From an uncultured Pelagibacteraceae bacterium (GTDB lineage: Bacteria > Pseudomonadota > Alphaproteobacteria > Pelagibacterales > Pelagibacteraceae): a stretch of 64,000 bases of DNA. Position numbers and translations under genes: made by a program. Below the pieces are notes generated by a model that saw only the letters and a list, made by a program, of their open reading frames with translations, was not told where the DNA came from and did not search any database. Position 1 is the first letter of the stretch; each line of letters begins with the position of its first letter. The stretch is taken from contig CACNRD010000002.1 in the NCBI GenBank assembly GCA_902622795.1, positions 1-64,000 on the forward strand, read 5' to 3'. This document shows positions 1 through 64,000 of the stretch, piece after piece.

Positions 1-1
1 T

Positions 2-1177
2 GGTATGGTTTTAACACCCTTTTATTACTTTATCTTTAAAGTAAATAAAATAAATATATATCAAAAATTAGTACTATTACTGTTTCAAATTTTTATATTT
101 ATTTTCTTCTATTCAGTAACATTATTATTCTCAACACTTATAAGCTTTTTTATAATGTTAGTTATTGATTATCGTTTTTTCTTGCGTAATAAATTATTTT
201 TTTTATGTCAATTTTCAATATTAATAGTCCCCTTTTTCTTGAATAGCTGCTTTTACAAAGTATCACATACTTTTGAAAATTTATCTAATATTAGTGATAG
301 TTCAAATGGCAAAGGATTTGAAAGTAATTTTGAAAAACTAAAAATAGACAAAAAATTTTTAGATTTAACCAAAATTGATGAGCTAAATATTTTAGATCTA
401 ACCAATATTGATGAGCCAAATATTTTAGATATAATCAAAATTGATAAACTAAATATTTCTGCTCAGATAGTTCAAGTAACGAATATAATTGATAAAATTA
501 CTGAAATTATGCGAGAGATAGAGTTAGATGGTATAGATGTTGTTTCAACACTTAATAAAGAAGGCATTATTAATAATGAAAAAAAAAAATATGATGAACT
601 TTACAAAAAAAAATATCAATTTATAGAATTAAGAAAAAACTTACATAAAAAGAAAATAGCCCAGCAATTAGAAAACTTTTCTGCAGTTGAGATAAATTAT
701 TTAATTAAAAAAAATGTTACTAAATTTCCTATAGAAAATAAGAGTAAAATAAATGATCATACGACTGCAGTATTATTAAATGCTCTTAATGTAGCATTTT
801 TATCTATAAAAGAAAAACCTCTTGGATGGGGATTTAATAATTATCAAATGGCTTTTAATAAGTATATGCTTGAGGCGATCACACCTCCATTTTTTGAAAT
901 ATATTATTTAAATTACAATGATGGATCAAACAATTCTATAAAATTATTTGTTGAATTTGGAATATTTTCATTTCTAATTTTTTTTAATTTACTATATTTC
1001 ATATTAAATAAAAATATACCAGTTTCTCAAAGAATTTTATTCGGAGGAATTATTATAACTCAGCTTGCACGTGCAGCAGGTTATTTCAATGGTGGATTTG
1101 TTTTGTGTATTATATTTACTTTTATTTTAAATTACCAAAGTTTTAAAAAAAATGATTATGAAAAAACTGAAAAATAA
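2..1177 (+). CDS. O-antigen polymerase/ligase-like membrane protein, 5' end outside window
   Basis: Polytopic membrane protein resembling Wzy polymerases or WaaL-type O-antigen ligases, which act on lipid-linked glycans at the periplasmic face of the inner membrane. The first ATG in the window is at 5, but the frame stays open to the left edge. Only two or three hydrophobic segments precede the large hydrophilic loop, so the N-terminal membrane segments are probably off the window. The loop spans roughly residues 85-285 and ends in a Wzy-like stretch (KPLGWGFNNYQ). Two or three C-terminal membrane segments follow. The loop holds a threefold 11-residue tandem repeat (residues 119-151) and charged, probably helical sequence. 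It overlaps the downstream acetyltransferase by 26 bases, suggesting one transcript. Polymerase versus ligase cannot be decided from sequence. Confidence 0.6.
   Translation, partial: GMVLTPFYYFIFKVNKINIYQKLVLLLFQIFIFIFFYSVTLLFSTLISFFIMLVIDYRFFLRNKLFFLCQFSILIVPFFLNSCFYKVSHTFENLSNISDSSNGKGFESNFEKLKIDKKFLDLTKIDELNILDLTNIDEPNILDIIKIDKLNISAQIVQVTNIIDKITEIMREIELDGIDVVSTLNKEGIINNEKKKYDELYKKKYQFIELRKNLHKKKIAQQLENFSAVEINYLIKKNVTKFPIENKSKINDHTTAVLLNALNVAFLSIKEKPLGWGFNNYQMAFNKYMLEAITPPFFEIYYLNYNDGSNNSIKLFVEFGIFSFLIFFNLLYFILNKNIPVSQRILFGGIIITQLARAAGYFNGGFVLCIIFTFILNYQSFKKNDYEKTEK
359..457 (+). repeat. 33-bp in-frame tandem repeat, three units
   Basis: Three consecutive 33-base units inside the polymerase-like gene encode LDLTKIDELNI, LDLTNIDEPNI and LDIIKIDKLNI. 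The unit length is a multiple of three, so changes in copy number keep the frame. The repeat lies in the predicted periplasmic loop. The units have diverged slightly, so the array is not a very recent expansion. Confidence 0.85.
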
Positions 1178-1640
1178 CCTTAAAATAAAAAATATAAATA
1201 TCAAAAATTTAAAACTAGGTAAGAATGTTAAGATTTATAATCCAAGTAATCTATATAATTGCTTTATAGATGACAATTCATTTGTCGGACCATTTGTTGA
1301 AATACAAGGTGATGTTAAAATAGGAAAAAATTGTAGAATTCAATCTCATTCTTTTATTTGTGAAAAAACCAGAATCGATGATGATTGTTTTATTTCACAT
1401 GGTGTAATGTTTATTAATGATTTATTTAAAGATGGTAAAAGATCATTTGGTGATAAAAAAAAATGGAAAGGAGCAAAAATAGGAAAAAAAGTTTTAATTG
1501 GTTCTAATGCCACGATTTTACCAGTAAAAATATGTAGTGGTGCTGTAATAGGTGCAGGAGCGGTCGTCACTAAAAATATAATAACTAAAGGTATTTACGC
1601 TGGCAACCCAGCAAAATTATTAAAAAGAATTGATGGTTAA
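1152..1640 (+). CDS. Left-handed beta-helix sugar N-acetyltransferase (WbpD/WxcM-like)
   Basis: A 162-residue protein built of hexapeptide repeats (for example VKIGKNC, GAKIGKKVLIGSNATI, GAVIGAGAVVTKNI). It ends in the YAGNPAKLLKRI tail seen in acyl-CoA-dependent sugar acetyltransferases of the WbpD / WxcM N-terminal / FdtC type. Members acetylate a UDP- or dTDP-amino sugar in the cytoplasm, usually right after a DegT aminotransferase. A candidate aminotransferase is encoded at 14131-15225. The gene overlaps the preceding membrane-protein gene by 26 bases; a second in-frame ATG lies two codons downstream. Acetyl as donor group and the exact sugar are inferred from the family. Confidence 0.8.
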   Translation: MIMKKLKNNLKIKNINIKNLKLGKNVKIYNPSNLYNCFIDDNSFVGPFVEIQGDVKIGKNCRIQSHSFICEKTRIDDDCFISHGVMFINDLFKDGKRSFGDKKKWKGAKIGKKVLIGSNATILPVKICSGAVIGAGAVVTKNIITKGIYAGNPAKLLKRIDG

Positions 1641-1670
1641 AAAATTTACTTAAACTCCAAAAACTTATAA

Positions 1671-2687
1671 ATGAAAAGTAATGTTATAATTTATGCAGTA
1701 GGAATATATAAAGGAGGTGGTCTTCAAGTCTTAAAAGAATTTATTCAATTAAATAAAAATTTTTATTACATATTTGATAGTAGACTAGATCCAATTCATT
1801 ACAAAGTTATTAAAAATTATAAAATTATTAAGCAAGGTTTAGTAAATATAATTCTTATGCAACTTCAATTAAAAAAATTAAAAAAAAACATATTTTTTAT
1901 CAATGGCTTGCCTCCATTGTTAAAATTAGATAGCAATACCTTTGTCTTGTACCAGAATTTAAATATTTTTCCTCCAAAAAATTTTTTTAGTTTATTAATA
2001 TGGATTTTTTCTAGTGACTTTTTGAGATTCATATTTTTTAAATTTGGTCGTTTAAAAGTTCAGACTTGGTTTGTTTTATCTGAGGAAGCTTTTCAAGCAC
2101 TCTCTAAAAATTTAGGTTTCTATCAAAACATTGTAAAATTATTTTTCTTTGAAATTTATAAAAACAAAAAAAAATATAAGAAATATTACGATTTTATCTA
2201 TCCTGCAGACCTAAAAAGACATAAAAATCATGATAAGATTATTAATGCCTTAATTAATTTGTCTAAGCAAAATATAAAACCGTCTTTTTTATTTACACTA
2301 ACTGATAAAGAAAAGAGAAAAATAAATTTCCAAGACCTAAAAAAAAAAATTAATATACATAATTTTGATGACTTTAATAATAGGTTAAAATTTATCAAAA
2401 AGATGCAGCAGTCAAAATGCTTGTTTTTTCCATCAGAGCAAGAAACAATAGGGCTACCAATAATAGAAGGATACAATAACAATCTTCTTGTCGCAACTTC
2501 TAATAAAAATTATGCGAAACAATTTATAGAACCGGATGTTCTTTTTAATGTTAATTCAGATGTTTCAATTCAAAAATATATAAAAAATATTTATCATAAT
2601 AAAATTAAAAAAAAAAAAAATACAAAAATTAAAAATTTGGAATTTTTTTTAAAAAAAAAAGATTTTTTTCAAATATTAAATGACTAA
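1671..2687 (+). CDS. Glycosyltransferase, GT4/GT1-like fold
   Basis: A 338-residue soluble protein starting with a GT-B N-terminal signature (IYAVGIYKGGGLQVLKEF). A C-terminal donor-site segment follows (residues about 245-290: FFPSEQETIGLPIIEGY), where the glutamates of SEQETIGLPIIE match the EX7E-type motif of GT4 retaining enzymes. It likely transfers a sugar from a nucleotide donor to the growing lipid-linked glycan on the cytoplasmic side. The ATG at 1671 follows a 30-base spacer, and the 3' end overlaps the next glycosyltransferase gene by 8 bases. Donor and acceptor are unknown. Confidence 0.75.
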   Translation: MKSNVIIYAVGIYKGGGLQVLKEFIQLNKNFYYIFDSRLDPIHYKVIKNYKIIKQGLVNIILMQLQLKKLKKNIFFINGLPPLLKLDSNTFVLYQNLNIFPPKNFFSLLIWIFSSDFLRFIFFKFGRLKVQTWFVLSEEAFQALSKNLGFYQNIVKLFFFEIYKNKKKYKKYYDFIYPADLKRHKNHDKIINALINLSKQNIKPSFLFTLTDKEKRKINFQDLKKKINIHNFDDFNNRLKFIKKMQQSKCLFFPSEQETIGLPIIEGYNNNLLVATSNKNYAKQFIEPDVLFNVNSDVSIQKYIKNIYHNKIKKKKNTKIKNLEFFLKKKDFFQILND

Positions 2688-3888
2688 ATTAATTATATTT
2701 TCAAAACATTTTTACCCTGACAATTTTAAAATTAATATCATTGCAAAAGAATTAGTAAAAAAAGGTTACGATATAAATGTTCTCACATCTAACCCTCATT
2801 ACCATTATAAAAATTCTAATAGATATAAAAATAATTTTTTTTTAAATAAAAAAATTTGGAATGGTATTAAGATCTTCTATTTGCCAGTTTATAAAAAAAA
2901 AAATTTCAGTTTTATAAATATATTTATGAATTATTTATCTCACTTTATCAGCTGCTTTTTTTATTGCCATTTTCTAGTAAAAAAAAAATATGACTTAATT
3001 TTTGTTTTTGGAACATCACCAATTTTTCAATCCATTCCAGCAATATATTTTTCATTTTTAATAAAAAAACCTATAATTTTATGGATCCAAGATCTATGGC
3101 CAGAGTCGTTGAAAGATACGGGTTATATTAAAAATAAATATATATTATTCATCTTAAAATTTTTAGTCAAAATAAATTATTTATTGTCAGATTTATTATT
3201 AGTACAGTCTAATAATTTTAAAAAAAAAATTAAAAAAGACTTTAGAATAAATAAAAAAATAATAACCTATTACAATTTATCTGAATTGAAATTTCAAAAA
3301 TTCAAGAAGTGTAATAATAAAAAAATTATAGTCACATATTCAGGAAATTTTGGAAATGCTCAAGATTTTGAAACATTATTAAGAGTTTTAAAATTTGCCG
3401 AGATTAAAAAAAACTTTATTTTTAAATTAATTGGAATTGGAAAAAAATTTAATTATTTAAAAAATTATATTTCAAAAAATAAATTGACTGAAAACATACA
3501 TCTTTATAAATATATTAAAGGAAAAAAGTTAAATAAAATTCTTTTTAATTCTGATGCTCTATTTTTAACCCTAAACAGAGGTGAAGCTTTAGATAATACT
3601 ATACCAGGCAAATTTCAAACTTATCTATCTTTTGGCAAGCCTATAATTTCAAATTCAGTTGGGGTATCCAAAAATATAATATTAAATTCTGGTATTGGAT
3701 TATCAAACAATCCTGGTGATTACAGAAAACTATATAGTAACTTAATTAAGCTTAAAAAAATGTCATTATCTAAAAAGAAAAAAATATATAAAAACAGTAA
3801 AGATCTATATATGAAACACTTTGAAATTAAAAAAAATATAACTAATTTAATTAGTATATTTAATAATACAAAAAAAAATGATACTTAA
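2680..3888 (+). CDS. WbuB-like glycosyltransferase (GT4)
   Basis: A 402-residue GT-B glycosyltransferase. The N-terminal half opens with KLIIFSKHFYPDNFKINIIA and contains a central LWIQDLWPESLKDTGY, a combination typical of the WbuB/WcaI group that includes putative L-FucNAc transferases. The C-terminal half has a YSGNFGNAQDFETLL donor-domain start and a PGKFQTYLSFGKPII segment, the usual donor-binding region. It overlaps both neighbours (8 bases upstream, 11 downstream), so the block 2-4741 reads as one operon. The WbuB resemblance together with a WecB/FnlC-type epimerase at 27250 makes an N-acetylated 6-deoxy sugar a possible donor; this is inference only. Confidence 0.8.
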   Translation: MTKLIIFSKHFYPDNFKINIIAKELVKKGYDINVLTSNPHYHYKNSNRYKNNFFLNKKIWNGIKIFYLPVYKKKNFSFINIFMNYLSHFISCFFYCHFLVKKKYDLIFVFGTSPIFQSIPAIYFSFLIKKPIILWIQDLWPESLKDTGYIKNKYILFILKFLVKINYLLSDLLLVQSNNFKKKIKKDFRINKKIITYYNLSELKFQKFKKCNNKKIIVTYSGNFGNAQDFETLLRVLKFAEIKKNFIFKLIGIGKKFNYLKNYISKNKLTENIHLYKYIKGKKLNKILFNSDALFLTLNRGEALDNTIPGKFQTYLSFGKPIISNSVGVSKNIILNSGIGLSNNPGDYRKLYSNLIKLKKMSLSKKKKIYKNSKDLYMKHFEIKKNITNLISIFNNTKKNDT

Positions 3889-4741
3889 GCAAATTTTTTA
3901 TAAACTCCCGAATAGTTTAAAAAATATAATTTCAAAATTAAGCGCTCAATTTTACAGTAATATTGAAAATGATTTTATTTTTAATAATGAAATAGGAAAA
4001 AATTATAAATTAACAATTAAAGATAAAAAAAATATTATTAAACGCCTTAAATTTTCTGTTTCGAAAATTGACTCAGCAACTGATATTAATATCCACTTAA
4101 TACTAATAAAAAAAATTTTAGAACTTGATCCTAAAAGCAAAGGATATATTGTTGAATGTGGTGTATTTAAAGGAGCAACAAGTATACCTTTATCTATAGG
4201 GGCAAAAATTACAGGAAGAAAACTAATTCTCTACGACTCGTTTGAGGGATTGCCATCAGGCGAGAAATCAATACCAAGACGGTATTATCCCCATTTACAA
4301 GTAACGGGCTCTTATCAAAAAGGGATGTACAAAGGATCAATTGATGAGGTCAAAAAAAACTTACTAATGTTTGGTAATCTGGAGTCATGCATACTAAGAA
4401 AAGGATATTTTAATAAAGTTTTACACAGTCACAAAGAAAAAATTGATTTTTTATTTTTAGATGTTGATTTAGTTAGCTCAACAAAAGATTGTATTTTAAA
4501 TTTATGGAAATTCTTGGTCGATGGTGGTTATTGTTATTCTGATGACGCGTGTGATTTGGATGTAGTAAAGGTTTGGTTTGATAATAATTGGTGGAAAAAA
4601 AATATAAATAGCAAGGCACCAGGTTATATTGGGTCAGGTTGTGGGGTGCCAATATCATTTTCATATTCTTCTTTGGGATACACTATTAAGGATCCAAACG
4701 TAAAAAAATATAAGAGTATCAGTTGGCTTATCAAAAATTAA
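3878..4741 (+). CDS. TylF/MycF-type sugar O-methyltransferase
   Basis: A 287-residue SAM-dependent methyltransferase of the macrocin O-methyltransferase (TylF) family. Its SAM-binding motif is YIVECGVFKGATS (residues about 90-102), followed by the characteristic LILYDSFEGLPSGE. The metal-site region is DFLFLDVDLVSSTKD, and DGGYCYSDDACDLDVVKVWF comes near the C terminus. Family members methylate hydroxyls of deoxysugars; here it probably caps or decorates a surface glycan. It overlaps the preceding glycosyltransferase gene by 11 bases. Directly after its stop is the remnant of a second, homologous C terminus. Confidence 0.85.
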   Translation: MILKQIFYKLPNSLKNIISKLSAQFYSNIENDFIFNNEIGKNYKLTIKDKKNIIKRLKFSVSKIDSATDINIHLILIKKILELDPKSKGYIVECGVFKGATSIPLSIGAKITGRKLILYDSFEGLPSGEKSIPRRYYPHLQVTGSYQKGMYKGSIDEVKKNLLMFGNLESCILRKGYFNKVLHSHKEKIDFLFLDVDLVSSTKDCILNLWKFLVDGGYCYSDDACDLDVVKVWFDNNWWKKNINSKAPGYIGSGCGVPISFSYSSLGYTIKDPNVKKYKSISWLIKN

Positions 4742-4868
4742 AGCACCTAGATATATCGGTTCTGTTTGTGGATTACCAATTACATCTAATTTTTCTTCTT
4801 TGGTTTATACAGTAAAATCACCTAATTTGAAAAAGTATAAAAGTATCTCGTGGTTGGAAAAAAAATAA
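4737..4868 (+). pseudogene. C-terminal remnant of a second TylF-like methyltransferase
   Basis: Beginning within the last codons of the TylF-like gene but in the +1 frame, an open frame with no start encodes KAPRYIGSVCGLPI through YKSISWLEKK and then a stop at 4866. It aligns without gaps to the last 42 residues of the intact gene (29 of 42 identical by eye). It is a diverged paralogous tail, not a simple duplication of the adjacent DNA. The N-terminal catalytic part is missing, so this is a decayed or recombined-away gene. It sits exactly at the boundary between the + and - cassettes. Confidence 0.85.
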
Positions 4869-4875
4869 TTTGAAG

Positions 4876-6192
4876 TTAATCAATATCTAAATTTACTCTA
4901 TAATCATCAATAATATTTAGATTTTTTTTATTTAAAATTTTATTAAGATAATATTTAAATACAGTGATGCCATTTGAATTTATTATTGGTATTGAAAAAG
5001 CACTCCTCAGATTGTTTAAATAAATCATATTTTCTAAAAAAAATCTTCCATTAATTATGATGGTACCAATACCCCATTCAAATTTTAAGATTGTGCTCAA
5101 GGCCTCACTATTAATAATAATTCTTTTATGACATTTTTCAATTACCTTCAATCCAAAATAAAAATCGTAATAAACATATGTGTCTATATCCTTTATATAA
5201 ATATTAATAGATTGAAAACCTTTCTTAAATAATTTTTGGTACAAAAAAATTATAAACATAAATAAATTACCATTTATTTTTTTTATTTTTTTTACTTGTA
5301 ACTTAGACAGATTTATTAATTCATTAATATTAACTTTTGTTGGGATATGCTTTATCGAAATTTGTGAAAAGTCATTCTCATATTTTTCTATAGACTCTAC
5401 ATTTTTTCTCAAATTATAATCCCAATCATCATTTGGATACAAGATGATGGGAGAAGTTGATAAAAAATTTTTATTTATCATTTTTTCTACTAAAGATATT
5501 TTTGGTATTTCATCATTCATAAAAAAATTTTCCTTATTTGAGAAATATATGTAGCTTGCAAATGGAACAATATATTTAGGTTTGAAAAAATTTATTTGGT
5601 CTTTAATTTGTTGAAATTTTTTTTTAATTGCATTTTTTCTAAGATAACCCTCCGCAGAATTACCATTCCAATCAGCATAACTAAACTGTGTAAATAATAC
5701 ATCAATATTAATATCATTGATGATATTTTTAATTTTGTATAACTCATTTTGTGGAACACAATCATTCATATTTACAATCAAGTGATTACTATCTTTTATA
5801 ATGGCAAAAGAATCTAACAAACCACATTTTATTATTTGAATATATGAATTTTTATCAAAGAAATATTTTTGAAAATTTTTTACTTCTACAACAGTAAAGC
5901 CTAAATTTTTACAAAAATTAATAACTCTTTTATCAAGTGTTTCTTGAAATAAAATTTTAATATCTTTATTTAAACTGTATATGTATTTCAAATCTTTTAC
6001 TGAAAAATGATCTGGATGTTCGTGTGAAAACCATATATGAGTAATTTCCTTCAATTCCTTATCTTCAACCTTTGTTTTACTTATTAAATCCCATCCATTG
6101 TTAAAAGAAGATCCAGAAAACCATGGATCAATAAGAAGATTAAAATTTTTATTTTTCACTATAAAGCTGGCGTGATTAATAAATTTAATCAT
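4876..6192 (-). CDS. Metallo-beta-lactamase-fold protein resembling the CMAH non-Rieske domain
   Basis: A 438-residue MBL-fold protein. Metal motif HEHPDH is at residues 57-62, with IDPWFSG (21-27) in front, NMNDC (about 141-145) in the middle and KPKYIVPFASY later. The order and wording of these blocks match the UlaG-like/MBL part of vertebrate-type CMP-N-acetylneuraminate hydroxylase (DPWLTGPAF..GW, SHMHSDH, NTVDC, CPFAGYF). No N-terminal Rieske [2Fe-2S] domain is present, so oxygenase chemistry by this protein alone is unlikely. It begins five bases after the WbpG-like gene and is the last gene of a four-gene operon. It may hydrolyse or rearrange a modified nucleotide sugar; substrate unknown. 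The C-terminal 150 residues have no function I recognise. Confidence 0.7.
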   Translation of the reverse strand: MIKFINHASFIVKNKNFNLLIDPWFSGSSFNNGWDLISKTKVEDKELKEITHIWFSHEHPDHFSVKDLKYIYSLNKDIKILFQETLDKRVINFCKNLGFTVVEVKNFQKYFFDKNSYIQIIKCGLLDSFAIIKDSNHLIVNMNDCVPQNELYKIKNIINDINIDVLFTQFSYADWNGNSAEGYLRKNAIKKKFQQIKDQINFFKPKYIVPFASYIYFSNKENFFMNDEIPKISLVEKMINKNFLSTSPIILYPNDDWDYNLRKNVESIEKYENDFSQISIKHIPTKVNINELINLSKLQVKKIKKINGNLFMFIIFLYQKLFKKGFQSINIYIKDIDTYVYYDFYFGLKVIEKCHKRIIINSEALSTILKFEWGIGTIIINGRFFLENMIYLNNLRSAFSIPIINSNGITVFKYYLNKILNKKNLNIIDDYRVNLDID

Positions 6193-6197
6193 TTTAT

Positions 6198-7328
6198 TTA
6201 CCCAAATAATTTTTTTATTTTTTTTAAATTAATATAAATTTTATGTAGTGAATTCCATAATTCTCTCTCTGAACCATAAAAACTGTGACTAACTTCTTTT
6301 TCGAATAAATAATTTTCTAATTCTTTTTCGCTCCATTTCATTTTTTTTAAAAAATATTCTTTATCTTTTTTCTCATCCTCTAAATTTTCATAAACCGGTT
6401 TTTGCATAATTCTCAATGCTTCATTTTTATCCATTTGATTTGAAATAATTAAATTGCTTAAGTGAAGTTTTCTTTTATCTACTCCAAATTTTTTTGGTAA
6501 TATATATCCTTGGTAAAATCTTGTAAAAACATTATCATAATGTTTGTAGGGATATTTTTTAAAATTCGACTTTTCTTCTAACTCTTTAACGGCTTCATCT
6601 TTTTTATAATTAAAATAATCAGGGAATAATATCCATTTAATTTTTTTTACTATTTCATAGTAAATGAAATCAAATGTTCCAAAAAGTGGAAATGTTTTTA
6701 TTTTTTGATTTGAAAATTTTTTAGTTATTTTTTTTATATTTCTTGCATCATTTTTGAACCATACCCAATCATCTGGAATTTTAAATCCTTCCGTGGAAGT
6801 ATTCATTCCAGATAAAATATATTTTATATTAAATTTATTTGCTAATTTATAATTTACTGCTGCCATTGCATTATCATATAAAAGTTCAATATCAATTACA
6901 TTGGCTTTTAAAAAAGCTTCTTGCAAATTTTTATACTCCTCCCAATTAATAACATGGGTATGTAAGTCCACATTAAGAGATCTTATCAGGTTTGATATAT
7001 TGTTTTGAGCTAGCTCGCTATTCCATCCATTATCCATATGAACTGCTAATGGTCTTAGACCACATTCGACAGCCCTAATTAATGCAAAACAGCTATCTAC
7101 ACCACCGGAAACACCTACTATGCAGTCATATTTTTTATTTTTTCCGTCAGATTTAATTTCAGAAATTAATTTATCTAAATCTGATACTGTTTTTTCTGTA
7201 TTCTTTTGTCTAACTATAAAATCTGTACAAAAATTACAAAAACCATTTTCATTAAACACTATTTTACTTGTTGTTGTATCCATTAAGCATCTATTACAAG
7301 ACTGATACTTAAAATAACTTTTATTCAT
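6198..7328 (-). CDS. wbpG: N-acetyl sugar amidotransferase (WbpG/PseA family)
   Basis: A 376-residue ATP-dependent PP-loop enzyme. Two CxxC pairs (C11/C14 and C31/C34) form a probable zinc site, and the pyrophosphatase loop SGGVDS is at residues 74-79. A central domain continues to GTFDFIYYEIVKKIKW. The family converts the N-acetyl group of a nucleotide sugar to an acetamidino group: WbpG in ManNAc3NAmA-type sugars, PseA in acetamidino-pseudaminic acid. Ammonia is supplied by a HisH/HisF-like pair, and those two genes lie immediately upstream with a 4-base gap. The CMAH-like MBL gene follows. Family assignment is firm; the sugar acted on is unknown. Confidence 0.9.
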   Translation of the reverse strand: MNKSYFKYQSCNRCLMDTTTSKIVFNENGFCNFCTDFIVRQKNTEKTVSDLDKLISEIKSDGKNKKYDCIVGVSGGVDSCFALIRAVECGLRPLAVHMDNGWNSELAQNNISNLIRSLNVDLHTHVINWEEYKNLQEAFLKANVIDIELLYDNAMAAVNYKLANKFNIKYILSGMNTSTEGFKIPDDWVWFKNDARNIKKITKKFSNQKIKTFPLFGTFDFIYYEIVKKIKWILFPDYFNYKKDEAVKELEEKSNFKKYPYKHYDNVFTRFYQGYILPKKFGVDKRKLHLSNLIISNQMDKNEALRIMQKPVYENLEDEKKDKEYFLKKMKWSEKELENYLFEKEVSHSFYGSERELWNSLHKIYINLKKIKKLFG

Positions 7329-7332
7329 AAAT

Positions 7333-8079
7333 TTATTCTTCCTTATCAGTAATATATGAAATTAAAACAGCTTTATGAGGCCCATAATATATAAAATAAG
7401 CACCAATTCCAACGGCGTCTATTTTTGAAAAATTTAAACACTCGCTTATATTCTTTTTAGAATTAATTCCTCCATTAATAATTAAAGGAATTGGGATTTC
7501 AAAATCTATAAAGTCTACTAATCTTTTATTAAATCCACATAATGTTCCCTCATTAAATACAAAATTAATTAATAATTCTCCAGCTCCATATTTAATACAT
7601 TGTTGTATATGCTCTTTAATACTGAGCTTGATATTTTTTTTTTTGATCCAATCATACAAGTAAAGTTTATTAAAAATATTTTTGTTTAAATCAACTGCAG
7701 CAATAACACTTTGAGAGCCAAATTTATTTGTTATTTCTTTCATAAGATTTAAATTTTTATAGTTAATTGAGTTTAAAGTTATTTTTTCAATACCTATGGA
7801 AAATAATTTTTCAGCTTGTTCAATACTTTTAATACCACCACCATAAGTTAAAGGCATATAGCATTCACTTGCTAAATCTTGAATTAACTCGTAATTAGGA
7901 TCTTTGTTAGAAATGGACTTTTCTATGTCTAAAATTATTATTTCATCAACTTGTTTTTCATTAAAAATTTTAATAACATTAATAGGATCACCAACATAAC
8001 TATGGTTTTTATATCTAGTAGACTTGACTAGTTCATCACCTTTAATAAGAAGCGTTGGAATTATTCTTTTTTTTAACAC
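7333..8079 (-). CDS. hisF: HisF-like ammonia-channel subunit of the sugar amidotransferase system
   Basis: A 248-residue (beta/alpha)8 barrel homologous to imidazole glycerol-phosphate synthase cyclase HisF. It opens with KKRIIPTLLIKGDELVK and has YVGDPINVIKIF, LDIEKS, TYGGGIKS and INGGINSKKN phosphate-binding blocks. The first-strand catalytic aspartate of true HisF (the D of PCLDV) is replaced by leucine (residue 11). The second catalytic aspartate position appears kept in AAVDLNK. This fits the accessory HisF group that pairs with HisH and a WbpG/PseA amidotransferase in surface-sugar loci rather than histidine synthesis. It overlaps hisH by 7 bases. Confidence 0.85.
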   Translation of the reverse strand: MLKKRIIPTLLIKGDELVKSTRYKNHSYVGDPINVIKIFNEKQVDEIIILDIEKSISNKDPNYELIQDLASECYMPLTYGGGIKSIEQAEKLFSIGIEKITLNSINYKNLNLMKEITNKFGSQSVIAAVDLNKNIFNKLYLYDWIKKKNIKLSIKEHIQQCIKYGAGELLINFVFNEGTLCGFNKRLVDFIDFEIPIPLIINGGINSKKNISECLNFSKIDAVGIGAYFIYYGPHKAVLISYITDKEE

Positions 8080-8681
8080 AAGTCTATAAAATTTTTTAAT
8101 ATTTTTTGACCTTGAAAAAAACTTTTTTCTGGATGGAACTGAACCCCATAAATATTTTTATAATTAATGCATGCTGGAAAAGAAACACCATGCTCTGTCT
8201 CACTTAATATAACATTTTTCTCAACATTAGCTGCATGATAAGAATGTGCAAAATAAAATTTCGTTTTTGGTAAATTACTTAATAAACTTTTTGAATTTAA
8301 AATTTTTAAATTGTTCCATCCCATATGTGGAACTTTAAATTCTTTTCTTACATCAAATTTAATCAAATTTCCTTTTATGATATCAAGTCCTTCCTCAATA
8401 CCTTCTTCACTGCTTTTAAAAAAACTTTGCATTCCAACACAAATACCTAGTATTTTATATTTATCTATTAAAACTAATTTTTTGATTTGATCATATAATT
8501 CAGCTTTCCTTAAGGAGTTTATAAATGAGTCGAAGCTACCTACACCTGGTAATATAATTTTTTTATACTTATGATTTATCTCAGATGGCTTTTGAATAAT
8601 AGTTGGCTCAACACCGATTGCATTTAAAGCATTTTTGACAGAACCAATATTACCTATCCCACATTTTATTAGATTTAACAT
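8073..8681 (-). CDS. hisH: HisH-like glutaminase for the sugar amidotransferase system
   Basis: A 202-residue class I glutamine amidotransferase. The nucleophile elbow LGICVGMQ places Cys at residue 81, and the other triad members are in GVQFHPEKS (His183, Glu185). The oxyanion-strand motif LPGVGSFDS is at about 44-52. It should release ammonia from glutamine and pass it through the HisF-like barrel. In this setting the acceptor is expected to be the WbpG/PseA-type enzyme. First gene of the leftward operon hisH-hisF-wbpG-MBL. Its promoter should lie in the 55-base divergent spacer shared with the gene at 8737. Confidence 0.85.
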   Translation of the reverse strand: MLNLIKCGIGNIGSVKNALNAIGVEPTIIQKPSEINHKYKKIILPGVGSFDSFINSLRKAELYDQIKKLVLIDKYKILGICVGMQSFFKSSEEGIEEGLDIIKGNLIKFDVRKEFKVPHMGWNNLKILNSKSLLSNLPKTKFYFAHSYHAANVEKNVILSETEHGVSFPACINYKNIYGVQFHPEKSFFQGQKILKNFIDLC

Positions 8682-8736
8682 TTATAAAACATTATTAATC
8701 GTATAAGAAAATATTACGAGCTAAAAGTTGTAAAAT

Positions 8737-10335
8737 ATGAACAGAATTATTCAAATTTATAAAAATAATTTATATCTATTTTGGATACTTTTTCTAGGAG
8801 CTTTTTTAAGAGCATATTATCTAATAAGAAAATCGGGCGATCTATTTATTCCAAATTTAGGTGGCGATCCATGCTATCATTACAATGTTGCCTACAATAT
8901 TGCAAATGGCATAGGACCAAAAACGAGTTTTATTTTTTCTTATTGGTTTTACCATCCCGAAATCCCAGCTTATGTTGATTTATACGGACCTGGTTATGCA
9001 CTTTTTTTAAGCTGCTTTTTATTTATTAATGATAATTTTTTCAATTTAAGAATAGCTAATTTCACTATTGGAATTCTATCAATACTAATTGCTTATTTTA
9101 TAGGAAAAAAAATTCATTCTAAGACTCTCGGATTATTAAGTGCTTTTTTTATATCAATAAATTTTTTCCATATCGAAAATTCAACAGTTGTTATGAGAGA
9201 AATATTCACTTTACTTTTAACCCAGTTGTTTTTTTTATTATTAATTTATTTAGATAAAAGAAAATTATTATTTTTTTTAATAGGCTTAATAGTTGGATAT
9301 ATATCAATTACTTCAGGAGTCTGGCCAATATATATTTTAATTTTAATTTTATATTTAATTATTAAAAAAAATAAATTTTCATTTACATATATTTTCTCTT
9401 TTTTATTTGGTTTCATAATTACAAGTGGTTATTGGATTATTATAACAAAGAAATATTTTGGAAAATTTTATTACTCAAATTTAGATTATTATCCATATGT
9501 ATCTGGATGGAGTAAAATGATGGTAGATAGGGGATTACCGCAAATTGATAATTTTTGGAGCTCAATTAATTTACATGAATACTTATTAAACCATTTTAAT
9601 TGGTTAATACAAAATATTTATAAGGGTAGTTTAGTATTATCACCTACTTTTGTATTTTTTCTTTTTTTTCTATTAATTCCATTCTGTATATTTGGGGCAT
9701 ATAAATTAAAAAAAATTGGATTTATTTTAATATTTTTTTCAATAATCTATTTTTTTGGTCTTTCTTTTGCATCATATGGATTAGGTGGCAATCTTTGGCC
9801 AAGGCATTTCTTACCATTGCAAGCAGCAATCTCATTGCTACTTGCTTCTGGTATCATTCCAATTATAAGTTTTGTTAATAAAAAAAAAGAAAATTTTATA
9901 AATAATAAAATAACATTTTCATTAATTTTTATAGCTGCCTTAATAACGGTAACTGGAATTGAATACAAAACCTCATACTGGGAAAAAGATGATAGCCATT
10001 TTTACAAATTTGGAAAAAAAATCCAGGAAAAAACAAATAAAAATAGTGTTATTATGTATTCAGTGGCTGTTCCTGATGTTTGGTGTGCAACGGGTAGAAA
10101 AGTCGTACATGATATTGCGCGAGATGGACATAATACAAGGAATAGATTAAATCAAGAGATAGAGAAATATAAAGCTTCACATATTTTTATAGATATTTCA
10201 GGTGAAAATTACGATTACTCATCTCAAAAAATAGAAAATGTTTTATTAAATTACAAAAATACTGATTTAAAAAAAATCTTAGAAAATAAAGAAAAAGGCT
10301 ATTTTTTTTATAAAATTTTGAAAAATATTGAGTGA
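8737..10335 (+). CDS. GT-C glycosyltransferase, GT39/ArnT-like membrane protein
   Basis: A 532-residue protein with a GT39/PMT_2-like plan. An N-terminal membrane segment is followed by a periplasmic loop with an acidic site (GGDPCYHYN, residues about 43-51) and VDLYGPGYALFLSC. About ten further hydrophobic segments and a soluble C-terminal domain of about 130 residues come next. Such enzymes use polyprenyl-phosphate-linked sugars to decorate lipids, glycans or proteins at the outer face of the inner membrane. DPM-like GT2 enzymes that could make the donor are encoded at 13405, 24016 and 32300. The start follows a 55-base divergent spacer. Substrate unknown. Confidence 0.65.
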   Translation: MNRIIQIYKNNLYLFWILFLGAFLRAYYLIRKSGDLFIPNLGGDPCYHYNVAYNIANGIGPKTSFIFSYWFYHPEIPAYVDLYGPGYALFLSCFLFINDNFFNLRIANFTIGILSILIAYFIGKKIHSKTLGLLSAFFISINFFHIENSTVVMREIFTLLLTQLFFLLLIYLDKRKLLFFLIGLIVGYISITSGVWPIYILILILYLIIKKNKFSFTYIFSFLFGFIITSGYWIIITKKYFGKFYYSNLDYYPYVSGWSKMMVDRGLPQIDNFWSSINLHEYLLNHFNWLIQNIYKGSLVLSPTFVFFLFFLLIPFCIFGAYKLKKIGFILIFFSIIYFFGLSFASYGLGGNLWPRHFLPLQAAISLLLASGIIPIISFVNKKKENFINNKITFSLIFIAALITVTGIEYKTSYWEKDDSHFYKFGKKIQEKTNKNSVIMYSVAVPDVWCATGRKVVHDIARDGHNTRNRLNQEIEKYKASHIFIDISGENYDYSSQKIENVLLNYKNTDLKKILENKEKGYFFYKILKNIE

Positions 10336-10336
10336 T

Positions 10337-11845
10337 ATGGAAATTATAAAGAGTTTTATATTTTTTTTTTATAATTCTTTTTTTGATAATAATCCTAAAA
10401 ACGATTTTTATATTGATCAATTAATCAAAAATTTAGATTATTTACTTTTAATTTCAATTAATAATTTAATTATAGTTGTAGTTTTTATTGTTGTAATAAT
10501 CTTACTTTTCTACTTTAATTTAAAAAGGCAAAAAGCATATTATTTAATTTTATTTATTAATATATTTGTATTTTATTTAATAATATTAATTTTTCCATTA
10601 AACATACCTTTTACAGATACTTACAACGAACTAAATTTATTATTTTCAAACAATATTAAAAACTATCTGTTCGATGTTAAATATTCAGAAGGTTTTCTTT
10701 TTTTTCTTTTCAGACTTTTACATGTTTTAGTATATAAATTTTTTGATTTAAATTATTATATAATTATAAATATTAACTTTTTATTTTTTGTATTTTCTAT
10801 TTTTTTAATAATAAAATATTTAGAAAAATTAAATTTAAGAAATTATATAATTTTTTTTATTTTAATATATTTTAATGGCAAGTGGTTTGTTCATTTTTAT
10901 GAACCTGTAAACATTGTCTGGACGTTTAATTTTTTTATAATAGTATTATTTATTTATATCCAACAAATAAAAAACATTTATATAAAAAAAATCTCTTTAA
11001 TTTTTTTACTTATATGCTCTATTTTAAATTTTAAAGCTGGTATAGTTTTGTTTATTTACTCAATTATATATGGAGTTATATGTAAAGATAACTTGAGGAA
11101 TAGATTATTTTATATAATTTCTCCCATAATTTTATTTTATCTAATAAATAATTTTTTAATAGTTAATTCAATTGATGAATTAAAAGATGTCAGTTCTCTT
11201 AATATTGCTTTAGAAAAACATTTTTTCAACATAAATTATTTTACATTAATTTTTAACTTTATTGCATTACATGCTTTAGTTTTTACTCCATTTATTTTTC
11301 CACTCAAATATTTAGCAATAACTTCTGTAATAGCTCAATATATTTTTATAATAAAAAAAATTTTTTCAAAAACCCATAAAAATTTAGATAATATTAGAAA
11401 TTTTTTAATAATAAATCCATATATAGTAATTGGTGTTTTGGGATGTTTGTTAATTAGCTTCGTAAGAGAGGATTATAATCAGTCTAGATATTTAACATTC
11501 CCACTTTTATTCCAATTGGGATTTTTTATATTCATAATCAAGAACAATTTTTTTAACAAATTAAAAAACTTTATTATAAAAAAAATTATAATCTTAATAT
11601 TTATCTTTTTATATTTATTGAATTTGTTTATTCCACATCAAGGAATATCATTTGCTCTTGGAAAAAATTATATCTACAAGACTGTTATGGAATGCTTAAA
11701 GCAGAATGAAAATAATAATGTTTGTTTACCTGAAATGTTTTATTTAACATTTTATGACTTTAAAAAAGAACATTATAAAAATTTCGAAAATAGTATTTAT
11801 ATATTGAAAGAAAAGAAACTTAGCATTTTCAATAAATCAAAATAA
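10337..11845 (+). CDS. Polytopic membrane protein, possible GT-C glycosyltransferase
   Basis: A 502-residue hydrophobic protein with about ten or more membrane segments and an early periplasmic loop containing an acidic motif (PFTDTYNELNLL). A loop with an acidic residue after the first membrane segments is a GT-C trait, but no diagnostic motif is present and I do not recognise the family. The ATG at 10337 lies just after the stop of the previous gene; a TTG at 10328 in the same frame would overlap it by 8 bases and is less likely. Probably cotranscribed with the GT39-like gene. Confidence 0.55.
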   Translation: MEIIKSFIFFFYNSFFDNNPKNDFYIDQLIKNLDYLLLISINNLIIVVVFIVVIILLFYFNLKRQKAYYLILFINIFVFYLIILIFPLNIPFTDTYNELNLLFSNNIKNYLFDVKYSEGFLFFLFRLLHVLVYKFFDLNYYIIININFLFFVFSIFLIIKYLEKLNLRNYIIFFILIYFNGKWFVHFYEPVNIVWTFNFFIIVLFIYIQQIKNIYIKKISLIFLLICSILNFKAGIVLFIYSIIYGVICKDNLRNRLFYIISPIILFYLINNFLIVNSIDELKDVSSLNIALEKHFFNINYFTLIFNFIALHALVFTPFIFPLKYLAITSVIAQYIFIIKKIFSKTHKNLDNIRNFLIINPYIVIGVLGCLLISFVREDYNQSRYLTFPLLFQLGFFIFIIKNNFFNKLKNFIIKKIIILIFIFLYLLNLFIPHQGISFALGKNYIYKTVMECLKQNENNNVCLPEMFYLTFYDFKKEHYKNFENSIYILKEKKLSIFNKSK

Positions 11846-11888
11846 ATAGAAATATTGCCTAGTTTTGAAATTAATATTTAATGAGATC

Positions 11889-12470
11889 TCACTTTTTTGA
11901 TTTTAAATATTTCTTATATTTATTATAAATTTTCTTAATTTCTGTGTGATCCTTCATGAAATTTTTTTTTTTTGAACTTGCGTAATAAATTCCCTTTTTT
12001 AGCCTACCAAAAATAACACTGTAAGGTGATACTGAAACAAATTCTTCAATATTTGAATTTGGTAATATTATAGAAAACGGTCCTATTATAGAAAATTTCC
12101 CGATCTTTACATTTCCTCCATATGATTTTGAGAATTTATCTCTTTCTTTTTGATTTAATGTTCCACCAGTTAATGCTGGTGCTTTATAATCATCAGAAAT
12201 ACTAAATACTTGAACATAATTTGATAAACTTACAAAATCTTGAATATCTATTAAATATAAATTTCCTGACAATGTGCATCCACGAGCTAAATGAATATTG
12301 TTTTTAAGATTTATGTTACCCTTCAATACAACGTCCTCATCAATTCTATTGTTTGAACCTATATTTCCTTTAAAGTTATAAGTCTTAAGAGATTTACTAA
12401 TTTTATTGTTCTTTCCTATTTTTAAAAAACCTTTTTTCCTTAATTGATAATTGTTAAGATACTGTTTCAC
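11889..12470 (-). CDS. Left-handed beta-helix acyltransferase
   Basis: A 193-residue hexapeptide-repeat protein (GNIGSNNRIDEDVVLKGNI, VKIGKFSIIGPFSIILP). The middle YVQVFSISDDYKAPALTGGT and the tail GRLKKGIYYASSKKKNF resemble LbH acyltransferases of polysaccharide loci. It probably acetylates a sugar or repeating unit in the cytoplasm. The start is GTG at 12470 (the reverse-strand codon after the 9-base gap from the epimerase gene). It is the last gene of the operon 16675 to 11889. The product resembles surface-glycan acetyltransferases more than serine acetyltransferase or LpxA. Substrate unknown. Confidence 0.7.
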   Translation of the reverse strand: MKQYLNNYQLRKKGFLKIGKNNKISKSLKTYNFKGNIGSNNRIDEDVVLKGNINLKNNIHLARGCTLSGNLYLIDIQDFVSLSNYVQVFSISDDYKAPALTGGTLNQKERDKFSKSYGGNVKIGKFSIIGPFSIILPNSNIEEFVSVSPYSVIFGRLKKGIYYASSKKKNFMKDHTEIKKIYNKYKKYLKSKK

Positions 12471-12479
12471 TTTAATTTA

Positions 12480-13415
12480 TTATACATTTAATTTTAAAAT
12501 TTTATTTAATCCATTATTTAAAGTAAATTTTGTTTTAAATCCTAGCATCTTTATTTTCTTAATATTCGGAACCCTTATTTTTGTTCCACCCTCTTTCAAA
12601 GGTGACTTTCTAATTATAATTTTTTTGTTAATTATTTTCGCTATTTTTTTTGCAAGTTCTTTAATTTTTATTTTTTCATTAGTTCCAATATTATAAATGT
12701 TTAGATGTTTCCCTTTATGTAAAATTAAGTCAAATGCATTAATAAAGTCTTCAATATAAATAAAAGATCTTATTTCATTTCCACTACCTTGAATTTTAAA
12801 ATTTTTGTTTTTAATAGATTTTATCTTTTTTATAAATTCTGGAATTACATGTTCATTACCCATATTTGGTCCATAAACATTATGTGGTCTAAAAATTATT
12901 AGTTTTTTAAAAAATTTTTTTCCATAATTAATTCCCATAAGCTCAGTTAGTATTTTCCCACCTCCATAAGAGTATCTTGGGTTATATATGTCAGGAATTT
13001 TTAGCATTTCATTTTCATCTGTAGGGATTTTTAATGGTGTTTGATAAACCTCTGAACTTGATGCAAGATATAACTCTTTAATTTTATATTTCTTGCATCC
13101 ATCGAAAACATTTATCAACCCTTTTATAGCTACATCTAATATAACATCTGGCTTTTCATAGAAGTATCTTGTTCCATTTATGTAAGCCAAGTGTATAACA
13201 GCATCAACTTTTTTTAGACATTTATATAATAATTTTTTTTCTCTAATATCACCTTTTATATATTTAATGTTTTTATTGATTGTTTTGTTGAATACTCCTC
13301 TAGAACCGTCATCTAAAACTAAAATTTTGTAATTCTTTTTCAATAAAAGATTAACAATATTTCTTCCTATAAATCCAGTGCCACCTGTTACCAAAAAGGT
13401 TTTTTTATTTTTCAT
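12480..13415 (-). CDS. NAD-dependent sugar epimerase/dehydratase (extended SDR)
   Basis: A 311-residue extended short-chain dehydrogenase. Its nucleotide-binding motif is VTGGTGFIGRN (residues about 9-19), LASSSEV holds the catalytic Ser, and YSYGGGK holds the Tyr-x3-Lys pair. FRPHNVYGPNMGNEHVIPEF forms the substrate wall, and a GNEIRSFIYIEDF block follows. It would act on a nucleotide sugar (epimerisation, dehydration or reduction). It overlaps the upstream GT2 gene by 11 bases. The operon also holds an aminotransferase and a sugar dehydrogenase, so an amino sugar or uronic acid is a plausible substrate. Exact reaction cannot be read from the sequence. Confidence 0.8.
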   Translation of the reverse strand: MKNKKTFLVTGGTGFIGRNIVNLLLKKNYKILVLDDGSRGVFNKTINKNIKYIKGDIREKKLLYKCLKKVDAVIHLAYINGTRYFYEKPDVILDVAIKGLINVFDGCKKYKIKELYLASSSEVYQTPLKIPTDENEMLKIPDIYNPRYSYGGGKILTELMGINYGKKFFKKLIIFRPHNVYGPNMGNEHVIPEFIKKIKSIKNKNFKIQGSGNEIRSFIYIEDFINAFDLILHKGKHLNIYNIGTNEKIKIKELAKKIAKIINKKIIIRKSPLKEGGTKIRVPNIKKIKMLGFKTKFTLNNGLNKILKLNV

Positions 13416-14127
13416 GTTTTATTTTTTTTATGCCCCAGAAAAACCATTTTAAATATTCTTTTAACCATGGTCCAAATTTAAATGTTGATGAACCTCCAAA
13501 CAGTCTATCTACTGACTTTAATGGATACTCATCTATCTTATAACCTTTGAGATATACTTTTATTGCTAATTCAAAAGAGTAGGCCCATCCGATAGGCTGA
13601 GCTTGTAAATTTACATCATTCCATACTTCTTTTTTCATCATCTTTATTCCTGTGGTACAATCAGAAAATGGTATTTTAGTTATTAATTTAAATATTTTGT
13701 TAGCGGTAATAGAAAATATAGATCCAATAAAAGATCCTCCTAATCTTAACCCACCTTTGCTATATCTTGTTCCGCTTACAAAATCTAAATTATTGTTTAT
13801 TAATAAATCTATCATTTTATCAATTGCAATAATTGGAAAAATTTCATCAACTGCAAATATAATTATAGTATCGTACTTAGCTTTAGACACACCAGCGTCA
13901 ACTGCAAATTTAACACCCCTAGCAATATTGTTATGAATTACATGTACGTTATTAAATTCTTCGCTTAATTCCCTAGCTACTTCTAAGGCATTATCATTTT
14001 GAGAATCATGAACAATTAATATTTCTTTATCAAATTTAATTGATGATTCAAGAAGTCTAACCATGATTGGTAAACTATCTTTCTCATTATGAATTGGCAA
14101 AATTATTGAAATTTCTTTTTTAGTCAT
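13405..14127 (-). CDS. GT2 glycosyltransferase, DPM-like
   Basis: A 240-residue GT-A enzyme with N-terminal ISIILPIHNEKDSLPIM and a VDEIFP metal/nucleotide site in place of the usual DADLQH. FSDCTTGIKMMKKEVW and YKIDEYPLKSVDR blocks are characteristic of dolichyl/polyprenyl-phosphate sugar synthases. No C-terminal membrane segments are evident beyond a short hydrophobic stretch. It probably makes a polyprenyl-phosphate sugar for a GT-C enzyme, or transfers a sugar directly. It follows the aminotransferase gene by three bases and overlaps the epimerase gene by 11. Confidence 0.75.
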   Translation of the reverse strand: MTKKEISIILPIHNEKDSLPIMVRLLESSIKFDKEILIVHDSQNDNALEVARELSEEFNNVHVIHNNIARGVKFAVDAGVSKAKYDTIIIFAVDEIFPIIAIDKMIDLLINNNLDFVSGTRYSKGGLRLGGSFIGSIFSITANKIFKLITKIPFSDCTTGIKMMKKEVWNDVNLQAQPIGWAYSFELAIKVYLKGYKIDEYPLKSVDRLFGGSSTFKFGPWLKEYLKWFFWGIKKIKHEK

Positions 14128-14130
14128 AAT

Positions 14131-15225
14131 TTAAGAATAGAAAGAGTTTATAAGATTACATACTTTTTTTTGATCCGCTATACTCATATTAAGTGAGGAG
14201 GGTAACCACATTAATTTTTTCTGAAGTTTTTTTGACTCTTTTAAACCGCTGAAAGATTTTAAATAGGGATACGTTACATTTAAAGGTTTCCAGTAATATC
14301 TGCAAACAACATTTCTACCTTTTAGAAATTTGTAAAGTTTGTCTCTATTTGCACACCATACATCAGTCCACAGTGGAGTTTCCCCGTTCTTAATTTCAAA
14401 TTTTATTATTTTGAAATATTTGTTTTGATTTATATTTTTTAAATAATAATTGTGGATTTGATTTAACTTTTTTTTTCTCCATTCAATATTTTTAATTTGA
14501 GATAAACCTAAAGATGCTTGTAAATTCGTAAATTTAAAATTATACCCATTTGAAACATATTTGTCTTCACCACCTGTTGTCGGCCCAACTCTTCCCTGAT
14601 CTTTTAATATTTTAAGTTTTTTATAAATATTCTTATTATTTGTAACAACAGCTCCACCTTGACCAGTTGTTATGATTTTATTTGGAGCAAAAGAAAAACA
14701 ACCAGCTATACCAAAAGAACCAAGATTTTTATTATTTATTTTAGATCCAAATGCTTCAGCTGCATCTTCGATAACCTTTATTGAATTTTTTTTACACAAT
14801 TTGATAATTTTTTTTATATTACTTCCTCTCCCAGATACATGGACAGGTATCAAAAACTTTGTTTTTTTAGTAATTTTTTTTTTTAAAGAGTTTTCATTAA
14901 TTAATATATTTACCGGATCTACATCTACCAAAACTGGATTACCACCCGCCATTTTAATTGCATTTGCCGTTGCAGGAAAAGTAATATTTGGAACTAAAAC
15001 ATCATCGTTTTCTTTTATGCCTGCAGCCTTTAAAGCTAAGAATAGAGCCGTTGTTCCACTAGTTGTAGTTACTGCGTATTTTATTTTTAAAAACTTACAA
15101 ATTTTATTTTCAAATTGTTTTGTTTGTTTTCCTTCATTAATAAAATTACTATTTAAAACACTATTTAAATTTTTTTTTGTTTCTTTTAAATCAATAATAG
15201 GATTTGATAATATGATTTCACTCAT
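14131..15225 (-). CDS. DegT/DnrJ/EryC1 PLP-dependent sugar aminotransferase
   Basis: A 364-residue sugar aminotransferase. TTSGTTALFLALKAAGI is the phosphate-binding region (residues about 53-69), VIEDAAEAFGS the PLP-ring aspartate segment, and SFAPNKIITTGQGGAVVT holds the Schiff-base lysine. It transfers an amino group from glutamate to a keto nucleotide sugar, giving the amine that a beta-helix acetyltransferase (for example that at 1152) could acetylate. It overlaps the formyltransferase remnant by 4 bases. Relatives include WbpE, PerA and VioA types; the position aminated is unknown. Confidence 0.88.
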   Translation of the reverse strand: MSEIILSNPIIDLKETKKNLNSVLNSNFINEGKQTKQFENKICKFLKIKYAVTTTSGTTALFLALKAAGIKENDDVLVPNITFPATANAIKMAGGNPVLVDVDPVNILINENSLKKKITKKTKFLIPVHVSGRGSNIKKIIKLCKKNSIKVIEDAAEAFGSKINNKNLGSFGIAGCFSFAPNKIITTGQGGAVVTNNKNIYKKLKILKDQGRVGPTTGGEDKYVSNGYNFKFTNLQASLGLSQIKNIEWRKKKLNQIHNYYLKNINQNKYFKIIKFEIKNGETPLWTDVWCANRDKLYKFLKGRNVVCRYYWKPLNVTYPYLKSFSGLKESKKLQKKLMWLPSSLNMSIADQKKVCNLINSFYS

Positions 15226-15497
15226 TTCGTTGATTTTAAAAATCTAGTTTCATTTAAATATTTTTTGCTAACTAAAAAATACGACTTTGACCCTAAATCT
15301 TTCATTGATTGAGGAAATGATTCATTTATCATCGGTCTTATAAAGTTATATATTTTATCCCATTTCCACTTGATTTTCCCATTATTTGGAAAATGTTTTT
15401 TCTTATATTTGGTATTAATTTTTTTTGGAAATTTGTAATTAAGTGTTTCATAACCTAGATTTCTACCACCAATAAATATAAAATCTAATTTCTTCAT
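15222..15497 (-). pseudogene. Internally deleted formyltransferase-like remnant
   Basis: A 91-residue frame starts with KLDFIFIGGRNLGYETL, matching the first strand and helix of methionyl-tRNA/sugar N-formyltransferases. It then jumps at about residue 21-30 to sequence typical of the end of that domain (YKKKHFPNNGKIKWKW, IYNFIRPMINESFPQS). The roughly 100-150 residues in between, which hold the folate site and the catalytic Asn-His-Asp, are missing. The deletion kept the frame. The start (ATG at 15497, ATGA overlap with the upstream dehydrogenase gene) and the 4-base overlap with the aminotransferase gene are intact. Most likely a dead sugar N-formyltransferase gene left in an active operon. 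Confidence 0.7.
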
Positions 15498-16675
15498 TTT
15501 TTTACAATATTCCAAATATCTATATATTTTTTATCTTTTGGGAACTTAATTTTTTTATATTTTTTGTGAGGAGCACCGATTATGATTACATCTGATTTGT
15601 TTAAAAAAGTTTTAATTTCATAAGTTTTTCTATCTGAGTAATATTCATCTGTGTAAATAACTTTTAATTTAATTCTCATAAGTTTTTTAATTATTTTTAT
15701 TGATAAAGAGTCTCTCGTATCATCTGTTTCTGCTTTAAACGCTACACCCATTAATCCTATTGTTTTTGTTTTATAATTTTTTATATCTTTTACTTTCTTT
15801 ATAATTAGATCGACAATATTCCTTTCATTAATTTTCATCGCGGCCAGACCTAGTTCAAAATTACCTCGATAAAAAGATCTAAGTTGCATGGTATCTTTTA
15901 ATAAACATGGGCCTGCTGAAAACCCAGCAGAGGGTAGATTTATATTTCTTTCGTAGCCTATTTGCATTAAATTTCTTACTCTTTCAAAGCTCACATTCTG
16001 TTTTTCACACAATAGGTACAATTGATTAGCAATTGCAAAATTAATATATCTATTTGCATTAGAATATAATTTAATTATTTCTGCTTCTTTTATTGTAGAT
16101 ATCATAATCTTTTTAGTTATTTTTTTAAAAAGATTTACAGAGTCACTTATTGCTTTATCAGATGTTCCAGAAATTATTTGGGGTAAAATTGGGAGTTCAA
16201 TTAAAGCTTTGCTTTGTACAATTCTTTCTGGACAATAGGAAATATTATTATTCTGACTTTTGAATTTTTTTGCAATTTTTTCTATAATGCCCGGAAATAC
16301 TGAACTTCTTATAATTATAGTATGATTTTTATTTATGTATTTAAATAATTTATAAAAAAAATTATAAAATACTTTCGTTTTAGGTTGCATCTTAGAGTTA
16401 ATGGGAGTTCCAATGCAGATAATAACGTACTTGCTTAGTTTTATAGATTCTAAAGTATTTGAGAAGAAAAGTTTTTTACTTTTTAAAGATTTCTTTAATA
16501 TTTTTTCTGCCCCAAGTTCATAAAATGGTGTAATTCCTTTTTTAATTTTATTTAAATTTTTTTGGTTTAAATCAATTATATTAACGTTATAGTTTTTATT
16601 CGCGAATGCTAAGGCTAAAGGAAAACCAACATGGCCTGCTCCTCCAATTATAGATAAAGTTCTGTTAAAACTCAT
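15494..16675 (-). CDS. UDP-glucose/GDP-mannose dehydrogenase family nucleotide-sugar dehydrogenase
   Basis: A 393-residue NAD-dependent four-electron dehydrogenase. N-terminal Rossmann motif is IIGGAGHVGFPLALAFA, and the proline-rich TPINS segment follows at about residue 92. The catalytic cysteine is in SAGPCLLKDT, and LMGVAFKAETDDTRDS is the C-terminal domain signature. It oxidises a nucleotide hexose or HexNAc at C6 to the uronic acid (WbpA/WecC/Ugd-like). First gene of the leftward operon; the 192-base spacer upstream should hold its promoter. With the aminotransferase it suggests an aminouronic acid of the ManNAc3NAcA type, although a WbpB-type 3-dehydrogenase is not seen in the window. 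Confidence 0.85.
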   Translation of the reverse strand: MSFNRTLSIIGGAGHVGFPLALAFANKNYNVNIIDLNQKNLNKIKKGITPFYELGAEKILKKSLKSKKLFFSNTLESIKLSKYVIICIGTPINSKMQPKTKVFYNFFYKLFKYINKNHTIIIRSSVFPGIIEKIAKKFKSQNNNISYCPERIVQSKALIELPILPQIISGTSDKAISDSVNLFKKITKKIMISTIKEAEIIKLYSNANRYINFAIANQLYLLCEKQNVSFERVRNLMQIGYERNINLPSAGFSAGPCLLKDTMQLRSFYRGNFELGLAAMKINERNIVDLIIKKVKDIKNYKTKTIGLMGVAFKAETDDTRDSLSIKIIKKLMRIKLKVIYTDEYYSDRKTYEIKTFLNKSDVIIIGAPHKKYKKIKFPKDKKYIDIWNIVKK

Positions 16676-16867
16676 TAATATTTACTTTTTTTGAAAAATT
16701 AATTAATTTTTATTATAATTTATATACTATTAGAAAACCTAGTCTTTAAAAAAATTAATATGAATTTTTCTAAATAAAATGTTTGTAAATTTAAGATCTT
16801 TTAATTGACATTGAATAAATGTATTAATATTGAATTTATAGATACTTAAAATAAATTTTATTTCAAA
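16676..16867. promoter_or_regulatory. Divergent intergenic region with promoter candidate
   Basis: This 192-base spacer is the longest in the window and separates two divergent operons. Rightward, TTGACA at 16805-16810 is followed after 17 bases by TATTGA (16828-16833), 34 bases before the ATG at 16868. The -35 is perfect and the -10 is weak. A leftward promoter must also be here; a TATAAT-like sequence can be read on the - strand near 16712-16722 but in DNA this A/T-rich that is weak support. No stable hairpin or riboswitch is apparent. Confidence 0.4.
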
Positions 16868-18100
16868 ATGAATAGTTCAAAATTAGTAACAACATGCCAA
16901 ATATGTAAATCAAAAAATCTAAATTCAATACTATTCTTAGGGTACTTGCCCCCAGTAAATAAATTTATAAAAGTAAACACAAAACCAAAACAGGAGGAAA
17001 GTTATCCTGCAGAACTACTATTTTGTAATAATTGTAAACTTGTACAATTAAGCTTAGTGGTAAATCAAAAAATTTTGTTTCCAATAGAGTACCCTTACAC
17101 TAGTAGCACAACTAAAATTCTAAGACAAAATTTTCATAATTTATTTTTGAAAATTCAAGAAAATTTCAAATTTAAATCAAGTGATTTGGTTATAGATATA
17201 GGTTCAAATGATGGAAATTTATTATCAAATTTTAAAGATAACTTTAAAGTTTTAGGAGTAACACCAGAAAGCATTGGAAAAATTGCAATAAAAAAGGGCA
17301 TACCCACTATTTTAAATTATTTTAATCTTAAGACTGCAAATTTAATAATTAAAAAATATAAAAGGGCTAAAATTATAACAGCCACAAATGTATTCGCACA
17401 TATGGATAATTTAGATGAAATTATGAAAGGTATAAAAAAATGTCTTGATAAGAACGGTGTTTTTATTACTGAGTCACATTATTTGATACCTTTATTAAAA
17501 GAGACACAATACGACACTGTTTATCACGAGCATTTAAGATATTACTCTGTTACAAGTTTGAAAAAACTATTCTTTAAACACGGTCTACAAATATTTGACG
17601 TTGAAAAAATTCCAACACACGGTGGATCAATTAGAGTTTACTGTTCTTATAAAAATAAATTTAAAGTAAAAAAAAGTGTCAAAAGTTTTTTGAAAAATGA
17701 AAAAAAATATCTAAATTATAATTTTTTTAGAAAATTTGAAAATAATGTTGTTTTATCAAAACTTCAGCTTTTAAAAATATTATCAAATATAAAAAAATCA
17801 AATTTAAGAATTGCAGGAATAAGTGCACCATCTAGAGCTGCAACTTTAATTAATTATGTTGGTATAGAAAAAAAAATAGTTGAATGTATATTTGAAATTA
17901 GTGGGTCTTATAAAATTGGTAGCTATCTTCCTGGAACCCTTATACCAGTAGTTGAAGAAACAAAAAAAGATTTAAACAAGTATGATTACCTTTTGATATT
18001 TTCATGGCATATTTATAAGGAATTAAAACATGTGTTAAGGAAAAAGGGTTATAGAGGGAAATTTATTATTCCCTTGCCATATCCAAAAATCGTGACATAA
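16868..18100 (+). CDS. Sugar C-methyltransferase-like (NovU/TylCIII-type) SAM methyltransferase
   Basis: A 410-residue protein with the three-part plan of sugar C-methyltransferases. The N-terminal zinc-binding domain has Cys10, Cys13, Cys53 and Cys56 with LPPVNKFI between. The central SAM fold has VIDIGSNDGNLLSNF, ATNVFAHMDNLDEIM and TESHYL. The C-terminal domain contains YDTVYHEHLRYYS, THGGSIRVY and AGISAPSRAATLINY. Known members add a methyl to C3 or C5 of 4-keto-dTDP-deoxysugars. It is followed within 29 bases by an SDR, an RmlC-like and an RmlD-like gene, which strongly suggests a branched or methylated 6-deoxysugar. Confidence 0.85.
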   Translation: MNSSKLVTTCQICKSKNLNSILFLGYLPPVNKFIKVNTKPKQEESYPAELLFCNNCKLVQLSLVVNQKILFPIEYPYTSSTTKILRQNFHNLFLKIQENFKFKSSDLVIDIGSNDGNLLSNFKDNFKVLGVTPESIGKIAIKKGIPTILNYFNLKTANLIIKKYKRAKIITATNVFAHMDNLDEIMKGIKKCLDKNGVFITESHYLIPLLKETQYDTVYHEHLRYYSVTSLKKLFFKHGLQIFDVEKIPTHGGSIRVYCSYKNKFKVKKSVKSFLKNEKKYLNYNFFRKFENNVVLSKLQLLKILSNIKKSNLRIAGISAPSRAATLINYVGIEKKIVECIFEISGSYKIGSYLPGTLIPVVEETKKDLNKYDYLLIFSWHIYKELKHVLRKKGYRGKFIIPLPYPKIVT

Positions 18101-18129
18101 GACAAATTTATATAATAGTTAATTTTGAT

Positions 18130-19077
18130 ATGAAGAAAAAAATTTTAGTTGTTGGTGGTGCTGGTTACGTCGGAGGGGTTATTGTTGATCTACTTTTATC
18201 TAGAAAGAATTATGATGTAACAGTTTTTGATAATCTTTTGTACGAGGATAGTTACAGAAAAAACTGTAAATTTATAAGTGGAGATATAAGAGATAAAAAA
18301 TTTTACAAAAAAAGCTTAAACAAATATGATGTTATAGTTTGGTTGGCTGCATTAGTAGGTGATGGAGCTTGTGCAATTAATCCTGGACTTACAGATGAAA
18401 TAAATTTTCAGACATTAAAAAAATTATCTAACAAATATAAAAAAAGAATAATTTTCATATCAACATGCTCAGTGTATGGTGCTCAAAATGGTTTTTTAGA
18501 CGAAAATTCGTCTGTTAATCCTTTATCACATTATGCCAGTTCAAAATTAAAGTGTGAAAGTATTTTAAAAAATAAAAACTCAATAATATTCAGATTAGGA
18601 ACATTATTTGGAGTAAGTGATAATTATTCTAGAATTAGAATGGATCTAGTAGTTAATACTTTAAGTGCCAAAGCCTTCTTTGAAAAAAAAATGTCTGTAT
18701 TTGGGGGAGAGCAATTTAGACCTTTACTACATGTAAAAGATGTTGCCAGAGCTATTGAAATTGCAATAAAATCAAAAAAAAGGGGTATATATAATTTATC
18801 TTACAAAAATATGAAAATTATAGATATCGCTAAAGAAATTCAAAAGTATTTTAAAAATACAAAAATTATAAAGACAAAAATAAAATTTCAAGATGCTAGA
18901 AATTACAAAGTAAGAAATATTAAAGCCTCTAAAGATCTTTCATTTAAAGCAAAATATAATTTAAAATATGGTATTTTGGAATTAAAAAAACTTTTGATAG
19001 AAAAAAGAATTAAAAATTTTAATGATCCCAGATACACAAATCAGAAGTATTTAGAAATCTTTAAAGAAACTATTTAA
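18130..19077 (+). CDS. NAD-dependent sugar epimerase/reductase (SDR)
   Basis: A 315-residue extended SDR. VVGGAGYVGGVIV is the NAD-binding motif, VWLAALVGDGAC follows, ISTCSVYG holds the catalytic Ser region, and HYASSKLKCE holds Tyr-x3-Lys. FRLGTLFGVS and FRPLLHVKDVARAI are the usual substrate-domain blocks. It is more similar in style to NDP-4-keto-sugar reductases/epimerases of deoxysugar operons than to GalE. One base separates its stop from the next ATG, so the two genes are translationally close. Substrate is inferred to be the same NDP-deoxysugar that the upstream methyltransferase acts on. Confidence 0.8.
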   Translation: MKKKILVVGGAGYVGGVIVDLLLSRKNYDVTVFDNLLYEDSYRKNCKFISGDIRDKKFYKKSLNKYDVIVWLAALVGDGACAINPGLTDEINFQTLKKLSNKYKKRIIFISTCSVYGAQNGFLDENSSVNPLSHYASSKLKCESILKNKNSIIFRLGTLFGVSDNYSRIRMDLVVNTLSAKAFFEKKMSVFGGEQFRPLLHVKDVARAIEIAIKSKKRGIYNLSYKNMKIIDIAKEIQKYFKNTKIIKTKIKFQDARNYKVRNIKASKDLSFKAKYNLKYGILELKKLLIEKRIKNFNDPRYTNQKYLEIFKETI

Positions 19078-19078
19078 A

Positions 19079-19516
19079 ATGGAACCAAAATTAATTAATG
19101 GAAGTAGGGTATATGATAACAGAGGGTCATTAAGGTTTAGCAATGAATTACAATTTAAAGGTATTAAAAGATTTTATATAGTTCATAATTATAATAAAAA
19201 TTTTATAAGGGCATGGCATGGACACCTAAAAGAAGAAAAATTTATTGGATGTATTAAAGGAACTTTTCAGATTTCTGCAGTTAAAATTAATAATGTAAAA
19301 AGACCAAATAAAAAAAACAAAATTTTCAATTTTTTTTTAAATCAAAGTAACAATAATTTTGTCCATATACCAAAGGGATACGCTAATGGCTCAATGTCTC
19401 TTGAGGAAAATTCTGAACTTTTGATTTTCTCAACATCATCTTTAAAGGATAGCTTAAAAGATGACTTTAGATATAAAGCTGATTATTGGAACCCTTGGAA
19501 AATAATCCGAAGATAA
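19079..19516 (+). CDS. RmlC-like cupin sugar epimerase/isomerase
   Basis: A 145-residue single-cupin protein. It shows DNRGSLRFSNE, AWHGHLKEEKFIGCIKGTFQI and VHIPKGYANGSMSL, the blocks used by dTDP-4-keto-6-deoxyglucose 3,5-epimerase (RmlC) and related 3,4-ketoisomerases. The His of WHGH and the downstream HIPKGYANG correspond to active-site regions of RmlC. It is shorter than standard RmlC (about 180 residues), so it may be a mono-epimerase or another cupin sugar enzyme. It lies between the SDR and the RmlD-like gene with 1- and 12-base gaps. Confidence 0.75.
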   Translation: MEPKLINGSRVYDNRGSLRFSNELQFKGIKRFYIVHNYNKNFIRAWHGHLKEEKFIGCIKGTFQISAVKINNVKRPNKKNKIFNFFLNQSNNNFVHIPKGYANGSMSLEENSELLIFSTSSLKDSLKDDFRYKADYWNPWKIIRR

Positions 19517-19528
19517 AAAATTATTTTA

Positions 19529-20416
19529 ATGAAGAAAATCTTACTTTTGGGATCAACTGGAATGTTAGGCTGGCAAGTTTTAAAAAATCTTCAAGAATTA
19601 AAAAATTTTAAAATACTCGCCACATATAAAAGTAAAGTCAAGTTATCATTATTAAGAAAAAGAGTAAAAATTAAAAAGAACGTTAATTTTACAAAATTTG
19701 ATATTAATAAAACTGTTAAATCAAACTATTTAAATTTTGATTTTATCATAAATTGTATAGGGACAATAAAACCTTACATAGATGAAAATAGTCAATCTTC
19801 AATACATAATGCGATCAAAGTAAATTCGTTGTTTCCTCACACTTTATTACAAGTAAAAAAAAACACAAAAATTTTTCAAATAGCTACTGATTGTGTATTT
19901 GATGGTAAAAATGGCAACTATAGTGAGAGTGACATTCATAATCCAGAAGATGTTTATGGTAAAACAAAAAGTTTAGGTGAGATTAAAGCAGAAAATTTTT
20001 TTAATATTCGTTGTTCAATAATTGGACCAGAATTAAGTGGGCACAAATCATTATTAGACTGGTTTAAATTTTTACCTACCAATTCTAAAGCCTTTGGGTT
20101 TAAAAATCATAATTGGAATGGTGTTACTACAAATGCCTTTGGCAAAGTTATTTGTGGCATAATAAAAGATGATATTAAATTACCAAAATTAATACATTTA
20201 ACCCCAAAAAATCAATTAAATAAGTTTGAATTACTTAAGGTATTTAAAAAACTTTTATTAAGGTCAGATATTAAATTAAAACCGAAAAATTCAAATGTTA
20301 AAATAAATAGAACATTAAAAACTTCCCATAAAATTTTAAATAATAAAATTTGGAAAAGTGCAGGTTATAAAAAAACTCCAACTATAGAATTTCTTTTAAG
20401 AGAAGCAATTGATTAA
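19529..20416 (+). CDS. RmlD-like 4-keto-deoxysugar reductase
   Basis: A 295-residue SDR of the dTDP-4-dehydrorhamnose reductase type. Start is MKKILLLGSTGMLGWQVL, then IINCIGTIKPY, the Ser/Thr-x segment QIATDCVFDGKNGNYSE and YGKTKSLGE with the Tyr-x3-Lys pair. C-terminal substrate-binding segments include NWNGVTTNAFGKVI. It probably carries out the last reduction of the deoxysugar made by the three upstream genes. No rmlA/rmlB (thymidylyltransferase, 4,6-dehydratase) is found in the window, so the 4-keto intermediate must come from elsewhere. Confidence 0.8.
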   Translation: MKKILLLGSTGMLGWQVLKNLQELKNFKILATYKSKVKLSLLRKRVKIKKNVNFTKFDINKTVKSNYLNFDFIINCIGTIKPYIDENSQSSIHNAIKVNSLFPHTLLQVKKNTKIFQIATDCVFDGKNGNYSESDIHNPEDVYGKTKSLGEIKAENFFNIRCSIIGPELSGHKSLLDWFKFLPTNSKAFGFKNHNWNGVTTNAFGKVICGIIKDDIKLPKLIHLTPKNQLNKFELLKVFKKLLLRSDIKLKPKNSNVKINRTLKTSHKILNNKIWKSAGYKKTPTIEFLLREAID

Positions 20417-20443
20417 TAGAAAAGCACTAGATAGAAATTTGTA

Positions 20444-21874
20444 ATGTTAAGAAATAATACTGAAGAGAGAAATTGCCTTTTGTTATCTATCTTTACTTTC
20501 CTCTTACATTTATTAACTATAAAATATTATCCAGTAAATTTTGAATTTAGTTTTTCAGAAGGCGCAAAATTTATTGATAATTTTGATCAAAAAGTAATTG
20601 ATGAATATTTTTTTAATCAAGCAAACACGTTTGTATTTCCTCTTATAATTGGTTTAATTAATAAATCTTTAATGATTAATGATACGCTAATAAGCGCTAA
20701 GTTAATATCGGGAACATCTTATATATTTTTAGGAATTGGTTTTGTAAAAATATTTAGATATTATAAGATAAAATTTAGTTGTTTTTTCTTCCTTATATTT
20801 TTTTTTTTAAATCCTTTGATATGGACGTATGGTCATAGAGGTATTCCTGATCTATTTGCTGTCTCAATAGCTTTTTATTCTTTTGCATCTATTTTAGAAA
20901 AAAAAGAAATCAAAAGCAAAAAAAATTATGTTGGATTTTTATTATTAGGAATTTCAATATGTCTAAAACCTTTTTGTCTTATTTACCTTGGACTCATTTT
21001 TTTATTAGAATACAATAATGATATTTTTAAAAGTTTTAAAAAATTTTTCTTACCATTTTCAATCTCACTATTTTTACCATTTATATATTTTTTAATAATT
21101 AAAATAAATTATGGATTTTATTTGATACCTGAAAAGTTTTCTAGTGAAGTTAGTTTTTTAAAAGGTGGTTTTATAAATAATTTTCTAGGTTATTTTATTA
21201 TTTTATCAATATTCATATTTCCACTTTCATTTAAAAATTATTTTGTAAATATAAAAAATATTTTATTCATAATTTTTATATTATTACCTCTATCATTTTA
21301 TTTAGGTTTTATTATAAATAGTCCTCAAGCAGAATTAAATTTTGGATCTTTAAACCATTTAGTTGGAGATGAGATTATTTTTTTTATAGGATCAATTTCA
21401 CTTTTTATATTATTCTTGTATTTATTTGATTATATCAAGAATAAACAAGTAAATAAACTTGAGTTTTTAATAACAGTTTTTGTTTATATTTTAATTCTCT
21501 CGTTAACTAGGCCATCACAAAGATACTTAATTATTATTTTACCAATTATGATGATATTTTTCTTAATAACAGGTAATTTTAAGAAAAAGACAATCTTTTT
21601 TCCTATAATTTTATTACATACATCTTTCAATATTTTTTTAAGTATAAATTTTTATTTAAATTCAAGTATTAATAAAACAATAGTTGAATATTTAACTCAA
21701 GAGGATATTTTAAAGAATACACTCCCTGGTCCTTTATACCCTCATAGTTATCATTTCTTTTATTCAAAAAATGATAAAAATTACATTATAACTAGAGACC
21801 CAAAAAATAATATCAAAGAATTTAAAAAAAATATTTATTTTTTAGAAAAGAAATTCTACTTGAGGAAAATTTAA
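20444..21874 (+). CDS. GT-C-like polytopic membrane protein, paralogue A
   Basis: A 476-residue protein with about ten or more membrane segments and an early periplasmic loop (YPVNFEFSFSEGAKFIDNF, NQANTFVF). Later blocks include NPLIWTYGHRGIPDL, ISICLKPFCLIYL and LTRPSQRYLIIILPIM. The layout is that of GT-C transferases that use polyprenyl-phosphate sugars, but I do not recognise a named family. It is homologous along its length to the next gene on the opposite strand. Start ATG 20444 is 27 bases after the RmlD-like gene, so it may be the last gene of the deoxysugar operon and its possible transferase. Confidence 0.6.
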   Translation: MLRNNTEERNCLLLSIFTFLLHLLTIKYYPVNFEFSFSEGAKFIDNFDQKVIDEYFFNQANTFVFPLIIGLINKSLMINDTLISAKLISGTSYIFLGIGFVKIFRYYKIKFSCFFFLIFFFLNPLIWTYGHRGIPDLFAVSIAFYSFASILEKKEIKSKKNYVGFLLLGISICLKPFCLIYLGLIFLLEYNNDIFKSFKKFFLPFSISLFLPFIYFLIIKINYGFYLIPEKFSSEVSFLKGGFINNFLGYFIILSIFIFPLSFKNYFVNIKNILFIIFILLPLSFYLGFIINSPQAELNFGSLNHLVGDEIIFFIGSISLFILFLYLFDYIKNKQVNKLEFLITVFVYILILSLTRPSQRYLIIILPIMMIFFLITGNFKKKTIFFPIILLHTSFNIFLSINFYLNSSINKTIVEYLTQEDILKNTLPGPLYPHSYHFFYSKNDKNYIITRDPKNNIKEFKKNIYFLEKKFYLRKI

Positions 21875-21876
21875 TT

Positions 21877-23316
21877 CTAATTTTTTTTATTAATTAAATA
21901 ATATTTAGTTTTAAAACCGAAAAAAGTATTTTGAAATTTTAAAAAATAATCCCCTGCTTCTCTTGTAATATAATATTTCTTTGAAAGTTGATTATCTAAA
22001 TAAAGAAATCCAAATGCGTGATCAAGTGTTTTGAAATCTGTAATTTTTTCAATTTCATTTTGTTTTAGAATTAAGAACATATTATTGTAAAATTTCGAAT
22101 TATAATAAGAATTGATAAAAGACAATATATTTATTGGAAAATACAACAGAATTCCAATCACCATTAAATATTTTATTTTTTTTTGGTCGATGAAGTTTAC
22201 AAACAAAATAAATATTATAGGCAAAATAAAAATCAGGTATCTTTGGACTGGTTTGGATAAAGATAAAATAAATATAAATAAAAGTAATAAAATTATTATT
22301 TTATTAAATAAAAATTTATTTTTTGTATATTCTAATATTTCGTAAATTTTTAGTAAAAAAATAAAAAAACTTGAAAAAGAGATAAATAAAAAAATTGACT
22401 CGTGAAAATATAAACCAAAAAAACCAAAATTAAGCTCGCCTGAATTTAAAAAATTTAAATAATAAACACCTATTACTACAGTCAATAGGTATAATATGAT
22501 AATTTTGATACCAATTCTTCTCTTTATACTAAATGTTAATGGAAAAATAAAAATGCTTAAAAAACAAAAATATCCAATAAAGTTTTGAATAATAATTTTT
22601 ATATTTTTTTTCAATTCATGGTCTGATGCAAAATGATCTGATAGTAAATAGAAACCAAAAAAATATTTTACAGAAAAATAATAGATAAAAGGAATAATTA
22701 ATAAAAATACTAAATCGATAAAATATTTTTTATCAAATTTTGGTATTTTTTTAAAATCTATAAAACAAATTAAATACAATAAATATATAAAAGCAAAAGG
22801 TTTCAAAGCAATAGATGCACCTAGCATAAGATAGGACGCTCGCCTAAATCTGATATTTTTAAATTTGTATAATAATAAGCCGCTTGCATAAAAACCTAAA
22901 GCAGAAGATATTAAATCTGGAGTTGATCGAAAGCTTAGTGTCCAAACTATAGGGTTAAATAAAAATAAAATTATTACAAGAGATTGTAATGATTTATGAA
23001 TCTTAAAAAATTTGAAATGATAGAAAAGTCCGTATATGAGAAAAATATAGGAAGAAAACGATATAAGCCTAGAAATTACTAAGCTCTCTATAGTTCCTAG
23101 TGTTATTCTATCAATAAAATTTATAATTAATGAATAAAAAAGTGTATTAGCCTGATTTTTAAAATAAAATTCACTATACTTGCTTTCAAATGAATTAAAA
23201 TATTTTGAGCCTTCAGAAAAAGTGTATTCATAATTTATTGGAAAAAAATTAAGAGATAGTAAATGTAAACTTATTGTAAATAATCCAAAAACTAATATTG
23301 AATATTTAATTTTCAT
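21877..23316 (-). CDS. GT-C-like polytopic membrane protein, paralogue B
   Basis: A 479-residue membrane protein clearly homologous to the gene at 20444. It shares YPxNxExxFSEG-type, NQANT, NPxxWTxxxRxxPDL, LKPFxxIYL, ELNFG and the RYLIxILPI segment at the same places. The two genes converge, with two bases between stops. Hydrophobic segments number about ten or more and the C-terminal 70 residues are soluble. Probably a GT-C glycosyltransferase with a different sugar or acceptor from its paralogue. It ends the leftward block 24711-21877, four bases after the FkbM-like gene. Confidence 0.6.
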   Translation of the reverse strand: MKIKYSILVFGLFTISLHLLSLNFFPINYEYTFSEGSKYFNSFESKYSEFYFKNQANTLFYSLIINFIDRITLGTIESLVISRLISFSSYIFLIYGLFYHFKFFKIHKSLQSLVIILFLFNPIVWTLSFRSTPDLISSALGFYASGLLLYKFKNIRFRRASYLMLGASIALKPFAFIYLLYLICFIDFKKIPKFDKKYFIDLVFLLIIPFIYYFSVKYFFGFYLLSDHFASDHELKKNIKIIIQNFIGYFCFLSIFIFPLTFSIKRRIGIKIIILYLLTVVIGVYYLNFLNSGELNFGFFGLYFHESIFLFISFSSFFIFLLKIYEILEYTKNKFLFNKIIILLLLFIFILSLSKPVQRYLIFILPIIFILFVNFIDQKKIKYLMVIGILLYFPINILSFINSYYNSKFYNNMFLILKQNEIEKITDFKTLDHAFGFLYLDNQLSKKYYITREAGDYFLKFQNTFFGFKTKYYLINKKN

Positions 23317-23320
23317 AAAT

Positions 23321-24019
23321 CTATCTTATATAAATTCTGTCTTCCCATTCCATTAGGGGAAATTTAATTGTTTTATAAAGTTTAAAACCAAGTTTTAATA
23401 TTTTTTTATGAAGTCTTTTGTAATTAAAATTTTTATACATATCGTCCTTATGAAATTCTATTAAAAGAATTTTTGTCTTTCTTAAGATTATTTTTCCACC
23501 ATCTATAACCTGCTCTTCATAACCCTCTACATCGACTTTTATTAAATCTATATTTATTTTTTTTAAATATTGAAAAGAATCGAGTTTTTTTACATTTACT
23601 TTTTTTTCTTCAATCTTATTTTTAAGTGAGCCAAGTACTAAGTTTCTTATAAATAAATAATTTGATTGATTATTTATTTTTGAAAATGAAGAAATATAAT
23701 CACTGTTTTTGTTCAGCAAAAACTTCCTTTTTGAATTTTTTTCTCCTATTCCATTATTAAAAATTTTTAGATTTTTTTTATTTTTGTATTTTTTTAGCAA
23801 TTTTCTGTATAGATAAATATTAGGTTCAAATAATACCAATTTTAAATTTTTATTAAAAATTAAAAATAAGTCTGTGTAACTTCCTTTATGGGCACCAATA
23901 TCTATTATATATTTTGGTTTTTTTAATATTTTTTCTAAATAAAAAATTATTTTTTTCTTATGGATATATTTATCGATAAGTTCAATTGACCTATATGCAA
24001 TCTTATTAATTATTTTCAT
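23321..24019 (-). CDS. FkbM-family methyltransferase
   Basis: SAM-dependent methyltransferase with the FkbM pattern: IIDIGAHKGSYTDLF (motif I), LFEPNIYLYRKL, and the diagnostic IDLIKVDVEGYEEQVIDGG. Bacterial members methylate sugar hydroxyls in surface polysaccharides or glycolipids. I place the start at the ATG at 24019, which overlaps the stop of the GT2 gene as ATGA and gives 232 residues. An ATG seven codons upstream (24040) would lie inside the GT2 gene. Acceptor unknown. Confidence 0.8.
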   Translation of the reverse strand: MKIINKIAYRSIELIDKYIHKKKIIFYLEKILKKPKYIIDIGAHKGSYTDLFLIFNKNLKLVLFEPNIYLYRKLLKKYKNKKNLKIFNNGIGEKNSKRKFLLNKNSDYISSFSKINNQSNYLFIRNLVLGSLKNKIEEKKVNVKKLDSFQYLKKINIDLIKVDVEGYEEQVIDGGKIILRKTKILLIEFHKDDMYKNFNYKRLHKKILKLGFKLYKTIKFPLMEWEDRIYIR

Positions 24020-24711
24020 TTTAAAAGATGGAAAAAACACTGCCTTACAAATAACAAAAAAATTTTTATATTTAACTTGCTATTGCCATAATGTCTCTTA
24101 TTAACCTTAATTGGAACTTCTTTTAATTTAATTTTTTTTCTATTTACAATTAAATAATCTAATAAAATTTTAAAGCCCTTTTTATATAAAAGTTTATTAT
24201 TTTTTAAAGATGTTCTTTTACAAATAAAAAAACCAGCAAGTGGATCAGTTACATTAAGTTTAAAAAGGTAGTTAATTATTGCAATAAACAATTTACTTAG
24301 TAATAACCTTATAATACTTTTTAGTGATTTTGAATAATTTGAAGAGTTCTTTAAAAATCTACTTCCAATAACTATATCTAAATTTTTTTTTGTAATTTCA
24401 TTATATAATTTATTTATGTCATTAGGTGAGTGTTGTAAATCTGCATCCATTAAAACTATATATTTTCCCCTCGAAATTTTTACACCATCCAAAAATGCAG
24501 TTGAAAGATTTCTTTCTTTTCTAAATATATATCTTACATTTTTTTTTTGTTTTTTAAGTGATAAAATTTTGGATTGCGTTTTGTCAGAAGAGTCGTCATC
24601 AACATAAATTATTTCATAGCTTTTACATTTAAACTTCTTTTTAATAGCCTCGTATAGTTTAAATATATTTTTTTCTTCATTTAATGTAGGTATGATAATA
24701 GAAATAATCAT
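24016..24711 (-). CDS. GT2 glycosyltransferase, polyprenyl-phosphate sugar synthase-like
   Basis: A 231-residue DPM1-like enzyme. SIIIPTLNEEKNIFKLYEAI is at the N terminus, IYVDDDSSDKTQ is the first nucleotide site, and VLMDADLQHSPNDINKL is the metal-binding DxD region. GSRFLKNSS and DPLAGFFICKR follow, as in dolichol-phosphate mannosyltransferases. The short length and lack of C-terminal membrane segments match soluble DPM1-type synthases. It likely supplies a lipid-phosphate sugar to a GT-C enzyme such as the membrane protein two genes downstream (21877). Confidence 0.85.
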   Translation of the reverse strand: MIISIIIPTLNEEKNIFKLYEAIKKKFKCKSYEIIYVDDDSSDKTQSKILSLKKQKKNVRYIFRKERNLSTAFLDGVKISRGKYIVLMDADLQHSPNDINKLYNEITKKNLDIVIGSRFLKNSSNYSKSLKSIIRLLLSKLFIAIINYLFKLNVTDPLAGFFICKRTSLKNNKLLYKKGFKILLDYLIVNRKKIKLKEVPIKVNKRHYGNSKLNIKIFLLFVRQCFFHLLK

Positions 24712-24779
24712 TTAATTTATTTTTAATTATAAAAATTTTAAACTCTTTATATTAAATTTAAAACTCTTAAAATAAAAAT

Positions 24780-26384
24780 ATGATTTGCGAAAATATAATA
24801 ATTGGCTCTGGACCAACATCAGCTACAATTGCTGATAAACTTTTAAAACTTAATAAAAAAGTAACAATTATTGATATTGGAAATACTATAGAAAAAAAAA
24901 ATTTAGAAATTAAAAATGAGTATCTTCATACAAAAAATAAAAAAGAATTTTTAAATTCTATAAGAAAAAATAAAATCTTAAATAAATATAAAAACCCACA
25001 TCTTAAATTTCCTTTTGGGTCAGAATTTGTTTTTCAAAAAAATAATTATGAAAATTTTTTTGGACCTAAAAATTTAGATTATATTCTTTCAAATGCATAT
25101 GGAGGATTATCTAATATTTGGGGAACAATGGTATCTCCCTTTTTTCATAAAGATATCGAAAATTGGGACATTGGATTTAAAGATTTTTATAAAAGTAAAT
25201 CAGATACAGAAAATATTATTCCCATATCAAGTAGCAAGGATAATTTGGAAGATTTTTTTGGAATAAATTTTGGTAAAGATCACAAATTTAAACTATCAAA
25301 CCCTGCAAAAACTTTTTTTGAAAATATGACTAAAAAAAAAGATTTTTTAAACAATAATGGTTTATTTTTTGGAAGAAGCAAGGTTGCCGTAGGAAATTAT
25401 TATTCAAACAATAATGTGGAATGTCAAGAGTGTGGATTATGTCATTATGGTTGCCCCTATGACTGTATGTTTAATTCATCACAATTGTTTGATATTATTA
25501 AATCAAATAAAAACTTCTTGTACTTAAACAATAAATTTGCGAGTAAAATTATTAAAAAAGATTCACTCAATTTAGTTGAGTGCATAGACACAATAACAAA
25601 AGAACAAACAATTTTTTCTTCAAAAAATATATTTATCTGTTGTGGACCTATATCAACTGCAGCTTTACTATTTAGAAGTAATTTAGTTAAGGCTAATAAA
25701 GTAACATTCAAAGAGTCACAAAGATTTTTCTTACCAATTTTTAATAAAAATCATATTAAAAATAGCACATCACAAGACAAAAACGTTCTATCAGAACTTT
25801 ACTTAGAAATTTACGATAAAAAGTTATTATCTAAAAGTGTTCATTTACAATATTATTCATTTGTTGATATTTTTTTAAAACCTTTAGAAAAATTTTTTGG
25901 AAAATATGTTTATCTATTTCCAAAATTTTTCCCTTTTATATTTGGAAGAGTAAATCTATTAATTGGTTATTTACACTCTGATTATTCTAACAAAATAATT
26001 ATGACTTCATTGCCCAATCAAGAGTCTGGAAAATATCAGTATTCATTATCTTTTGAGAAAAATGAATTAGTTAATGATGCAGTAAATAAAATCACTTCAC
26101 ATCTTAAAGAAAATCTTAAAGAAGATTTTTATATATTTAATAATTTAACCAATATAAATTTAACAGGCGCCAGTTATCATTATGGCTCAAGTTTTCCAAT
26201 GAGTAATTCTTCCGACTCTTTCAAAGATCACACAAATTTAGATGGAGAATTAAATAATAACGAAAATATTTATTTATTAGACGCTTCTATATTGCCAGAT
26301 ATGCCAGGTCATCCCACAACTTTTAATGTTTGTGTTAATGCTGCAAGAATCATTAATGATCTAAACGAAAAAGGAAAAATTTGA
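24780..26384 (+). CDS. GMC-type FAD oxidoreductase with ferredoxin-like cysteine motif
   Basis: A 534-residue flavoprotein. The N-terminal FAD-binding motif is IIIGSGPTSATIADKL, a YGGLSNIWGTMVSPF block follows, and the C-terminal signature is DASILPDMPGHPTTFNVCVNAARI, as in GMC oxidoreductases. At residues 215-229 there is Cys-x2-Cys-x2-Cys-x3-Cys-Pro plus a further Cys, the spacing of a [4Fe-4S] site. It probably oxidises a sugar or alcohol group on a glycan precursor. A cytoplasmic location is likely because no signal peptide is seen. It overlaps the following SDR gene by 4 bases (TTG start there), so the pair is translationally coupled. Confidence 0.75.
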   Translation: MICENIIIGSGPTSATIADKLLKLNKKVTIIDIGNTIEKKNLEIKNEYLHTKNKKEFLNSIRKNKILNKYKNPHLKFPFGSEFVFQKNNYENFFGPKNLDYILSNAYGGLSNIWGTMVSPFFHKDIENWDIGFKDFYKSKSDTENIIPISSSKDNLEDFFGINFGKDHKFKLSNPAKTFFENMTKKKDFLNNNGLFFGRSKVAVGNYYSNNNVECQECGLCHYGCPYDCMFNSSQLFDIIKSNKNFLYLNNKFASKIIKKDSLNLVECIDTITKEQTIFSSKNIFICCGPISTAALLFRSNLVKANKVTFKESQRFFLPIFNKNHIKNSTSQDKNVLSELYLEIYDKKLLSKSVHLQYYSFVDIFLKPLEKFFGKYVYLFPKFFPFIFGRVNLLIGYLHSDYSNKIIMTSLPNQESGKYQYSLSFEKNELVNDAVNKITSHLKENLKEDFYIFNNLTNINLTGASYHYGSSFPMSNSSDSFKDHTNLDGELNNNENIYLLDASILPDMPGHPTTFNVCVNAARIINDLNEKGKI

Positions 26385-27250
26385 TTAAAAATATTTTATT
26401 AGTTGGTCATAAATCCTTTTTAGGTAAAAAAATTAAAGAGTTAGGACAAAAAAATAATTATTTAAACATGTTCTTTTTAGAGAGTTATTTTAATGAAGAT
26501 GATATTTATTCATTGAGTAAAAAAAATTTTTATGAAAAATATTTTTCAAAATATCCAAAAATAGATGTAATTATTTCTTGTCTTCACATACACAAAGACA
26601 AATTTAAAGATGAACTTTTACTCAATACTAAAGTTTATGAAAATATGCTATTCTTTGCAAAAATACAAAATATTAATAAATTTATTTATTTATCCTCTAT
26701 AAATGCTTCTGAAAATGAGTCTCTCTCTTATGCACATGTAAAATATAGGGTCGAATGTTTATTTAATAATTTTAATAATTTTATTATTGTTAGACCGTCA
26801 ACAATTATTTCAATAGACTCTCAAAAAAATCTCAGTGGTGGAAGAGATGGAAACAGCTTTAGTTTGTTTGAAAAAATTTTTAATTACAATCTACCTATTC
26901 CAATAATAGGAGATGGGAAGTACTTATTTACTTATTGTTTTATAGAAGATATTACAAATTTTATATTTTTATTAGTGAAAGAAGATATTTTATTAAACAA
27001 GAAGGTAAATTTTTTTTCTGGAGAGTTGATGAATTTTAATACTTTTATTGATTATATCGGCAAGATAAAAAATAAAAACTTGTTTAAAATACATTTGCCA
27101 CTTTTTTTTATTAACCTTTTGTGTAAATTTAAAATATTTAATAAAAAAAATATTGATAATTTGCTTAATCAAGAAATTTACTATAATTACAATAATTTAA
27201 TTAAAGAAAAAATTAAGATTAATCAATTATCGTCATTAATAAAGAGATAA
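26381..27250 (+). CDS. NAD-dependent sugar reductase/epimerase (SDR)
   Basis: A 289-residue extended SDR with an atypical nucleotide-binding start (ILLVGHKSFLGKKIKEL). The catalytic segments are FIYLSSINASENES and YAHVKYRVECLF (Tyr-x3-Lys), and VRPSTII and GDGKYLFTYCFIEDI follow. The start is TTG at 26381, overlapping the stop of the GMC gene; no ATG fits better. Its stop overlaps the start of the WecB-type gene by one base. The pairing with the oxidoreductase suggests the two act in sequence on one sugar (oxidation then stereospecific reduction), which is inference. Confidence 0.7.
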   Translation: MIKNILLVGHKSFLGKKIKELGQKNNYLNMFFLESYFNEDDIYSLSKKNFYEKYFSKYPKIDVIISCLHIHKDKFKDELLLNTKVYENMLFFAKIQNINKFIYLSSINASENESLSYAHVKYRVECLFNNFNNFIIVRPSTIISIDSQKNLSGGRDGNSFSLFEKIFNYNLPIPIIGDGKYLFTYCFIEDITNFIFLLVKEDILLNKKVNFFSGELMNFNTFIDYIGKIKNKNLFKIHLPLFFINLLCKFKIFNKKNIDNLLNQEIYYNYNNLIKEKIKINQLSSLIKR

Positions 27251-28332
27251 TGAAAATTGTAACAATTGTTGGAACAAGACCAGAGTTTATAAGACTTTCT
27301 AGAATATTACCATTGTTAGATAAATATTCAGATCACACAATTATTCATACTGGTCAAAATTATGATTACAACTTAGATAAAATTTTTTTTAAAAATTTCA
27401 AAATAAGAAAACCTGATTATTTCTTAAATGCTAAAAAAAGTTTTGGGAATCAAGTATCTATTATATTTAAGAAATTAGAAAAAATATTAATAGATTTAGA
27501 GCCAGATCGGTTTTTAGTATTAGGGGATACTAATAGTAGTTTAGGGGCAATTATTGCAAAAAGATTAGGTATTCCTGTTTTTCACATGGAGGCAGGAAAC
27601 AGACAGTACAATGATATAGTGCCTGAAGAGGTAAATAGAAGATTAATAGATCATTCAAGTGATGTATTGTTGCCATATACTCAAAGAAGTTGTGAAAATT
27701 TGATTAGAGAAGGTATAGAGCGTAAAAGAATTTATGTAACTGGAAATCCTATTTTTGAGGTAATGAAATTTTATGAAAAAGAGATAAATTCATCAAAAAT
27801 TTTAAAAAAACTTAAAGTTTCTAAGGAAAACTTTTTTCTTCTTACCTCCCATCGTCAAGAAAATGTTGATAATTATATAAAATTAAAATCAATAATTGAA
27901 TTATTAAACGAACTAATTTCTATTAAAAAAATTCCAATCATATGGCCAATACACCCAAGATCCAAAATAAGAATTAAAAAAATGAAATTAAAATTAAATA
28001 AAAATATAAAATTAATTTCCCCTGTAAATTTTTTTGATTTTTCATATTTGGAAATTAATTGTTATTGTATAATCACAGATAGCGGTACAGTTCAGGAAGA
28101 GGCTTCAATTTTAAAAAAACCTAATTTAATTATTAGAGACACTACTGAAAGGCCAGAAACAATAGAAGCTGGATCTTCAATTCTTGTAGGTAGTTCAAAA
28201 AAAAATATAAAAAAACAAATCAAAATCGCTACAGAGTTAAGTGGATCAGAAGAAGATGTCAGAGAGTATATTACTCCAAATGTATCTAAAAAAATAATCA
28301 AAATTCTATTTTCAAAATATGATTTTGACTAA
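27250..28332 (+). CDS. wecB: UDP-HexNAc 2-epimerase, WecB/FnlC/WbpI group
   Basis: A 360-residue non-hydrolysing UDP-N-acetylhexosamine 2-epimerase. VGTRPEFIRLSRILPLLD is at the N terminus, then HTGQNYDYNLDKIFF, LVLGDTNSSLGAIIAKR, FHMEAGNRQYNDIVPEEVNRR, LTSHRQENVD and a C-terminal ITDSGTVQEEAS. The MEAGNR and RKPDYFL wording looks closer to FnlC/WbpI-type members (FucNAc or diacetamido-uronic acid pathways) than to classical WecB (MEAGLR). With a sugar dehydrogenase, aminotransferase and acetyltransferase in the island, a ManNAc3NAcA-like or FucNAc-like sugar is plausible. Confidence 0.88.
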   Translation: MKIVTIVGTRPEFIRLSRILPLLDKYSDHTIIHTGQNYDYNLDKIFFKNFKIRKPDYFLNAKKSFGNQVSIIFKKLEKILIDLEPDRFLVLGDTNSSLGAIIAKRLGIPVFHMEAGNRQYNDIVPEEVNRRLIDHSSDVLLPYTQRSCENLIREGIERKRIYVTGNPIFEVMKFYEKEINSSKILKKLKVSKENFFLLTSHRQENVDNYIKLKSIIELLNELISIKKIPIIWPIHPRSKIRIKKMKLKLNKNIKLISPVNFFDFSYLEINCYCIITDSGTVQEEASILKKPNLIIRDTTERPETIEAGSSILVGSSKKNIKKQIKIATELSGSEEDVREYITPNVSKKIIKILFSKYDFD

Positions 28333-29614
28333 AGAAAAATTAAATATAACTTCAATACAATTAGTTTTAGTTTGTCTAATACCTTTATGTTTAATTTTTA
28401 GCAGATTTTTAGCAGATTTTTTTTTGGTTTTAATATGTATATTGTTTTTGTCTCAATCTTTTTTAGATAAAAAAAATCACTTTAATAATTTTTTTTTTAA
28501 GTTTTTTTTTATTTTTTGGATTATTATTGTTTGTAGATCTATCTTTTCAGAAGATTTGTATTTTTCTTTAAAATCTTCTTTGCCCTACATAAGATTTGGA
28601 GTATTTTCAGTAGCCATTTGGTACTTATTTAGTAATAATAAAAAATACACTTACTACTTCTTTTTGGCTTTAAGTTTTTGTTTAATATCACTGATTTTGG
28701 ACGGATATATTCAATATTTTTTCAAAAAAAATATACTTAATTATCCAATTACCATATTTTATAATGGGAATGTTAGGCTAAGTGGGTTTTTTAAAGACGA
28801 ACTAATTTTAGGTAGTTTTATTTCAAGAATTTTTCCACTTTATTTAGGTGTATATTTTTACAGTCTGCATAATAAATTTATCAAAAATAATGATTTTTTT
28901 ATATTTATACTTCTTTCGTTAGCTATCATTTTAGTTTTATTATCAGGTGAAAGAGTTGCATTATTTTTTATGTCAATCTCTTTTTTGTTAGGTTTATTTT
29001 TCCTTCAATTACCAATAAAAAAATTTTTAAATAAAATTATAATTGGATTTTTAATTTTATTTTCAGTTATTTTTTTTAACAAAGATGTAAAAAATAGATT
29101 AATTGAAACTACACTTTATCAGGTTGGTATCACACAAAACAAACTTGAAAAAACAGGAGATGGAGAAAAATATCTATTCAGTATTCACCATCATAATCAC
29201 ATAATTGCTTCATATAAAATTTTCAAGGAAAATATCATTTTTGGTTCTGGAGTAAAAATGTTCAGAGTTATTTGTGATAAAAGATATAATGTTAATGTTT
29301 TTACATGTTCAACTCATCCTCATAATACTATAATGCAGTTTTTATCTGAAACTGGAATTATTGGAATAATCTTTTATTTTGCAAGTCTTCTTTATATCTT
29401 AAAATTCTTTTTCATAAATTTAAAAATAGGAGTTGGAAATTTATATAACAACCTTATTAAATCAAAATTATTTTTTTTAGTAGCGCTAATTATATCGTTA
29501 ATGCCTTTTTTACCTGCAGGAAATTTTTTTAATAATTGGATTTCTATTTTAAACTTTTTTCCAGTAGGATTTTATTTAATGACAAATTTAGATTTTTACA
29601 AAAATGAATATTAG
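28319..29614 (+). CDS. O-antigen ligase/polymerase family membrane protein
   Basis: A 431-residue polytopic protein of the Wzy/WaaL superfamily. About ten hydrophobic segments flank a periplasmic loop with HHHNHIIASYKIFKENIIFGSGVKMFRVIC and CSTHPHNTIMQFLSETGIIG. The latter (SxHPHNxxMQxLxExGxxG) is the classic O-antigen ligase/polymerase consensus. It either joins the finished glycan to lipid A core or polymerises repeat units at the periplasmic face. It overlaps the epimerase gene by 14 bases and the WecA-type gene by 11. A second protein of this broad class lies at the left edge of the window, so one may be polymerase and the other ligase. Confidence 0.85.
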   Translation: MILTKEKLNITSIQLVLVCLIPLCLIFSRFLADFFLVLICILFLSQSFLDKKNHFNNFFFKFFFIFWIIIVCRSIFSEDLYFSLKSSLPYIRFGVFSVAIWYLFSNNKKYTYYFFLALSFCLISLILDGYIQYFFKKNILNYPITIFYNGNVRLSGFFKDELILGSFISRIFPLYLGVYFYSLHNKFIKNNDFFIFILLSLAIILVLLSGERVALFFMSISFLLGLFFLQLPIKKFLNKIIIGFLILFSVIFFNKDVKNRLIETTLYQVGITQNKLEKTGDGEKYLFSIHHHNHIIASYKIFKENIIFGSGVKMFRVICDKRYNVNVFTCSTHPHNTIMQFLSETGIIGIIFYFASLLYILKFFFINLKIGVGNLYNNLIKSKLFFLVALIISLMPFLPAGNFFNNWISILNFFPVGFYLMTNLDFYKNEY

Positions 29615-30599
29615 TTTACCATTCTTAACAACGGTAATAATCTTAAATTTGTTATTTATTTTGACTTACGCTAAAATTTCAAGAGTATTAAATTTATACG
29701 ATATACCGGATTTTTCTAGAAAAATTCATAAACAAAAAATTGCAGCATCTGGTGGAATTTTATTTTATTTTATATTTATTTTATACAATATTGACATATT
29801 TAGTTTTAATGAAAACATTTTTACATTTAGAGAAAATATTTCTTTAATTATTATTTCAAGTATCTTCTTTTTTATGGGAATTATTGATGATAAATTTGTT
29901 CTAGGTTCAAACACAAAATTATACTTAATGATTTTGTTTAGCTTTTGTTTGGTTTTATTAAATACAAATTTTTCAATTAAGTACCTTAATTTTAGTTTTA
30001 CTGAGAAACAAATCGTTTTAGGTGAATTTTCAATATTATTTACAGTTATATGTATACTTTGTTTTGTAAATGCCTGCAATATGTTTGATGGGATAGATCT
30101 TCAATTTGGAATATATCTTATTATTCTATCTACAATTTTTATTTACAAGGGCTTCATGATAAACTTTCAATATGCAATAATACTAACTTCAATATTTTTT
30201 TTAATTAATAATTATCGAAGAAAAATATTTATTGGAAATAATGGCACATTATTTTTATCAATACTTCTATCAGTATTTTTTATTGGATCATATTCCAAAG
30301 AAGAATTATTTTTTGTTGATGAAATCTTCTTATGTATGGCAATTCCAGGATATGATTTAATCAGAGTTTCATTGAGCAGACTTTCAAAAGGAAAACATAT
30401 GTTTAGCCCAGATAATGAGCATATTCAACACTATTTAATTTACAAATTAGGAGCAGTAAAATCTAATGTGTTAATTCAATCTTCTATTTTTATTCCAATA
30501 ATAACTTTCTATATCTATGAAAGTTTTTTTATATCTTTATTGTTATCTTTATTTTGTTATTTATCATTATATTTATATGGGAAAAAGATAGAAAAATAA
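29604..30599 (+). CDS. wecA: WecA/MraY-type polyprenyl-phosphate sugar-1-phosphate transferase
   Basis: A 331-residue membrane transferase with about ten hydrophobic segments. Active-site blocks are FMGIIDDKFVLG (the DD motif), NACNMFDGIDLQFG (NxxNxxDGxD) and the cytoplasmic loop SPDNEHIQHYLIYKLG, the equivalent of the HIHH loop. It starts lipid-linked glycan synthesis by moving a sugar-1-phosphate from a UDP-sugar to undecaprenyl phosphate. No D-Ala-peptide-type MraY context is nearby, so a surface-glycan role is more likely. Last gene of the + block 24780-30599. Confidence 0.88.
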   Translation: MNISLPFLTTVIILNLLFILTYAKISRVLNLYDIPDFSRKIHKQKIAASGGILFYFIFILYNIDIFSFNENIFTFRENISLIIISSIFFFMGIIDDKFVLGSNTKLYLMILFSFCLVLLNTNFSIKYLNFSFTEKQIVLGEFSILFTVICILCFVNACNMFDGIDLQFGIYLIILSTIFIYKGFMINFQYAIILTSIFFLINNYRRKIFIGNNGTLFLSILLSVFFIGSYSKEELFFVDEIFLCMAIPGYDLIRVSLSRLSKGKHMFSPDNEHIQHYLIYKLGAVKSNVLIQSSIFIPIITFYIYESFFISLLLSLFCYLSLYLYGKKIEK

Positions 30600-30633
30600 A
30601 TTTATTTTAAATTTTTAAAAATAATTAATATTT

Positions 30634-32310
30634 TTAATTTTCTGTTGAAAAAATTTTATAATTAAATTTTGTTATCTCTCTGCTAATTTTAAGATCTCTA
30701 AATGAAGTACATGGCGATTTACTATACATACATAATGTGTAAGGGTATGCTGTATAATAAATAGTAGTATTATTTTTCATAACAGGTAAATTTTGATTCT
30801 TTTTATTATATTTTGTAAATGAATTTTTCTTTGGCCATGGATAATCTTGGTATTTTAAATCGTAATTGTTTATAATTCTATTTGAGTTCTTTGTTAAAAT
30901 AAAAATTGTTAAAATAATCAAAACAGAATTTATTAATTTCTTTGAAATATTAAGAAAATTTTCATCATTTAGAAAAATCAATCCATTAATTATAAAAAAA
31001 GTTCCAATATAAGCAGCTCCGTACCTATACGTAGGAAATTTAAAAAACCAAATAACAATAAACAATAAATTAAATAACAAAATTAAATATATTGATCTAT
31101 TTAATTTTTTTGTTTTTTTTATTTTTTTATTTATTAAAAACCAGACAAAAAAGGTAATTATAATCAAAATTAGTGGAAGTATTTTTTTCATTACAACTTT
31201 AAAATGATTTTTATACCATCCTTCTATCCACTTATAATCACTTAAATGATCAATGTAATTTCTACTTTTATCTAACCTATCTGGAAATGCTTTAGCCCAC
31301 GCTTCACTTGAAATACTCACTCTTTCTGCACTTGAAAATGAGTTTTTTGGGGACCATTTTAGTGTCTCAAGACATGTAAAATTAATGGGGTATAGAATAC
31401 ATGATGTAGCCAAAATATTTTTTAATAACCACAAACATAAAAAGAATGCTGCAAATATATTTGATTTACTAAAGATTTTAATTTTTTTGTAATTAGAAAC
31501 AATTAAAAATAAGGGTAAAAAAACAATTAAAGCATAAAATTGTTTTATTGAAAATGTATATAAACAATATATCGATAGTATATTAAAATTTATTTGTTTA
31601 TTAGTTTCTTCTAAGTAAAATTTCAAAAAATAGCAAGTTGCAATTAAATAAAACATATGTGCTGGATCATCGTTTCCAAAACCACTATATCTATTCATTG
31701 AAGTTAAAATAAAAATTAGCGAAAATAATGAAAAAAGTTTTATAACTAAGATTTTATTATTTAAAAATTCTTTATAAAAATAGACAATGACAGTTCCAAA
31801 AATTATTGTAAGTGGAATTAAAATACCATTATCTCCAAAAATTATATTATTAAAAATTGAAAAAAAATATTGAAGAGAGGAAATATGACCAAATCTAAAA
31901 TGTAAATTGACCGAACCTATTAATATTTTTTCTTCATTCAAAATACTTATATAAGGTAGATGATATAACCCAGCATCTGGTCTATTTGAATGATCTAATA
32001 GAAAAGTAAAAAAACCAATAAAACTAACAATTATAATAACTTTTGTAACTTCATAAAAATTGATATTTTTTTTCATCAAAAACAAAAGTATATAACCAGC
32101 AAAAAATAAAATTGTGTTTAGATAGATGTTTAAACTTAAAACAAAATTTAATAATAAAGAAAAAAAAGTTAAAAAAATTATTCCAATTAATATAATTTCT
32201 GCAGTATTATCGCTTTTAAGTTTAAATAGTAATTTATTTGATGCAAAACCATATGCGAAAATGCAGTAAGAGGTTAAAAAGCAAAATAAATATATCTTAA
32301 TGAATTCCAT
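30634..32310 (-). CDS. Large polytopic membrane protein, GT-C-like, unknown function
   Basis: A 558-residue protein with about eleven or more hydrophobic segments. The first large periplasmic loop contains DHSNRPDAGLYHLPYISILN and GSVNLHFRFGHISSLQYFF, an acidic/aromatic pattern reminiscent of GT-C transferases. A soluble C-terminal tail contains a CMYSKSPC pair. I do not recognise a named family with confidence. Its start lies inside the first codons of the divergently transcribed GT2 gene (11-base overlap), so the two share a very compressed control region. It may accept polyprenyl-phosphate sugar made by that GT2 enzyme. Confidence 0.55.
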   Translation of the reverse strand: MEFIKIYLFCFLTSYCIFAYGFASNKLLFKLKSDNTAEIILIGIIFLTFFSLLLNFVLSLNIYLNTILFFAGYILLFLMKKNINFYEVTKVIIIVSFIGFFTFLLDHSNRPDAGLYHLPYISILNEEKILIGSVNLHFRFGHISSLQYFFSIFNNIIFGDNGILIPLTIIFGTVIVYFYKEFLNNKILVIKLFSLFSLIFILTSMNRYSGFGNDDPAHMFYLIATCYFLKFYLEETNKQINFNILSIYCLYTFSIKQFYALIVFLPLFLIVSNYKKIKIFSKSNIFAAFFLCLWLLKNILATSCILYPINFTCLETLKWSPKNSFSSAERVSISSEAWAKAFPDRLDKSRNYIDHLSDYKWIEGWYKNHFKVVMKKILPLILIIITFFVWFLINKKIKKTKKLNRSIYLILLFNLLFIVIWFFKFPTYRYGAAYIGTFFIINGLIFLNDENFLNISKKLINSVLIILTIFILTKNSNRIINNYDLKYQDYPWPKKNSFTKYNKKNQNLPVMKNNTTIYYTAYPYTLCMYSKSPCTSFRDLKISREITKFNYKIFSTEN

Positions 32311-33016
32311 TTTAAAAAAAAAGCTAAGTGTAATAATACCTTGTTATAACGAGAATACTACAATTATAAAAATAATAAAAAGAGTAATTGGAACTAAACT
32401 AAACATTGAAATAATTTTGGTAGATGATTTTTCTACAGATGGAAGTAGACAAAAAATAAAAAAATTTAAAAGCAAGTTAATTAAAAAAAAAATTTATCAT
32501 CATAAAAACATGGGTAAAGGAGCATGTATAAAATCTGCTCTTAAGTATATAGATAGTGAAATTACGATTATTCAGGACGCTGATCTAGAATATAATCCAA
32601 AAGATTATAAAAAATTAATTAAATTATTTTCTGACAAAAATATTAAAGTAGTTTATGGATCTAGAGTGTTAAATAAAAAAAGGTATTCAATTAAAAAAAA
32701 TATATTTGTAAATTTTAGAGTTTTTTCAAACCATGTGTTATCAACCATATCTAATTTAATAAATAAACAATCATTAACAGATGCGCATACTTGTTATAAA
32801 GTTTTTAGAACTAATTTACTAAAAAAAATTAAACCAATAGAAAATGATTTTGCTTTCTGTCCTGAAGTTACAACAAAAATATCAAATATGAATATAGAAA
32901 TACAAGAAGTTCCAATCTCTTATAAAGGCAGAGGTTATGATGAGGGAAAAAAAATTGGTATTTATGATGCTTTAAGAGTTTTAATAGTTATATTTAAATA
33001 TAAAGCTTTTATATGA
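32300..33016 (+). CDS. GT2 glycosyltransferase, polyprenyl-phosphate sugar synthase-like
   Basis: A 238-residue enzyme with KLSVIIPCYNENTTIIKIIKR at the N terminus, ILVDDFSTDGS and NMGKGACIKSALKY. IQDADLEYNPKDYKKL is the DxD metal/nucleotide site, then YGSR and DAHTCYKVFRTNLL. This is the DPM1/ArnC-like soluble subgroup. It probably forms a polyprenyl-phosphate hexose for one of the GT-C-like proteins. No later ATG precedes the conserved VIIPCYNE, which supports the start at 32300 even though it overlaps the opposite gene. It overlaps the GalE-like gene by 4 bases. Confidence 0.85.
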   Translation: MNSILKKKLSVIIPCYNENTTIIKIIKRVIGTKLNIEIILVDDFSTDGSRQKIKKFKSKLIKKKIYHHKNMGKGACIKSALKYIDSEITIIQDADLEYNPKDYKKLIKLFSDKNIKVVYGSRVLNKKRYSIKKNIFVNFRVFSNHVLSTISNLINKQSLTDAHTCYKVFRTNLLKKIKPIENDFAFCPEVTTKISNMNIEIQEVPISYKGRGYDEGKKIGIYDALRVLIVIFKYKAFI

Positions 33017-33888
33017 AAAAAATAATAGTAGTAACTGGTGGTGCAGGATTTATAGGATCTAATTTAATTGGTCATCTTCTAGATAAAACAAAATTTAATA
33101 TAATAAGTCTAGATAATTATACTTCAGGAAAAAAAAAAAATCATTTAAATAATAAAAGGGTCAAATACTTAAATTGTGATACATCTGACATAAAGAAAAC
33201 TTTGAATAAAATTAAAAATAAAATTCATACCATTTTTCATTTTGGGGAGTTTTCTAGAATTTATCAAAGTTTCTTAAAAATTGAAGATTGCTTAAATTCA
33301 AATACTGTTGGATCAAACGCTGTTTTTAATTTCTGTTTATTAAATAAAATTAAATTAATATATTCAGCTACCTCTGCCAGCATAGGGCATAATGGAAATG
33401 ATAAAAATCTTTCACCCTACGCATTTACAAAAGCAAAAAATCTAGAAATTTTGGAAAATTTAAGAAAGTGGTTTAGTTTTAAATTTGAAATAATATATTT
33501 CTATAATGTTTATGGCCCAAACCAAATAACCAAGGGTGATATGGCCACAGTAATTGGTATTTTTGAGAGACAATATAGGCAAAAAAAAAAATTAACAGTT
33601 GTAAGACCAGGAAATCAAACTAGATCTTTTACTCATGTATATGATACAGTAAATGTATGTTACCTTGCCTGGAAACATAATAAATGTAGGCATTACAGCA
33701 TATCTAACAAAAATCACTATTCAATTTTAGAAGTAGCTAAAATGTTCAAAAGAAAAATAAAATATCTACCAGTTAGAAAAGGTGAGCGATATGCTTCAGC
33801 ACTAACAAAAATGTATCTATCTAAAAAAGTTTATCAATTATATGGCGATTTACAGCTAAAAAATTATATAAAAAACATTACTAAATAA
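33013..33888 (+). CDS. GalE-like NAD-dependent nucleotide-sugar epimerase
   Basis: A 291-residue extended SDR. VVTGGAGFIGSNLIGHLL binds NAD, SLDNYTSGKKKNHL is the adenosine-ribose loop, FGEFSRIYQS follows, and IYSATSASIGH and SPYAFTKAKNLE hold the catalytic Ser/Thr and Tyr-x3-Lys. YFYNVYGPNQI and RPGNQTRSFTHVYD follow. It is slightly shorter than UDP-glucose 4-epimerase (about 330 residues). Probably epimerises or dehydrates a UDP-sugar for the island. It is the last island gene, 58 bases before the 5S rRNA. Confidence 0.8.
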   Translation: MKKIIVVTGGAGFIGSNLIGHLLDKTKFNIISLDNYTSGKKKNHLNNKRVKYLNCDTSDIKKTLNKIKNKIHTIFHFGEFSRIYQSFLKIEDCLNSNTVGSNAVFNFCLLNKIKLIYSATSASIGHNGNDKNLSPYAFTKAKNLEILENLRKWFSFKFEIIYFYNVYGPNQITKGDMATVIGIFERQYRQKKKLTVVRPGNQTRSFTHVYDTVNVCYLAWKHNKCRHYSISNKNHYSILEVAKMFKRKIKYLPVRKGERYASALTKMYLSKKVYQLYGDLQLKNYIKNITK

Positions 33889-33946
33889 CCTTATTTTTTT
33901 TAAGAAACTATCATTTACAATATGAATTAAATAAGTATAACACCAT

Positions 33947-34062
33947 TGCCGGTGATTATTGCGAAGGTGTTACACCCGATCCCTTTCCGAACTCGGAAGT
34001 TAAGCCCTTAAGCGCCAATGGTACTTTGTCTTAAGACATGGAAGAGTAGGACATCGCCGGCT
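33947..34062 (+). rRNA. rrf: 5S ribosomal RNA
   Basis: About 116 bases. The two ends pair as helix I: the 5' GCCGGTGAT with the 3' ATCGCCGGC (nine pairs including one G-T). Between them are the conserved 5S landmarks ACACCCGATCCC, CCGAACTCGGAAGTTAAG and the GAAGAGTAGG region. No 16S or 23S gene adjoins it; a GalE-like gene ends 58 bases upstream. In SAR11 the 5S gene is known to be separated from 16S-23S by hypervariable region 2, which fits. The rpmJ gene follows after 13 bases. Confidence 0.95.
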
Positions 34063-34075
34063 ATAAATTTTAATT

Positions 34076-34201
34076 ATGAAAATAAAAAGTTCGCTAAAGT
34101 CAATTAAAAAAAGAGATTTGAACTCTAAACTTGTTAGAAGAAGAGGTAGGGTTTATATTATAAATAAGACAAATCCAAAATTTAAAGCAAGACAAAAGTA
34201 A
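34076..34201 (+). CDS. rpmJ: 50S ribosomal protein L36
   Basis: A 41-residue basic protein ([14 protein letters not shown]..., ...[22 protein letters not shown]) with the L36 pattern LKSxKxRxxxxxxVRRxGRxYxINKxNPxFKxRQ. It is a component of the large ribosomal subunit. The form lacks the zinc-binding Cys/His set, as in the alternative (C-minus) alphaproteobacterial L36. Only 13 bases separate it from the 5S gene and five from the next small gene, so it may be read through from the 5S promoter. Confidence 0.93.
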
Positions 34202-34206
34202 TTTTT

Positions 34207-34317
34207 GTGGATAATAAAAACCATAAGAATACTTGGAATAATTTTACAAAGTTTGTGTTGTGGGGAACGGTAGCAGTTATTAGTGTTTTAGTTTTAATGG
34301 CAATATTCTTACTATAA
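34207..34317 (+). CDS. aa3-type cytochrome c oxidase subunit IV-like small membrane protein
   Basis: A 36-residue protein with GTG start at 34207: a short polar N terminus (MDNKNHKNTWNNFTKF) and one membrane helix (VLWGTVAVISVLVLMAIFLL). This matches the tiny alphaproteobacterial aa3 oxidase subunit IV family (Pfam COX4_pro_2). In several alphaproteobacteria that gene sits next to pntA, as it does here with a 9-base gap. The length is near the family's lower limit (about 40-70). It would bind the terminal oxidase in the inner membrane; the other oxidase genes are not in this window. Confidence 0.75.
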   Translation: MDNKNHKNTWNNFTKFVLWGTVAVISVLVLMAIFLL

Positions 34318-34326
34318 AATAAACTT

Positions 34327-35415
34327 ATGAAAATTGCTTCTATTTTAGAAAATCAAAAAATTGAAAAAAGAATAGCAATTACTCCTGAGATTGCAAAAAA
34401 ATACATATCACTTGGTTTAGAAGTTTCATTATCTGCAAATTATGGAAATCATCTTGGAATTAAAGATGAGGAATATAAAGATTTAGGAGTTTCTGTTTCA
34501 AATGATGAAAAAGAAATTCTAAATAATTCAGATATTATTGTTCAATTAGGTTTATTAAGTGATGATAAAAATTCTTTATTGAAAGAAAATCAAACATTCA
34601 TTGGGGTCTTAAATCCATATGATAATAAAGATAAAATAGATAATTTAGTAAAAAAAAAAATTAATACTTTTTCACTTGAATTACTTCCTAGGATTACAAG
34701 AGCTCAATCTATGGATATATTATCTTCCCAAGCAAACCTTGCAGGTTATAAAGCAGTAGTCGAGTCGTTTGCTAATTTTGAAAAAGCAATTCCAATGATG
34801 ATGACAGCAGCAGGTACTATTCCTGCAGCAAAAGTACTGGTTGTTGGTGCAGGAGTTGCAGGATTACAAGCTATTGCAACTGCAAAAAGAATGGGAGCAA
34901 TCGTATTTGCTACTGATGTTAGAATGGCATCAAAAGAACAAGTTGAGAGCTTAGGAGGAAAATTTCTAACAGTTGAAGGTGCAGAAAATCTTGAGACCGA
35001 AGGAGGTTATGCTAAAGAAGCATCAGACGATTTCAAAAAAAGACAAGAAGAACTGTTATCCGAAACATTAAAGAAGATTGATATTGTAGTTTGTACTGCA
35101 TTAATTCCTGGAAAAAAAGCTCCAGTGATAATTAAAGAAGACATGGTCAACAACATGAATGCTGGTTCAATAATTTATGATCTTGCTGCGATACAAGGTG
35201 GAAACACAGCACACACTAAAGTGGATCAAATTGTTGATAAAAATGGTGTCAAAATTATGGGAGAAAGTAATATTTTAAATAGACTTCCAACATCCGCATC
35301 TAATTTATATGCAAAAAATGTATTTAATTTTGTCTCAAATTTATATGATAAAGAAAATAAAATAATAAATATAAATTTAGAAGATGAAATAATTGAGAAA
35401 ACATTAATAAAATAA
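34327..35415 (+). CDS. pntAA: NAD(P) transhydrogenase subunit alpha part 1 (domain I)
   Basis: A 362-residue NAD(H)-binding subunit of the proton-pumping transhydrogenase, which uses the proton gradient to drive hydride transfer from NADH to NADP+. Visible are the alanine-dehydrogenase-like N-terminal domain (ENQKIEKRIAITPEIAKKY), PRITRAQSMDILSSQANLAGY, and the Rossmann loop VVGAGVAGLQAIATAKRMGA (about 172-191). The RASKEQ-type loop appears as MASKEQVESLGGKF. The alpha chain is split in two, as usual in alphaproteobacteria. Operon pntAA-pntAB-pntB with 4-base and 1-base junctions. Confidence 0.95.
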   Translation: MKIASILENQKIEKRIAITPEIAKKYISLGLEVSLSANYGNHLGIKDEEYKDLGVSVSNDEKEILNNSDIIVQLGLLSDDKNSLLKENQTFIGVLNPYDNKDKIDNLVKKKINTFSLELLPRITRAQSMDILSSQANLAGYKAVVESFANFEKAIPMMMTAAGTIPAAKVLVVGAGVAGLQAIATAKRMGAIVFATDVRMASKEQVESLGGKFLTVEGAENLETEGGYAKEASDDFKKRQEELLSETLKKIDIVVCTALIPGKKAPVIIKEDMVNNMNAGSIIYDLAAIQGGNTAHTKVDQIVDKNGVKIMGESNILNRLPTSASNLYAKNVFNFVSNLYDKENKIININLEDEIIEKTLIK

Positions 35416-35419
35416 AAAC

Positions 35420-35728
35420 ATGGAAATAGACCCTTTTATATTTAGATTAAGTATTTTTATCCTTTCAATTTTTATAGGATACTATGTAGTTTGGAGTGTA
35501 ACTCCATCACTGCACACTCCTTTAATGTCAGTTACTAATGCAATTTCATCTGTGATAATTGTTGGAGCAATTATTGCGGGCTTAGCTGGAAATTCTGAGA
35601 CTATATTTAATACCTCAAGTATATTTGGGTTTTTAGCAATATCATTAGCGGCAATTAATATTTTTGGAGGCTTTCTAGTTACGCAAAGAATGCTTGCAAT
35701 GTATAAAAAAAAGAAAAAGGGTAAATAA
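35420..35728 (+). CDS. pntAB: NAD(P) transhydrogenase subunit alpha part 2 (membrane)
   Basis: A 102-residue membrane subunit with three hydrophobic segments and the family signature VWSVTPSLHTPLMSVTNAIS (about 24-43), followed by AINIFGGFLVTQRMLAMYKKK at the C terminus. It forms part of the proton channel of domain II with PntB. Four bases separate it from pntAA, and its stop overlaps the pntB start (TAATG). The AB half alone would not bind nucleotide. Confidence 0.95.
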   Translation: MEIDPFIFRLSIFILSIFIGYYVVWSVTPSLHTPLMSVTNAISSVIIVGAIIAGLAGNSETIFNTSSIFGFLAISLAAINIFGGFLVTQRMLAMYKKKKKGK

Positions 35729-37125
35729 TGATATCAGCAAATTTATCAGCTATATTTTATTTAATTTCAGGAGTATTATTTATTCTGGCCTTAAGAGGTC
35801 TTTCTTCACCAGAAACGTCAAGACAAGGAAATTTCTTTGGAATATTAGGAATGGCCATTGCGGTTTCAGTTACATTTTTATCAATTGGAAATTTTTCAAC
35901 TGGATTTGTAGTCGTTTTAATATTTCTTTTAATAGGAGGATTAATTGGTGCATTTATTGCTTATAAAATTCCAATGACAGCAATGCCAGAATTAGTTGCC
36001 GGTTTTCACAGTTTAGTTGGTCTTGCAGCTGTATTTGTTGCAATAGCTGCTTTTTTAAATCCAGATGCCTTTAATTTAGGATCACCTGGTAAAATTAAAC
36101 TTGGTAGTTTAATTGAAATGTCAATTGGTGCAGCAGTTGGTGCAATAACTTTTTCAGGTTCCATTATTGCTTTTTTAAAACTTCAGGGAATAATGTCAGG
36201 TTCTCCTATAACATTTAAAGGTCAGCATCCATTAAATGCTCTAATTTTAATTTCTATAATTGTTATTACTTATCTACTTTGTTCAACTCAATCTTCAAAT
36301 TTATTTTGGATATTACTTGCTATATCGTTTTTAATTGGTTTTTTATTAATAATTCCAATTGGTGGTGCAGACATGCCAGTGGTGATTTCAATGCTAAATT
36401 CATACTCAGGTTGGGCTGCAGCTGGTATTGGATTTACTTTAGAAAATACCGCATTAATAATTACTGGTGCGTTAGTAGGTTCCTCTGGAGCAATTTTATC
36501 TTATATAATGTGCAAAGGAATGAATAGATCATTCTTTAATGTGATCTTAGGAGGATTTGGTGCAACCGAACAATCAGCTTCAGCACAAAATAAAGAACAA
36601 AGACCAGTTAAAAGTGGAAATGCAGATGATGCTGCTTTTTTAATGAAAAATGCTTCATCAGTAATAATTGTTCCAGGTTATGGTATGGCTGTTGCACAAG
36701 CACAACACGCTTTAAGAGAGATGGTTGATACCTTAAAAAAAAATGACATAAAAGTTTCCTATGCAATTCACCCTGTAGCAGGACGAATGCCAGGACACAT
36801 GAATGTATTATTAGCAGAAGCAAATGTGCCATACGATGAAGTATTTGAATTAGAGGAAATTAATAATGATTTTGCAAATGCAGATGTAGCATTTGTAATA
36901 GGTGCTAATGATGTAACAAACCCAGTTGCAAAAACAGACCCACAAAGCCCAATTTATGGAATGCCAGTTCTTGATGTTGAAAAATGTAAATCAGTATTAT
37001 TTGTAAAAAGAAGTTTATCTCCTGGTTATGCTGGAATTGATAATGACCTATTTTATAAAGAAAATACTTTAATGTTGTTTGCAGATGCCAAAAAAATGAC
37101 AGAAGATATCACTAAAAATCTATAG
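35728..37125 (+). CDS. pntB: NAD(P) transhydrogenase subunit beta
   Basis: A 465-residue protein. About eight or nine membrane segments (domain II) come first, including IPMTAMPELVAGFHSLVGLAA, whose histidine is in the proton path, and GADMPVVISMLNSYSGWAAA. The C-terminal NADP-binding domain III has VPGYGMAVAQAQHALREM, HPVAGRMPGHMNVLLAEA, GANDVTNPVA and KRSLSPGYAGIDN. All key blocks are intact. It makes NADPH for biosynthesis. A short spacer of 8 bases precedes the transaldolase gene. Confidence 0.96.
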   Translation: MISANLSAIFYLISGVLFILALRGLSSPETSRQGNFFGILGMAIAVSVTFLSIGNFSTGFVVVLIFLLIGGLIGAFIAYKIPMTAMPELVAGFHSLVGLAAVFVAIAAFLNPDAFNLGSPGKIKLGSLIEMSIGAAVGAITFSGSIIAFLKLQGIMSGSPITFKGQHPLNALILISIIVITYLLCSTQSSNLFWILLAISFLIGFLLIIPIGGADMPVVISMLNSYSGWAAAGIGFTLENTALIITGALVGSSGAILSYIMCKGMNRSFFNVILGGFGATEQSASAQNKEQRPVKSGNADDAAFLMKNASSVIIVPGYGMAVAQAQHALREMVDTLKKNDIKVSYAIHPVAGRMPGHMNVLLAEANVPYDEVFELEEINNDFANADVAFVIGANDVTNPVAKTDPQSPIYGMPVLDVEKCKSVLFVKRSLSPGYAGIDNDLFYKENTLMLFADAKKMTEDITKNL

Positions 37126-37133
37126 GTATAAAC

Positions 37134-37832
37134 TTGAATACTAAAATATTTTGTGACATTGCAGAATTAGAACAAATTAAAAAATTTAATAAAAAAAAAA
37201 TTGTTAAAGGATTTACTACTAATCCAAGCTTAATGAGAAAAGCTGGAGCAAAAGATTATAAATTATATTCAAAAAAAATCCTAAAAATTTGTGATAATAA
37301 ACCTGTCTCTCTTGAAGTATTTGCTGATGAATATAGTGAGATGAAAATTCAAGCAATGAAGATAAATACTTGGGGAAAAAATGTTTATGTAAAAGTACCA
37401 GTTACAAATTCTAAGGGTAAATTTATGGGTCAAATTATTAGAGAATTAAATGATCAAAATATTAAACTTAATATAACAGCAGTTTATAGTGCTAAACAAA
37501 CCAAAAAAATTTTAAATTCTATTAATAAAAAAACCAGAGTGATCATATCTATTTTTGCCGGAAGAGCAGGAGATGTAGGAAAAGATCCTGTGCCAGAATT
37601 TGTTAAAAGTATAAAATTAGCTAAAAAATTTAAAAACGTTGAGATACTATGGGCAAGTGTTAGAGAGCCCTATAACTACATACAAGCAAAACAATTAGGA
37701 TGCCATATCATTACTGTGCCACCAGCAATTATTGAAAAAATAGATAATTTTGGTAAATCATTTGATCAACTTACGAAAGAAACAGTAAAAGCTTTTCTAG
37801 TTGACAGTAAGAAATCTAATTTTAAAATTTAA
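37134..37832 (+). CDS. tal: Transaldolase / fructose-6-phosphate aldolase-like
   Basis: A 232-residue small-type transaldolase (TalC/FSA-like). KGFTTNPSLM is at residues 25-34, VYVKVPVT holds the Schiff-base lysine (Lys87), ITAVYSAKQ follows, then IISIFAGRAGD and ILWASVREPYN. It exchanges dihydroxyacetone units between sugar phosphates in the non-oxidative pentose phosphate pathway, with the transketolase encoded at 44134. The start is TTG at 37134, eight bases after pntB; no ATG precedes the conserved IFCDIAELE. It ends nine bases before the convergent tRNA-Met. Confidence 0.88.
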   Translation: MNTKIFCDIAELEQIKKFNKKKIVKGFTTNPSLMRKAGAKDYKLYSKKILKICDNKPVSLEVFADEYSEMKIQAMKINTWGKNVYVKVPVTNSKGKFMGQIIRELNDQNIKLNITAVYSAKQTKKILNSINKKTRVIISIFAGRAGDVGKDPVPEFVKSIKLAKKFKNVEILWASVREPYNYIQAKQLGCHIITVPPAIIEKIDNFGKSFDQLTKETVKAFLVDSKKSNFKI

Positions 37833-37840
37833 TTTTGAAT

Positions 37841-37917
<77 letters not shown>

Positions 37918-37923
37918 ATGTAC

Positions 37924-38130
37924 TTAAATTCTATTTTTAAGTTTGTTTAATTTTTTAACTCTCTTTATATTTTCTTGAAGAATTCTTTTTTTCTTTTCTG
38001 AAGGTTTTTCATAGGTATTTTTTAATTTTATTACTTTAAAAAAACCATCTCTTTGAAGTTTCCTCTTTAAAACTCTTAAGGCTTGTTCAATATTATTATC
38101 TTTTACTTCTATTTTAATAACTACCTCCAA
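37924..38130 (-). CDS. rpsU: 30S ribosomal protein S21
   Basis: A 68-residue basic protein with IEVKDNNIEQALRVLKRKLQRDGFFKVIK followed in the same chain by the KKRILQENIKR tail, the S21 pattern (xVxxNNVxQALRxLKRKxQREGxF). It binds the small ribosomal subunit near the anti-Shine-Dalgarno end of 16S rRNA. Fifty bases of A/T-rich spacer separate it from the TrcR-like gene upstream; a CCTCC on the + strand at about 38124-38128 overlaps its first codons rather than serving as a ribosome site. Confidence 0.93.
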   Translation of the reverse strand: MEVVIKIEVKDNNIEQALRVLKRKLQRDGFFKVIKLKNTYEKPSEKKKRILQENIKRVKKLNKLKNRI

Positions 38131-38181
38131 AAAAGTGGTTAACTAACACTTTTATAATTTTATGTCTATAAATTTTATTCA

Positions 38182-38763
38182 TTACACAGATACAAGATTG
38201 CTGAGTTTTTCTTTTTCCTTCTGTTTCTTTTCTCTTTTTATTCTTCTTTCAGCTTTTTCTACAGCATCTAACAAATCTTTTTGAGTAAATAAATTTAATG
38301 CGACAGGATCTTTTGGATTTAAATTATTATAATTCCAATAGCTTTTGTTTCTGATTGAAGTAACTGAATTTTTTGTTATTCCAACGAGTTTTGCAATTTG
38401 AGAGTCTTTTAGCAAATTATGCTGCCTAATAAGCCATAATGCAGAGTCTGGTTTATCTTGTCTTTTTGAAAGTGGTACATATTTTTTTACTTTTTTTTCA
38501 AAATTCGATATTTCAATATCGCTACCTTTAATTTGCAATGGTCTGCTTTCATTTTTTGAAGATAATTCAATTTCTTCTCTTGACAACTGACCTGATATTA
38601 TAGGGTTGTAAGCTTTAATACCTTTTGCTACCTCACCATCTGCTATTCCTTGAATTTCTACTTCATGTAATTGGCAAAAATCTGCAATTTGTTTGAATGT
38701 TAATGTTGTGTTTTCAACTAGCCAAACAGCAGTAGCCATTGGCATCAAGGGTGCATTTGACAT
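38182..38763 (-). CDS. trcR: DUF1013 family cell-cycle transcriptional regulator, TrcR-like
   Basis: A 193-residue protein starting MSNAPLMPMATAVWLVENTTLTFKQIADFCQLHEVEIQGIADG, the highly conserved opening of the alphaproteobacterial DUF1013/TrcR family. A second helix-turn-helix-like region (LLKDSQIAKLVGITKNSVTSIRN, about 120-142) is in the middle, and a basic tail follows. In Rhodobacter and Caulobacter relatives it is linked to regulation of cell-cycle genes. It directly follows rpmE with no intervening base, so the two are cotranscribed. Confidence 0.85.
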   Translation of the reverse strand: MSNAPLMPMATAVWLVENTTLTFKQIADFCQLHEVEIQGIADGEVAKGIKAYNPIISGQLSREEIELSSKNESRPLQIKGSDIEISNFEKKVKKYVPLSKRQDKPDSALWLIRQHNLLKDSQIAKLVGITKNSVTSIRNKSYWNYNNLNPKDPVALNLFTQKDLLDAVEKAERRIKREKKQKEKEKLSNLVSV

Positions 38764-38994
38764 TTAACTATTTTTTTCTGATTTGAAATTTTGGAATTTT
38801 TTATTAAATTTACTAATTCTACCTTTATCCATTAATTTTTGTTTTCCACCTGTCCACGCAGAATGGGATTTAGGATCAATTTCTAACTTCAACAAGTCTC
38901 CTTCAGCGCCCCATGTGGACTTGGTTTCAAATTGACTACCATCTGTCATTTCTACTTTAATTGTGTGGTAGTTTGGGTGAATATCTTTTTTCAT
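38764..38994 (-). CDS. rpmE: 50S ribosomal protein L31
   Basis: A 76-residue protein with [28 protein letters not shown] and [24 protein letters not shown], the L31 pattern. It is the form without the CxxC zinc residues, common in alphaproteobacteria. It is the first gene of the rpmE-trcR-like pair; 35 bases separate it from the upstream inositol-phosphatase gene. Confidence 0.95.
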
Positions 38995-39029
38995 AACGAG
39001 ACTTATAGCAAAGGAAATTCAGAACACAA

Positions 39030-39770
39030 TTAAAAGTTCTCTAATTCTTTAAGCATTTTATCATTGATTCCATCACTTGAGGCTTTAATATCAATAGAAT
39101 TATAGTTGAATCTATTTATATCATTTACTATCCCACCAGCTTCTAGCACCATAAGTGATCCAGCTGCCACATCCCAAAGATTTATATTATTATGAAAGAA
39201 TCCATCAAATCTTCCAGCAGCCACATAAGCTAGATCTAAAGCTGCACAACCAGTGTAGCGCATATTAAAATTACTAAATTTTACTCCATCATGATTACTC
39301 GAAAACAAACAATCATCTATGACATTTTTTTTTGATACTCTTAATCTTTGGTTATTAAGATAAGAACCTTTGTTTTTTTCAGCAAAAAACAATTCGTCTT
39401 TGATAGGATCAAAAATTAAACCACTAACTATTTCTCTATTTGACTGTAAAGCAATACAAATTGCAAAATGTGGAATACCATGAAGAAAGTTTGTTGTTCC
39501 ATCGATTGGATCGATAATCCATATATTATCCTCATCATTATTTTTTATTTTTCCAATCTCTTCAGAGAGGAAAGAGTAATTCTTTTTTGTCTTACTAAGT
39601 TCCTCAATAATAATATTTTCAACACGTTTATCTGTTTTAGTAACAAAATCTCGAGGACCCTTTTTAGATATTTGTAATTTTTCAACTTCTCCAAAATCTC
39701 TTATTACTAACTTAGATGCTTTCTCCACAGCTTTTATCATAATGTTAAGATTTGAAGATATTGAAATCAT
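39030..39770 (-). CDS. suhB: Inositol monophosphatase family protein SuhB
   Basis: A 246-residue Mg-dependent phosphatase. Glu of LSEEIG is at about residue 70, the metal site WIIDPIDGTTNFLHGIPHF is at 83-101, and NLWDVAAGSLMVLEAGG carries the second signature. It hydrolyses inositol-1-phosphate or related sugar phosphates; E. coli SuhB also takes part in rRNA antitermination, which may or may not apply here. The N terminus (ISSNLNIMIKAVEKASKLV) supports the ATG at 39770, four bases after efp. Confidence 0.9.
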   Translation of the reverse strand: MISISSNLNIMIKAVEKASKLVIRDFGEVEKLQISKKGPRDFVTKTDKRVENIIIEELSKTKKNYSFLSEEIGKIKNNDEDNIWIIDPIDGTTNFLHGIPHFAICIALQSNREIVSGLIFDPIKDELFFAEKNKGSYLNNQRLRVSKKNVIDDCLFSSNHDGVKFSNFNMRYTGCAALDLAYVAAGRFDGFFHNNINLWDVAAGSLMVLEAGGIVNDINRFNYNSIDIKASSDGINDKMLKELENF

Positions 39771-39773
39771 ATT

Positions 39774-40334
39774 TTAAATTTTTTTTATGTATTCTAAATT
39801 TCTTGTATCAATTACTACTTCATCTCCTGAATTGATAAATGGAGGTACTTGAATATTTAATCCATTATCAAGAGTTGCAGGTTTGTATGATGACGAAACT
39901 GTTTGTCCTTTTAAAGCTGCATCAGTTGTTTCTATTTTACACTTTACTTGGTTAGGAAGTTCAACCGAAATTGGATTTTCATTATAGAAATTTACAGAAA
40001 CTTCAAGATTTTCTGATAAAAGTTTTCCCTGATCTCCAACAATATCTTTTTTAATTTCTATTTGTTCAAAACTTTTTGGGTTCATGAAATAATAATAACT
40101 TTCATCCTCATAAAGATAATTAAATTTTGTTTCCTCTAGGGAAGCCTTTTCAACAGTTTCACTTGATCTAAATCTTTCATTTAACTTTGTATTTTTCCCC
40201 ACACTTTTCATTTCAACTTGGGCAAAGGCACCACCTTTACCAGGTTTAACATGCTGAGTTTTTAAAACTTGCCATAAATCATTTTTATATTCTAAAAGCA
40301 TTCCAACTCTTATCTCTCCAGCATTAATTTTCAT
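39774..40334 (-). CDS. efp: Translation elongation factor P
   Basis: A 186-residue factor with three beta-barrel domains. The tip loop HVKPGKGGAFAQVEMKS carries Lys33, the position modified in enzymes with EpmA-type pathways. The C-terminal signature VSSSYKPATLDNGLNIQVPPFINSGDEVVIDT is intact. It relieves ribosome stalling at polyproline. No modification gene (epmA/epmB) is seen in the window. Its start overlaps the stop of thiE as ATGA. Confidence 0.95.
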   Translation of the reverse strand: MKINAGEIRVGMLLEYKNDLWQVLKTQHVKPGKGGAFAQVEMKSVGKNTKLNERFRSSETVEKASLEETKFNYLYEDESYYYFMNPKSFEQIEIKKDIVGDQGKLLSENLEVSVNFYNENPISVELPNQVKCKIETTDAALKGQTVSSSYKPATLDNGLNIQVPPFINSGDEVVIDTRNLEYIKKI

Positions 40335-40945
40335 TTTAATTTCTTTATTGCCTCCAAGGGTTTATATTTTTTATTACCCCAAACGTAGCCTGAGATAGCT
40401 AAAAAATTTGCATTGTTCAACAACAGATTTTTATAGTTTTCAGAATTAATACCTCCAATTGCTACAATTGGGATGTTGGTAATTTTTTTAATCTTTTTTA
40501 ATATTTTGATATGCGCTATGTGGTTAGTCTTTTTAGTTTTAGAAGGATAAAAAGCTCCAAACGCTAAATAACTTGCTTTAGCCTTAATAGCTTTCTTTGC
40601 TAAGGTTATAGAATTATTGCAGGTAATACCTATAATTTTTTTACCAATTATTTTCCTAGTTTCTTTAATATTCGTATCTTTTTGGCCTAAATGACAACCA
40701 TCGGCATCCAATTTTATTGCAAGTTTTGGATCATCATTGATTAAAAATTTTACTTCATTTTTTTTACAGATATTTTTAATTTTTTGTCCAATAAGAATTT
40801 TTTGTTTGAAAGAATACTTTTTGAGCCTCAATTGAAAAAAACAAATTTTTCTTGTTTCTAGAATTTCTTTAAGATCTTTGAAAAATTTTTTATATATTTT
40901 GTTAGGGGAAATAAGATAAATAAATTTATTTTTATTTATTCTCAA
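40331..40945 (-). CDS. thiE: Thiamine-phosphate synthase ThiE
   Basis: A 204-residue TIM barrel with FFQLRLK, FLINDDPKLAIKLDADGCHLGQKD (pyrophosphate and metal site), ITCNNS and VAIGGIN, the ThiE consensus. It couples HMP-pyrophosphate with thiazole phosphate. The start appears to be TTG at 40945, inside the last codons of the aldolase gene (14-base overlap). No TPP riboswitch fits here because the gene is embedded in the glycolytic operon. ThiD is encoded at 59872; no thiC is present in the window. Confidence 0.85.
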   Translation of the reverse strand: MRINKNKFIYLISPNKIYKKFFKDLKEILETRKICFFQLRLKKYSFKQKILIGQKIKNICKKNEVKFLINDDPKLAIKLDADGCHLGQKDTNIKETRKIIGKKIIGITCNNSITLAKKAIKAKASYLAFGAFYPSKTKKTNHIAHIKILKKIKKITNIPIVAIGGINSENYKNLLLNNANFLAISGYVWGNKKYKPLEAIKKLK

Positions 40946-41942
40946 GTTCTCTCACCCATTTGCCCTGAGCAGCCAATGTACACATTTTAGCTCTATGATT
41001 AAAAGTTTTTTGAGTTGCTTCTATGTCTTTTATATTTTTAGACCACACTTTAAGAGCACTTTGCTGAAGAGCTCTTCCATATGAGTATGTTATAATAAAA
41101 TTTGTATTATTGTTTTTATTTATCAAATTTAAATTTTCTGTAGCTTCTAACTCAGACTGACCTCCTGATAAAAAGGCAATTCCAGGCACATTAATTGGAA
41201 CTGAATTTTTAAGACACTCAAGTGTTTTTTTTGAAACTTCTTCACTAGAGATTTTTTCTTTTGATTTATTACCAGACAATATCATATTTGGTTTAAGAAT
41301 AATTCCTGAAAGATCAACTTTATGTAAGATTAGTTCTTCAAAACATTTTTTTATAACCTCTGATGTCTTTTTTAAACAAACATCTACAGAATGTGCTCCA
41401 TCCATTAATACCTCAGGCTCTACTATTGGAACCATACCACTTTCTTGGACTAGGGCCGAGTATCTCGCAAGTGCATGAGCATTACTATTTATTGCTATCT
41501 TAGTTGGATTTTTATTACTAATAGAGTAAACCCCTCTCCATTTAGTAAATCTTGCTCCAAGTTTATAATATTTTTTCAATCTATCTCTGAGGCCATCTAA
41601 ACCCTCAGTAATTTTTTCTTCAGGAGAGTTTGCTAATTCTTTAGCACCTGTATCAACTTTAATTCCTGGCACAGCGCCTGAGGCTGAAATTAGGTCAGGG
41701 ATTGATTTTCCAAAACTAGAAGTTTGGTTTATTGTTTCATCATAAAGAATTACACCTCCAATACAATCTTTCATGCATTCAGATGAAAAAAGAATTTCCC
41801 TAAACAATAGTCTATTTTCAGGAGTTGAATTTACACTTACCGCAGTAAGTCTATTAGTCATAGTGCCATTACTTTCATCTGCAGCAAGTATACCTTTACC
41901 TTTAGAAATTATTTTCAGTGCAATTTTATTTAGTTCTGACAT
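40932..41942 (-). CDS. fbaB: Class I fructose-bisphosphate aldolase
   Basis: A 336-residue Schiff-base aldolase of the animal-like class I type. KGILAADESNGTM is at about 15-27, VILYDETINQ follows, then ARFTKWRGVYSI, VEPEVLMDGAH, ILKPNMILSG with the catalytic lysine, and FLSGGQSELEAT. It is metal independent, unlike class II enzymes common in bacteria. It catalyses condensation or cleavage of fructose-1,6-bisphosphate. Adjacent to pgk with no gap and overlapping thiE. Confidence 0.95.
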   Translation of the reverse strand: MSELNKIALKIISKGKGILAADESNGTMTNRLTAVSVNSTPENRLLFREILFSSECMKDCIGGVILYDETINQTSSFGKSIPDLISASGAVPGIKVDTGAKELANSPEEKITEGLDGLRDRLKKYYKLGARFTKWRGVYSISNKNPTKIAINSNAHALARYSALVQESGMVPIVEPEVLMDGAHSVDVCLKKTSEVIKKCFEELILHKVDLSGIILKPNMILSGNKSKEKISSEEVSKKTLECLKNSVPINVPGIAFLSGGQSELEATENLNLINKNNNTNFIITYSYGRALQQSALKVWSKNIKDIEATQKTFNHRAKMCTLAAQGKWVRELENK

Positions 41943-43124
41943 TTATTGATTTAACGCGGTTATACCAGGAAGCTTTTTGCCTTCAAGATATTCTAAAAAA
42001 GCTCCACCTGCGGTTGAAACAAAGTTAAAATCATTAACAGCCTTTATACTGTTTAATAATGAGACAGTATCTCCTCCACCAACAACTGAAAAAATTTTGT
42101 TTACTTTATTATTTTTAATTATGGTTTTTGCTATTTCAATGCTGCCGTTTGCAAAGTTAGGGTTTTCAAAATATCCAGCTGGTCCATTCCATAATATGGT
42201 CTTACTTGAATTAATAATGTTTGTTACTCTATCTATAGTTTTTGGGCCGATGTCTAAAATCATTTCATCACTCGAAATTTCATTTAATTCTTTTTTTTTA
42301 CATGATCCATTTAAATCTTTAGATACAAGCACATCTTCTGGATAAGTTATTTCACATTTTTCTTTTTTCGAAAGCGAAATAATTTCTTTAATTATTGGGT
42401 CACAATTTTTTTCTTTAATTGATTTGCCAATATTGTGACCGAAGTACTCAATAAAATTATTAGCCATACCACCAACAATAATAATATTGTCAAATTTAGG
42501 TATTAGATTTTTAATAATATCAATTTTAGTGGAAATTTTAGATCCCCCAATTATACAGGATATTGGCTTTGTGATTTCAGATGTAATTTTGGTAAGAGCA
42601 TCAATTTCCAAATCTATTTGCAATCCAGAAAATGATGGCAGAAATTTAGAAATTTTAACAATTGAAGCATGTGAACGATGAGAACAAGAGAAAGCATCAT
42701 TAACATAAATATCACCAAAACCTGCTAAGTGCTCTGCAAACTTATTGTCATTTTTTTCTTCTTCCGCATAAAACCTAATATTTTCTAACATTAGGATTTC
42801 CTCATCAAAATTATCGAAGAAATCCTTATTTTTAATTTCATTAATATTTTGTGTAATTAATTTCACATTTAATCCTAATTGTTCCTGTAAATTTTCACAA
42901 ATTGGCTTTAACGAAAGTTCTTTTAAAGTCTCTCCTTTTGGCCTACCTACATGTGATAAAATTATAATTTTAGCTTTTTGTTTATTAAGAAACTTTAAAG
43001 TAGGTAGAATTTTATCTATTCTTGTTGTGTCAATTATTTTTCCATTATCTAAAGGAACGTTTAGGTCCAATCTTAGTAATATTTTTTTATTATTAAGATT
43101 CTTTTCGTTTTTTATACTTCTCAT
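41943..43124 (-). CDS. pgk: Phosphoglycerate kinase
   Basis: A 393-residue kinase. KKILLRLDLNVPLDNGKI is at residues 13-30, then LSHVGRPKG, MLENIRFYAEEEKND, NDAFSCSHRSHAS, CIIGGSKISTK, LWNGPAGYFE and the phosphate loop VVGGGDTVSLLNSI. All substrate and ATP motifs are visible. It acts between GAPDH and phosphoglycerate mutase. Start ATG overlaps the last base of gap; third gene in tkt-gap-pgk-fba-thiE-efp-suhB. Confidence 0.97.
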   Translation of the reverse strand: MRSIKNEKNLNNKKILLRLDLNVPLDNGKIIDTTRIDKILPTLKFLNKQKAKIIILSHVGRPKGETLKELSLKPICENLQEQLGLNVKLITQNINEIKNKDFFDNFDEEILMLENIRFYAEEEKNDNKFAEHLAGFGDIYVNDAFSCSHRSHASIVKISKFLPSFSGLQIDLEIDALTKITSEITKPISCIIGGSKISTKIDIIKNLIPKFDNIIIVGGMANNFIEYFGHNIGKSIKEKNCDPIIKEIISLSKKEKCEITYPEDVLVSKDLNGSCKKKELNEISSDEMILDIGPKTIDRVTNIINSSKTILWNGPAGYFENPNFANGSIEIAKTIIKNNKVNKIFSVVGGGDTVSLLNSIKAVNDFNFVSTAGGAFLEYLEGKKLPGITALNQ

Positions 43125-44131
43125 TAAGAGATTTTATGTAAATTTTCAGCTATATCACACATTCTGTTGGAAAAACCCCATTCGTTGTCGTACCAAGCTG
43201 AAATTTTACCCATATTTACTCCAACCACGCTTGTTAAAGACGCATCAACTATTGCAGATGCTGAATGATGATTGAAATCAACAGAAACTAATTTTTCATA
43301 CGTAACTTCTAAAATTTTTTTTAATTCTCTTTTTGAAGCTAATTCAAATTCATTATTTATATTTTTTATATTAATTTCTTTTTTCGTACAAAAAACTAAT
43401 TCTACAAGAGAAACATTTGGTGTAGGTACTCTCATCGCCACACCTTCTAATTTTCCTTTTAAACTTGGAATTATTTCACCTATTGCTTTTGATGCTCCGG
43501 TTGATGTAGGAACAATCGACTGACTTGCAGATCGAGCTCTTCTTGGGTCTTTATGAGAGTTGTCCAAAATTCTTTGGTCACTAGTAAATGAATGAATCGT
43601 AGTCATAAAACCTTTTTCAATTTCAAATTTTTTGTGAATGACATCTACAACTGGTGCCAAACAATTCGTAGTACATGAGGCAGCTGAGATTATTTTATCT
43701 TTTTTAGATAATGTGTTTTCGTTAACACCAAAAACTATTGTTTTGTCTGCATTTTTGCATGGAGCAGAAACAATTACTTTTTTTGCACCATTTTTAATAT
43801 GGGCTTCAAGTTTTTCTCTTGAGTTGAATTTACCTGTACATTCTAAAACATAGTCAACATCATATTTTTTCCAATTAATTTTTTCGATCTTAGGCTCATG
43901 AGAAAATGAAATTTTTTGTTTATTTATTATTAACTGATTTTCATGAAATTTAATATCAGCATTAAATTTTCCGTGGATAGAATCGTATCTAATTAATTTA
44001 CCTGTAACCTCTGAATTTGATCTGTTATTAATATGCTTAATCTTTAAATTTTTATTTCGACTTTCAAAAATTGACCTGACAATCATACGACCAATTCTAC
44101 CCATTCCATTAATTCCAATTTTGATTGCCAT
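43124..44131 (-). CDS. gap: Glyceraldehyde-3-phosphate dehydrogenase, probable altered cofactor preference
   Basis: A 335-residue GAPDH with INGMGRIGRMIVRS at the N terminus, the catalytic SAASCTTNCLAP (Cys153), HSFTSDQRILDNSHKD and WYDNEWGFSNRM. At the cofactor-selecting loop after the second beta strand the usual I-N-D-L is I-N-N-R (Asn36, Arg37). The aspartate that binds the adenine ribose in NAD-specific enzymes is absent and an arginine that could bind a 2'-phosphate follows. This suggests NADP(H) or dual use, in keeping with gluconeogenic flow. Two bases separate it from tkt. Confidence 0.95.
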   Translation of the reverse strand: MAIKIGINGMGRIGRMIVRSIFESRNKNLKIKHINNRSNSEVTGKLIRYDSIHGKFNADIKFHENQLIINKQKISFSHEPKIEKINWKKYDVDYVLECTGKFNSREKLEAHIKNGAKKVIVSAPCKNADKTIVFGVNENTLSKKDKIISAASCTTNCLAPVVDVIHKKFEIEKGFMTTIHSFTSDQRILDNSHKDPRRARSASQSIVPTSTGASKAIGEIIPSLKGKLEGVAMRVPTPNVSLVELVFCTKKEINIKNINNEFELASKRELKKILEVTYEKLVSVDFNHHSASAIVDASLTSVVGVNMGKISAWYDNEWGFSNRMCDIAENLHKIS

Positions 44132-44133
44132 AT

Positions 44134-46092
44134 TTAATTTCTCATCATTTTTTTAGTTTTACTGGTAATATTTGAAACTGTCAGTCCAAAGTGTTTAAAA
44201 ATATCTTTGTATGGCGCGCTCTTTCCAAATTCATTAATTCCAAATGTTAGACTTGAACTCCCTACATATTTTTTCCAACAATCACTTGATCCTGCCTCTA
44301 TTGAAATTTTAAATTTAGTTTCGTTTAAAATTTTATTTTTATATAATCTTGATTGTAGATCGAAAAGCTCCATAGACGGCATTGATATAACTTTACAGTA
44401 TATTTTATCTTTGGCTAATTTATGACTAGTTTCGATTGCCAAATTAACCTCTGACCCGCTTGCAAATATTGTTAAATTAATTTTATTGTTAGTTCTCAAA
44501 ACTTCATAGGCTCCCAAGGAACATTTATTTATATTTGTAAATGATTTTCTTATTGGATTTAGGCCTTGTCTTGTTAAAGATAAAATACTTGGAGTTTTAG
44601 AACTTTTTAAAGCATGTTCCCAACATTCAATTGTTTCAATTCTATCTGCTGGCCTAAAAACATTTAAATTTGGAATCGATCGTAAACCTGAGAGCTGCTC
44701 AATTGGCTGATGGGTTGGCCCATCCTCTCCAAGTCCTATAGAGTCATGCGTCATCACATATATCACTCTTTTTTGCATCAACGCAGATAATCTAATTGAA
44801 GGTTTACAATAATCAGAAAAAATTAAAAAAGTTCCACCATATGGAATTAAATTTCCATAGAGTGCAATACCATTCATTATTCCACTCATTGCATGCTCTC
44901 TTACTCCGTAGTGAATATAATCTCCACTAAAATCTCCAGGCTTAATTATTTTTTGATTTTTTGTTTTTGTATTGTTAGATCCTGCCAAATCAGCAGAGCC
45001 ACCAATTAAGTTATGATTTTGGTTTGTTAATGCATTAAGTGTCATCTCAGAACATTTTCTTGTAGCCAAACTTTTAGGCTCTAAAATCGCATTTCTTTTT
45101 TCTCTTTTTAAAATACTTATTAAATTATTATTTTTTAAATTTTTAAATTTTGTTTTATTTTTGTTAAGTATTTTAATCCATTTTTTTTCTTGAATTTCAC
45201 CTCTTTGACCAATTTTTCTCCACTCTTTCAAAAATTTATTTGGAATATTAAAAGGTTTATTATTCCAATTTAGGGCTTTTCTAACAAGTCCAATCTCCTC
45301 TAAACCTAGGGGACTTCCATGGGAGGACGCTTTACCTGATTTATTTGGTGAGCCATATCCAATTTTTGTTTTACATGAAATAACAGTTGGTTTTTTTGCT
45401 TTTTGAACATTTTTTAATGCTTTAAATATTTCTTTTTCATTATGTCCATTTATTAAAATATAATCCCAACCATAACCCTCAAATCTTTTTTTAAAATTAT
45501 CTGAAACAGCAAGATCAGTTGGACCATCAATTGAAATTGAATTGTTATCAAAAAGCAGTACTAAATTTTTAAGCTTTAAATGTCCCGCTAAACTCATTGC
45601 CTCATGACTTATTCCTTCCATTAAACATCCATCTCCGGCCAAAACATAAGTTTTGTGATTAATTAAATCATTTCCTAATTTTTTTTTTAAAATTTCCTCT
45701 GAAATTGCAAATCCCACTGCATTTGCTATTCCTTGTCCTAGAGGTCCAGTTGTTGTTTCGATACCTGAATTTGGATGGTATTCAGGATGACCGGCACATA
45801 TTGAGTTTATCTGTCTGAAATTTTTTATACTATTTAATGAAATACTCTTATATCCAGTTAAAAATAGTAAAGAGTATAAAAGCATTGATCCATGACCTGC
45901 AGATAAAACGAATCTGTCTCTATTCATCCAATTTGGATTTTTAGGATTAAATCTTAAAAAATTCTTAAAAAGTACCGTTACAACATCCGCCATACCCATT
46001 GGCATACCTGGGTGTCCAGAATTAGCTTTTTGAACCGCATCTATTGACAAAAATCTGATGCAATTTGCTAAATCATTATGTACTTTATTCAA
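44134..46092 (-). CDS. tkt: Transketolase
   Basis: A 652-residue TPP enzyme. N-terminal SGHPGMPMGMADV, then AGHGSMLLYSLLFLTGY, TTGPLGQGIANAVGFAISE and the TPP fold LAGDGCLMEGISHEAMSLAG with DNN at its end. The central domain has DYIHYGVREHAMSGIMNGIALYG and DSIGLGEDGPTHQPIEQL. It exchanges two-carbon units in the pentose phosphate pathway. It is the first gene of the long - strand operon; the 51-base divergent spacer (46093-46143) should hold its promoter. Confidence 0.97.
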   Translation of the reverse strand: MNKVHNDLANCIRFLSIDAVQKANSGHPGMPMGMADVVTVLFKNFLRFNPKNPNWMNRDRFVLSAGHGSMLLYSLLFLTGYKSISLNSIKNFRQINSICAGHPEYHPNSGIETTTGPLGQGIANAVGFAISEEILKKKLGNDLINHKTYVLAGDGCLMEGISHEAMSLAGHLKLKNLVLLFDNNSISIDGPTDLAVSDNFKKRFEGYGWDYILINGHNEKEIFKALKNVQKAKKPTVISCKTKIGYGSPNKSGKASSHGSPLGLEEIGLVRKALNWNNKPFNIPNKFLKEWRKIGQRGEIQEKKWIKILNKNKTKFKNLKNNNLISILKREKRNAILEPKSLATRKCSEMTLNALTNQNHNLIGGSADLAGSNNTKTKNQKIIKPGDFSGDYIHYGVREHAMSGIMNGIALYGNLIPYGGTFLIFSDYCKPSIRLSALMQKRVIYVMTHDSIGLGEDGPTHQPIEQLSGLRSIPNLNVFRPADRIETIECWEHALKSSKTPSILSLTRQGLNPIRKSFTNINKCSLGAYEVLRTNNKINLTIFASGSEVNLAIETSHKLAKDKIYCKVISMPSMELFDLQSRLYKNKILNETKFKISIEAGSSDCWKKYVGSSSLTFGINEFGKSAPYKDIFKHFGLTVSNITSKTKKMMRN

Positions 46093-46143
46093 AATTATCC
46101 TGACTAGACTAAGAAGAATCTATTTAATACTATATCTATATAT

Positions 46144-46467
46144 ATGAATTCTATAAACGAAAAAGAAAAAAAATTAATTTCAGTTTTAGATGAATTAAAA
46201 AATTTAGACCTAACTAATCCAGAATTACAAAATAATATTGAAAATCTAAGTAAGCAAAAAAATCAATTAGAAATTGAAAAAAATGAGTTAGAAATTAAGT
46301 ATAATGAACTACTAGAGGAGCATGGCTCGTTATCGAAGAAATTAGATGAAATTAAAAATAAAGAAAAACAAGAAGAAAGAAAACAAATCGAATTTTCTGA
46401 AAAAATTGATGAATTAAACCAAGAAACAGATACTTTATTGGAAGAAATTGATAAATGGGAAATGTAA
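46144..46467 (+). CDS. Small coiled-coil protein upstream of zapA (DUF4164-like)
   Basis: A 107-residue acidic/basic protein with continuous heptad-like Leu/Ile spacing (ELKNLDLTNPELQNNIENL, KNQLEIEKNELEIKYNELLEE) and no enzymatic motif. Alphaproteobacteria often have a short coiled-coil gene (DUF4164) just before zapA, sometimes compared to ZapB. Its last 13 bases overlap zapA, which supports coupled expression. A cell-division role is inferred from position only. Confidence 0.65.
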   Translation: MNSINEKEKKLISVLDELKNLDLTNPELQNNIENLSKQKNQLEIEKNELEIKYNELLEEHGSLSKKLDEIKNKEKQEERKQIEFSEKIDELNQETDTLLEEIDKWEM

Positions 46468-46901
46468 CTATTAAATTTAATAATAAAGAATTCATATTAT
46501 CCTGTGAGGATGGACAAGAAGAACATTTAGAAGAATTACTAATCCAAATTAGCCAAAAGTTTAATAATTTAAAAAATGATTTAGGCAATCTAGGTGAAAA
46601 TAAACTTCTATTAATTACAGCAGTGAAAATAATGGATGAGTATTATGAGACTAAAAAGAAAGTCGAGCAAAGAAAAAATGAATTCAAAGATTTATCAAAT
46701 AAATTTAAAGAACTTAAATCTTTAATTTATGAATATCGAGATAAGAAAGAGGATGAGATAAAAAAACTTAATTTAAATCATGAAGATTTCAAAATTGAGA
46801 TTGAAAATAATCAAAAAAAATATGAGCAGTTAATTGATGAAGCAGCTGATCAAATATCAAATTTTGTCAAAAAGGCAAAAATAGATAATCTATCCCAATA
46901 A
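46455..46901 (+). CDS. zapA: Cell division protein ZapA
   Basis: A 148-residue protein. The N-terminal globular part (MGNVTIKFNNKEFILSCEDGQEEHLEELLIQI) and the following NKLLLITAVKIMDEYYETKKK match ZapA. An extended coiled coil reaches to the C terminus. ZapA binds and bundles FtsZ filaments at the division site. It is longer than E. coli ZapA (109) because of the extra coiled coil, which is usual in alphaproteobacteria. Four bases separate it from fthC; the 6S RNA gene commonly found at this junction in other bacteria does not fit. Confidence 0.85.
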   Translation: MGNVTIKFNNKEFILSCEDGQEEHLEELLIQISQKFNNLKNDLGNLGENKLLLITAVKIMDEYYETKKKVEQRKNEFKDLSNKFKELKSLIYEYRDKKEDEIKKLNLNHEDFKIEIENNQKKYEQLIDEAADQISNFVKKAKIDNLSQ

Positions 46902-46905
46902 ATTT

Positions 46906-47451
46906 GTGATTAAATCAAAGTTAAGAGATAAAGTTTTAAAATTAAGAGAAAGTAAAACAAAAAAGTCAATTAATATAAATCCAAGCAATATTTATTCATA
47001 TCTCAAAAAAAAAAAATATAATTTGAAAATTATAGGGGGGTATTATCCAACAAATTATGAGATTAACGATTTAGAAATTTTAAATTATTTTTTTAAAAGA
47101 GGCTCTAAAATTTCACTACCCAAAATTAAACAAAAAAGTCAAATGGAATTTTATAAATGGTATAAAAATGATCCTTTGTTAATAAATAAATATGGTATAC
47201 CAGAACCAGAGACCACCAATAGAGTTTACCCTGATATCTTATTTGTTCCTTTGGTGGCATTTGATAAAGAATTTAATAGATTAGGTTATGGAGGAGGTTT
47301 TTATGACCGTTACATTCAAAAGATATCAAAGATCAAAAAAGTAGTAAAAGTTGGACTTGCTTTTTCTTTTCAAAAATTAAAAACCATACCAATTAACAAA
47401 CATGATAAGAAACTAGATATAATTATAACTGAGAAAGAGATTATTCAATGA
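46906..47451 (+). CDS. fthC: 5-formyltetrahydrofolate cyclo-ligase
   Basis: A 181-residue enzyme starting with GTG at 46906: N-terminal SKLRDKVLKLRESKTKK, ILFVPLVAFDKEFNRLGYGGGFYDRYI (residues about 112-138, the ATP/folate signature), then VGLAFSFQ and HDKKLDIIITEKEI. It converts 5-formyl-THF to 5,10-methenyl-THF with ATP. Its stop overlaps the ATG of the phosphoesterase gene (ATGA). Known also as ygfA. Confidence 0.92.
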   Translation: MIKSKLRDKVLKLRESKTKKSININPSNIYSYLKKKKYNLKIIGGYYPTNYEINDLEILNYFFKRGSKISLPKIKQKSQMEFYKWYKNDPLLINKYGIPEPETTNRVYPDILFVPLVAFDKEFNRLGYGGGFYDRYIQKISKIKKVVKVGLAFSFQKLKTIPINKHDKKLDIIITEKEIIQ

Positions 47452-48248
47452 AAATATTATTTTTGGGTGATGTAGTAGGTATCGCTGGTTGTTCGAAGTT
47501 GACTAATAATCTTTTAAGTGAAATTAAATCAAAAAATATCGATTTTGTAATAGTTAATGGTGAAAATGCTGCCTCTCAAGGGGTAGGACTTACAAAAGAA
47601 ATATGTAAAGATTTTTTTAATTGTGGAGTAAATGTTATCACAACAGGAAACCATGTTTGGGATCAAAAAGAAATTATGGAGTATATTGAGAAAGAAGAAA
47701 GATTATTACGTCCTAAAAATCTTTTTGAACCCGCGCCAGGGAAAGGATTTAATATTTATAAAACGAAAGACAATATAAAAATTGGTGTTTTAAATTTGAT
47801 GGGAAATGTATTTATGAAAAAGTGCGAAGATGTTTTTCAAGCTTCAAAGAAATTTTTAAGCGAAAATAAATTAAAAGAAGATTATGACATACTTGTTGTT
47901 GATTTTCATGGTGAGATTACAAGTGAAAAAAATGCGATTGGTCATTTTTTTGATGGTAAAGCTACGCTTGTAGTAGGAACTCACACTCATATTCCAACAA
48001 ATGATGCAAGAATTTTAAATAATGGTACAGGATATCAAACAGACGCCGGTATGTGTGGGGACTATGATTCTGTTATCGGCATGAATAAAGAAAATTCATT
48101 AAATAGATTTTTAAAAAAAAACTCCACTAAACATTTTCCAGCTATTGGTAGGGCTACTTTGAGTGGTGTTACGGTTGAATGTAATATAGAAACTGGCTTA
48201 GCAAATAACATTCAGAGCTATATATATGGAAATCTTCTGAAAAATTAA
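47448..48248 (+). CDS. YmdB-like metallophosphoesterase (TIGR00282)
   Basis: A 266-residue phosphoesterase. LFLGDVVGIAG is at the N terminus, then VIVNGENAASQGVGLT, ITTGNHVWDQKE, DFHGEITSEKNAIGHFFDG, VVGTHTHIPTNDARIL and the C-terminal YQTDAGMCGDYDSVIGM. These form the dinuclear metal site of the TIGR00282/YmdB family. Bacillus YmdB hydrolyses 2',3'-cyclic nucleotides in vitro; the role in alphaproteobacteria is not clear. The position between fthC and yebC is conserved in alphaproteobacteria. Confidence 0.88.
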   Translation: MKILFLGDVVGIAGCSKLTNNLLSEIKSKNIDFVIVNGENAASQGVGLTKEICKDFFNCGVNVITTGNHVWDQKEIMEYIEKEERLLRPKNLFEPAPGKGFNIYKTKDNIKIGVLNLMGNVFMKKCEDVFQASKKFLSENKLKEDYDILVVDFHGEITSEKNAIGHFFDGKATLVVGTHTHIPTNDARILNNGTGYQTDAGMCGDYDSVIGMNKENSLNRFLKKNSTKHFPAIGRATLSGVTVECNIETGLANNIQSYIYGNLLKN

Positions 48249-48258
48249 ATAAAAATAT

Positions 48259-48984
48259 ATGGCAGGACACTCTCACTGGGCTGGAATAAAGCATAAAAAA
48301 GGAAAAGCTGACAAACAGCGTTCAAAAATTTTTTCAAAATTATCAAAAGAAATTACAGTTGCTGCAAAACTTGGTGATAAGGATCCTACAATGAATCCTA
48401 GATTGCGATCTGCTATTCAGGCTGCTAGATCTGCGAATATGCCTAAGGACAATATTGAGAGAGCAATTGATAAATCTTCTTCAGCAACTGGATCCAATTT
48501 TGAGAATTTAAGATATGAAGGATTTGGACCTGATAAAATAGCTGTTATTGTTGAGACGTTAACAGATAATAAAAATAGAACAGCCTCTAACATAAGAACA
48601 ATTTTTCAAAAAAATGGAGGGAGTTTAGGTACCCAGGGATCTGCCTCTCATAATTTTAAACAATTGGGAATTATTAAGATTGATAAAAAAGAAATTTCTG
48701 AGGAGAATATTTTAGAACTAGCAATTGATGCTGGAGCTGATGAATGTATATCTCACAGCGATTTTCATGAAATTCATTGCCCTATGAGTAAAATTTATAA
48801 TGTAAAAAAAAATTTAGAAAAAACAATAACTAATTTTATTTCAACAGAGATCGAATGGATACCTTTAAATAATGTAGATATTCATAATGAAAAAAAAGAT
48901 GAGATAACTGAATTTTTAGACAGTTTAGAAGATGACGATGATGTACAAAATGTTTTTTCAAATGCAAATTTAGAGGTTAATTGA
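48259..48984 (+). CDS. yebC: YebC/PmpR family regulatory protein
   Basis: A 241-residue protein with AGHSHWAGIKHKKGKADKQRSKIFSKL at the N terminus and YEGFGPDKIAVIVETLTDNKNRTASNIR in the middle, the hallmark YebC segments. The C-terminal domain (DAGADECISHSDFHEIHCP) is also intact. YebC proteins have been described as transcription regulators and more recently as helpers of translation through polyproline stretches. Its TGA stop overlaps the ruvC ATG. Confidence 0.95.
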   Translation: MAGHSHWAGIKHKKGKADKQRSKIFSKLSKEITVAAKLGDKDPTMNPRLRSAIQAARSANMPKDNIERAIDKSSSATGSNFENLRYEGFGPDKIAVIVETLTDNKNRTASNIRTIFQKNGGSLGTQGSASHNFKQLGIIKIDKKEISEENILELAIDAGADECISHSDFHEIHCPMSKIYNVKKNLEKTITNFISTEIEWIPLNNVDIHNEKKDEITEFLDSLEDDDDVQNVFSNANLEVN

Positions 48985-49475
48985 TGCTAATAATTGGAAT
49001 TGATCCAGGAATATCAGGGTCAATTTGTTTCTTTCAAGATGGAGCAATAAAAGATGTAGTGGAGATGCCGACCATGATTGAGGGTAAAAAAAATAAAAAG
49101 CAAGTAAATGGATCTCAGATTTTTAATGAAATTTCAGAGAAAATAAAAAATATGGATAAAAAAAATATAAAAGTGGTTATAGAGCATGTTACAGCAATGC
49201 CAGGTCAGGGAGTTACTAGTATGTTCAATTTTGGTCAATCTTTTGGAATACTCAAAGGAATTTGTAGTGCTATGCAGCTTTCAGTTTACTTTGTACGACC
49301 TACAAAGTGGAAAAAATATTTTAATTTGATTAATTCTGAAAAAGATGCAAGTAGAACAAGAGCAATTGAAATTTTTCCCTATTATTCATCATATCTATCA
49401 AGAAAAAAGGATTCTAATAAGGCAGATGCTATTCTAATAGCTAGTTATTTTTTTGAGACATACAAAGAAGAGTAA
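48984..49475 (+). CDS. ruvC: RuvC-type Holliday junction resolvase, phage-like form
   Basis: A 163-residue RNase H-fold nuclease. IGIDPGISGSI holds the first catalytic Asp, VVIEHVTAMPGQGVTSMFNFGQSFG the catalytic Glu, and SNKADAILIASYF the last Asp. The QGVTSMFNFGxSxG and VxPTKWKKYF segments and the KADAILIA ending resemble RuvC-like resolvases from phages and some plasmids more than canonical bacterial RuvC. It sits in the usual ruvC place after yebC, but ruvA and ruvB do not follow. I chose the ATG at 48984 (overlapping the yebC stop) over a TTG one codon earlier. Confidence 0.8.
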   Translation: MLIIGIDPGISGSICFFQDGAIKDVVEMPTMIEGKKNKKQVNGSQIFNEISEKIKNMDKKNIKVVIEHVTAMPGQGVTSMFNFGQSFGILKGICSAMQLSVYFVRPTKWKKYFNLINSEKDASRTRAIEIFPYYSSYLSRKKDSNKADAILIASYFFETYKEE

Positions 49476-49528
49476 AAACAGTATTATTCAAGTCAAATTC
49501 ATGACACATTTAAGTGTGAAGAGTAATT

Positions 49529-50203
49529 ATGGAAGCAGACATAGCAGCTAAAGCTGTAGAATTAGGTACTAATACAGATTTTTCGTTGTTTAGCTTATTT
49601 TTTAGAGCTGACATAATTGTAAAATCAGTAATGATTATTTTAATACTTTGCTCAGTATATTCTTGGGCGGTAATTATAGAAAAATTTAGGTTATTTAAAA
49701 AAATAAATAAATCATCCGAAGAATTTGAGGAAAAATTTTGGAATTCTAAGTCTGCTGAAAATTTATATAATAGTTTACCAACTAAGCTTGAAGATCCTAT
49801 GGCATTAGTTTTTCAAAATGCAATGGAGGGGTTATTAAAGAAGAAAACAAGAAATAATTTAACTGAGAGGATGAGTGCACTTTTAGAAAATGGGATTGAG
49901 AGACAAATGGCAAAAATTGATAAAGGCTTTACTTTTTTAGCTACAGTTGGTTCTACCGCACCTTTTATAGGTTTATTCGGAACTGTTTGGGGAATTATGA
50001 ATTCATTTCAATCAATAGCAATTTCAAGAAATACTAGTCTTGCCATAGTAGCACCAGGAATTGCAGAAGCATTATTTGCAACTGCATTAGGTTTATTAGC
50101 AGCAATACCTGCAGTTATTGCTTATAATAAATTTAATAACGACTCTAAAAAATATTTTGAAAAATTAGAAAATTTTTCAAAAAGGTTTCTAACTATAATT
50201 TAA
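49529..50203 (+). CDS. tolQ: Tol-Pal system proton channel protein TolQ
   Basis: A 224-residue ExbB/MotA-family protein with three membrane segments. The first is at about 30-50 (IIVKSVMIILILCSVYSWAVII), and the last two are in LATVGSTAPFIGLFGTVWGIMNSF and APGIAEALFATALGLLAAIPAVIAY. It forms the proton channel with TolR that energises outer-membrane constriction at division. First gene of tolQRAB-pal. A 53-base spacer before it may hold a promoter. The ybgC gene that usually precedes tolQ is absent. Confidence 0.95.
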   Translation: MEADIAAKAVELGTNTDFSLFSLFFRADIIVKSVMIILILCSVYSWAVIIEKFRLFKKINKSSEEFEEKFWNSKSAENLYNSLPTKLEDPMALVFQNAMEGLLKKKTRNNLTERMSALLENGIERQMAKIDKGFTFLATVGSTAPFIGLFGTVWGIMNSFQSIAISRNTSLAIVAPGIAEALFATALGLLAAIPAVIAYNKFNNDSKKYFEKLENFSKRFLTII

Positions 50204-50620
50204 ATGGCGTTTAAATTAAATCGTTCTTCAAAAGAACCCATGAGCGAAATTAATGTTACGCCATTTGTTGATGTAATGTTAGTACTATTGATTATTTTTA
50301 TGGTAACAGCACCTTTATTAACCGTTGGTGTTCAAGTAGACTTACCAGAAAGCTCTGCAGATTCTCTTCCCGAGGAAACAGAACCCTTAACATTATCTAT
50401 AAATGCAAAAGGGGAGATATTTATTCAAGAAACTAAAGTTGAGTATAATAATATCATTGCAAAAGTCTTGGCAGTTTCAAAAAATAGAACAGATACAAGA
50501 ATTTACGTAAGAGGTGACAAAACAATAAATTATGGAAGAGTACTCGAAATAATGGGACTTCTTTCTGGATCAGGTTTTACGAAGGTAGCGTTAATATCAG
50601 AGCCTTATAAACAGAGGTAA
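50204..50620 (+). CDS. tolR: Tol-Pal system protein TolR
   Basis: A 138-residue ExbD-family protein with MSEINVTPFVDVMLVLLIIFMVTAPLL, whose aspartate in the membrane segment carries protons. The periplasmic domain contains VDLPESSADSLPEETEPLTLSI and a IYVRGDKTINYGRVLEIMGLL dimer region. Start ATG immediately follows the tolQ stop. It couples proton flow to TolA. Confidence 0.95.
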   Translation: MAFKLNRSSKEPMSEINVTPFVDVMLVLLIIFMVTAPLLTVGVQVDLPESSADSLPEETEPLTLSINAKGEIFIQETKVEYNNIIAKVLAVSKNRTDTRIYVRGDKTINYGRVLEIMGLLSGSGFTKVALISEPYKQR

Positions 50621-50625
50621 CTAAA

Positions 50626-51483
50626 TTGAATAGAAGTATAATTATCTCTTCTGTTTTTCATGCATTGTTAATTATTATTACAGCAATGAGCCTTCCCTTT
50701 TTATCAAAGAAACCCCTGGATATTCCTCCAATTGTATCGGTTGAATTAATTCAGATAGCTGAAAAAACAAATGTTCCTTTTGCCCCAAAAGCAAAAAAAA
50801 TTATAGAGAAAGCAAAGGAAAAAGAAAAGCTTGTGTCAGAACAAGCTCCCCCAAAAAAAGTTAAAAAAACAAAAACTAAAACTGTAGTTTCTTCAGATCA
50901 AAATAAAAAAATTGAAAATCAAACTCCTGAGGCAATCCCTCTTCCAGATAAAACTGTAAAAAAAATTAAAACTAAAGAAGAAAAAAAACAAAATCCAGAA
51001 AAAGTTGATAAAGAGGTGAAACAGGTTTCAGAGTTTGAAAAAAAAGATTTATTTGATCCAAATAATATTGCGGCATTAATTGATAAATCCAAGGAAGAAA
51101 CTGCTGAAGTAATTAAAAAAAACAATGATATTACCCAAGATCAAGAGAGAAATATTGAGAATGCAGGATTAACATTAAGCGAAGAAGATGCTCTTAAAGC
51201 ACAAATTTTTGGATGTTGGAGTATTCCATTAGGTTTACCTTATAACGAAAATTTATTAGTAAGAATTAAATTGAAATTAAAGCCAGATGGATCTGTAACA
51301 AAAACTGAAATTTTAGATCACGCAAGGATGAATAAACCAGGGCAAGGATTTTATAAAGTCTTAGCAGAAAGTGCTCTAAGAGCTGTTAAATTATGTCAGC
51401 CATTAAGAGTGCCAACAACTGGCTATGAAAGATGGAAAGAATTACAGTTAAATTTTGATGCAAGGGAAATGTTAGAAGGCTAA
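50626..51483 (+). CDS. tolA: TolA-like energy transducer
   Basis: A 285-residue protein. One N-terminal membrane helix ([23 protein letters not shown]) is followed by a long Lys/Glu/Pro-rich stretch (about 45-175) and a C-terminal TonB-like domain ([46 protein letters not shown]). It spans the periplasm and links TolQR in the inner membrane to TolB/Pal. The start is TTG at 50626, after a GAGG-type site in the tolR end. Low sequence conservation in the middle is usual. Confidence 0.85.
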
Positions 51484-51496
51484 TATAAATATTAAT

Positions 51497-52837
51497 ATGA
51501 TAAAAAAAATTATAACATTATTTTTAATTCTAATTCCGATAAATTCATACGCATTAATTGAGGTTGATATTACGCGTGGTAATCTTGACCCTCTCCCAGT
51601 AGCAGTTTCACCTTTATCCATCGATGAAAAATCAAGGAAAAGTTTTGAAAAAGCACTAAACAAAAAAAATATTGGAGAAGAAATTTCAACTATTGTAGAA
51701 AATAATTTGAGTACGTCAGGATTATTTAATCCTTTAAGTAAAGAGGCCTTTTTACAAGCTCCTGATATTGCTAATCTTAAACCAAGATTTGAAGATTGGA
51801 ATTTAATTAAAGCGCAAGCGCTAATAACAGGCAAAGTAAATTATGTAGATGACAAGTTAAGAGTTGAGTTTAGATTATGGGATGTACTTGCAGCTAAAGA
51901 AATGATGGCTTTAGCGTTTACTACAGTTCCAAGTAATTGGCGAAGAGTAGGTCATATCATTTCTGATAAAGTTTATGAGAGATTGACTGGAGAAAAAGGA
52001 TATTTTGATACTAGAATTATTTATGTTGCCGAGGAAGGCCCTAAGACACAAAGAATTAAAAAATTATCAATCATGGATCAAGATGGTTTCAATAATAAAT
52101 TTTTAACTTTAGGTAATGAATTAGTGCTCACTCCTAGATTTAATCCAACAAGTCAAATGGTTACTTATTTGTCTTACTTTAAAAATCTTCCAAGGGTTTA
52201 TTTACTAGACATTGAGACTGGGACACAAGAAGTAGTAGGAGATTTTCCTGGCATGACTTTTGCACCAAGATTTTCTCCAGATGGAAAAAAAATTATTATG
52301 AGTTTTGCAAAAGATGGGAAATCCGATATTTACACAATGGATTTAGAGAACAGAATTGTAGATAGGATTACAAATCATCCATCTATAGATACCTCACCCT
52401 CTTATTCACCAGATGGAAAATATATAACATTTAACTCTGACAGAAGTGGTTATCAACAGATTTATATAATGAAGAGCGATGGTAGTGATGTTAAAAGAAT
52501 TTCATTTGGAAATGGTCTTTATGGAACTCCGGTTTGGTCACCCAGGGGAGATTTAATTGCATTTACCAAATTACATAAAGGTAAGTTTTACATCGGTGTT
52601 ATGAGAACAGATGGTAAAGGTGAGAGGTTGTTAACAGAAAATTATTATCAAGAAGCTCCCTCATGGTCACCAAATGGAAGAGTTTTAATTTTTTATAGAG
52701 AAACAAAGACTAACGACAAAGGCGAAGGGTTTACCGCAAAGTTGTGGTCTATTGATTTGACTGGTTACAATGAGCGTCAAATAAAGACGCCTACTGATGC
52801 ATCTGACCCATCATGGTCATCTTTATTAAGTAATTAA
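51497..52837 (+). CDS. tolB: Tol-Pal system beta-propeller protein TolB
   Basis: A 446-residue periplasmic protein. The N-terminal signal peptide ([17 protein letters not shown]) leads to [16 protein letters not shown], then an N-terminal domain and repeats of the WD40-like TolB type ([78 protein letters not shown]). It binds Pal and TolA. Thirteen bases separate it from tolA. Confidence 0.96.
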
Positions 52838-52944
52838 TATAAATTTGACCTTAGAAATATTAAAATTTCTTGATTTTTAAGCTTGAAACCTCTAGTTAGT
52901 TGTGAAAAAGTAATACTTTGAAATTAGCAGCAAGGAGCAATTTA

Positions 52945-53436
52945 ATGATATTAAGCAAAATTTTTAAAAACACACTTATAGTATTAACTGCATGTCTAGT
53001 TTTATCAGCCTGCGCAACAAAAAAAGAAATCGCAACTGATGTAAAAGGTTCAATGCAAGGTGATGTGTATACGGGAACAGATACAATTGAATATCTAGCT
53101 GAGGGAGTTCCTGACAGAGTTTTCTTCGCAACAAACGAGTCAATTTTAACTACTGCATCTAGAGAAACTTTAAGAGCACAAGCGGCATGGATGAGAAAAA
53201 ATTCAAATATTAATGTAGTACTTGAAGGTCATGCAGACGAAAGAGGAACTAGAGAATACAACTTAGCGCTTGGAGAGAGAAGAGCTAACGCAGCTAAAGA
53301 CTATTTAATGACTTATGGAATATCTTCTGACAGAATTACAGTATTAAGTTATGGAAAAGAAAGACCAGTTGACTCTGGTTCAAACCCATTGTCTTGGTCA
53401 AAAAACAGAAGATCAGTTACTGTTAAAGCAAATTAA
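52945..53436 (+). CDS. pal: Peptidoglycan-associated lipoprotein Pal
   Basis: With ATG at 52945, preceded by AAGGAG at 52932-52937, the protein has 163 residues. An upstream TTG at 52918 would add nine residues before the signal peptide and is rejected. The signal peptide ends in the lipobox LSAC (Cys23), and an OmpA-like peptidoglycan-binding domain follows (VFFATNESILTT, NVVLEGHADERGTREYNLALGERRANAA, YGKERPVDSG). It is an outer-membrane lipoprotein that tethers peptidoglycan. A 107-base spacer from tolB and a strong terminator just downstream indicate it can be expressed separately. Confidence 0.96.
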   Translation: MILSKIFKNTLIVLTACLVLSACATKKEIATDVKGSMQGDVYTGTDTIEYLAEGVPDRVFFATNESILTTASRETLRAQAAWMRKNSNINVVLEGHADERGTREYNLALGERRANAAKDYLMTYGISSDRITVLSYGKERPVDSGSNPLSWSKNRRSVTVKAN

Positions 53437-53450
53437 AAATTTTAAACTAA

Positions 53451-53489
53451 AGACCCCAACTACATCAGTGGTAATGGGGTCTTTTTTTT
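53451..53489 (+). terminator. Rho-independent terminator after pal
   Basis: A perfect 8-base-pair stem AGACCCCA / TGGGGTCT with a 16-base loop, followed by a run of eight T. The G/C content of the stem stands out against its surroundings. It lies 14 bases after the pal stop and 32 bases before cpoB, so most transcripts should end here. Confidence 0.88.
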
Positions 53490-53520
53490 GCCATTTTTAT
53501 AATCATAAAGTAAACATCCA

Positions 53521-54528
53521 ATGAAACTGATATTAAAATTAATAATATTAAAGATTATTTTTGTTTTTAATTTTGTCATTACAAGTAATTCTTTTGCGGA
53601 TAATCACAATATTTATGAAACTTTAGAAATTATCAAAAATGATCTAAAAACTCTTGAAAGGGCTGTTTACTCTGGATCAATTGAGATAGAAAATAAATCA
53701 GTTGGTGGCTCAGACTTAGAAATAGATCCAAATTCGGAAGACGTTCTTACAAGACACTTACTTAAATTGTCTGAAATCGAGGGTCAGTTTAGAGAATTAA
53801 CAAATAAATTTGAAGAAATAAATTTTAAATTAGACAAACTTTCTAATCGATTATCAAAGATACAAGCTGATAATCAAGTAAGATTTCAAGACATAGAGTC
53901 ATCATTTAGCTCAGGTATATTAAATGATAATTCATCTAAATTAAGTTCAAAGCCCAAAATAAATGAAAATAAAATTCTTCCAGGAAGTTCCCAACCCCAA
54001 GATCTTGGTTCAATATCATATAAAGATACAGAAACTTCAGATACGTCTCAGAAAATCCAATCAGTTGAAACTACAGCAGCCGTTGTAACTGAAAATTTTC
54101 AATCAGAGGATAAAATATTACCCCAAGATGTTTCATCAGAAAAACAGTATGAATTTGCAACCAGTTTTTTAAAAGTTGGAGACTACAGCACAGCAGAGAG
54201 AGCTTTTAGAGAATTTGTTCTTTCTAACACAGATCATGAATTAGCAGGAAGTGCTCAGTATTGGTATGCAGAAACATTTAGAATAAGACAATTATATACA
54301 GATGCCGCATCAGCTTATTTAGAAGGATATCAAAAATATCCAAAAGGCAAGAAGGCACCAATAAATTTATTAAAATTAGGTGTATCAATGGTACAAATTG
54401 GAGAAAAAGATCAGGGATGTAAAATGATCAATGGTGTAGAACTTCAATATCCTAATGCAAATCAATCAGTAATACAAAAAGCAAAATATGAGTCCAAAAA
54501 ATTTGAATGCATCAAACAAGACTCATAA
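53521..54528 (+). CDS. cpoB: Cell division coordinator CpoB / YbgF-like TPR protein
   Basis: A 335-residue periplasmic protein. The signal peptide ends near SNSFADN (about residue 27), a coiled-coil section follows (ISEIEGQFRELTNKFEEINFKLDKLSNRL, about 80-125), then a Ser/Gln-rich linker and C-terminal TPR repeats (QYEFATSFLKVGDYSTAERAF, AGSAQYWYAETF, AASAYLEGYQKYPKGKKAPI). E. coli CpoB links Tol-Pal to peptidoglycan synthesis. It follows pal after the terminator and overlaps tilS by 41 bases in another frame. Confidence 0.85.
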   Translation: MKLILKLIILKIIFVFNFVITSNSFADNHNIYETLEIIKNDLKTLERAVYSGSIEIENKSVGGSDLEIDPNSEDVLTRHLLKLSEIEGQFRELTNKFEEINFKLDKLSNRLSKIQADNQVRFQDIESSFSSGILNDNSSKLSSKPKINENKILPGSSQPQDLGSISYKDTETSDTSQKIQSVETTAAVVTENFQSEDKILPQDVSSEKQYEFATSFLKVGDYSTAERAFREFVLSNTDHELAGSAQYWYAETFRIRQLYTDAASAYLEGYQKYPKGKKAPINLLKLGVSMVQIGEKDQGCKMINGVELQYPNANQSVIQKAKYESKKFECIKQDS

Positions 54529-55522
54529 AAATTTACTGAACAAATTAAGAGATAAAAGAATATTTCAAATTTATAGAAAATTTGAACGTAATTTTAAACT
54601 AAATCAAGATTTTATTGTTGGAGTTTCTGGTGGTTCAGATAGCTTAGCTTTATGTTTCTTATCTAAAATTTATTCAATTAAAAAATCTTTTAACGCCCAT
54701 TATTATATAGTTGATCACAGATTAAGAAAAAATTCATCCACTGAAGCTCAATCGGTAAAAAAACTATTAAAAAAATACAATATAAAGTCAGATATTTTAA
54801 AGTGGTATGGAAAAAAACCTATTAGTAATATTCAGTCTTTAGCCAGAAATAAAAGATATAGTCTTTTGATTAGTCAAGCCAAAAAACTGAATATCAAAAC
54901 TATTTTAACAGGTCATCATATTGATGACCTGTATGAAAATTTTTTTATTAGAATTTCAAGAGGAAGTGGGCTTAACGGTTTAGTTTCTTTTAGTGAAAAA
55001 ACTCTTATAGACAAAGTAAATATAGTTAGACCACTTATAAGTTTTGAAAAAAAACATTTAAATTATGTTACTTCTAATGTTTTTACGACTTATATGGATG
55101 ATCCCTCTAATGAGGATAATAAATTCAAAAGAGTAAGGATAAGAAAGTTAATAAAACATCTTCAGAACGATGGTCTTGATAAGAATAAACTTCTGTTAAC
55201 AATTAAAAATTTAAAAGATTCTAATGAAACTATAAAATTTTATGTTGCAAAAAATTTAACAGATAATTCATACATTCATAAAGATAAAAGCAAAATTATC
55301 TTAAATGAAGAATTTTTTAATCAGCCTCATGAAGTAACTTTTAGATCGTTATCAGAAATAATTAAATTTGTTGGGAACAAATATTACTCTGTTAGAGGAA
55401 AGAAAGTTGAAAACGTTATAGATAAATTAAAAGGTGAGACTAGAATTTCTCTTAAACTTACACTTGGAAATTGCATAATCTATAAAGTGAAACAGACAGT
55501 CATAGTCCTAAAAGAGCATTAA
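54488..55522 (+). CDS. tilS: tRNA(Ile)-lysidine synthase
   Basis: A 344-residue PP-loop enzyme. DFIVGVSGGSDSLALCFL holds the SGGSDS motif at residues 47-52, then YIVDHRLRKNSS, LTGHHIDDLYENFFIRISRGSGLNGL and PLISFEKKHLN. It changes C34 of tRNA-Ile(CAT) to lysidine, required to read AUA codons. In such an A/T-rich genome AUA is frequent, so the function should be essential. The ATG at 54488 lies within cpoB; a start further in (for example TTG at codon 6) cannot be excluded. Confidence 0.93.
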   Translation: MSPKNLNASNKTHKNLLNKLRDKRIFQIYRKFERNFKLNQDFIVGVSGGSDSLALCFLSKIYSIKKSFNAHYYIVDHRLRKNSSTEAQSVKKLLKKYNIKSDILKWYGKKPISNIQSLARNKRYSLLISQAKKLNIKTILTGHHIDDLYENFFIRISRGSGLNGLVSFSEKTLIDKVNIVRPLISFEKKHLNYVTSNVFTTYMDDPSNEDNKFKRVRIRKLIKHLQNDGLDKNKLLLTIKNLKDSNETIKFYVAKNLTDNSYIHKDKSKIILNEEFFNQPHEVTFRSLSEIIKFVGNKYYSVRGKKVENVIDKLKGETRISLKLTLGNCIIYKVKQTVIVLKEH

Positions 55523-55585
55523 ATATAATATTTTAATTGATATTTTGTCACTTGTTTAATTTATAATAATTCTTATTTTATACTA

Positions 55586-57478
55586 ATGAATTTAAAAAAT
55601 CTTGCTATGTGGGGAATAATAGTTTTCTTAACTATAGGTCTCTACAATATGTTCAAAAGCCCTCAATCAAATCCCAGAGGAGGCAATCAAATAATTTTTT
55701 CTGATTTTTTAACATCAGTTGAAAATGGAGAAGTTGTAAAGGTTGAGATACAAGGTAAAAATATCAAGGGTGTTTACTCTAATGGAAATTCATTCTCTAC
55801 TTATTCTCCTAACGATCCAAATTTAATTGAAAAACTTTCTGAAAAAGGAGTGAGTATTTCAGCTGCTCCTTTAGAAGAAAAAATGCCATCTTTATTTGGT
55901 GTATTACTTTCATGGTTCCCTATGCTGCTATTAATTGCTGTTTGGATTTTCTTTATGAGACAGATGCAAGGTGGAAGAGGTGGAGCAATGGGATTTGGAA
56001 AATCAAAAGCAAAAATGATGAATGAGCTTAAAGGAAAAGTTACATTTAACGATGTTGCAGGGGTAGAAGAAGCTAAAGAAGAAGTTGAGGAGATTGTGGA
56101 ATTTTTAAAAGATCCAAAAAAATTTAGTAGACTTGGGGGCAAGATACCAAGAGGCGCGTTATTAGTTGGACCTCCTGGAACGGGAAAAACTCTTTTAGCT
56201 AGAGCGATTGCTGGTGAGGCAGCAGTTCCTTTTTTTACTATTTCAGGTTCAGATTTTGTTGAGATGTTTGTTGGTGTCGGTGCATCAAGAGTTAGAGATA
56301 TGTTTGAACAGGGAAAGAAAAATTCTCCATGTATAATTTTTATTGACGAGATTGATGCTGTTGGAAGAAGTCGTGGCGCAGGTCTAGGAGGAGGCAATGA
56401 CGAAAGAGAACAAACATTAAACCAATTATTAGTTGAAATGGATGGTTTCGATACTAACGAAGGAGTTATTATAATTGCTGCAACTAACAGACCTGATGTT
56501 TTAGATCCTGCATTATTAAGACCAGGTAGATTTGATAGACAAGTAGTTGTCTCTAATCCCGATATAATTGGAAGAGAAAAAATTCTTAAAGTTCATGTTA
56601 AGAAAATTAAGATGGCACCAGATGTTAATTTAAGAACGGTTGCAAGAGGCACACCAGGTTTTTCAGGTGCAGATCTAGCTAATCTTGTTAACGAGGCTGC
56701 TTTGTTAGCTGCTAGAAAGAATAAACGGATTGTTACTTTAGCAGAATTTGAAGAAGCAAAAGATAAAGTAATGATGGGGTCTGAGAGAAGATCAATGGTA
56801 ATGACAGAAGAGGAGAAAACTTTAACAGCTTATCATGAGGCTGGACATGCAATTGTAACTATTAATGAGAGTGCAGCATATCCAATTCATAAAGCTACTA
56901 TTATTCCAAGGGGAAGAGCTCTTGGTATGGTTATGCAATTACCTGAAAGAGATGAATTATCACAAACACGAGAGCAATTACATGCCCAACTTGCTATTGC
57001 AATGGGTGGAAGAGTTGCTGAAGAGATAATATTTGGTGAAGATAAAGTTACTACTGGAGCATCCAGTGACATTGAACAAGCAACTAAAAGAGCTAGAGCA
57101 ATGGTCATGAGAGCAGGATTAAGCAAGGAGCTTGGGCCAGTTGCTTATGGAGAAAACGAAGAAGAAGTTTTCTTAGGTAGATCAGTTGCAAGGCAACAAA
57201 ATATGTCAGAGGAAACAGCACAAAAAGTTGATTCTGAAATAAGAAAAATAGTTGATAAAGGATATGAACGAGCAAGAAAGGTACTAACAGAAAAAATTGA
57301 AGATTTACACAAGCTAGCTAAAGCACTTTTAACTTATGAAACTCTTTCAGGAGAGGAAATAGAAAATTTGATAAATAAAAATGTTTATCCAAAAGACAAA
57401 GAAGACATTAAGGTTGAGGATAATGATAAGGGTTCTGCACTAAGTTCATTGGGACTTAAACCAAAGATAGTTCACTAA
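55586..57478 (+). CDS. ftsH: ATP-dependent zinc metalloprotease FtsH
   Basis: A 630-residue membrane protease. Two N-terminal membrane helices (about 7-23 and 104-124) flank a periplasmic domain. The AAA module has Walker A GPPGTGKT (195-202), Walker [12 protein letters not shown] and the second region of homology [17 protein letters not shown]. The zinc site is AYHEAGHAI at about 420. It degrades misfolded membrane proteins and short-lived regulators; sigma-32 is a known target in E. coli, and rpoH is encoded about 4.5 kb downstream. Confidence 0.98.
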
Positions 57479-57486
57479 ACTTATAG

Positions 57487-58539
57487 ATGACAAGATATTA
57501 CACAAGAGTGTGTAATTTCTATTATGGTGCTAAATCTAAAAATTTTGTTGAGAAAAATAAATCACTACCACTTCACGGTATTAAAGAAATTTCTTTTGAT
57601 CAAATTGAAATAATTACAAGAAAATCAAAAAGAATAGTATTTATTAATCAAATTAACAAATTATCATATTTATTAAAAAAAAAAATTAATTCTGATTTAA
57701 AAAAAATTACTTCAAAAAAAAAAGGTTTTTGTAATTTAAAATTTAACATTATGCCTAATTTGTTAGGAGTTTTAAATTTGACACCTGACAGTTTTTCAGA
57801 TGGAGGAAAATTCAATAAAAAAGATAAAGCTATTAAACAAGCTATAAATTTATTTAATTCAGGGGCGAACTTAATTGATATTGGAGGAGAGTCTACTAGA
57901 CCAGGATCTAAGCCTATAAATGAAAAGTTAGAATGGAGTAGAATTAACAAAATTTTGAAAATATTGAGCAAAAAAATACCAATATCTCTAGATACAAGAA
58001 AATCAAATATAATGAAAAAAGGAATTCGACTTGGAGTAAAGTTAATAAATGATGTGTCAGGTTTGGAATATGACCCAGAAACTACAAATGTATTAAAGCT
58101 TAATAATACTCCATTTGTATTGCAGCATTCCCAAGGCCGTCCTGAGAATATGCAAAATAATCCTTTTTACAAAAATGAATTGTTAGATATTTATGATTTT
58201 TTTGAGAAAAAATTAAAATTTTTAAGATCAATTGGAATAAATCATAATAAAATAATCATTGATCCTGGAATAGGTTTTGGAAAAAATTTGAAACATAATA
58301 TGAATTTAATAAAGAACATTTCTATTTTTCATTCACTTGGTTTTCCTATACTTGTTGGAAACTCAAGAAAAAGATTTATTAAAGATATATCTAAAAATAA
58401 TGATAGTAAGTTGAGGATTGGAGGCACAGTGGCTTCCACAATTTATATGATGACCCAAGGTGTTCAAATTTTAAGAGTCCACGATGTTAATGAAATTATG
58501 CAGGGTATAAAAGTCTATAAAGAGATAATTAAAAATTAA
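57487..58539 (+). CDS. folP: Dihydropteroate synthase with N-terminal extension
   Basis: A 350-residue enzyme. The catalytic TIM barrel starts at about residue 88 (NIMPNLLGVLNLTPDSFSDGGKF) and includes GANLIDIGGESTRPGS, ISLDTRK, INDVSGL, IIDPGIGFGKNLKHN and GNSRKRFI. It joins p-aminobenzoate to dihydropterin pyrophosphate. The first 85 residues (FYYGAKSKNFVEKNKSLPL and a Lys-rich stretch) precede the standard start; similar extensions occur in alphaproteobacterial FolP. It begins eight bases after ftsH and overlaps glmM by one base. Confidence 0.93.
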   Translation: MTRYYTRVCNFYYGAKSKNFVEKNKSLPLHGIKEISFDQIEIITRKSKRIVFINQINKLSYLLKKKINSDLKKITSKKKGFCNLKFNIMPNLLGVLNLTPDSFSDGGKFNKKDKAIKQAINLFNSGANLIDIGGESTRPGSKPINEKLEWSRINKILKILSKKIPISLDTRKSNIMKKGIRLGVKLINDVSGLEYDPETTNVLKLNNTPFVLQHSQGRPENMQNNPFYKNELLDIYDFFEKKLKFLRSIGINHNKIIIDPGIGFGKNLKHNMNLIKNISIFHSLGFPILVGNSRKRFIKDISKNNDSKLRIGGTVASTIYMMTQGVQILRVHDVNEIMQGIKVYKEIIKN

Positions 58540-59870
58540 TGTCAAAAAAATACTTTGGAACTGATGGAATTAGAGGTGCAATAAATAGTAAAAATATAAA
58601 TGGAGATATGTTTTTTAAGTTTGGTCTAGCTTCTGGAACCTTTTTTAGATCACAAAAAAAAAACAAACAAGTTGCCATAATTGCTAAAGATACAAGATTA
58701 TCAGGTTATATGCTCGAACCAGCTTTAGTATCAGGATTAACCTCAGCTGGTATGCACGTCTACACTTTGGGACCTCTACCAACAAATGGTTTAGCAATGC
58801 TCACTAAAACCATGAAAGCCAATATGGGGATTATGATAACTGCGTCACACAATCCACATTATGATAATGGATTAAAATTATTTGGCCCAGATGGAATGAA
58901 GTTATCTGATAAAATTGAAAAGAAAATTGAACATTTAATAGATCAAAATATTGAAAAAAATTTATCTGAACCAGAAAAATTAGGAAGAGTAAAAAGATTG
59001 GAAACAGGGACAAGAGATTATATTAAAATTTTAAAAAAAAACTTTTCTGAGGAATTTAATTTAAGAGGACTTAGGATTGTTATAGACTGCGCAAATGGTG
59101 CAGGATATAAAGCTGGTCCTGAATTATTAAAATCATTAGGAGCGAAAGTAATAGCTATTGGAGTTGAACCAAATGGCGTGAATATTAATAAAAATTGTGG
59201 ATCTGTCTATCCAAAAAATATTAAAAGAGCAGTAAAAAAATATAAAGCTCATATTGGTATTTCATTAGATGGTGACGCTGATCGAGTAATAATGTGTGAT
59301 GAAAAAAGTAACATAATTGATGGAGATCAAATTGTTGCAGCTTTAGCTTCAAGATGGAAAAATAAAAAAATGTTAAAAGGTGGCGTGGTTGGTACCTCAA
59401 TGTCCAACTATGGTTTAGAGCAATACTTTAAAACTCTTGATATCAATTTTATTCGAGCAAATGTTGGAGACAGATATGTGAAAGAAAAAATGCAAAAACA
59501 TAAATTTAATTTAGGGGGTGAACAGTCAGGGCATATTATTCTTGGAAAATTTGCAACTACTGGAGATGGTTTGTTAGTTGCCTTAGAGGCTTTGTTTGCG
59601 TTGAGAAAAGGAAAAAAAGCTAGTGTATTTTTTTCAAAATTTAAAAAAATTCCACAAATATTAAAAAATATAAATGTAAAAGATAAAAATATAATTAATA
59701 AATCGGACATAAAAAAATCTATTAAAACGGCAGAAAAACTAATTAAAGGATATGGAAGAATTTTAGTTAGGAAATCAGGAACTGAGTCAAAGATAAGAGT
59801 GATGGGTGAAAGTGAAAATTTAGAACTCTTAGAAAAATGTATAAACATAATTATAAGAAAAATTAAATAA
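58539..59870 (+). CDS. glmM: Phosphoglucosamine mutase
   Basis: A 443-residue phosphohexomutase. KYFGTDGIRGAIN is at the N terminus, the active-site serine loop ITASHNPHYDNGLKLFG has Ser103, and SLDGDADRVIMCD is the metal site. GEQSGHIILGKFATTGDGLL contacts the sugar, and RKSGTESKIRVMGE binds phosphate. It makes glucosamine-1-phosphate for UDP-GlcNAc, the precursor for peptidoglycan and for several island sugars. It overlaps folP by one base. Confidence 0.97.
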   Translation: MSKKYFGTDGIRGAINSKNINGDMFFKFGLASGTFFRSQKKNKQVAIIAKDTRLSGYMLEPALVSGLTSAGMHVYTLGPLPTNGLAMLTKTMKANMGIMITASHNPHYDNGLKLFGPDGMKLSDKIEKKIEHLIDQNIEKNLSEPEKLGRVKRLETGTRDYIKILKKNFSEEFNLRGLRIVIDCANGAGYKAGPELLKSLGAKVIAIGVEPNGVNINKNCGSVYPKNIKRAVKKYKAHIGISLDGDADRVIMCDEKSNIIDGDQIVAALASRWKNKKMLKGGVVGTSMSNYGLEQYFKTLDINFIRANVGDRYVKEKMQKHKFNLGGEQSGHIILGKFATTGDGLLVALEALFALRKGKKASVFFSKFKKIPQILKNINVKDKNIINKSDIKKSIKTAEKLIKGYGRILVRKSGTESKIRVMGESENLELLEKCINIIIRKIK

Positions 59871-59871
59871 T

Positions 59872-60684
59872 TTGAAGACAAAATCAAAAGTACTAATTAT
59901 TGCTGGATCTGACTCTTCTGGAGGAGCAGGAATACAAGCAGATATAAAAACCGTTACTGCATTAGGTTCATATGCGATGACTGCAATAACAGCTGTAACA
60001 ATTCAAAATACCACTGGTGTTAAATCAATTGTTCCAATTAATCCAAAGGAAATTTATAACCAAGTTACATTTTCCTCGAGAGATATAAGGCCAGATGCTG
60101 TAAAGATTGGAATGTTGCATTCAACAAAAGTTATTAGATCAGTTATTAAATCGTTAGATCAAATTAAATTTAGAAATATAGTTTTAGATCCAGTCATGGT
60201 TGCAAAGGGGGGAGCAAAATTAATTGACAATAAGGCAATAAATTTAATTAAATCTAACTTGATAAAGAAAGTATTAATGATAACTCCAAACATTCCTGAG
60301 GCAGAAATTTTAACTAATACCAAAATAAAAACACAACAGGACATGATTGTTGTTGCGCAAAAGTTAATTGACCTAGGGGCAAAAAATGTTCTTATTAAAG
60401 GTGGTCATTTAAAGGGAGAATTTGTTCATGATATTTATGTAAACAAAAAAGATATCAAAATTTTTAATAGCAAAAGAGTTAAAACAAAAAATACCCATGG
60501 AACTGGCTGTACATTATCCAGTGCTGTGGCAACATTTTTATCATGTGGAAAACCAGTAAAGAAATCTTGTGAGCTTGGAATTAAGTATGTAAATTTAGCC
60601 ATTAAATCTAATCCTAATTATGGTAAGGGTCACGGTCCAATAAATCATCTTAACTCTATGAATATAATCAAAAAATTTAAATAA
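59872..60684 (+). CDS. thiD: Hydroxymethylpyrimidine/phosphomethylpyrimidine kinase
   Basis: A 270-residue ribokinase-fold enzyme: [70 protein letters not shown] and the ATP/anion-hole [13 protein letters not shown]. It phosphorylates HMP and HMP-P for thiamine synthesis. The start is TTG at 59872, one base after the glmM stop. SAR11 strains are known to need exogenous HMP because thiC is missing; ThiD and ThiE fit that salvage scheme. Its stop overlaps purA by one base. Confidence 0.95.
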
Positions 60685-61976
60685 TGAAAAATATAGTAGT
60701 AGTTGGATCGCAATGGGGAGACGAAGGAAAGGGTAAGATAGTTGATTGGCTATCTGAACAGGCTGACGTTGTGATAAGATTCCAAGGAGGACACAATGCC
60801 GGACATACACTTGTTATTGATGGTGTGACTTATAAATTAAGATTACTACCCTCAGGAATAGTAAGAAAAAATAAGATTTCAATTATTGGCAATGGAGTAG
60901 TAGTTGATCCCTGGGCACTAATTGACGAAGTAGAAGAAATAAAATTAAAAGGAGTAGATGTTAATGTTGATAATTTTATTATTTCAGAGTCTGCAAATTT
61001 AATTTTACCATTTCATAGAGAAATGGATGAAATAAGAGAAGATGCAGCTGGAAAAGGAAAAATTGGGACTACGAGAAGAGGAATTGGACCAGCTTATGAG
61101 GATAAAGTTGGAAGAAGATCTATAAGAGTAATGGATTTAAGATCTGAACAAAATTTAGATCATAGGTTAGAGTCAGTTTTGATTCACCACAATGCTATTA
61201 GAAAAGGTTTAGGAAAAAAAATTTTTGAAAAAGAAAAATTAAAAGAAGAACTATTGAAAATTGCCCCAAAAATACTGCAATTTTCTCAACCTGTATGGCT
61301 TAAAATTGATCAATTTAAAAAACAAAAAAAGAAAATTTTGTTTGAAGGGGCTCAAGGAATTTTGTTAGATGTAGATCATGGTACATATCCCTATGTCACT
61401 TCTTCTAACACTGTAGCCTCAAGTGCTGCAACAGGGACTGGTTGTGGACCGAATTCAATTAACTATGTGCTAGGAATAACTAAAGCATACACTACTCGTG
61501 TTGGAGAAGGACCTTTTCCAACTGAGTTAAAAGATGATATTGGAGAATTATTGGGTATAAGGGGAAAAGAATTTGGAACTGTTACTAGTAGAAAAAGAAG
61601 ATGCGGTTGGTTTGATGGTGTTCTGGTAAGACAAACTATTAAAATTTCTGGTATTGATGGAATTGCACTTACTAAATTGGACGTATTAGATGAATTGGAT
61701 GAAATTAAAATGTGTATACATTATGAGTTAGATGGAAAAAAAATTGATTATTTACCAGCAGCCGTTGAGGACCAATTAAAAATAAAACCGATATTCAAAA
61801 CTTTTCCAGGATGGAAATCTCCAACAAGTGGTATAAAAAATATAGATGCTTTACCAGAAAATGCAAAAAAATATATTTTTGCAATTGAGGATTTTATAGG
61901 TGCAAAAATTTCAAGTATATCAACTAGTCCAGAGAGAGAAGATACAATACTAGTTGAAAACCCTTTTGATATTTAA
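60684..61976 (+). CDS. purA: Adenylosuccinate synthetase
   Basis: A 430-residue GTP-dependent enzyme. [21 protein letters not shown] is at the N terminus, then [70 protein letters not shown] and [14 protein letters not shown]. It forms adenylosuccinate from IMP and aspartate. The gene converges on rpoH with a 4-base overlap of their 3' ends. Confidence 0.97.
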
Positions 61977-62866
61977 TTAGCTGGCAACAAATTTTTAGAT
62001 TTTGCTAAAAGAAGCATATGCTTTTGAAGTTTTTCGAAAGCTTTATTTTCAATTTGTCTTACTCTTTCTCGACTAATTTTATATTTCTGACTTAAATCTT
62101 CTAATGTTGTTGGATTATCATTCAATCTTCTCGAATATAAAATTTCTCTTTCTCTGTCATTAAGGACTTTAATAGAATCTTTTAATAAATCTTTTCTCTG
62201 CTCCATTTCTTCATGGTGAGCAAACTTTAGGTCATGGTCTAATTCTTTATCAACCAACCAGTCTTGCCACTCATCTCCATCTTCACCAACTTGAGCATTT
62301 AGAGAAAATTCTTTACCTGACAATCTTCTATTCATTGAAACAACTTCTTCTTTACTTACATCAAGCTTGTTAGCAATATGATCGACATGTTCATCTCTCA
62401 AATCTCCTTCTTGTTGAGGGGCAATTTGATTTTTTATCTTTTTCAAATTAAAAAATAATTTTTTTTGGGCAGTTGTTGTTCCAATTTTTACTAGGCTCCA
62501 AGATCTTAAAATATACTCTTGAATTGAAGCTTTGATCCACCACATAGCATATGTTGCTAACCTAAAACCTTTTTCAGGTTCAAATTTTTTTACAGCTTGC
62601 ATCAAACCCACATTACCTTCTGAAATCATTTCATTTACTGGTAAACCATAGCCCTTATATCCCATTGCAATTTTAGCAACTAATCTAAGATGGCTTGTAA
62701 CTAATTTTTCAGCAGACTTAATGTTGCCTGTAGTTTTCCAGTTTTTGGCTAGCATATACTCTTCCTCAGCAGCGAGCATTGGAAATTTTTTAATTTGATC
62801 CAAGTATGCTGATAAACCTCCTTCATTAGATAGGGAGGGTAAATTATTACCTACTGTAGTATTCAT
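61973..62866 (-). CDS. rpoH: RNA polymerase sigma factor RpoH (sigma-32)
   Basis: A 297-residue sigma-70 family factor. Region 1.2 appears as [23 protein letters not shown], and region 2 as [35 protein letters not shown] and [20 protein letters not shown]. The RpoH box is present as [14 protein letters not shown], and region 4.2 ends [19 protein letters not shown]. It directs heat-shock transcription and is usually controlled by FtsH degradation. It lies 41 bases after rluD on the same strand. Confidence 0.95.
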
Positions 62867-62907
62867 AGAAGAATTTATTTAGTTAATTTAAAATAATTTT
62901 CAACGTT

Positions 62908-63888
62908 TTATTTATTAGCGTTTCTAAGCATTTCTAAAATAATATTTAGCTGATGTGGCAAATTTGAGGAAAAATGCATTTTTTTATTATTTTTTGGATG
63001 TATGAAACCAATAGTTTTAGCATGTAAAAATTGTCTAGGTAAATCAGATATTAAATTTTGAATTTTTAAATCTATATTTTTTAGTTTTTTATATTTTTTT
63101 TTATATTTATCATCACCAACTATACTGTTTCCTTTATAATTCATATGGACCCTAATTTGATGTGTACGACCTGTTTCTAGTTTGCACTCTACTAAACTTA
63201 ATGTAGGTGTCTTTTCATTTTCAAAAATTTCAAGAGTTTTATAATTGGTAATTGCTTTCTTTCCCTTGGAGCGACTAACTTCCATTAGTTGCCTATTTCT
63301 TGAACTACGCGTTAGGAATGTAACTATTTGTCCTTTTGATGGTCTTAATTTCCCCCATATTAATAGTTGGTACTCTCTTAAAATAGTATGTTCGCTAAAT
63401 TGTTTTGATAAATTTTCATGGGCCTGATTGTTTTTAGCAATTACTACTAATCCTGAAGTATTTTTGTCAATTCGATGAACAATTCCTGGTCTTAATTCAT
63501 CACCGATATTAGATAAGGAATCTTTATCATAATGCATTAAAGCATTAACTATTGTTTGATCATAGTTGCCTGCTCCAGGGTGCATAATTATACCAGCTGG
63601 CTTGTTGATAACCATCAAGTCATCATCCTCATGTATAATATCTAATTTGTAATCAAATGGTTTTAACGATGCCGACTTTGGTTTTGGGATTTCTAGAACA
63701 ACCTGATCTCCAGTATTAACTTTTTTAGACGGATTATTTATTATGATATTGTTTAATTTAAGTTTATCTTTTAATATTAAATTTTTAATTCTAGTTCTAC
63801 TAATTAACCTTTCTCTTTGGTTGATCAGAATATCAACTCTTGAATTATTTTCCTCCTCCTGAACAATAAAATTAATGTTTTTTTCCAT
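62908..63888 (-). CDS. rluD: Ribosomal large subunit pseudouridine synthase RluD
   Basis: A 326-residue RluA-family enzyme. An N-terminal S4 RNA-binding domain (about 15-70: SRVDILINQRERLISRTRIKNLI, VNTGDQVVLEI) leads to the catalytic domain with DLMVINKPAGIIMHPGAGN and PGIVHRIDKNTSGLVVIAK, where Asp141 is the nucleophile. LETGRTHQIRVHM and RQFLHAKTIGFIHP follow. It modifies uridines in helix 69 of 23S rRNA. RluD is favoured over RluC by overall wording and the S4 domain. Confidence 0.92.
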   Translation of the reverse strand: MEKNINFIVQEEENNSRVDILINQRERLISRTRIKNLILKDKLKLNNIIINNPSKKVNTGDQVVLEIPKPKSASLKPFDYKLDIIHEDDDLMVINKPAGIIMHPGAGNYDQTIVNALMHYDKDSLSNIGDELRPGIVHRIDKNTSGLVVIAKNNQAHENLSKQFSEHTILREYQLLIWGKLRPSKGQIVTFLTRSSRNRQLMEVSRSKGKKAITNYKTLEIFENEKTPTLSLVECKLETGRTHQIRVHMNYKGNSIVGDDKYKKKYKKLKNIDLKIQNLISDLPRQFLHAKTIGFIHPKNNKKMHFSSNLPHQLNIILEMLRNANK

Positions 63889-63911
63889 AAAATATAATAT
63901 TAATACTATAT

Positions 63912-63988
63912 GCGCTTGTAGCTCAACTGGATAGAGCGCCTGACTTCGGATCAGGAGGTTCTGGGTTCGACTCCTAGCAGGCGCACCA
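63912..63988 (+). tRNA. tRNA-Arg (TCG)
   Basis: 77 bases with encoded CCA. The acceptor stem GCGCTTG pairs with CAGGCGC, the D arm is GCTCAACTGGATAGAGC, the anticodon arm CCTGACTTCGGATCAGG gives anticodon TCG, and the T arm is TGGGTTCGACTCC. It reads CGN arginine codons. A TATAAT at 63893-63898, 13 bases upstream, may be its -10 element, but no good -35 is visible. The gene is divergent from rluD. Confidence 0.97.
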
Positions 63989-64000
63989 ATTATTCTCCTA

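Follow-up and report, generated by a model that had tools for sequence, protein, structure and literature searches.

An MBL-fold protein with an altered metal site beside acetamidino-sugar genes in a Pelagibacteraceae O-chain cluster

We analysed a window of 64,000 nucleotides (the whole stretch of DNA under study) from an uncultured Pelagibacteraceae bacterium with a SAR11-type genome. The ORF map reveals a complete minus-strand operon at 4876–8681, with the gene order HisH2-HisF2-WbuX(WbpG)-MBL:

8073..8681, minus strand: HisH2-type class I glutaminase subunit (202 aa; TIGR01855 200 bits, PF00117 2.3e-20, GICVG and HPE motifs)
7333..8079, minus strand: HisF2/AglZ-type barrel (248 aa, GTG start; NF038364 292 bits, TIGR03572 WbuZ 241 bits)
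6198..7328, minus strand: WbuX/WbpG-type N-acetyl sugar amidotransferase (376 aa; TIGR03573 270 bits; PP-loop, zinc tetracysteine)
4876..6192, minus strand: MBL-fold protein, CMAH-like MBL superfamily, family uncharacterised (438 aa; PF13483 30 bits)

The reading frames of HisH2 and HisF2 share 7 bases, HisF2 and WbuX are separated by 4 bases, and the MBL gene follows WbuX after 5 bases. ORFs and family models thus confirm the four-gene operon of the initial annotation. HisH2 passes the TIGR01855 cut-off, WbuX scores 270.3 bits against the 203.2 bits demanded by TIGR03573, and the MBL protein exceeds the 24-bit cut-off of PF13483. The barrel is ranked by NF038364 (AglZ/HisF2, 292 bits, slightly short of the cut-off of 310 bits) above WbuZ (241 bits) and true HisF (152 bits). 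The catalytic motifs of HisH2 (GICVG, HPE) and of WbuX (PP-loop SGGVDS, CNRC/CNFC) are unbroken; a tetracysteine and a PP-loop have also been described for LpNASAT (PMC10607449). With all three genes neighbouring and intact, models and motifs support the assignment of HisH2/HisF2/WbuX to the standard, already known acetamidino-sugar module (HisH2/HisF2/WbpG; WbuXYZ; AglZ/HisF2), and an acetamidino product is predicted. The described module differs from the present arrangement in that it lacks the MBL gene, which here comes next after the trio.

The locus is part of a hypervariable O-chain biosynthesis cluster, which is marked by a 5S rRNA gene, a pntA RNA and low G+C (about 21–26% in the cluster versus 28–31% outside). 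The position of the cluster agrees with PMC11898729. Further features of the cluster are as follows:

33948..34062, plus strand: 5S rRNA gene, one end of the cluster (Rfam RF00001 91 bits)
14131..15225, minus strand: DegT-family sugar aminotransferase, LegC/PseC-like (PF01041 309 bits; TIGR04181 256 bits, under cut-off)
15494..16675, minus strand: nucleotide-sugar dehydrogenase (TIGR03026 264 bits, cut-off passed)
27250..28332, plus strand: UDP-GlcNAc 2-epimerase, WecB type (TIGR00236 293 bits, cut-off passed)

The MBL protein is composed of an N-terminal MBL fold and a C-terminal SCP2-like domain that makes up about 40% of the protein. The predicted model of the full protein has a pLDDT of 92.6, and the following parts can be defined:

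5404..6192, minus strand: MBL domain, residues 1–263 (Foldseek best match CmlA, 7.5e-12; VIA-align Z 20–21)
4876..5403, minus strand: SCP2-like C-terminal domain, residues about 264–430 (separate model, pLDDT 91.1)
6007..6024, minus strand: HEHPDH metal motif, residues 57–62 (HxHxDH invariant in an alignment of 62 family members)

Structural matches of the C-terminal domain are almost all of the SCP2 type (UbiJ, SCP2, Eis and the C-terminal domains of alkylsulfatases), with Z values of 6–9. This domain had been overlooked in the initial annotation.

For the MBL domain, CmlA ranks first in Foldseek, and UlaG, NAPE-PLD, CmlA and TM_1162 are all tied at a VIA-align Z of 20–21, so that oxygenases and hydrolases are not separable by fold alone. 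At the level of sequence, the family profile finds the diiron beta-hydroxylases FrsH (9.5e-8) and CmlA (4e-5) as its leading PDB matches, with hydrolases behind them; the match to CmlA and FrsH spans only about the first 170 residues. The MBL protein also differs from these two enzymes in lacking the N-terminal domain of CmlA and in possessing the SCP2-like domain.

The initial annotation had compared the protein with the non-Rieske part of CMP-sialic acid hydroxylase (CMAH) and had stated that it carries no Rieske centre. The latter holds: the N-terminal Rieske [2Fe-2S] domain of the animal enzyme is missing, since there is no PF00355 match and the MBL domain begins at residue 1–2. The quoted blocks IDPWFSG, HEHPDH, NMNDC and IVPFASY are likewise present, and their key residues are kept across 62 relatives. 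In hhalign, the MBL profile aligns with the MBL part of a bacterial Rieske+MBL protein (L017, our sole CMAH-type reference) at 8e-20, with UPF0173 at 3e-7 and with UlaG at 0.029. The similarity to the CMAH type is thus real, and UlaG does not come close to it. It is not specific, however: the stand-alone relatives L016 (1.5e-25), L023 (1e-21) and L018 (1.6e-21) outscore the Rieske-bearing protein, which makes the claim of CMAH-specificity too strong. A search of 398 genomes yielded no further Rieske-bearing CMAH relatives, and the closeness to CMAH therefore rests on a single bacterial protein. The MBL protein shares with L017 the blocks DPW..G..F..GW, H.HPDH, D-S, D at motif 4 and P-F/Y-A, and no match was found between the C-terminal regions of the MBL family and the CMAH-type protein. 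Judged by sequence, "CMAH-like" holds at the superfamily level only.

The family alignment (62 members, 26 invariant columns) shows that D127, S128, N141, N143, D144, Q169 and S213 are invariant in addition to the metal motif. None of the 62 members has a conserved histidine at the motif-3 or motif-5 position. This loss of the canonical histidines is common to the family, its stand-alone relatives and the Rieske+MBL protein. UPF0173 hydrolases, for which reference proteins were absent from the genomes first searched and were found in others, keep both residues. CmlA resembles the MBL protein in that the third histidine of the hydrolase type is not kept; in CmlA, Glu377 occupies this position.

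Part of this picture would be compatible with hydrolysis of a lipid-linked or nucleotide sugar by a deacylase, phosphodiesterase or lactonase whose metal site is altered and perhaps mononuclear. The MBL fold and HxHxDH motif are shared with UlaG and UPF0173, the structural matches to UlaG and NAPE-PLD equal that to CmlA, and the succession of an MBL and an SCP2-like domain recalls the type III alkylsulfatases SdsA1, SdsAP and Pisa1, in which case the SCP2-like domain might guide an apolar substrate. The likeness to the alkylsulfatases is restricted in the C-terminal part to the level of the fold, however, and their MBL part belongs to another branch. The motif-3 and motif-5 histidines are missing from the invariant metal set, and the sequence profile prefers diiron monooxygenases, with UPF0173 a weak match and UlaG undetectable; both points weaken the hydrolase or lactonase proposal of the initial annotation. 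We consider such an activity rather unlikely.

The initial annotation had also regarded the four genes as a dedicated module, a claim that the survey of gene linkage does not support. When genome and viral contigs were scanned with a single sequence, no relative turned up; detection required a profile. Within the same order (297 genomes), WbuX occurs in 86 genomes, the MBL gene in 11 and both in 2 (Fisher p 0.52 for co-occurrence), with linkage confined to one, the present genome. In four of 80 loci from other species, WbuX and the MBL gene are no more than 10 kb apart; these four belong to unrelated branches, and WbuX-linked loci occupy five separate places in the tree. Another candidate, L097, was rejected, as its HisH, two HisF/HisA-like ORFs and the short ORFs after them look like an ordinary histidine operon. 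The MBL family is thus usually found without sugar-amidination genes, and the four do not form a conserved unit.

Rhizobium sp. Q54 (L044) carries HisH2 and HisF2, then two short ORFs, followed by MBL and WbuX; in L079 the MBL gene is flanked by HisF2 and HisH2 and runs on the opposite strand. Since the gene touches or sits among acetamidino genes in three loci including the present one, some functional tie is possible. Short fragments had hinted at a shared TylF methyltransferase in the Rhizobium locus; tblastn gave no match. In near relatives and several other loci the MBL gene is accompanied by genes for a Gfo/Idh oxidoreductase and a DegT aminotransferase, a type of pair that makes 3-amino sugars. 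A Gfo/Idh oxidoreductase akin to those was not found within the window (two are encoded elsewhere in the genome), and a WbpB-type step is therefore not seen in the O-chain cluster. Still other relatives have gapdh on one side and a 393-aa ORF, taken to be pgk, on the other, or have glmS-like and rpiA genes as neighbours.

Tight packing in the present operon, the arrangements of L044 and L079 and the Gfo/Idh and DegT neighbours would fit a dedicated fourth enzyme of the acetamidino pathway that works on the sugar handled by WbuX, modifying or editing it. Rare, scattered linkage and the neighbours unrelated to amidination make this quite improbable. The mixed gene contexts and the loss of two canonical ligands could also suggest a passenger or a non-enzymatic lipid- or glycan-binding factor with a degenerate metal site, but the invariance of HxHxDH, D144 and a ring of polar residues across 62 diverse members points to retained catalysis and renders this very improbable.

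We therefore tentatively favour an accessory enzyme of the O-chain cluster, probably an O2-dependent oxygenase, that was joined to a standard acetamidino trio by shuffling, and assign this reading a probability of roughly 0.4. HisH2, HisF2 and WbuX would act on an O-chain sugar, converting an N-acetyl group to an acetamidino one, with ammonia produced by the glutaminase HisH2, handed on by the HisF2 barrel and used together with ATP by the PP-loop enzyme WbuX. The MBL gene product would be a separate accessory enzyme and no fixed partner of amidination. Its MBL domain may hold iron and modify an amino sugar or a lipid-linked glycan intermediate by O2-dependent chemistry of the CmlA or CMAH kind, and the SCP2-like domain could grip an apolar part of that substrate. 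The gene would have reached the side of wbpG through shuffling inside the cluster, consistent with the rare and scattered linkage to WbuX.

The oxygenase assignment is suggested by FrsH and CmlA as top matches, by the CMAH-type protein in the same superfamily and by the replaced motif-3 and motif-5 histidines. As further support we count the SCP2-like C-terminus, a flavin reductase gene that immediately precedes the MBL gene in three genomes of Massilia, and the source organisms listed, among which, judged from their names, we know of no strict anaerobe. Within the present operon, no electron-transfer partner was recognised. In a more specific version, the protein would be a Rieske-free CMAH-like oxygenase that adds a hydroxyl to an amino sugar, either on the ring or on the N-acyl group (N-acetyl or acetimidoyl). 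The SCP2-like domain would then bind the lipid carrier to which the substrate is attached, and the product would be a bacterial surface sugar of a new type; we regard this version as a long shot.

While the four-gene module claim is weak, the MBL enzyme family is real and widespread, occurring in bacteria and archaea. A full-text literature search retrieved no paper on the family or on its pairing with acetamidino genes. CMAH is an oxygenase that had no reported structure as of 2016 (PMC4819959). The MBL family shares the altered metal site with CMAH and, since it has no Rieske domain, could serve as a simple model for how a CMAH-type MBL domain works. Very abundant ocean microbes may also owe to it an unrecognised modification of their surface glycans or lipids. 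Among ORFs near 84 MBL loci, Rieske-like motifs were convincing in one case only, L015, at a distance of 4 kb.

The four minus-strand genes that the initial annotation placed at 4876-8681 are all present, and each is backed by a family model:

8073-8681, minus strand, HisH-like protein (TIGR01855)
7333-8079, minus strand, HisF-like protein (NF038364, AglZ/HisF2 acetamidino modification)
6198-7328, minus strand, WbuX-type N-acetyl sugar amidotransferase (TIGR03573, over cut-off)
4876-6192, minus strand, MBL protein (PF13483)

Five bases separate the end of wbuX from the start of the MBL gene. Given these model matches and intact catalytic motifs, the HisH/HisF/WbuX trio is, as read from sequence, the standard and already known acetamidino-sugar module.

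The operon lies in a stretch of low G+C (about 21-26% from position 1 to about 32 kb; mostly 28-31% past about 36 kb), next to two RNA features:

33948-34062, 5S rRNA gene (Rfam)
34203-34264, pntA RNA motif, just past the 5S rRNA gene (Rfam)

The same stretch encodes a DegT aminotransferase, SDR enzymes, a nucleotide-sugar dehydrogenase, a WecB-type 2-epimerase, a WecA-like transferase and a Wzy/O-antigen ligase domain. In Pelagibacterales, the O-chain biosynthesis cluster adjoins the rRNA genes, has a G+C content below that of the genome and is almost wholly swapped between strains, with 75.7% of cluster pairs sharing <5% of their orthologues (PMC11898729). The position of the 5S rRNA gene and pntA RNA, the lower G+C, a genome of about 1.0 Mb and closest named relatives in Pelagibacteraceae all match this cluster. 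It also holds a 534-aa protein (24780-26384) weakly matched to GMC oxidoreductases.

The MBL family occupies at least 80 genome loci in a profile search, spread over many bacterial and archaeal groups. Across 62 aligned members, 26 columns are invariant, including H7, D22, HEHPDHF, D127, S128, N141, N143, D144, Q169, P210, A212, S213 and N226. The family is real and uncharacterised, and varies on a known kind of protein. In the confidently predicted structure (pLDDT 92.6), residues 1-263 adopt an MBL fold for which UlaG, NAPE-PLD, CmlA and TM_1162 are tied (Z 20-21). Modelled on its own, the C-terminal part matches almost exclusively SCP2-type domains (UbiJ, sterol carrier proteins and the C-terminal domains of Eis and alkylsulfatases). 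Although individual scores are modest (Z 6-9), the uniform list makes an SCP2-type domain likely, which suggests an apolar ligand.

Our CMAH-type reference was a single 590-aa protein from an alphaproteobacterium (L017; 8207-9979), in which an MBL domain follows a Rieske domain. This rare bacterial type did not turn up again in 398 further genomes of the phylum. The profile match of the MBL family to this protein (8e-20) is confined to the MBL part; other stand-alone proteins score 1.5e-25, 1.6e-21, 1e-21 and 2.5e-19, against 3e-7 for a UPF0173 hydrolase and 0.029 for Escherichia coli UlaG. UPF0173 proteins keep the histidines of motif 3 (FHSS/THSS) and motif 5 (HYD), whereas both are missing from the MBL family, as they are from the CMAH-type protein and from the other stand-alone relatives. 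Scores and motifs thus place the protein with the CMAH kind rather than the UlaG kind, as had been proposed, but that kind amounts to a broad superfamily, with CMAH as one of its branches.

The proposed interpretation is borne out in part: the acetamidino trio and the CMAH-kind assignment stand, but the dedicated four-gene module is not conserved. Among 297 genomes of the order, 86 carry WbuX and 11 a member of the MBL family. Two carry both, close to or below the chance expectation of about three (Fisher p 0.52); of these two, the window's own genome alone has them linked, the other pair lying on different contigs. Elsewhere, WbuX lies within 10 kb of the MBL gene at 4 of 80 genome loci (L044, L060, L079 and L092) and anywhere in the genome in 19 of 49 genomes searched. 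The WbuX-linked MBL proteins, including the window's, fall in five separate tree places, no better than shuffled labels. At three loci, the window's among them, the MBL gene is directly against or among acetamidino genes; since both gene types favour glycan clusters, this is weak evidence of a functional tie, not proof.

Most likely, the MBL protein is a metal-dependent accessory enzyme, probably iron- and O2-dependent, that would modify an amino sugar or lipid-linked glycan intermediate; we infer every step from fold to reaction. An oxygenase-like role is suggested by its top PDB sequence matches, the diiron monooxygenases FrsH and CmlA, and by the altered metal site common to the CMAH type. 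Also consistent is a flavin reductase domain gene 15-24 bases upstream in three Massilia genomes (L098, L099 and L101), a possible electron donor; judging from names, we know of no strict anaerobe among the source organisms listed. Gfo/Idh plus DegT genes, close to the nearest SAR11 relatives and at ten loci in all, are a further lead. Methyltransferases, epimerases and glycosyltransferases adjoin the gene at other loci, and in two genomes (L013 in G227, L014 in G123) it has a GlmS-like (SIS plus GATase) gene on one side and rpiA (ribose 5-phosphate isomerase A) on the other, with a GlmU-like gene nearby. An odd location for a glycan-modifying enzyme is found in three Pelagibacteraceae loci (L068, L072 and L077; about 8960-12500), where gapdh and a 393-aa ORF directly flank the relative; that ORF, by its position probably pgk (phosphoglycerate kinase), gave no match to Pfam at the threshold applied. 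One family member lies at 1550-2911 of an IMG/VR contig classed as viral (L104), which could represent a piece of host DNA or a mobile element.
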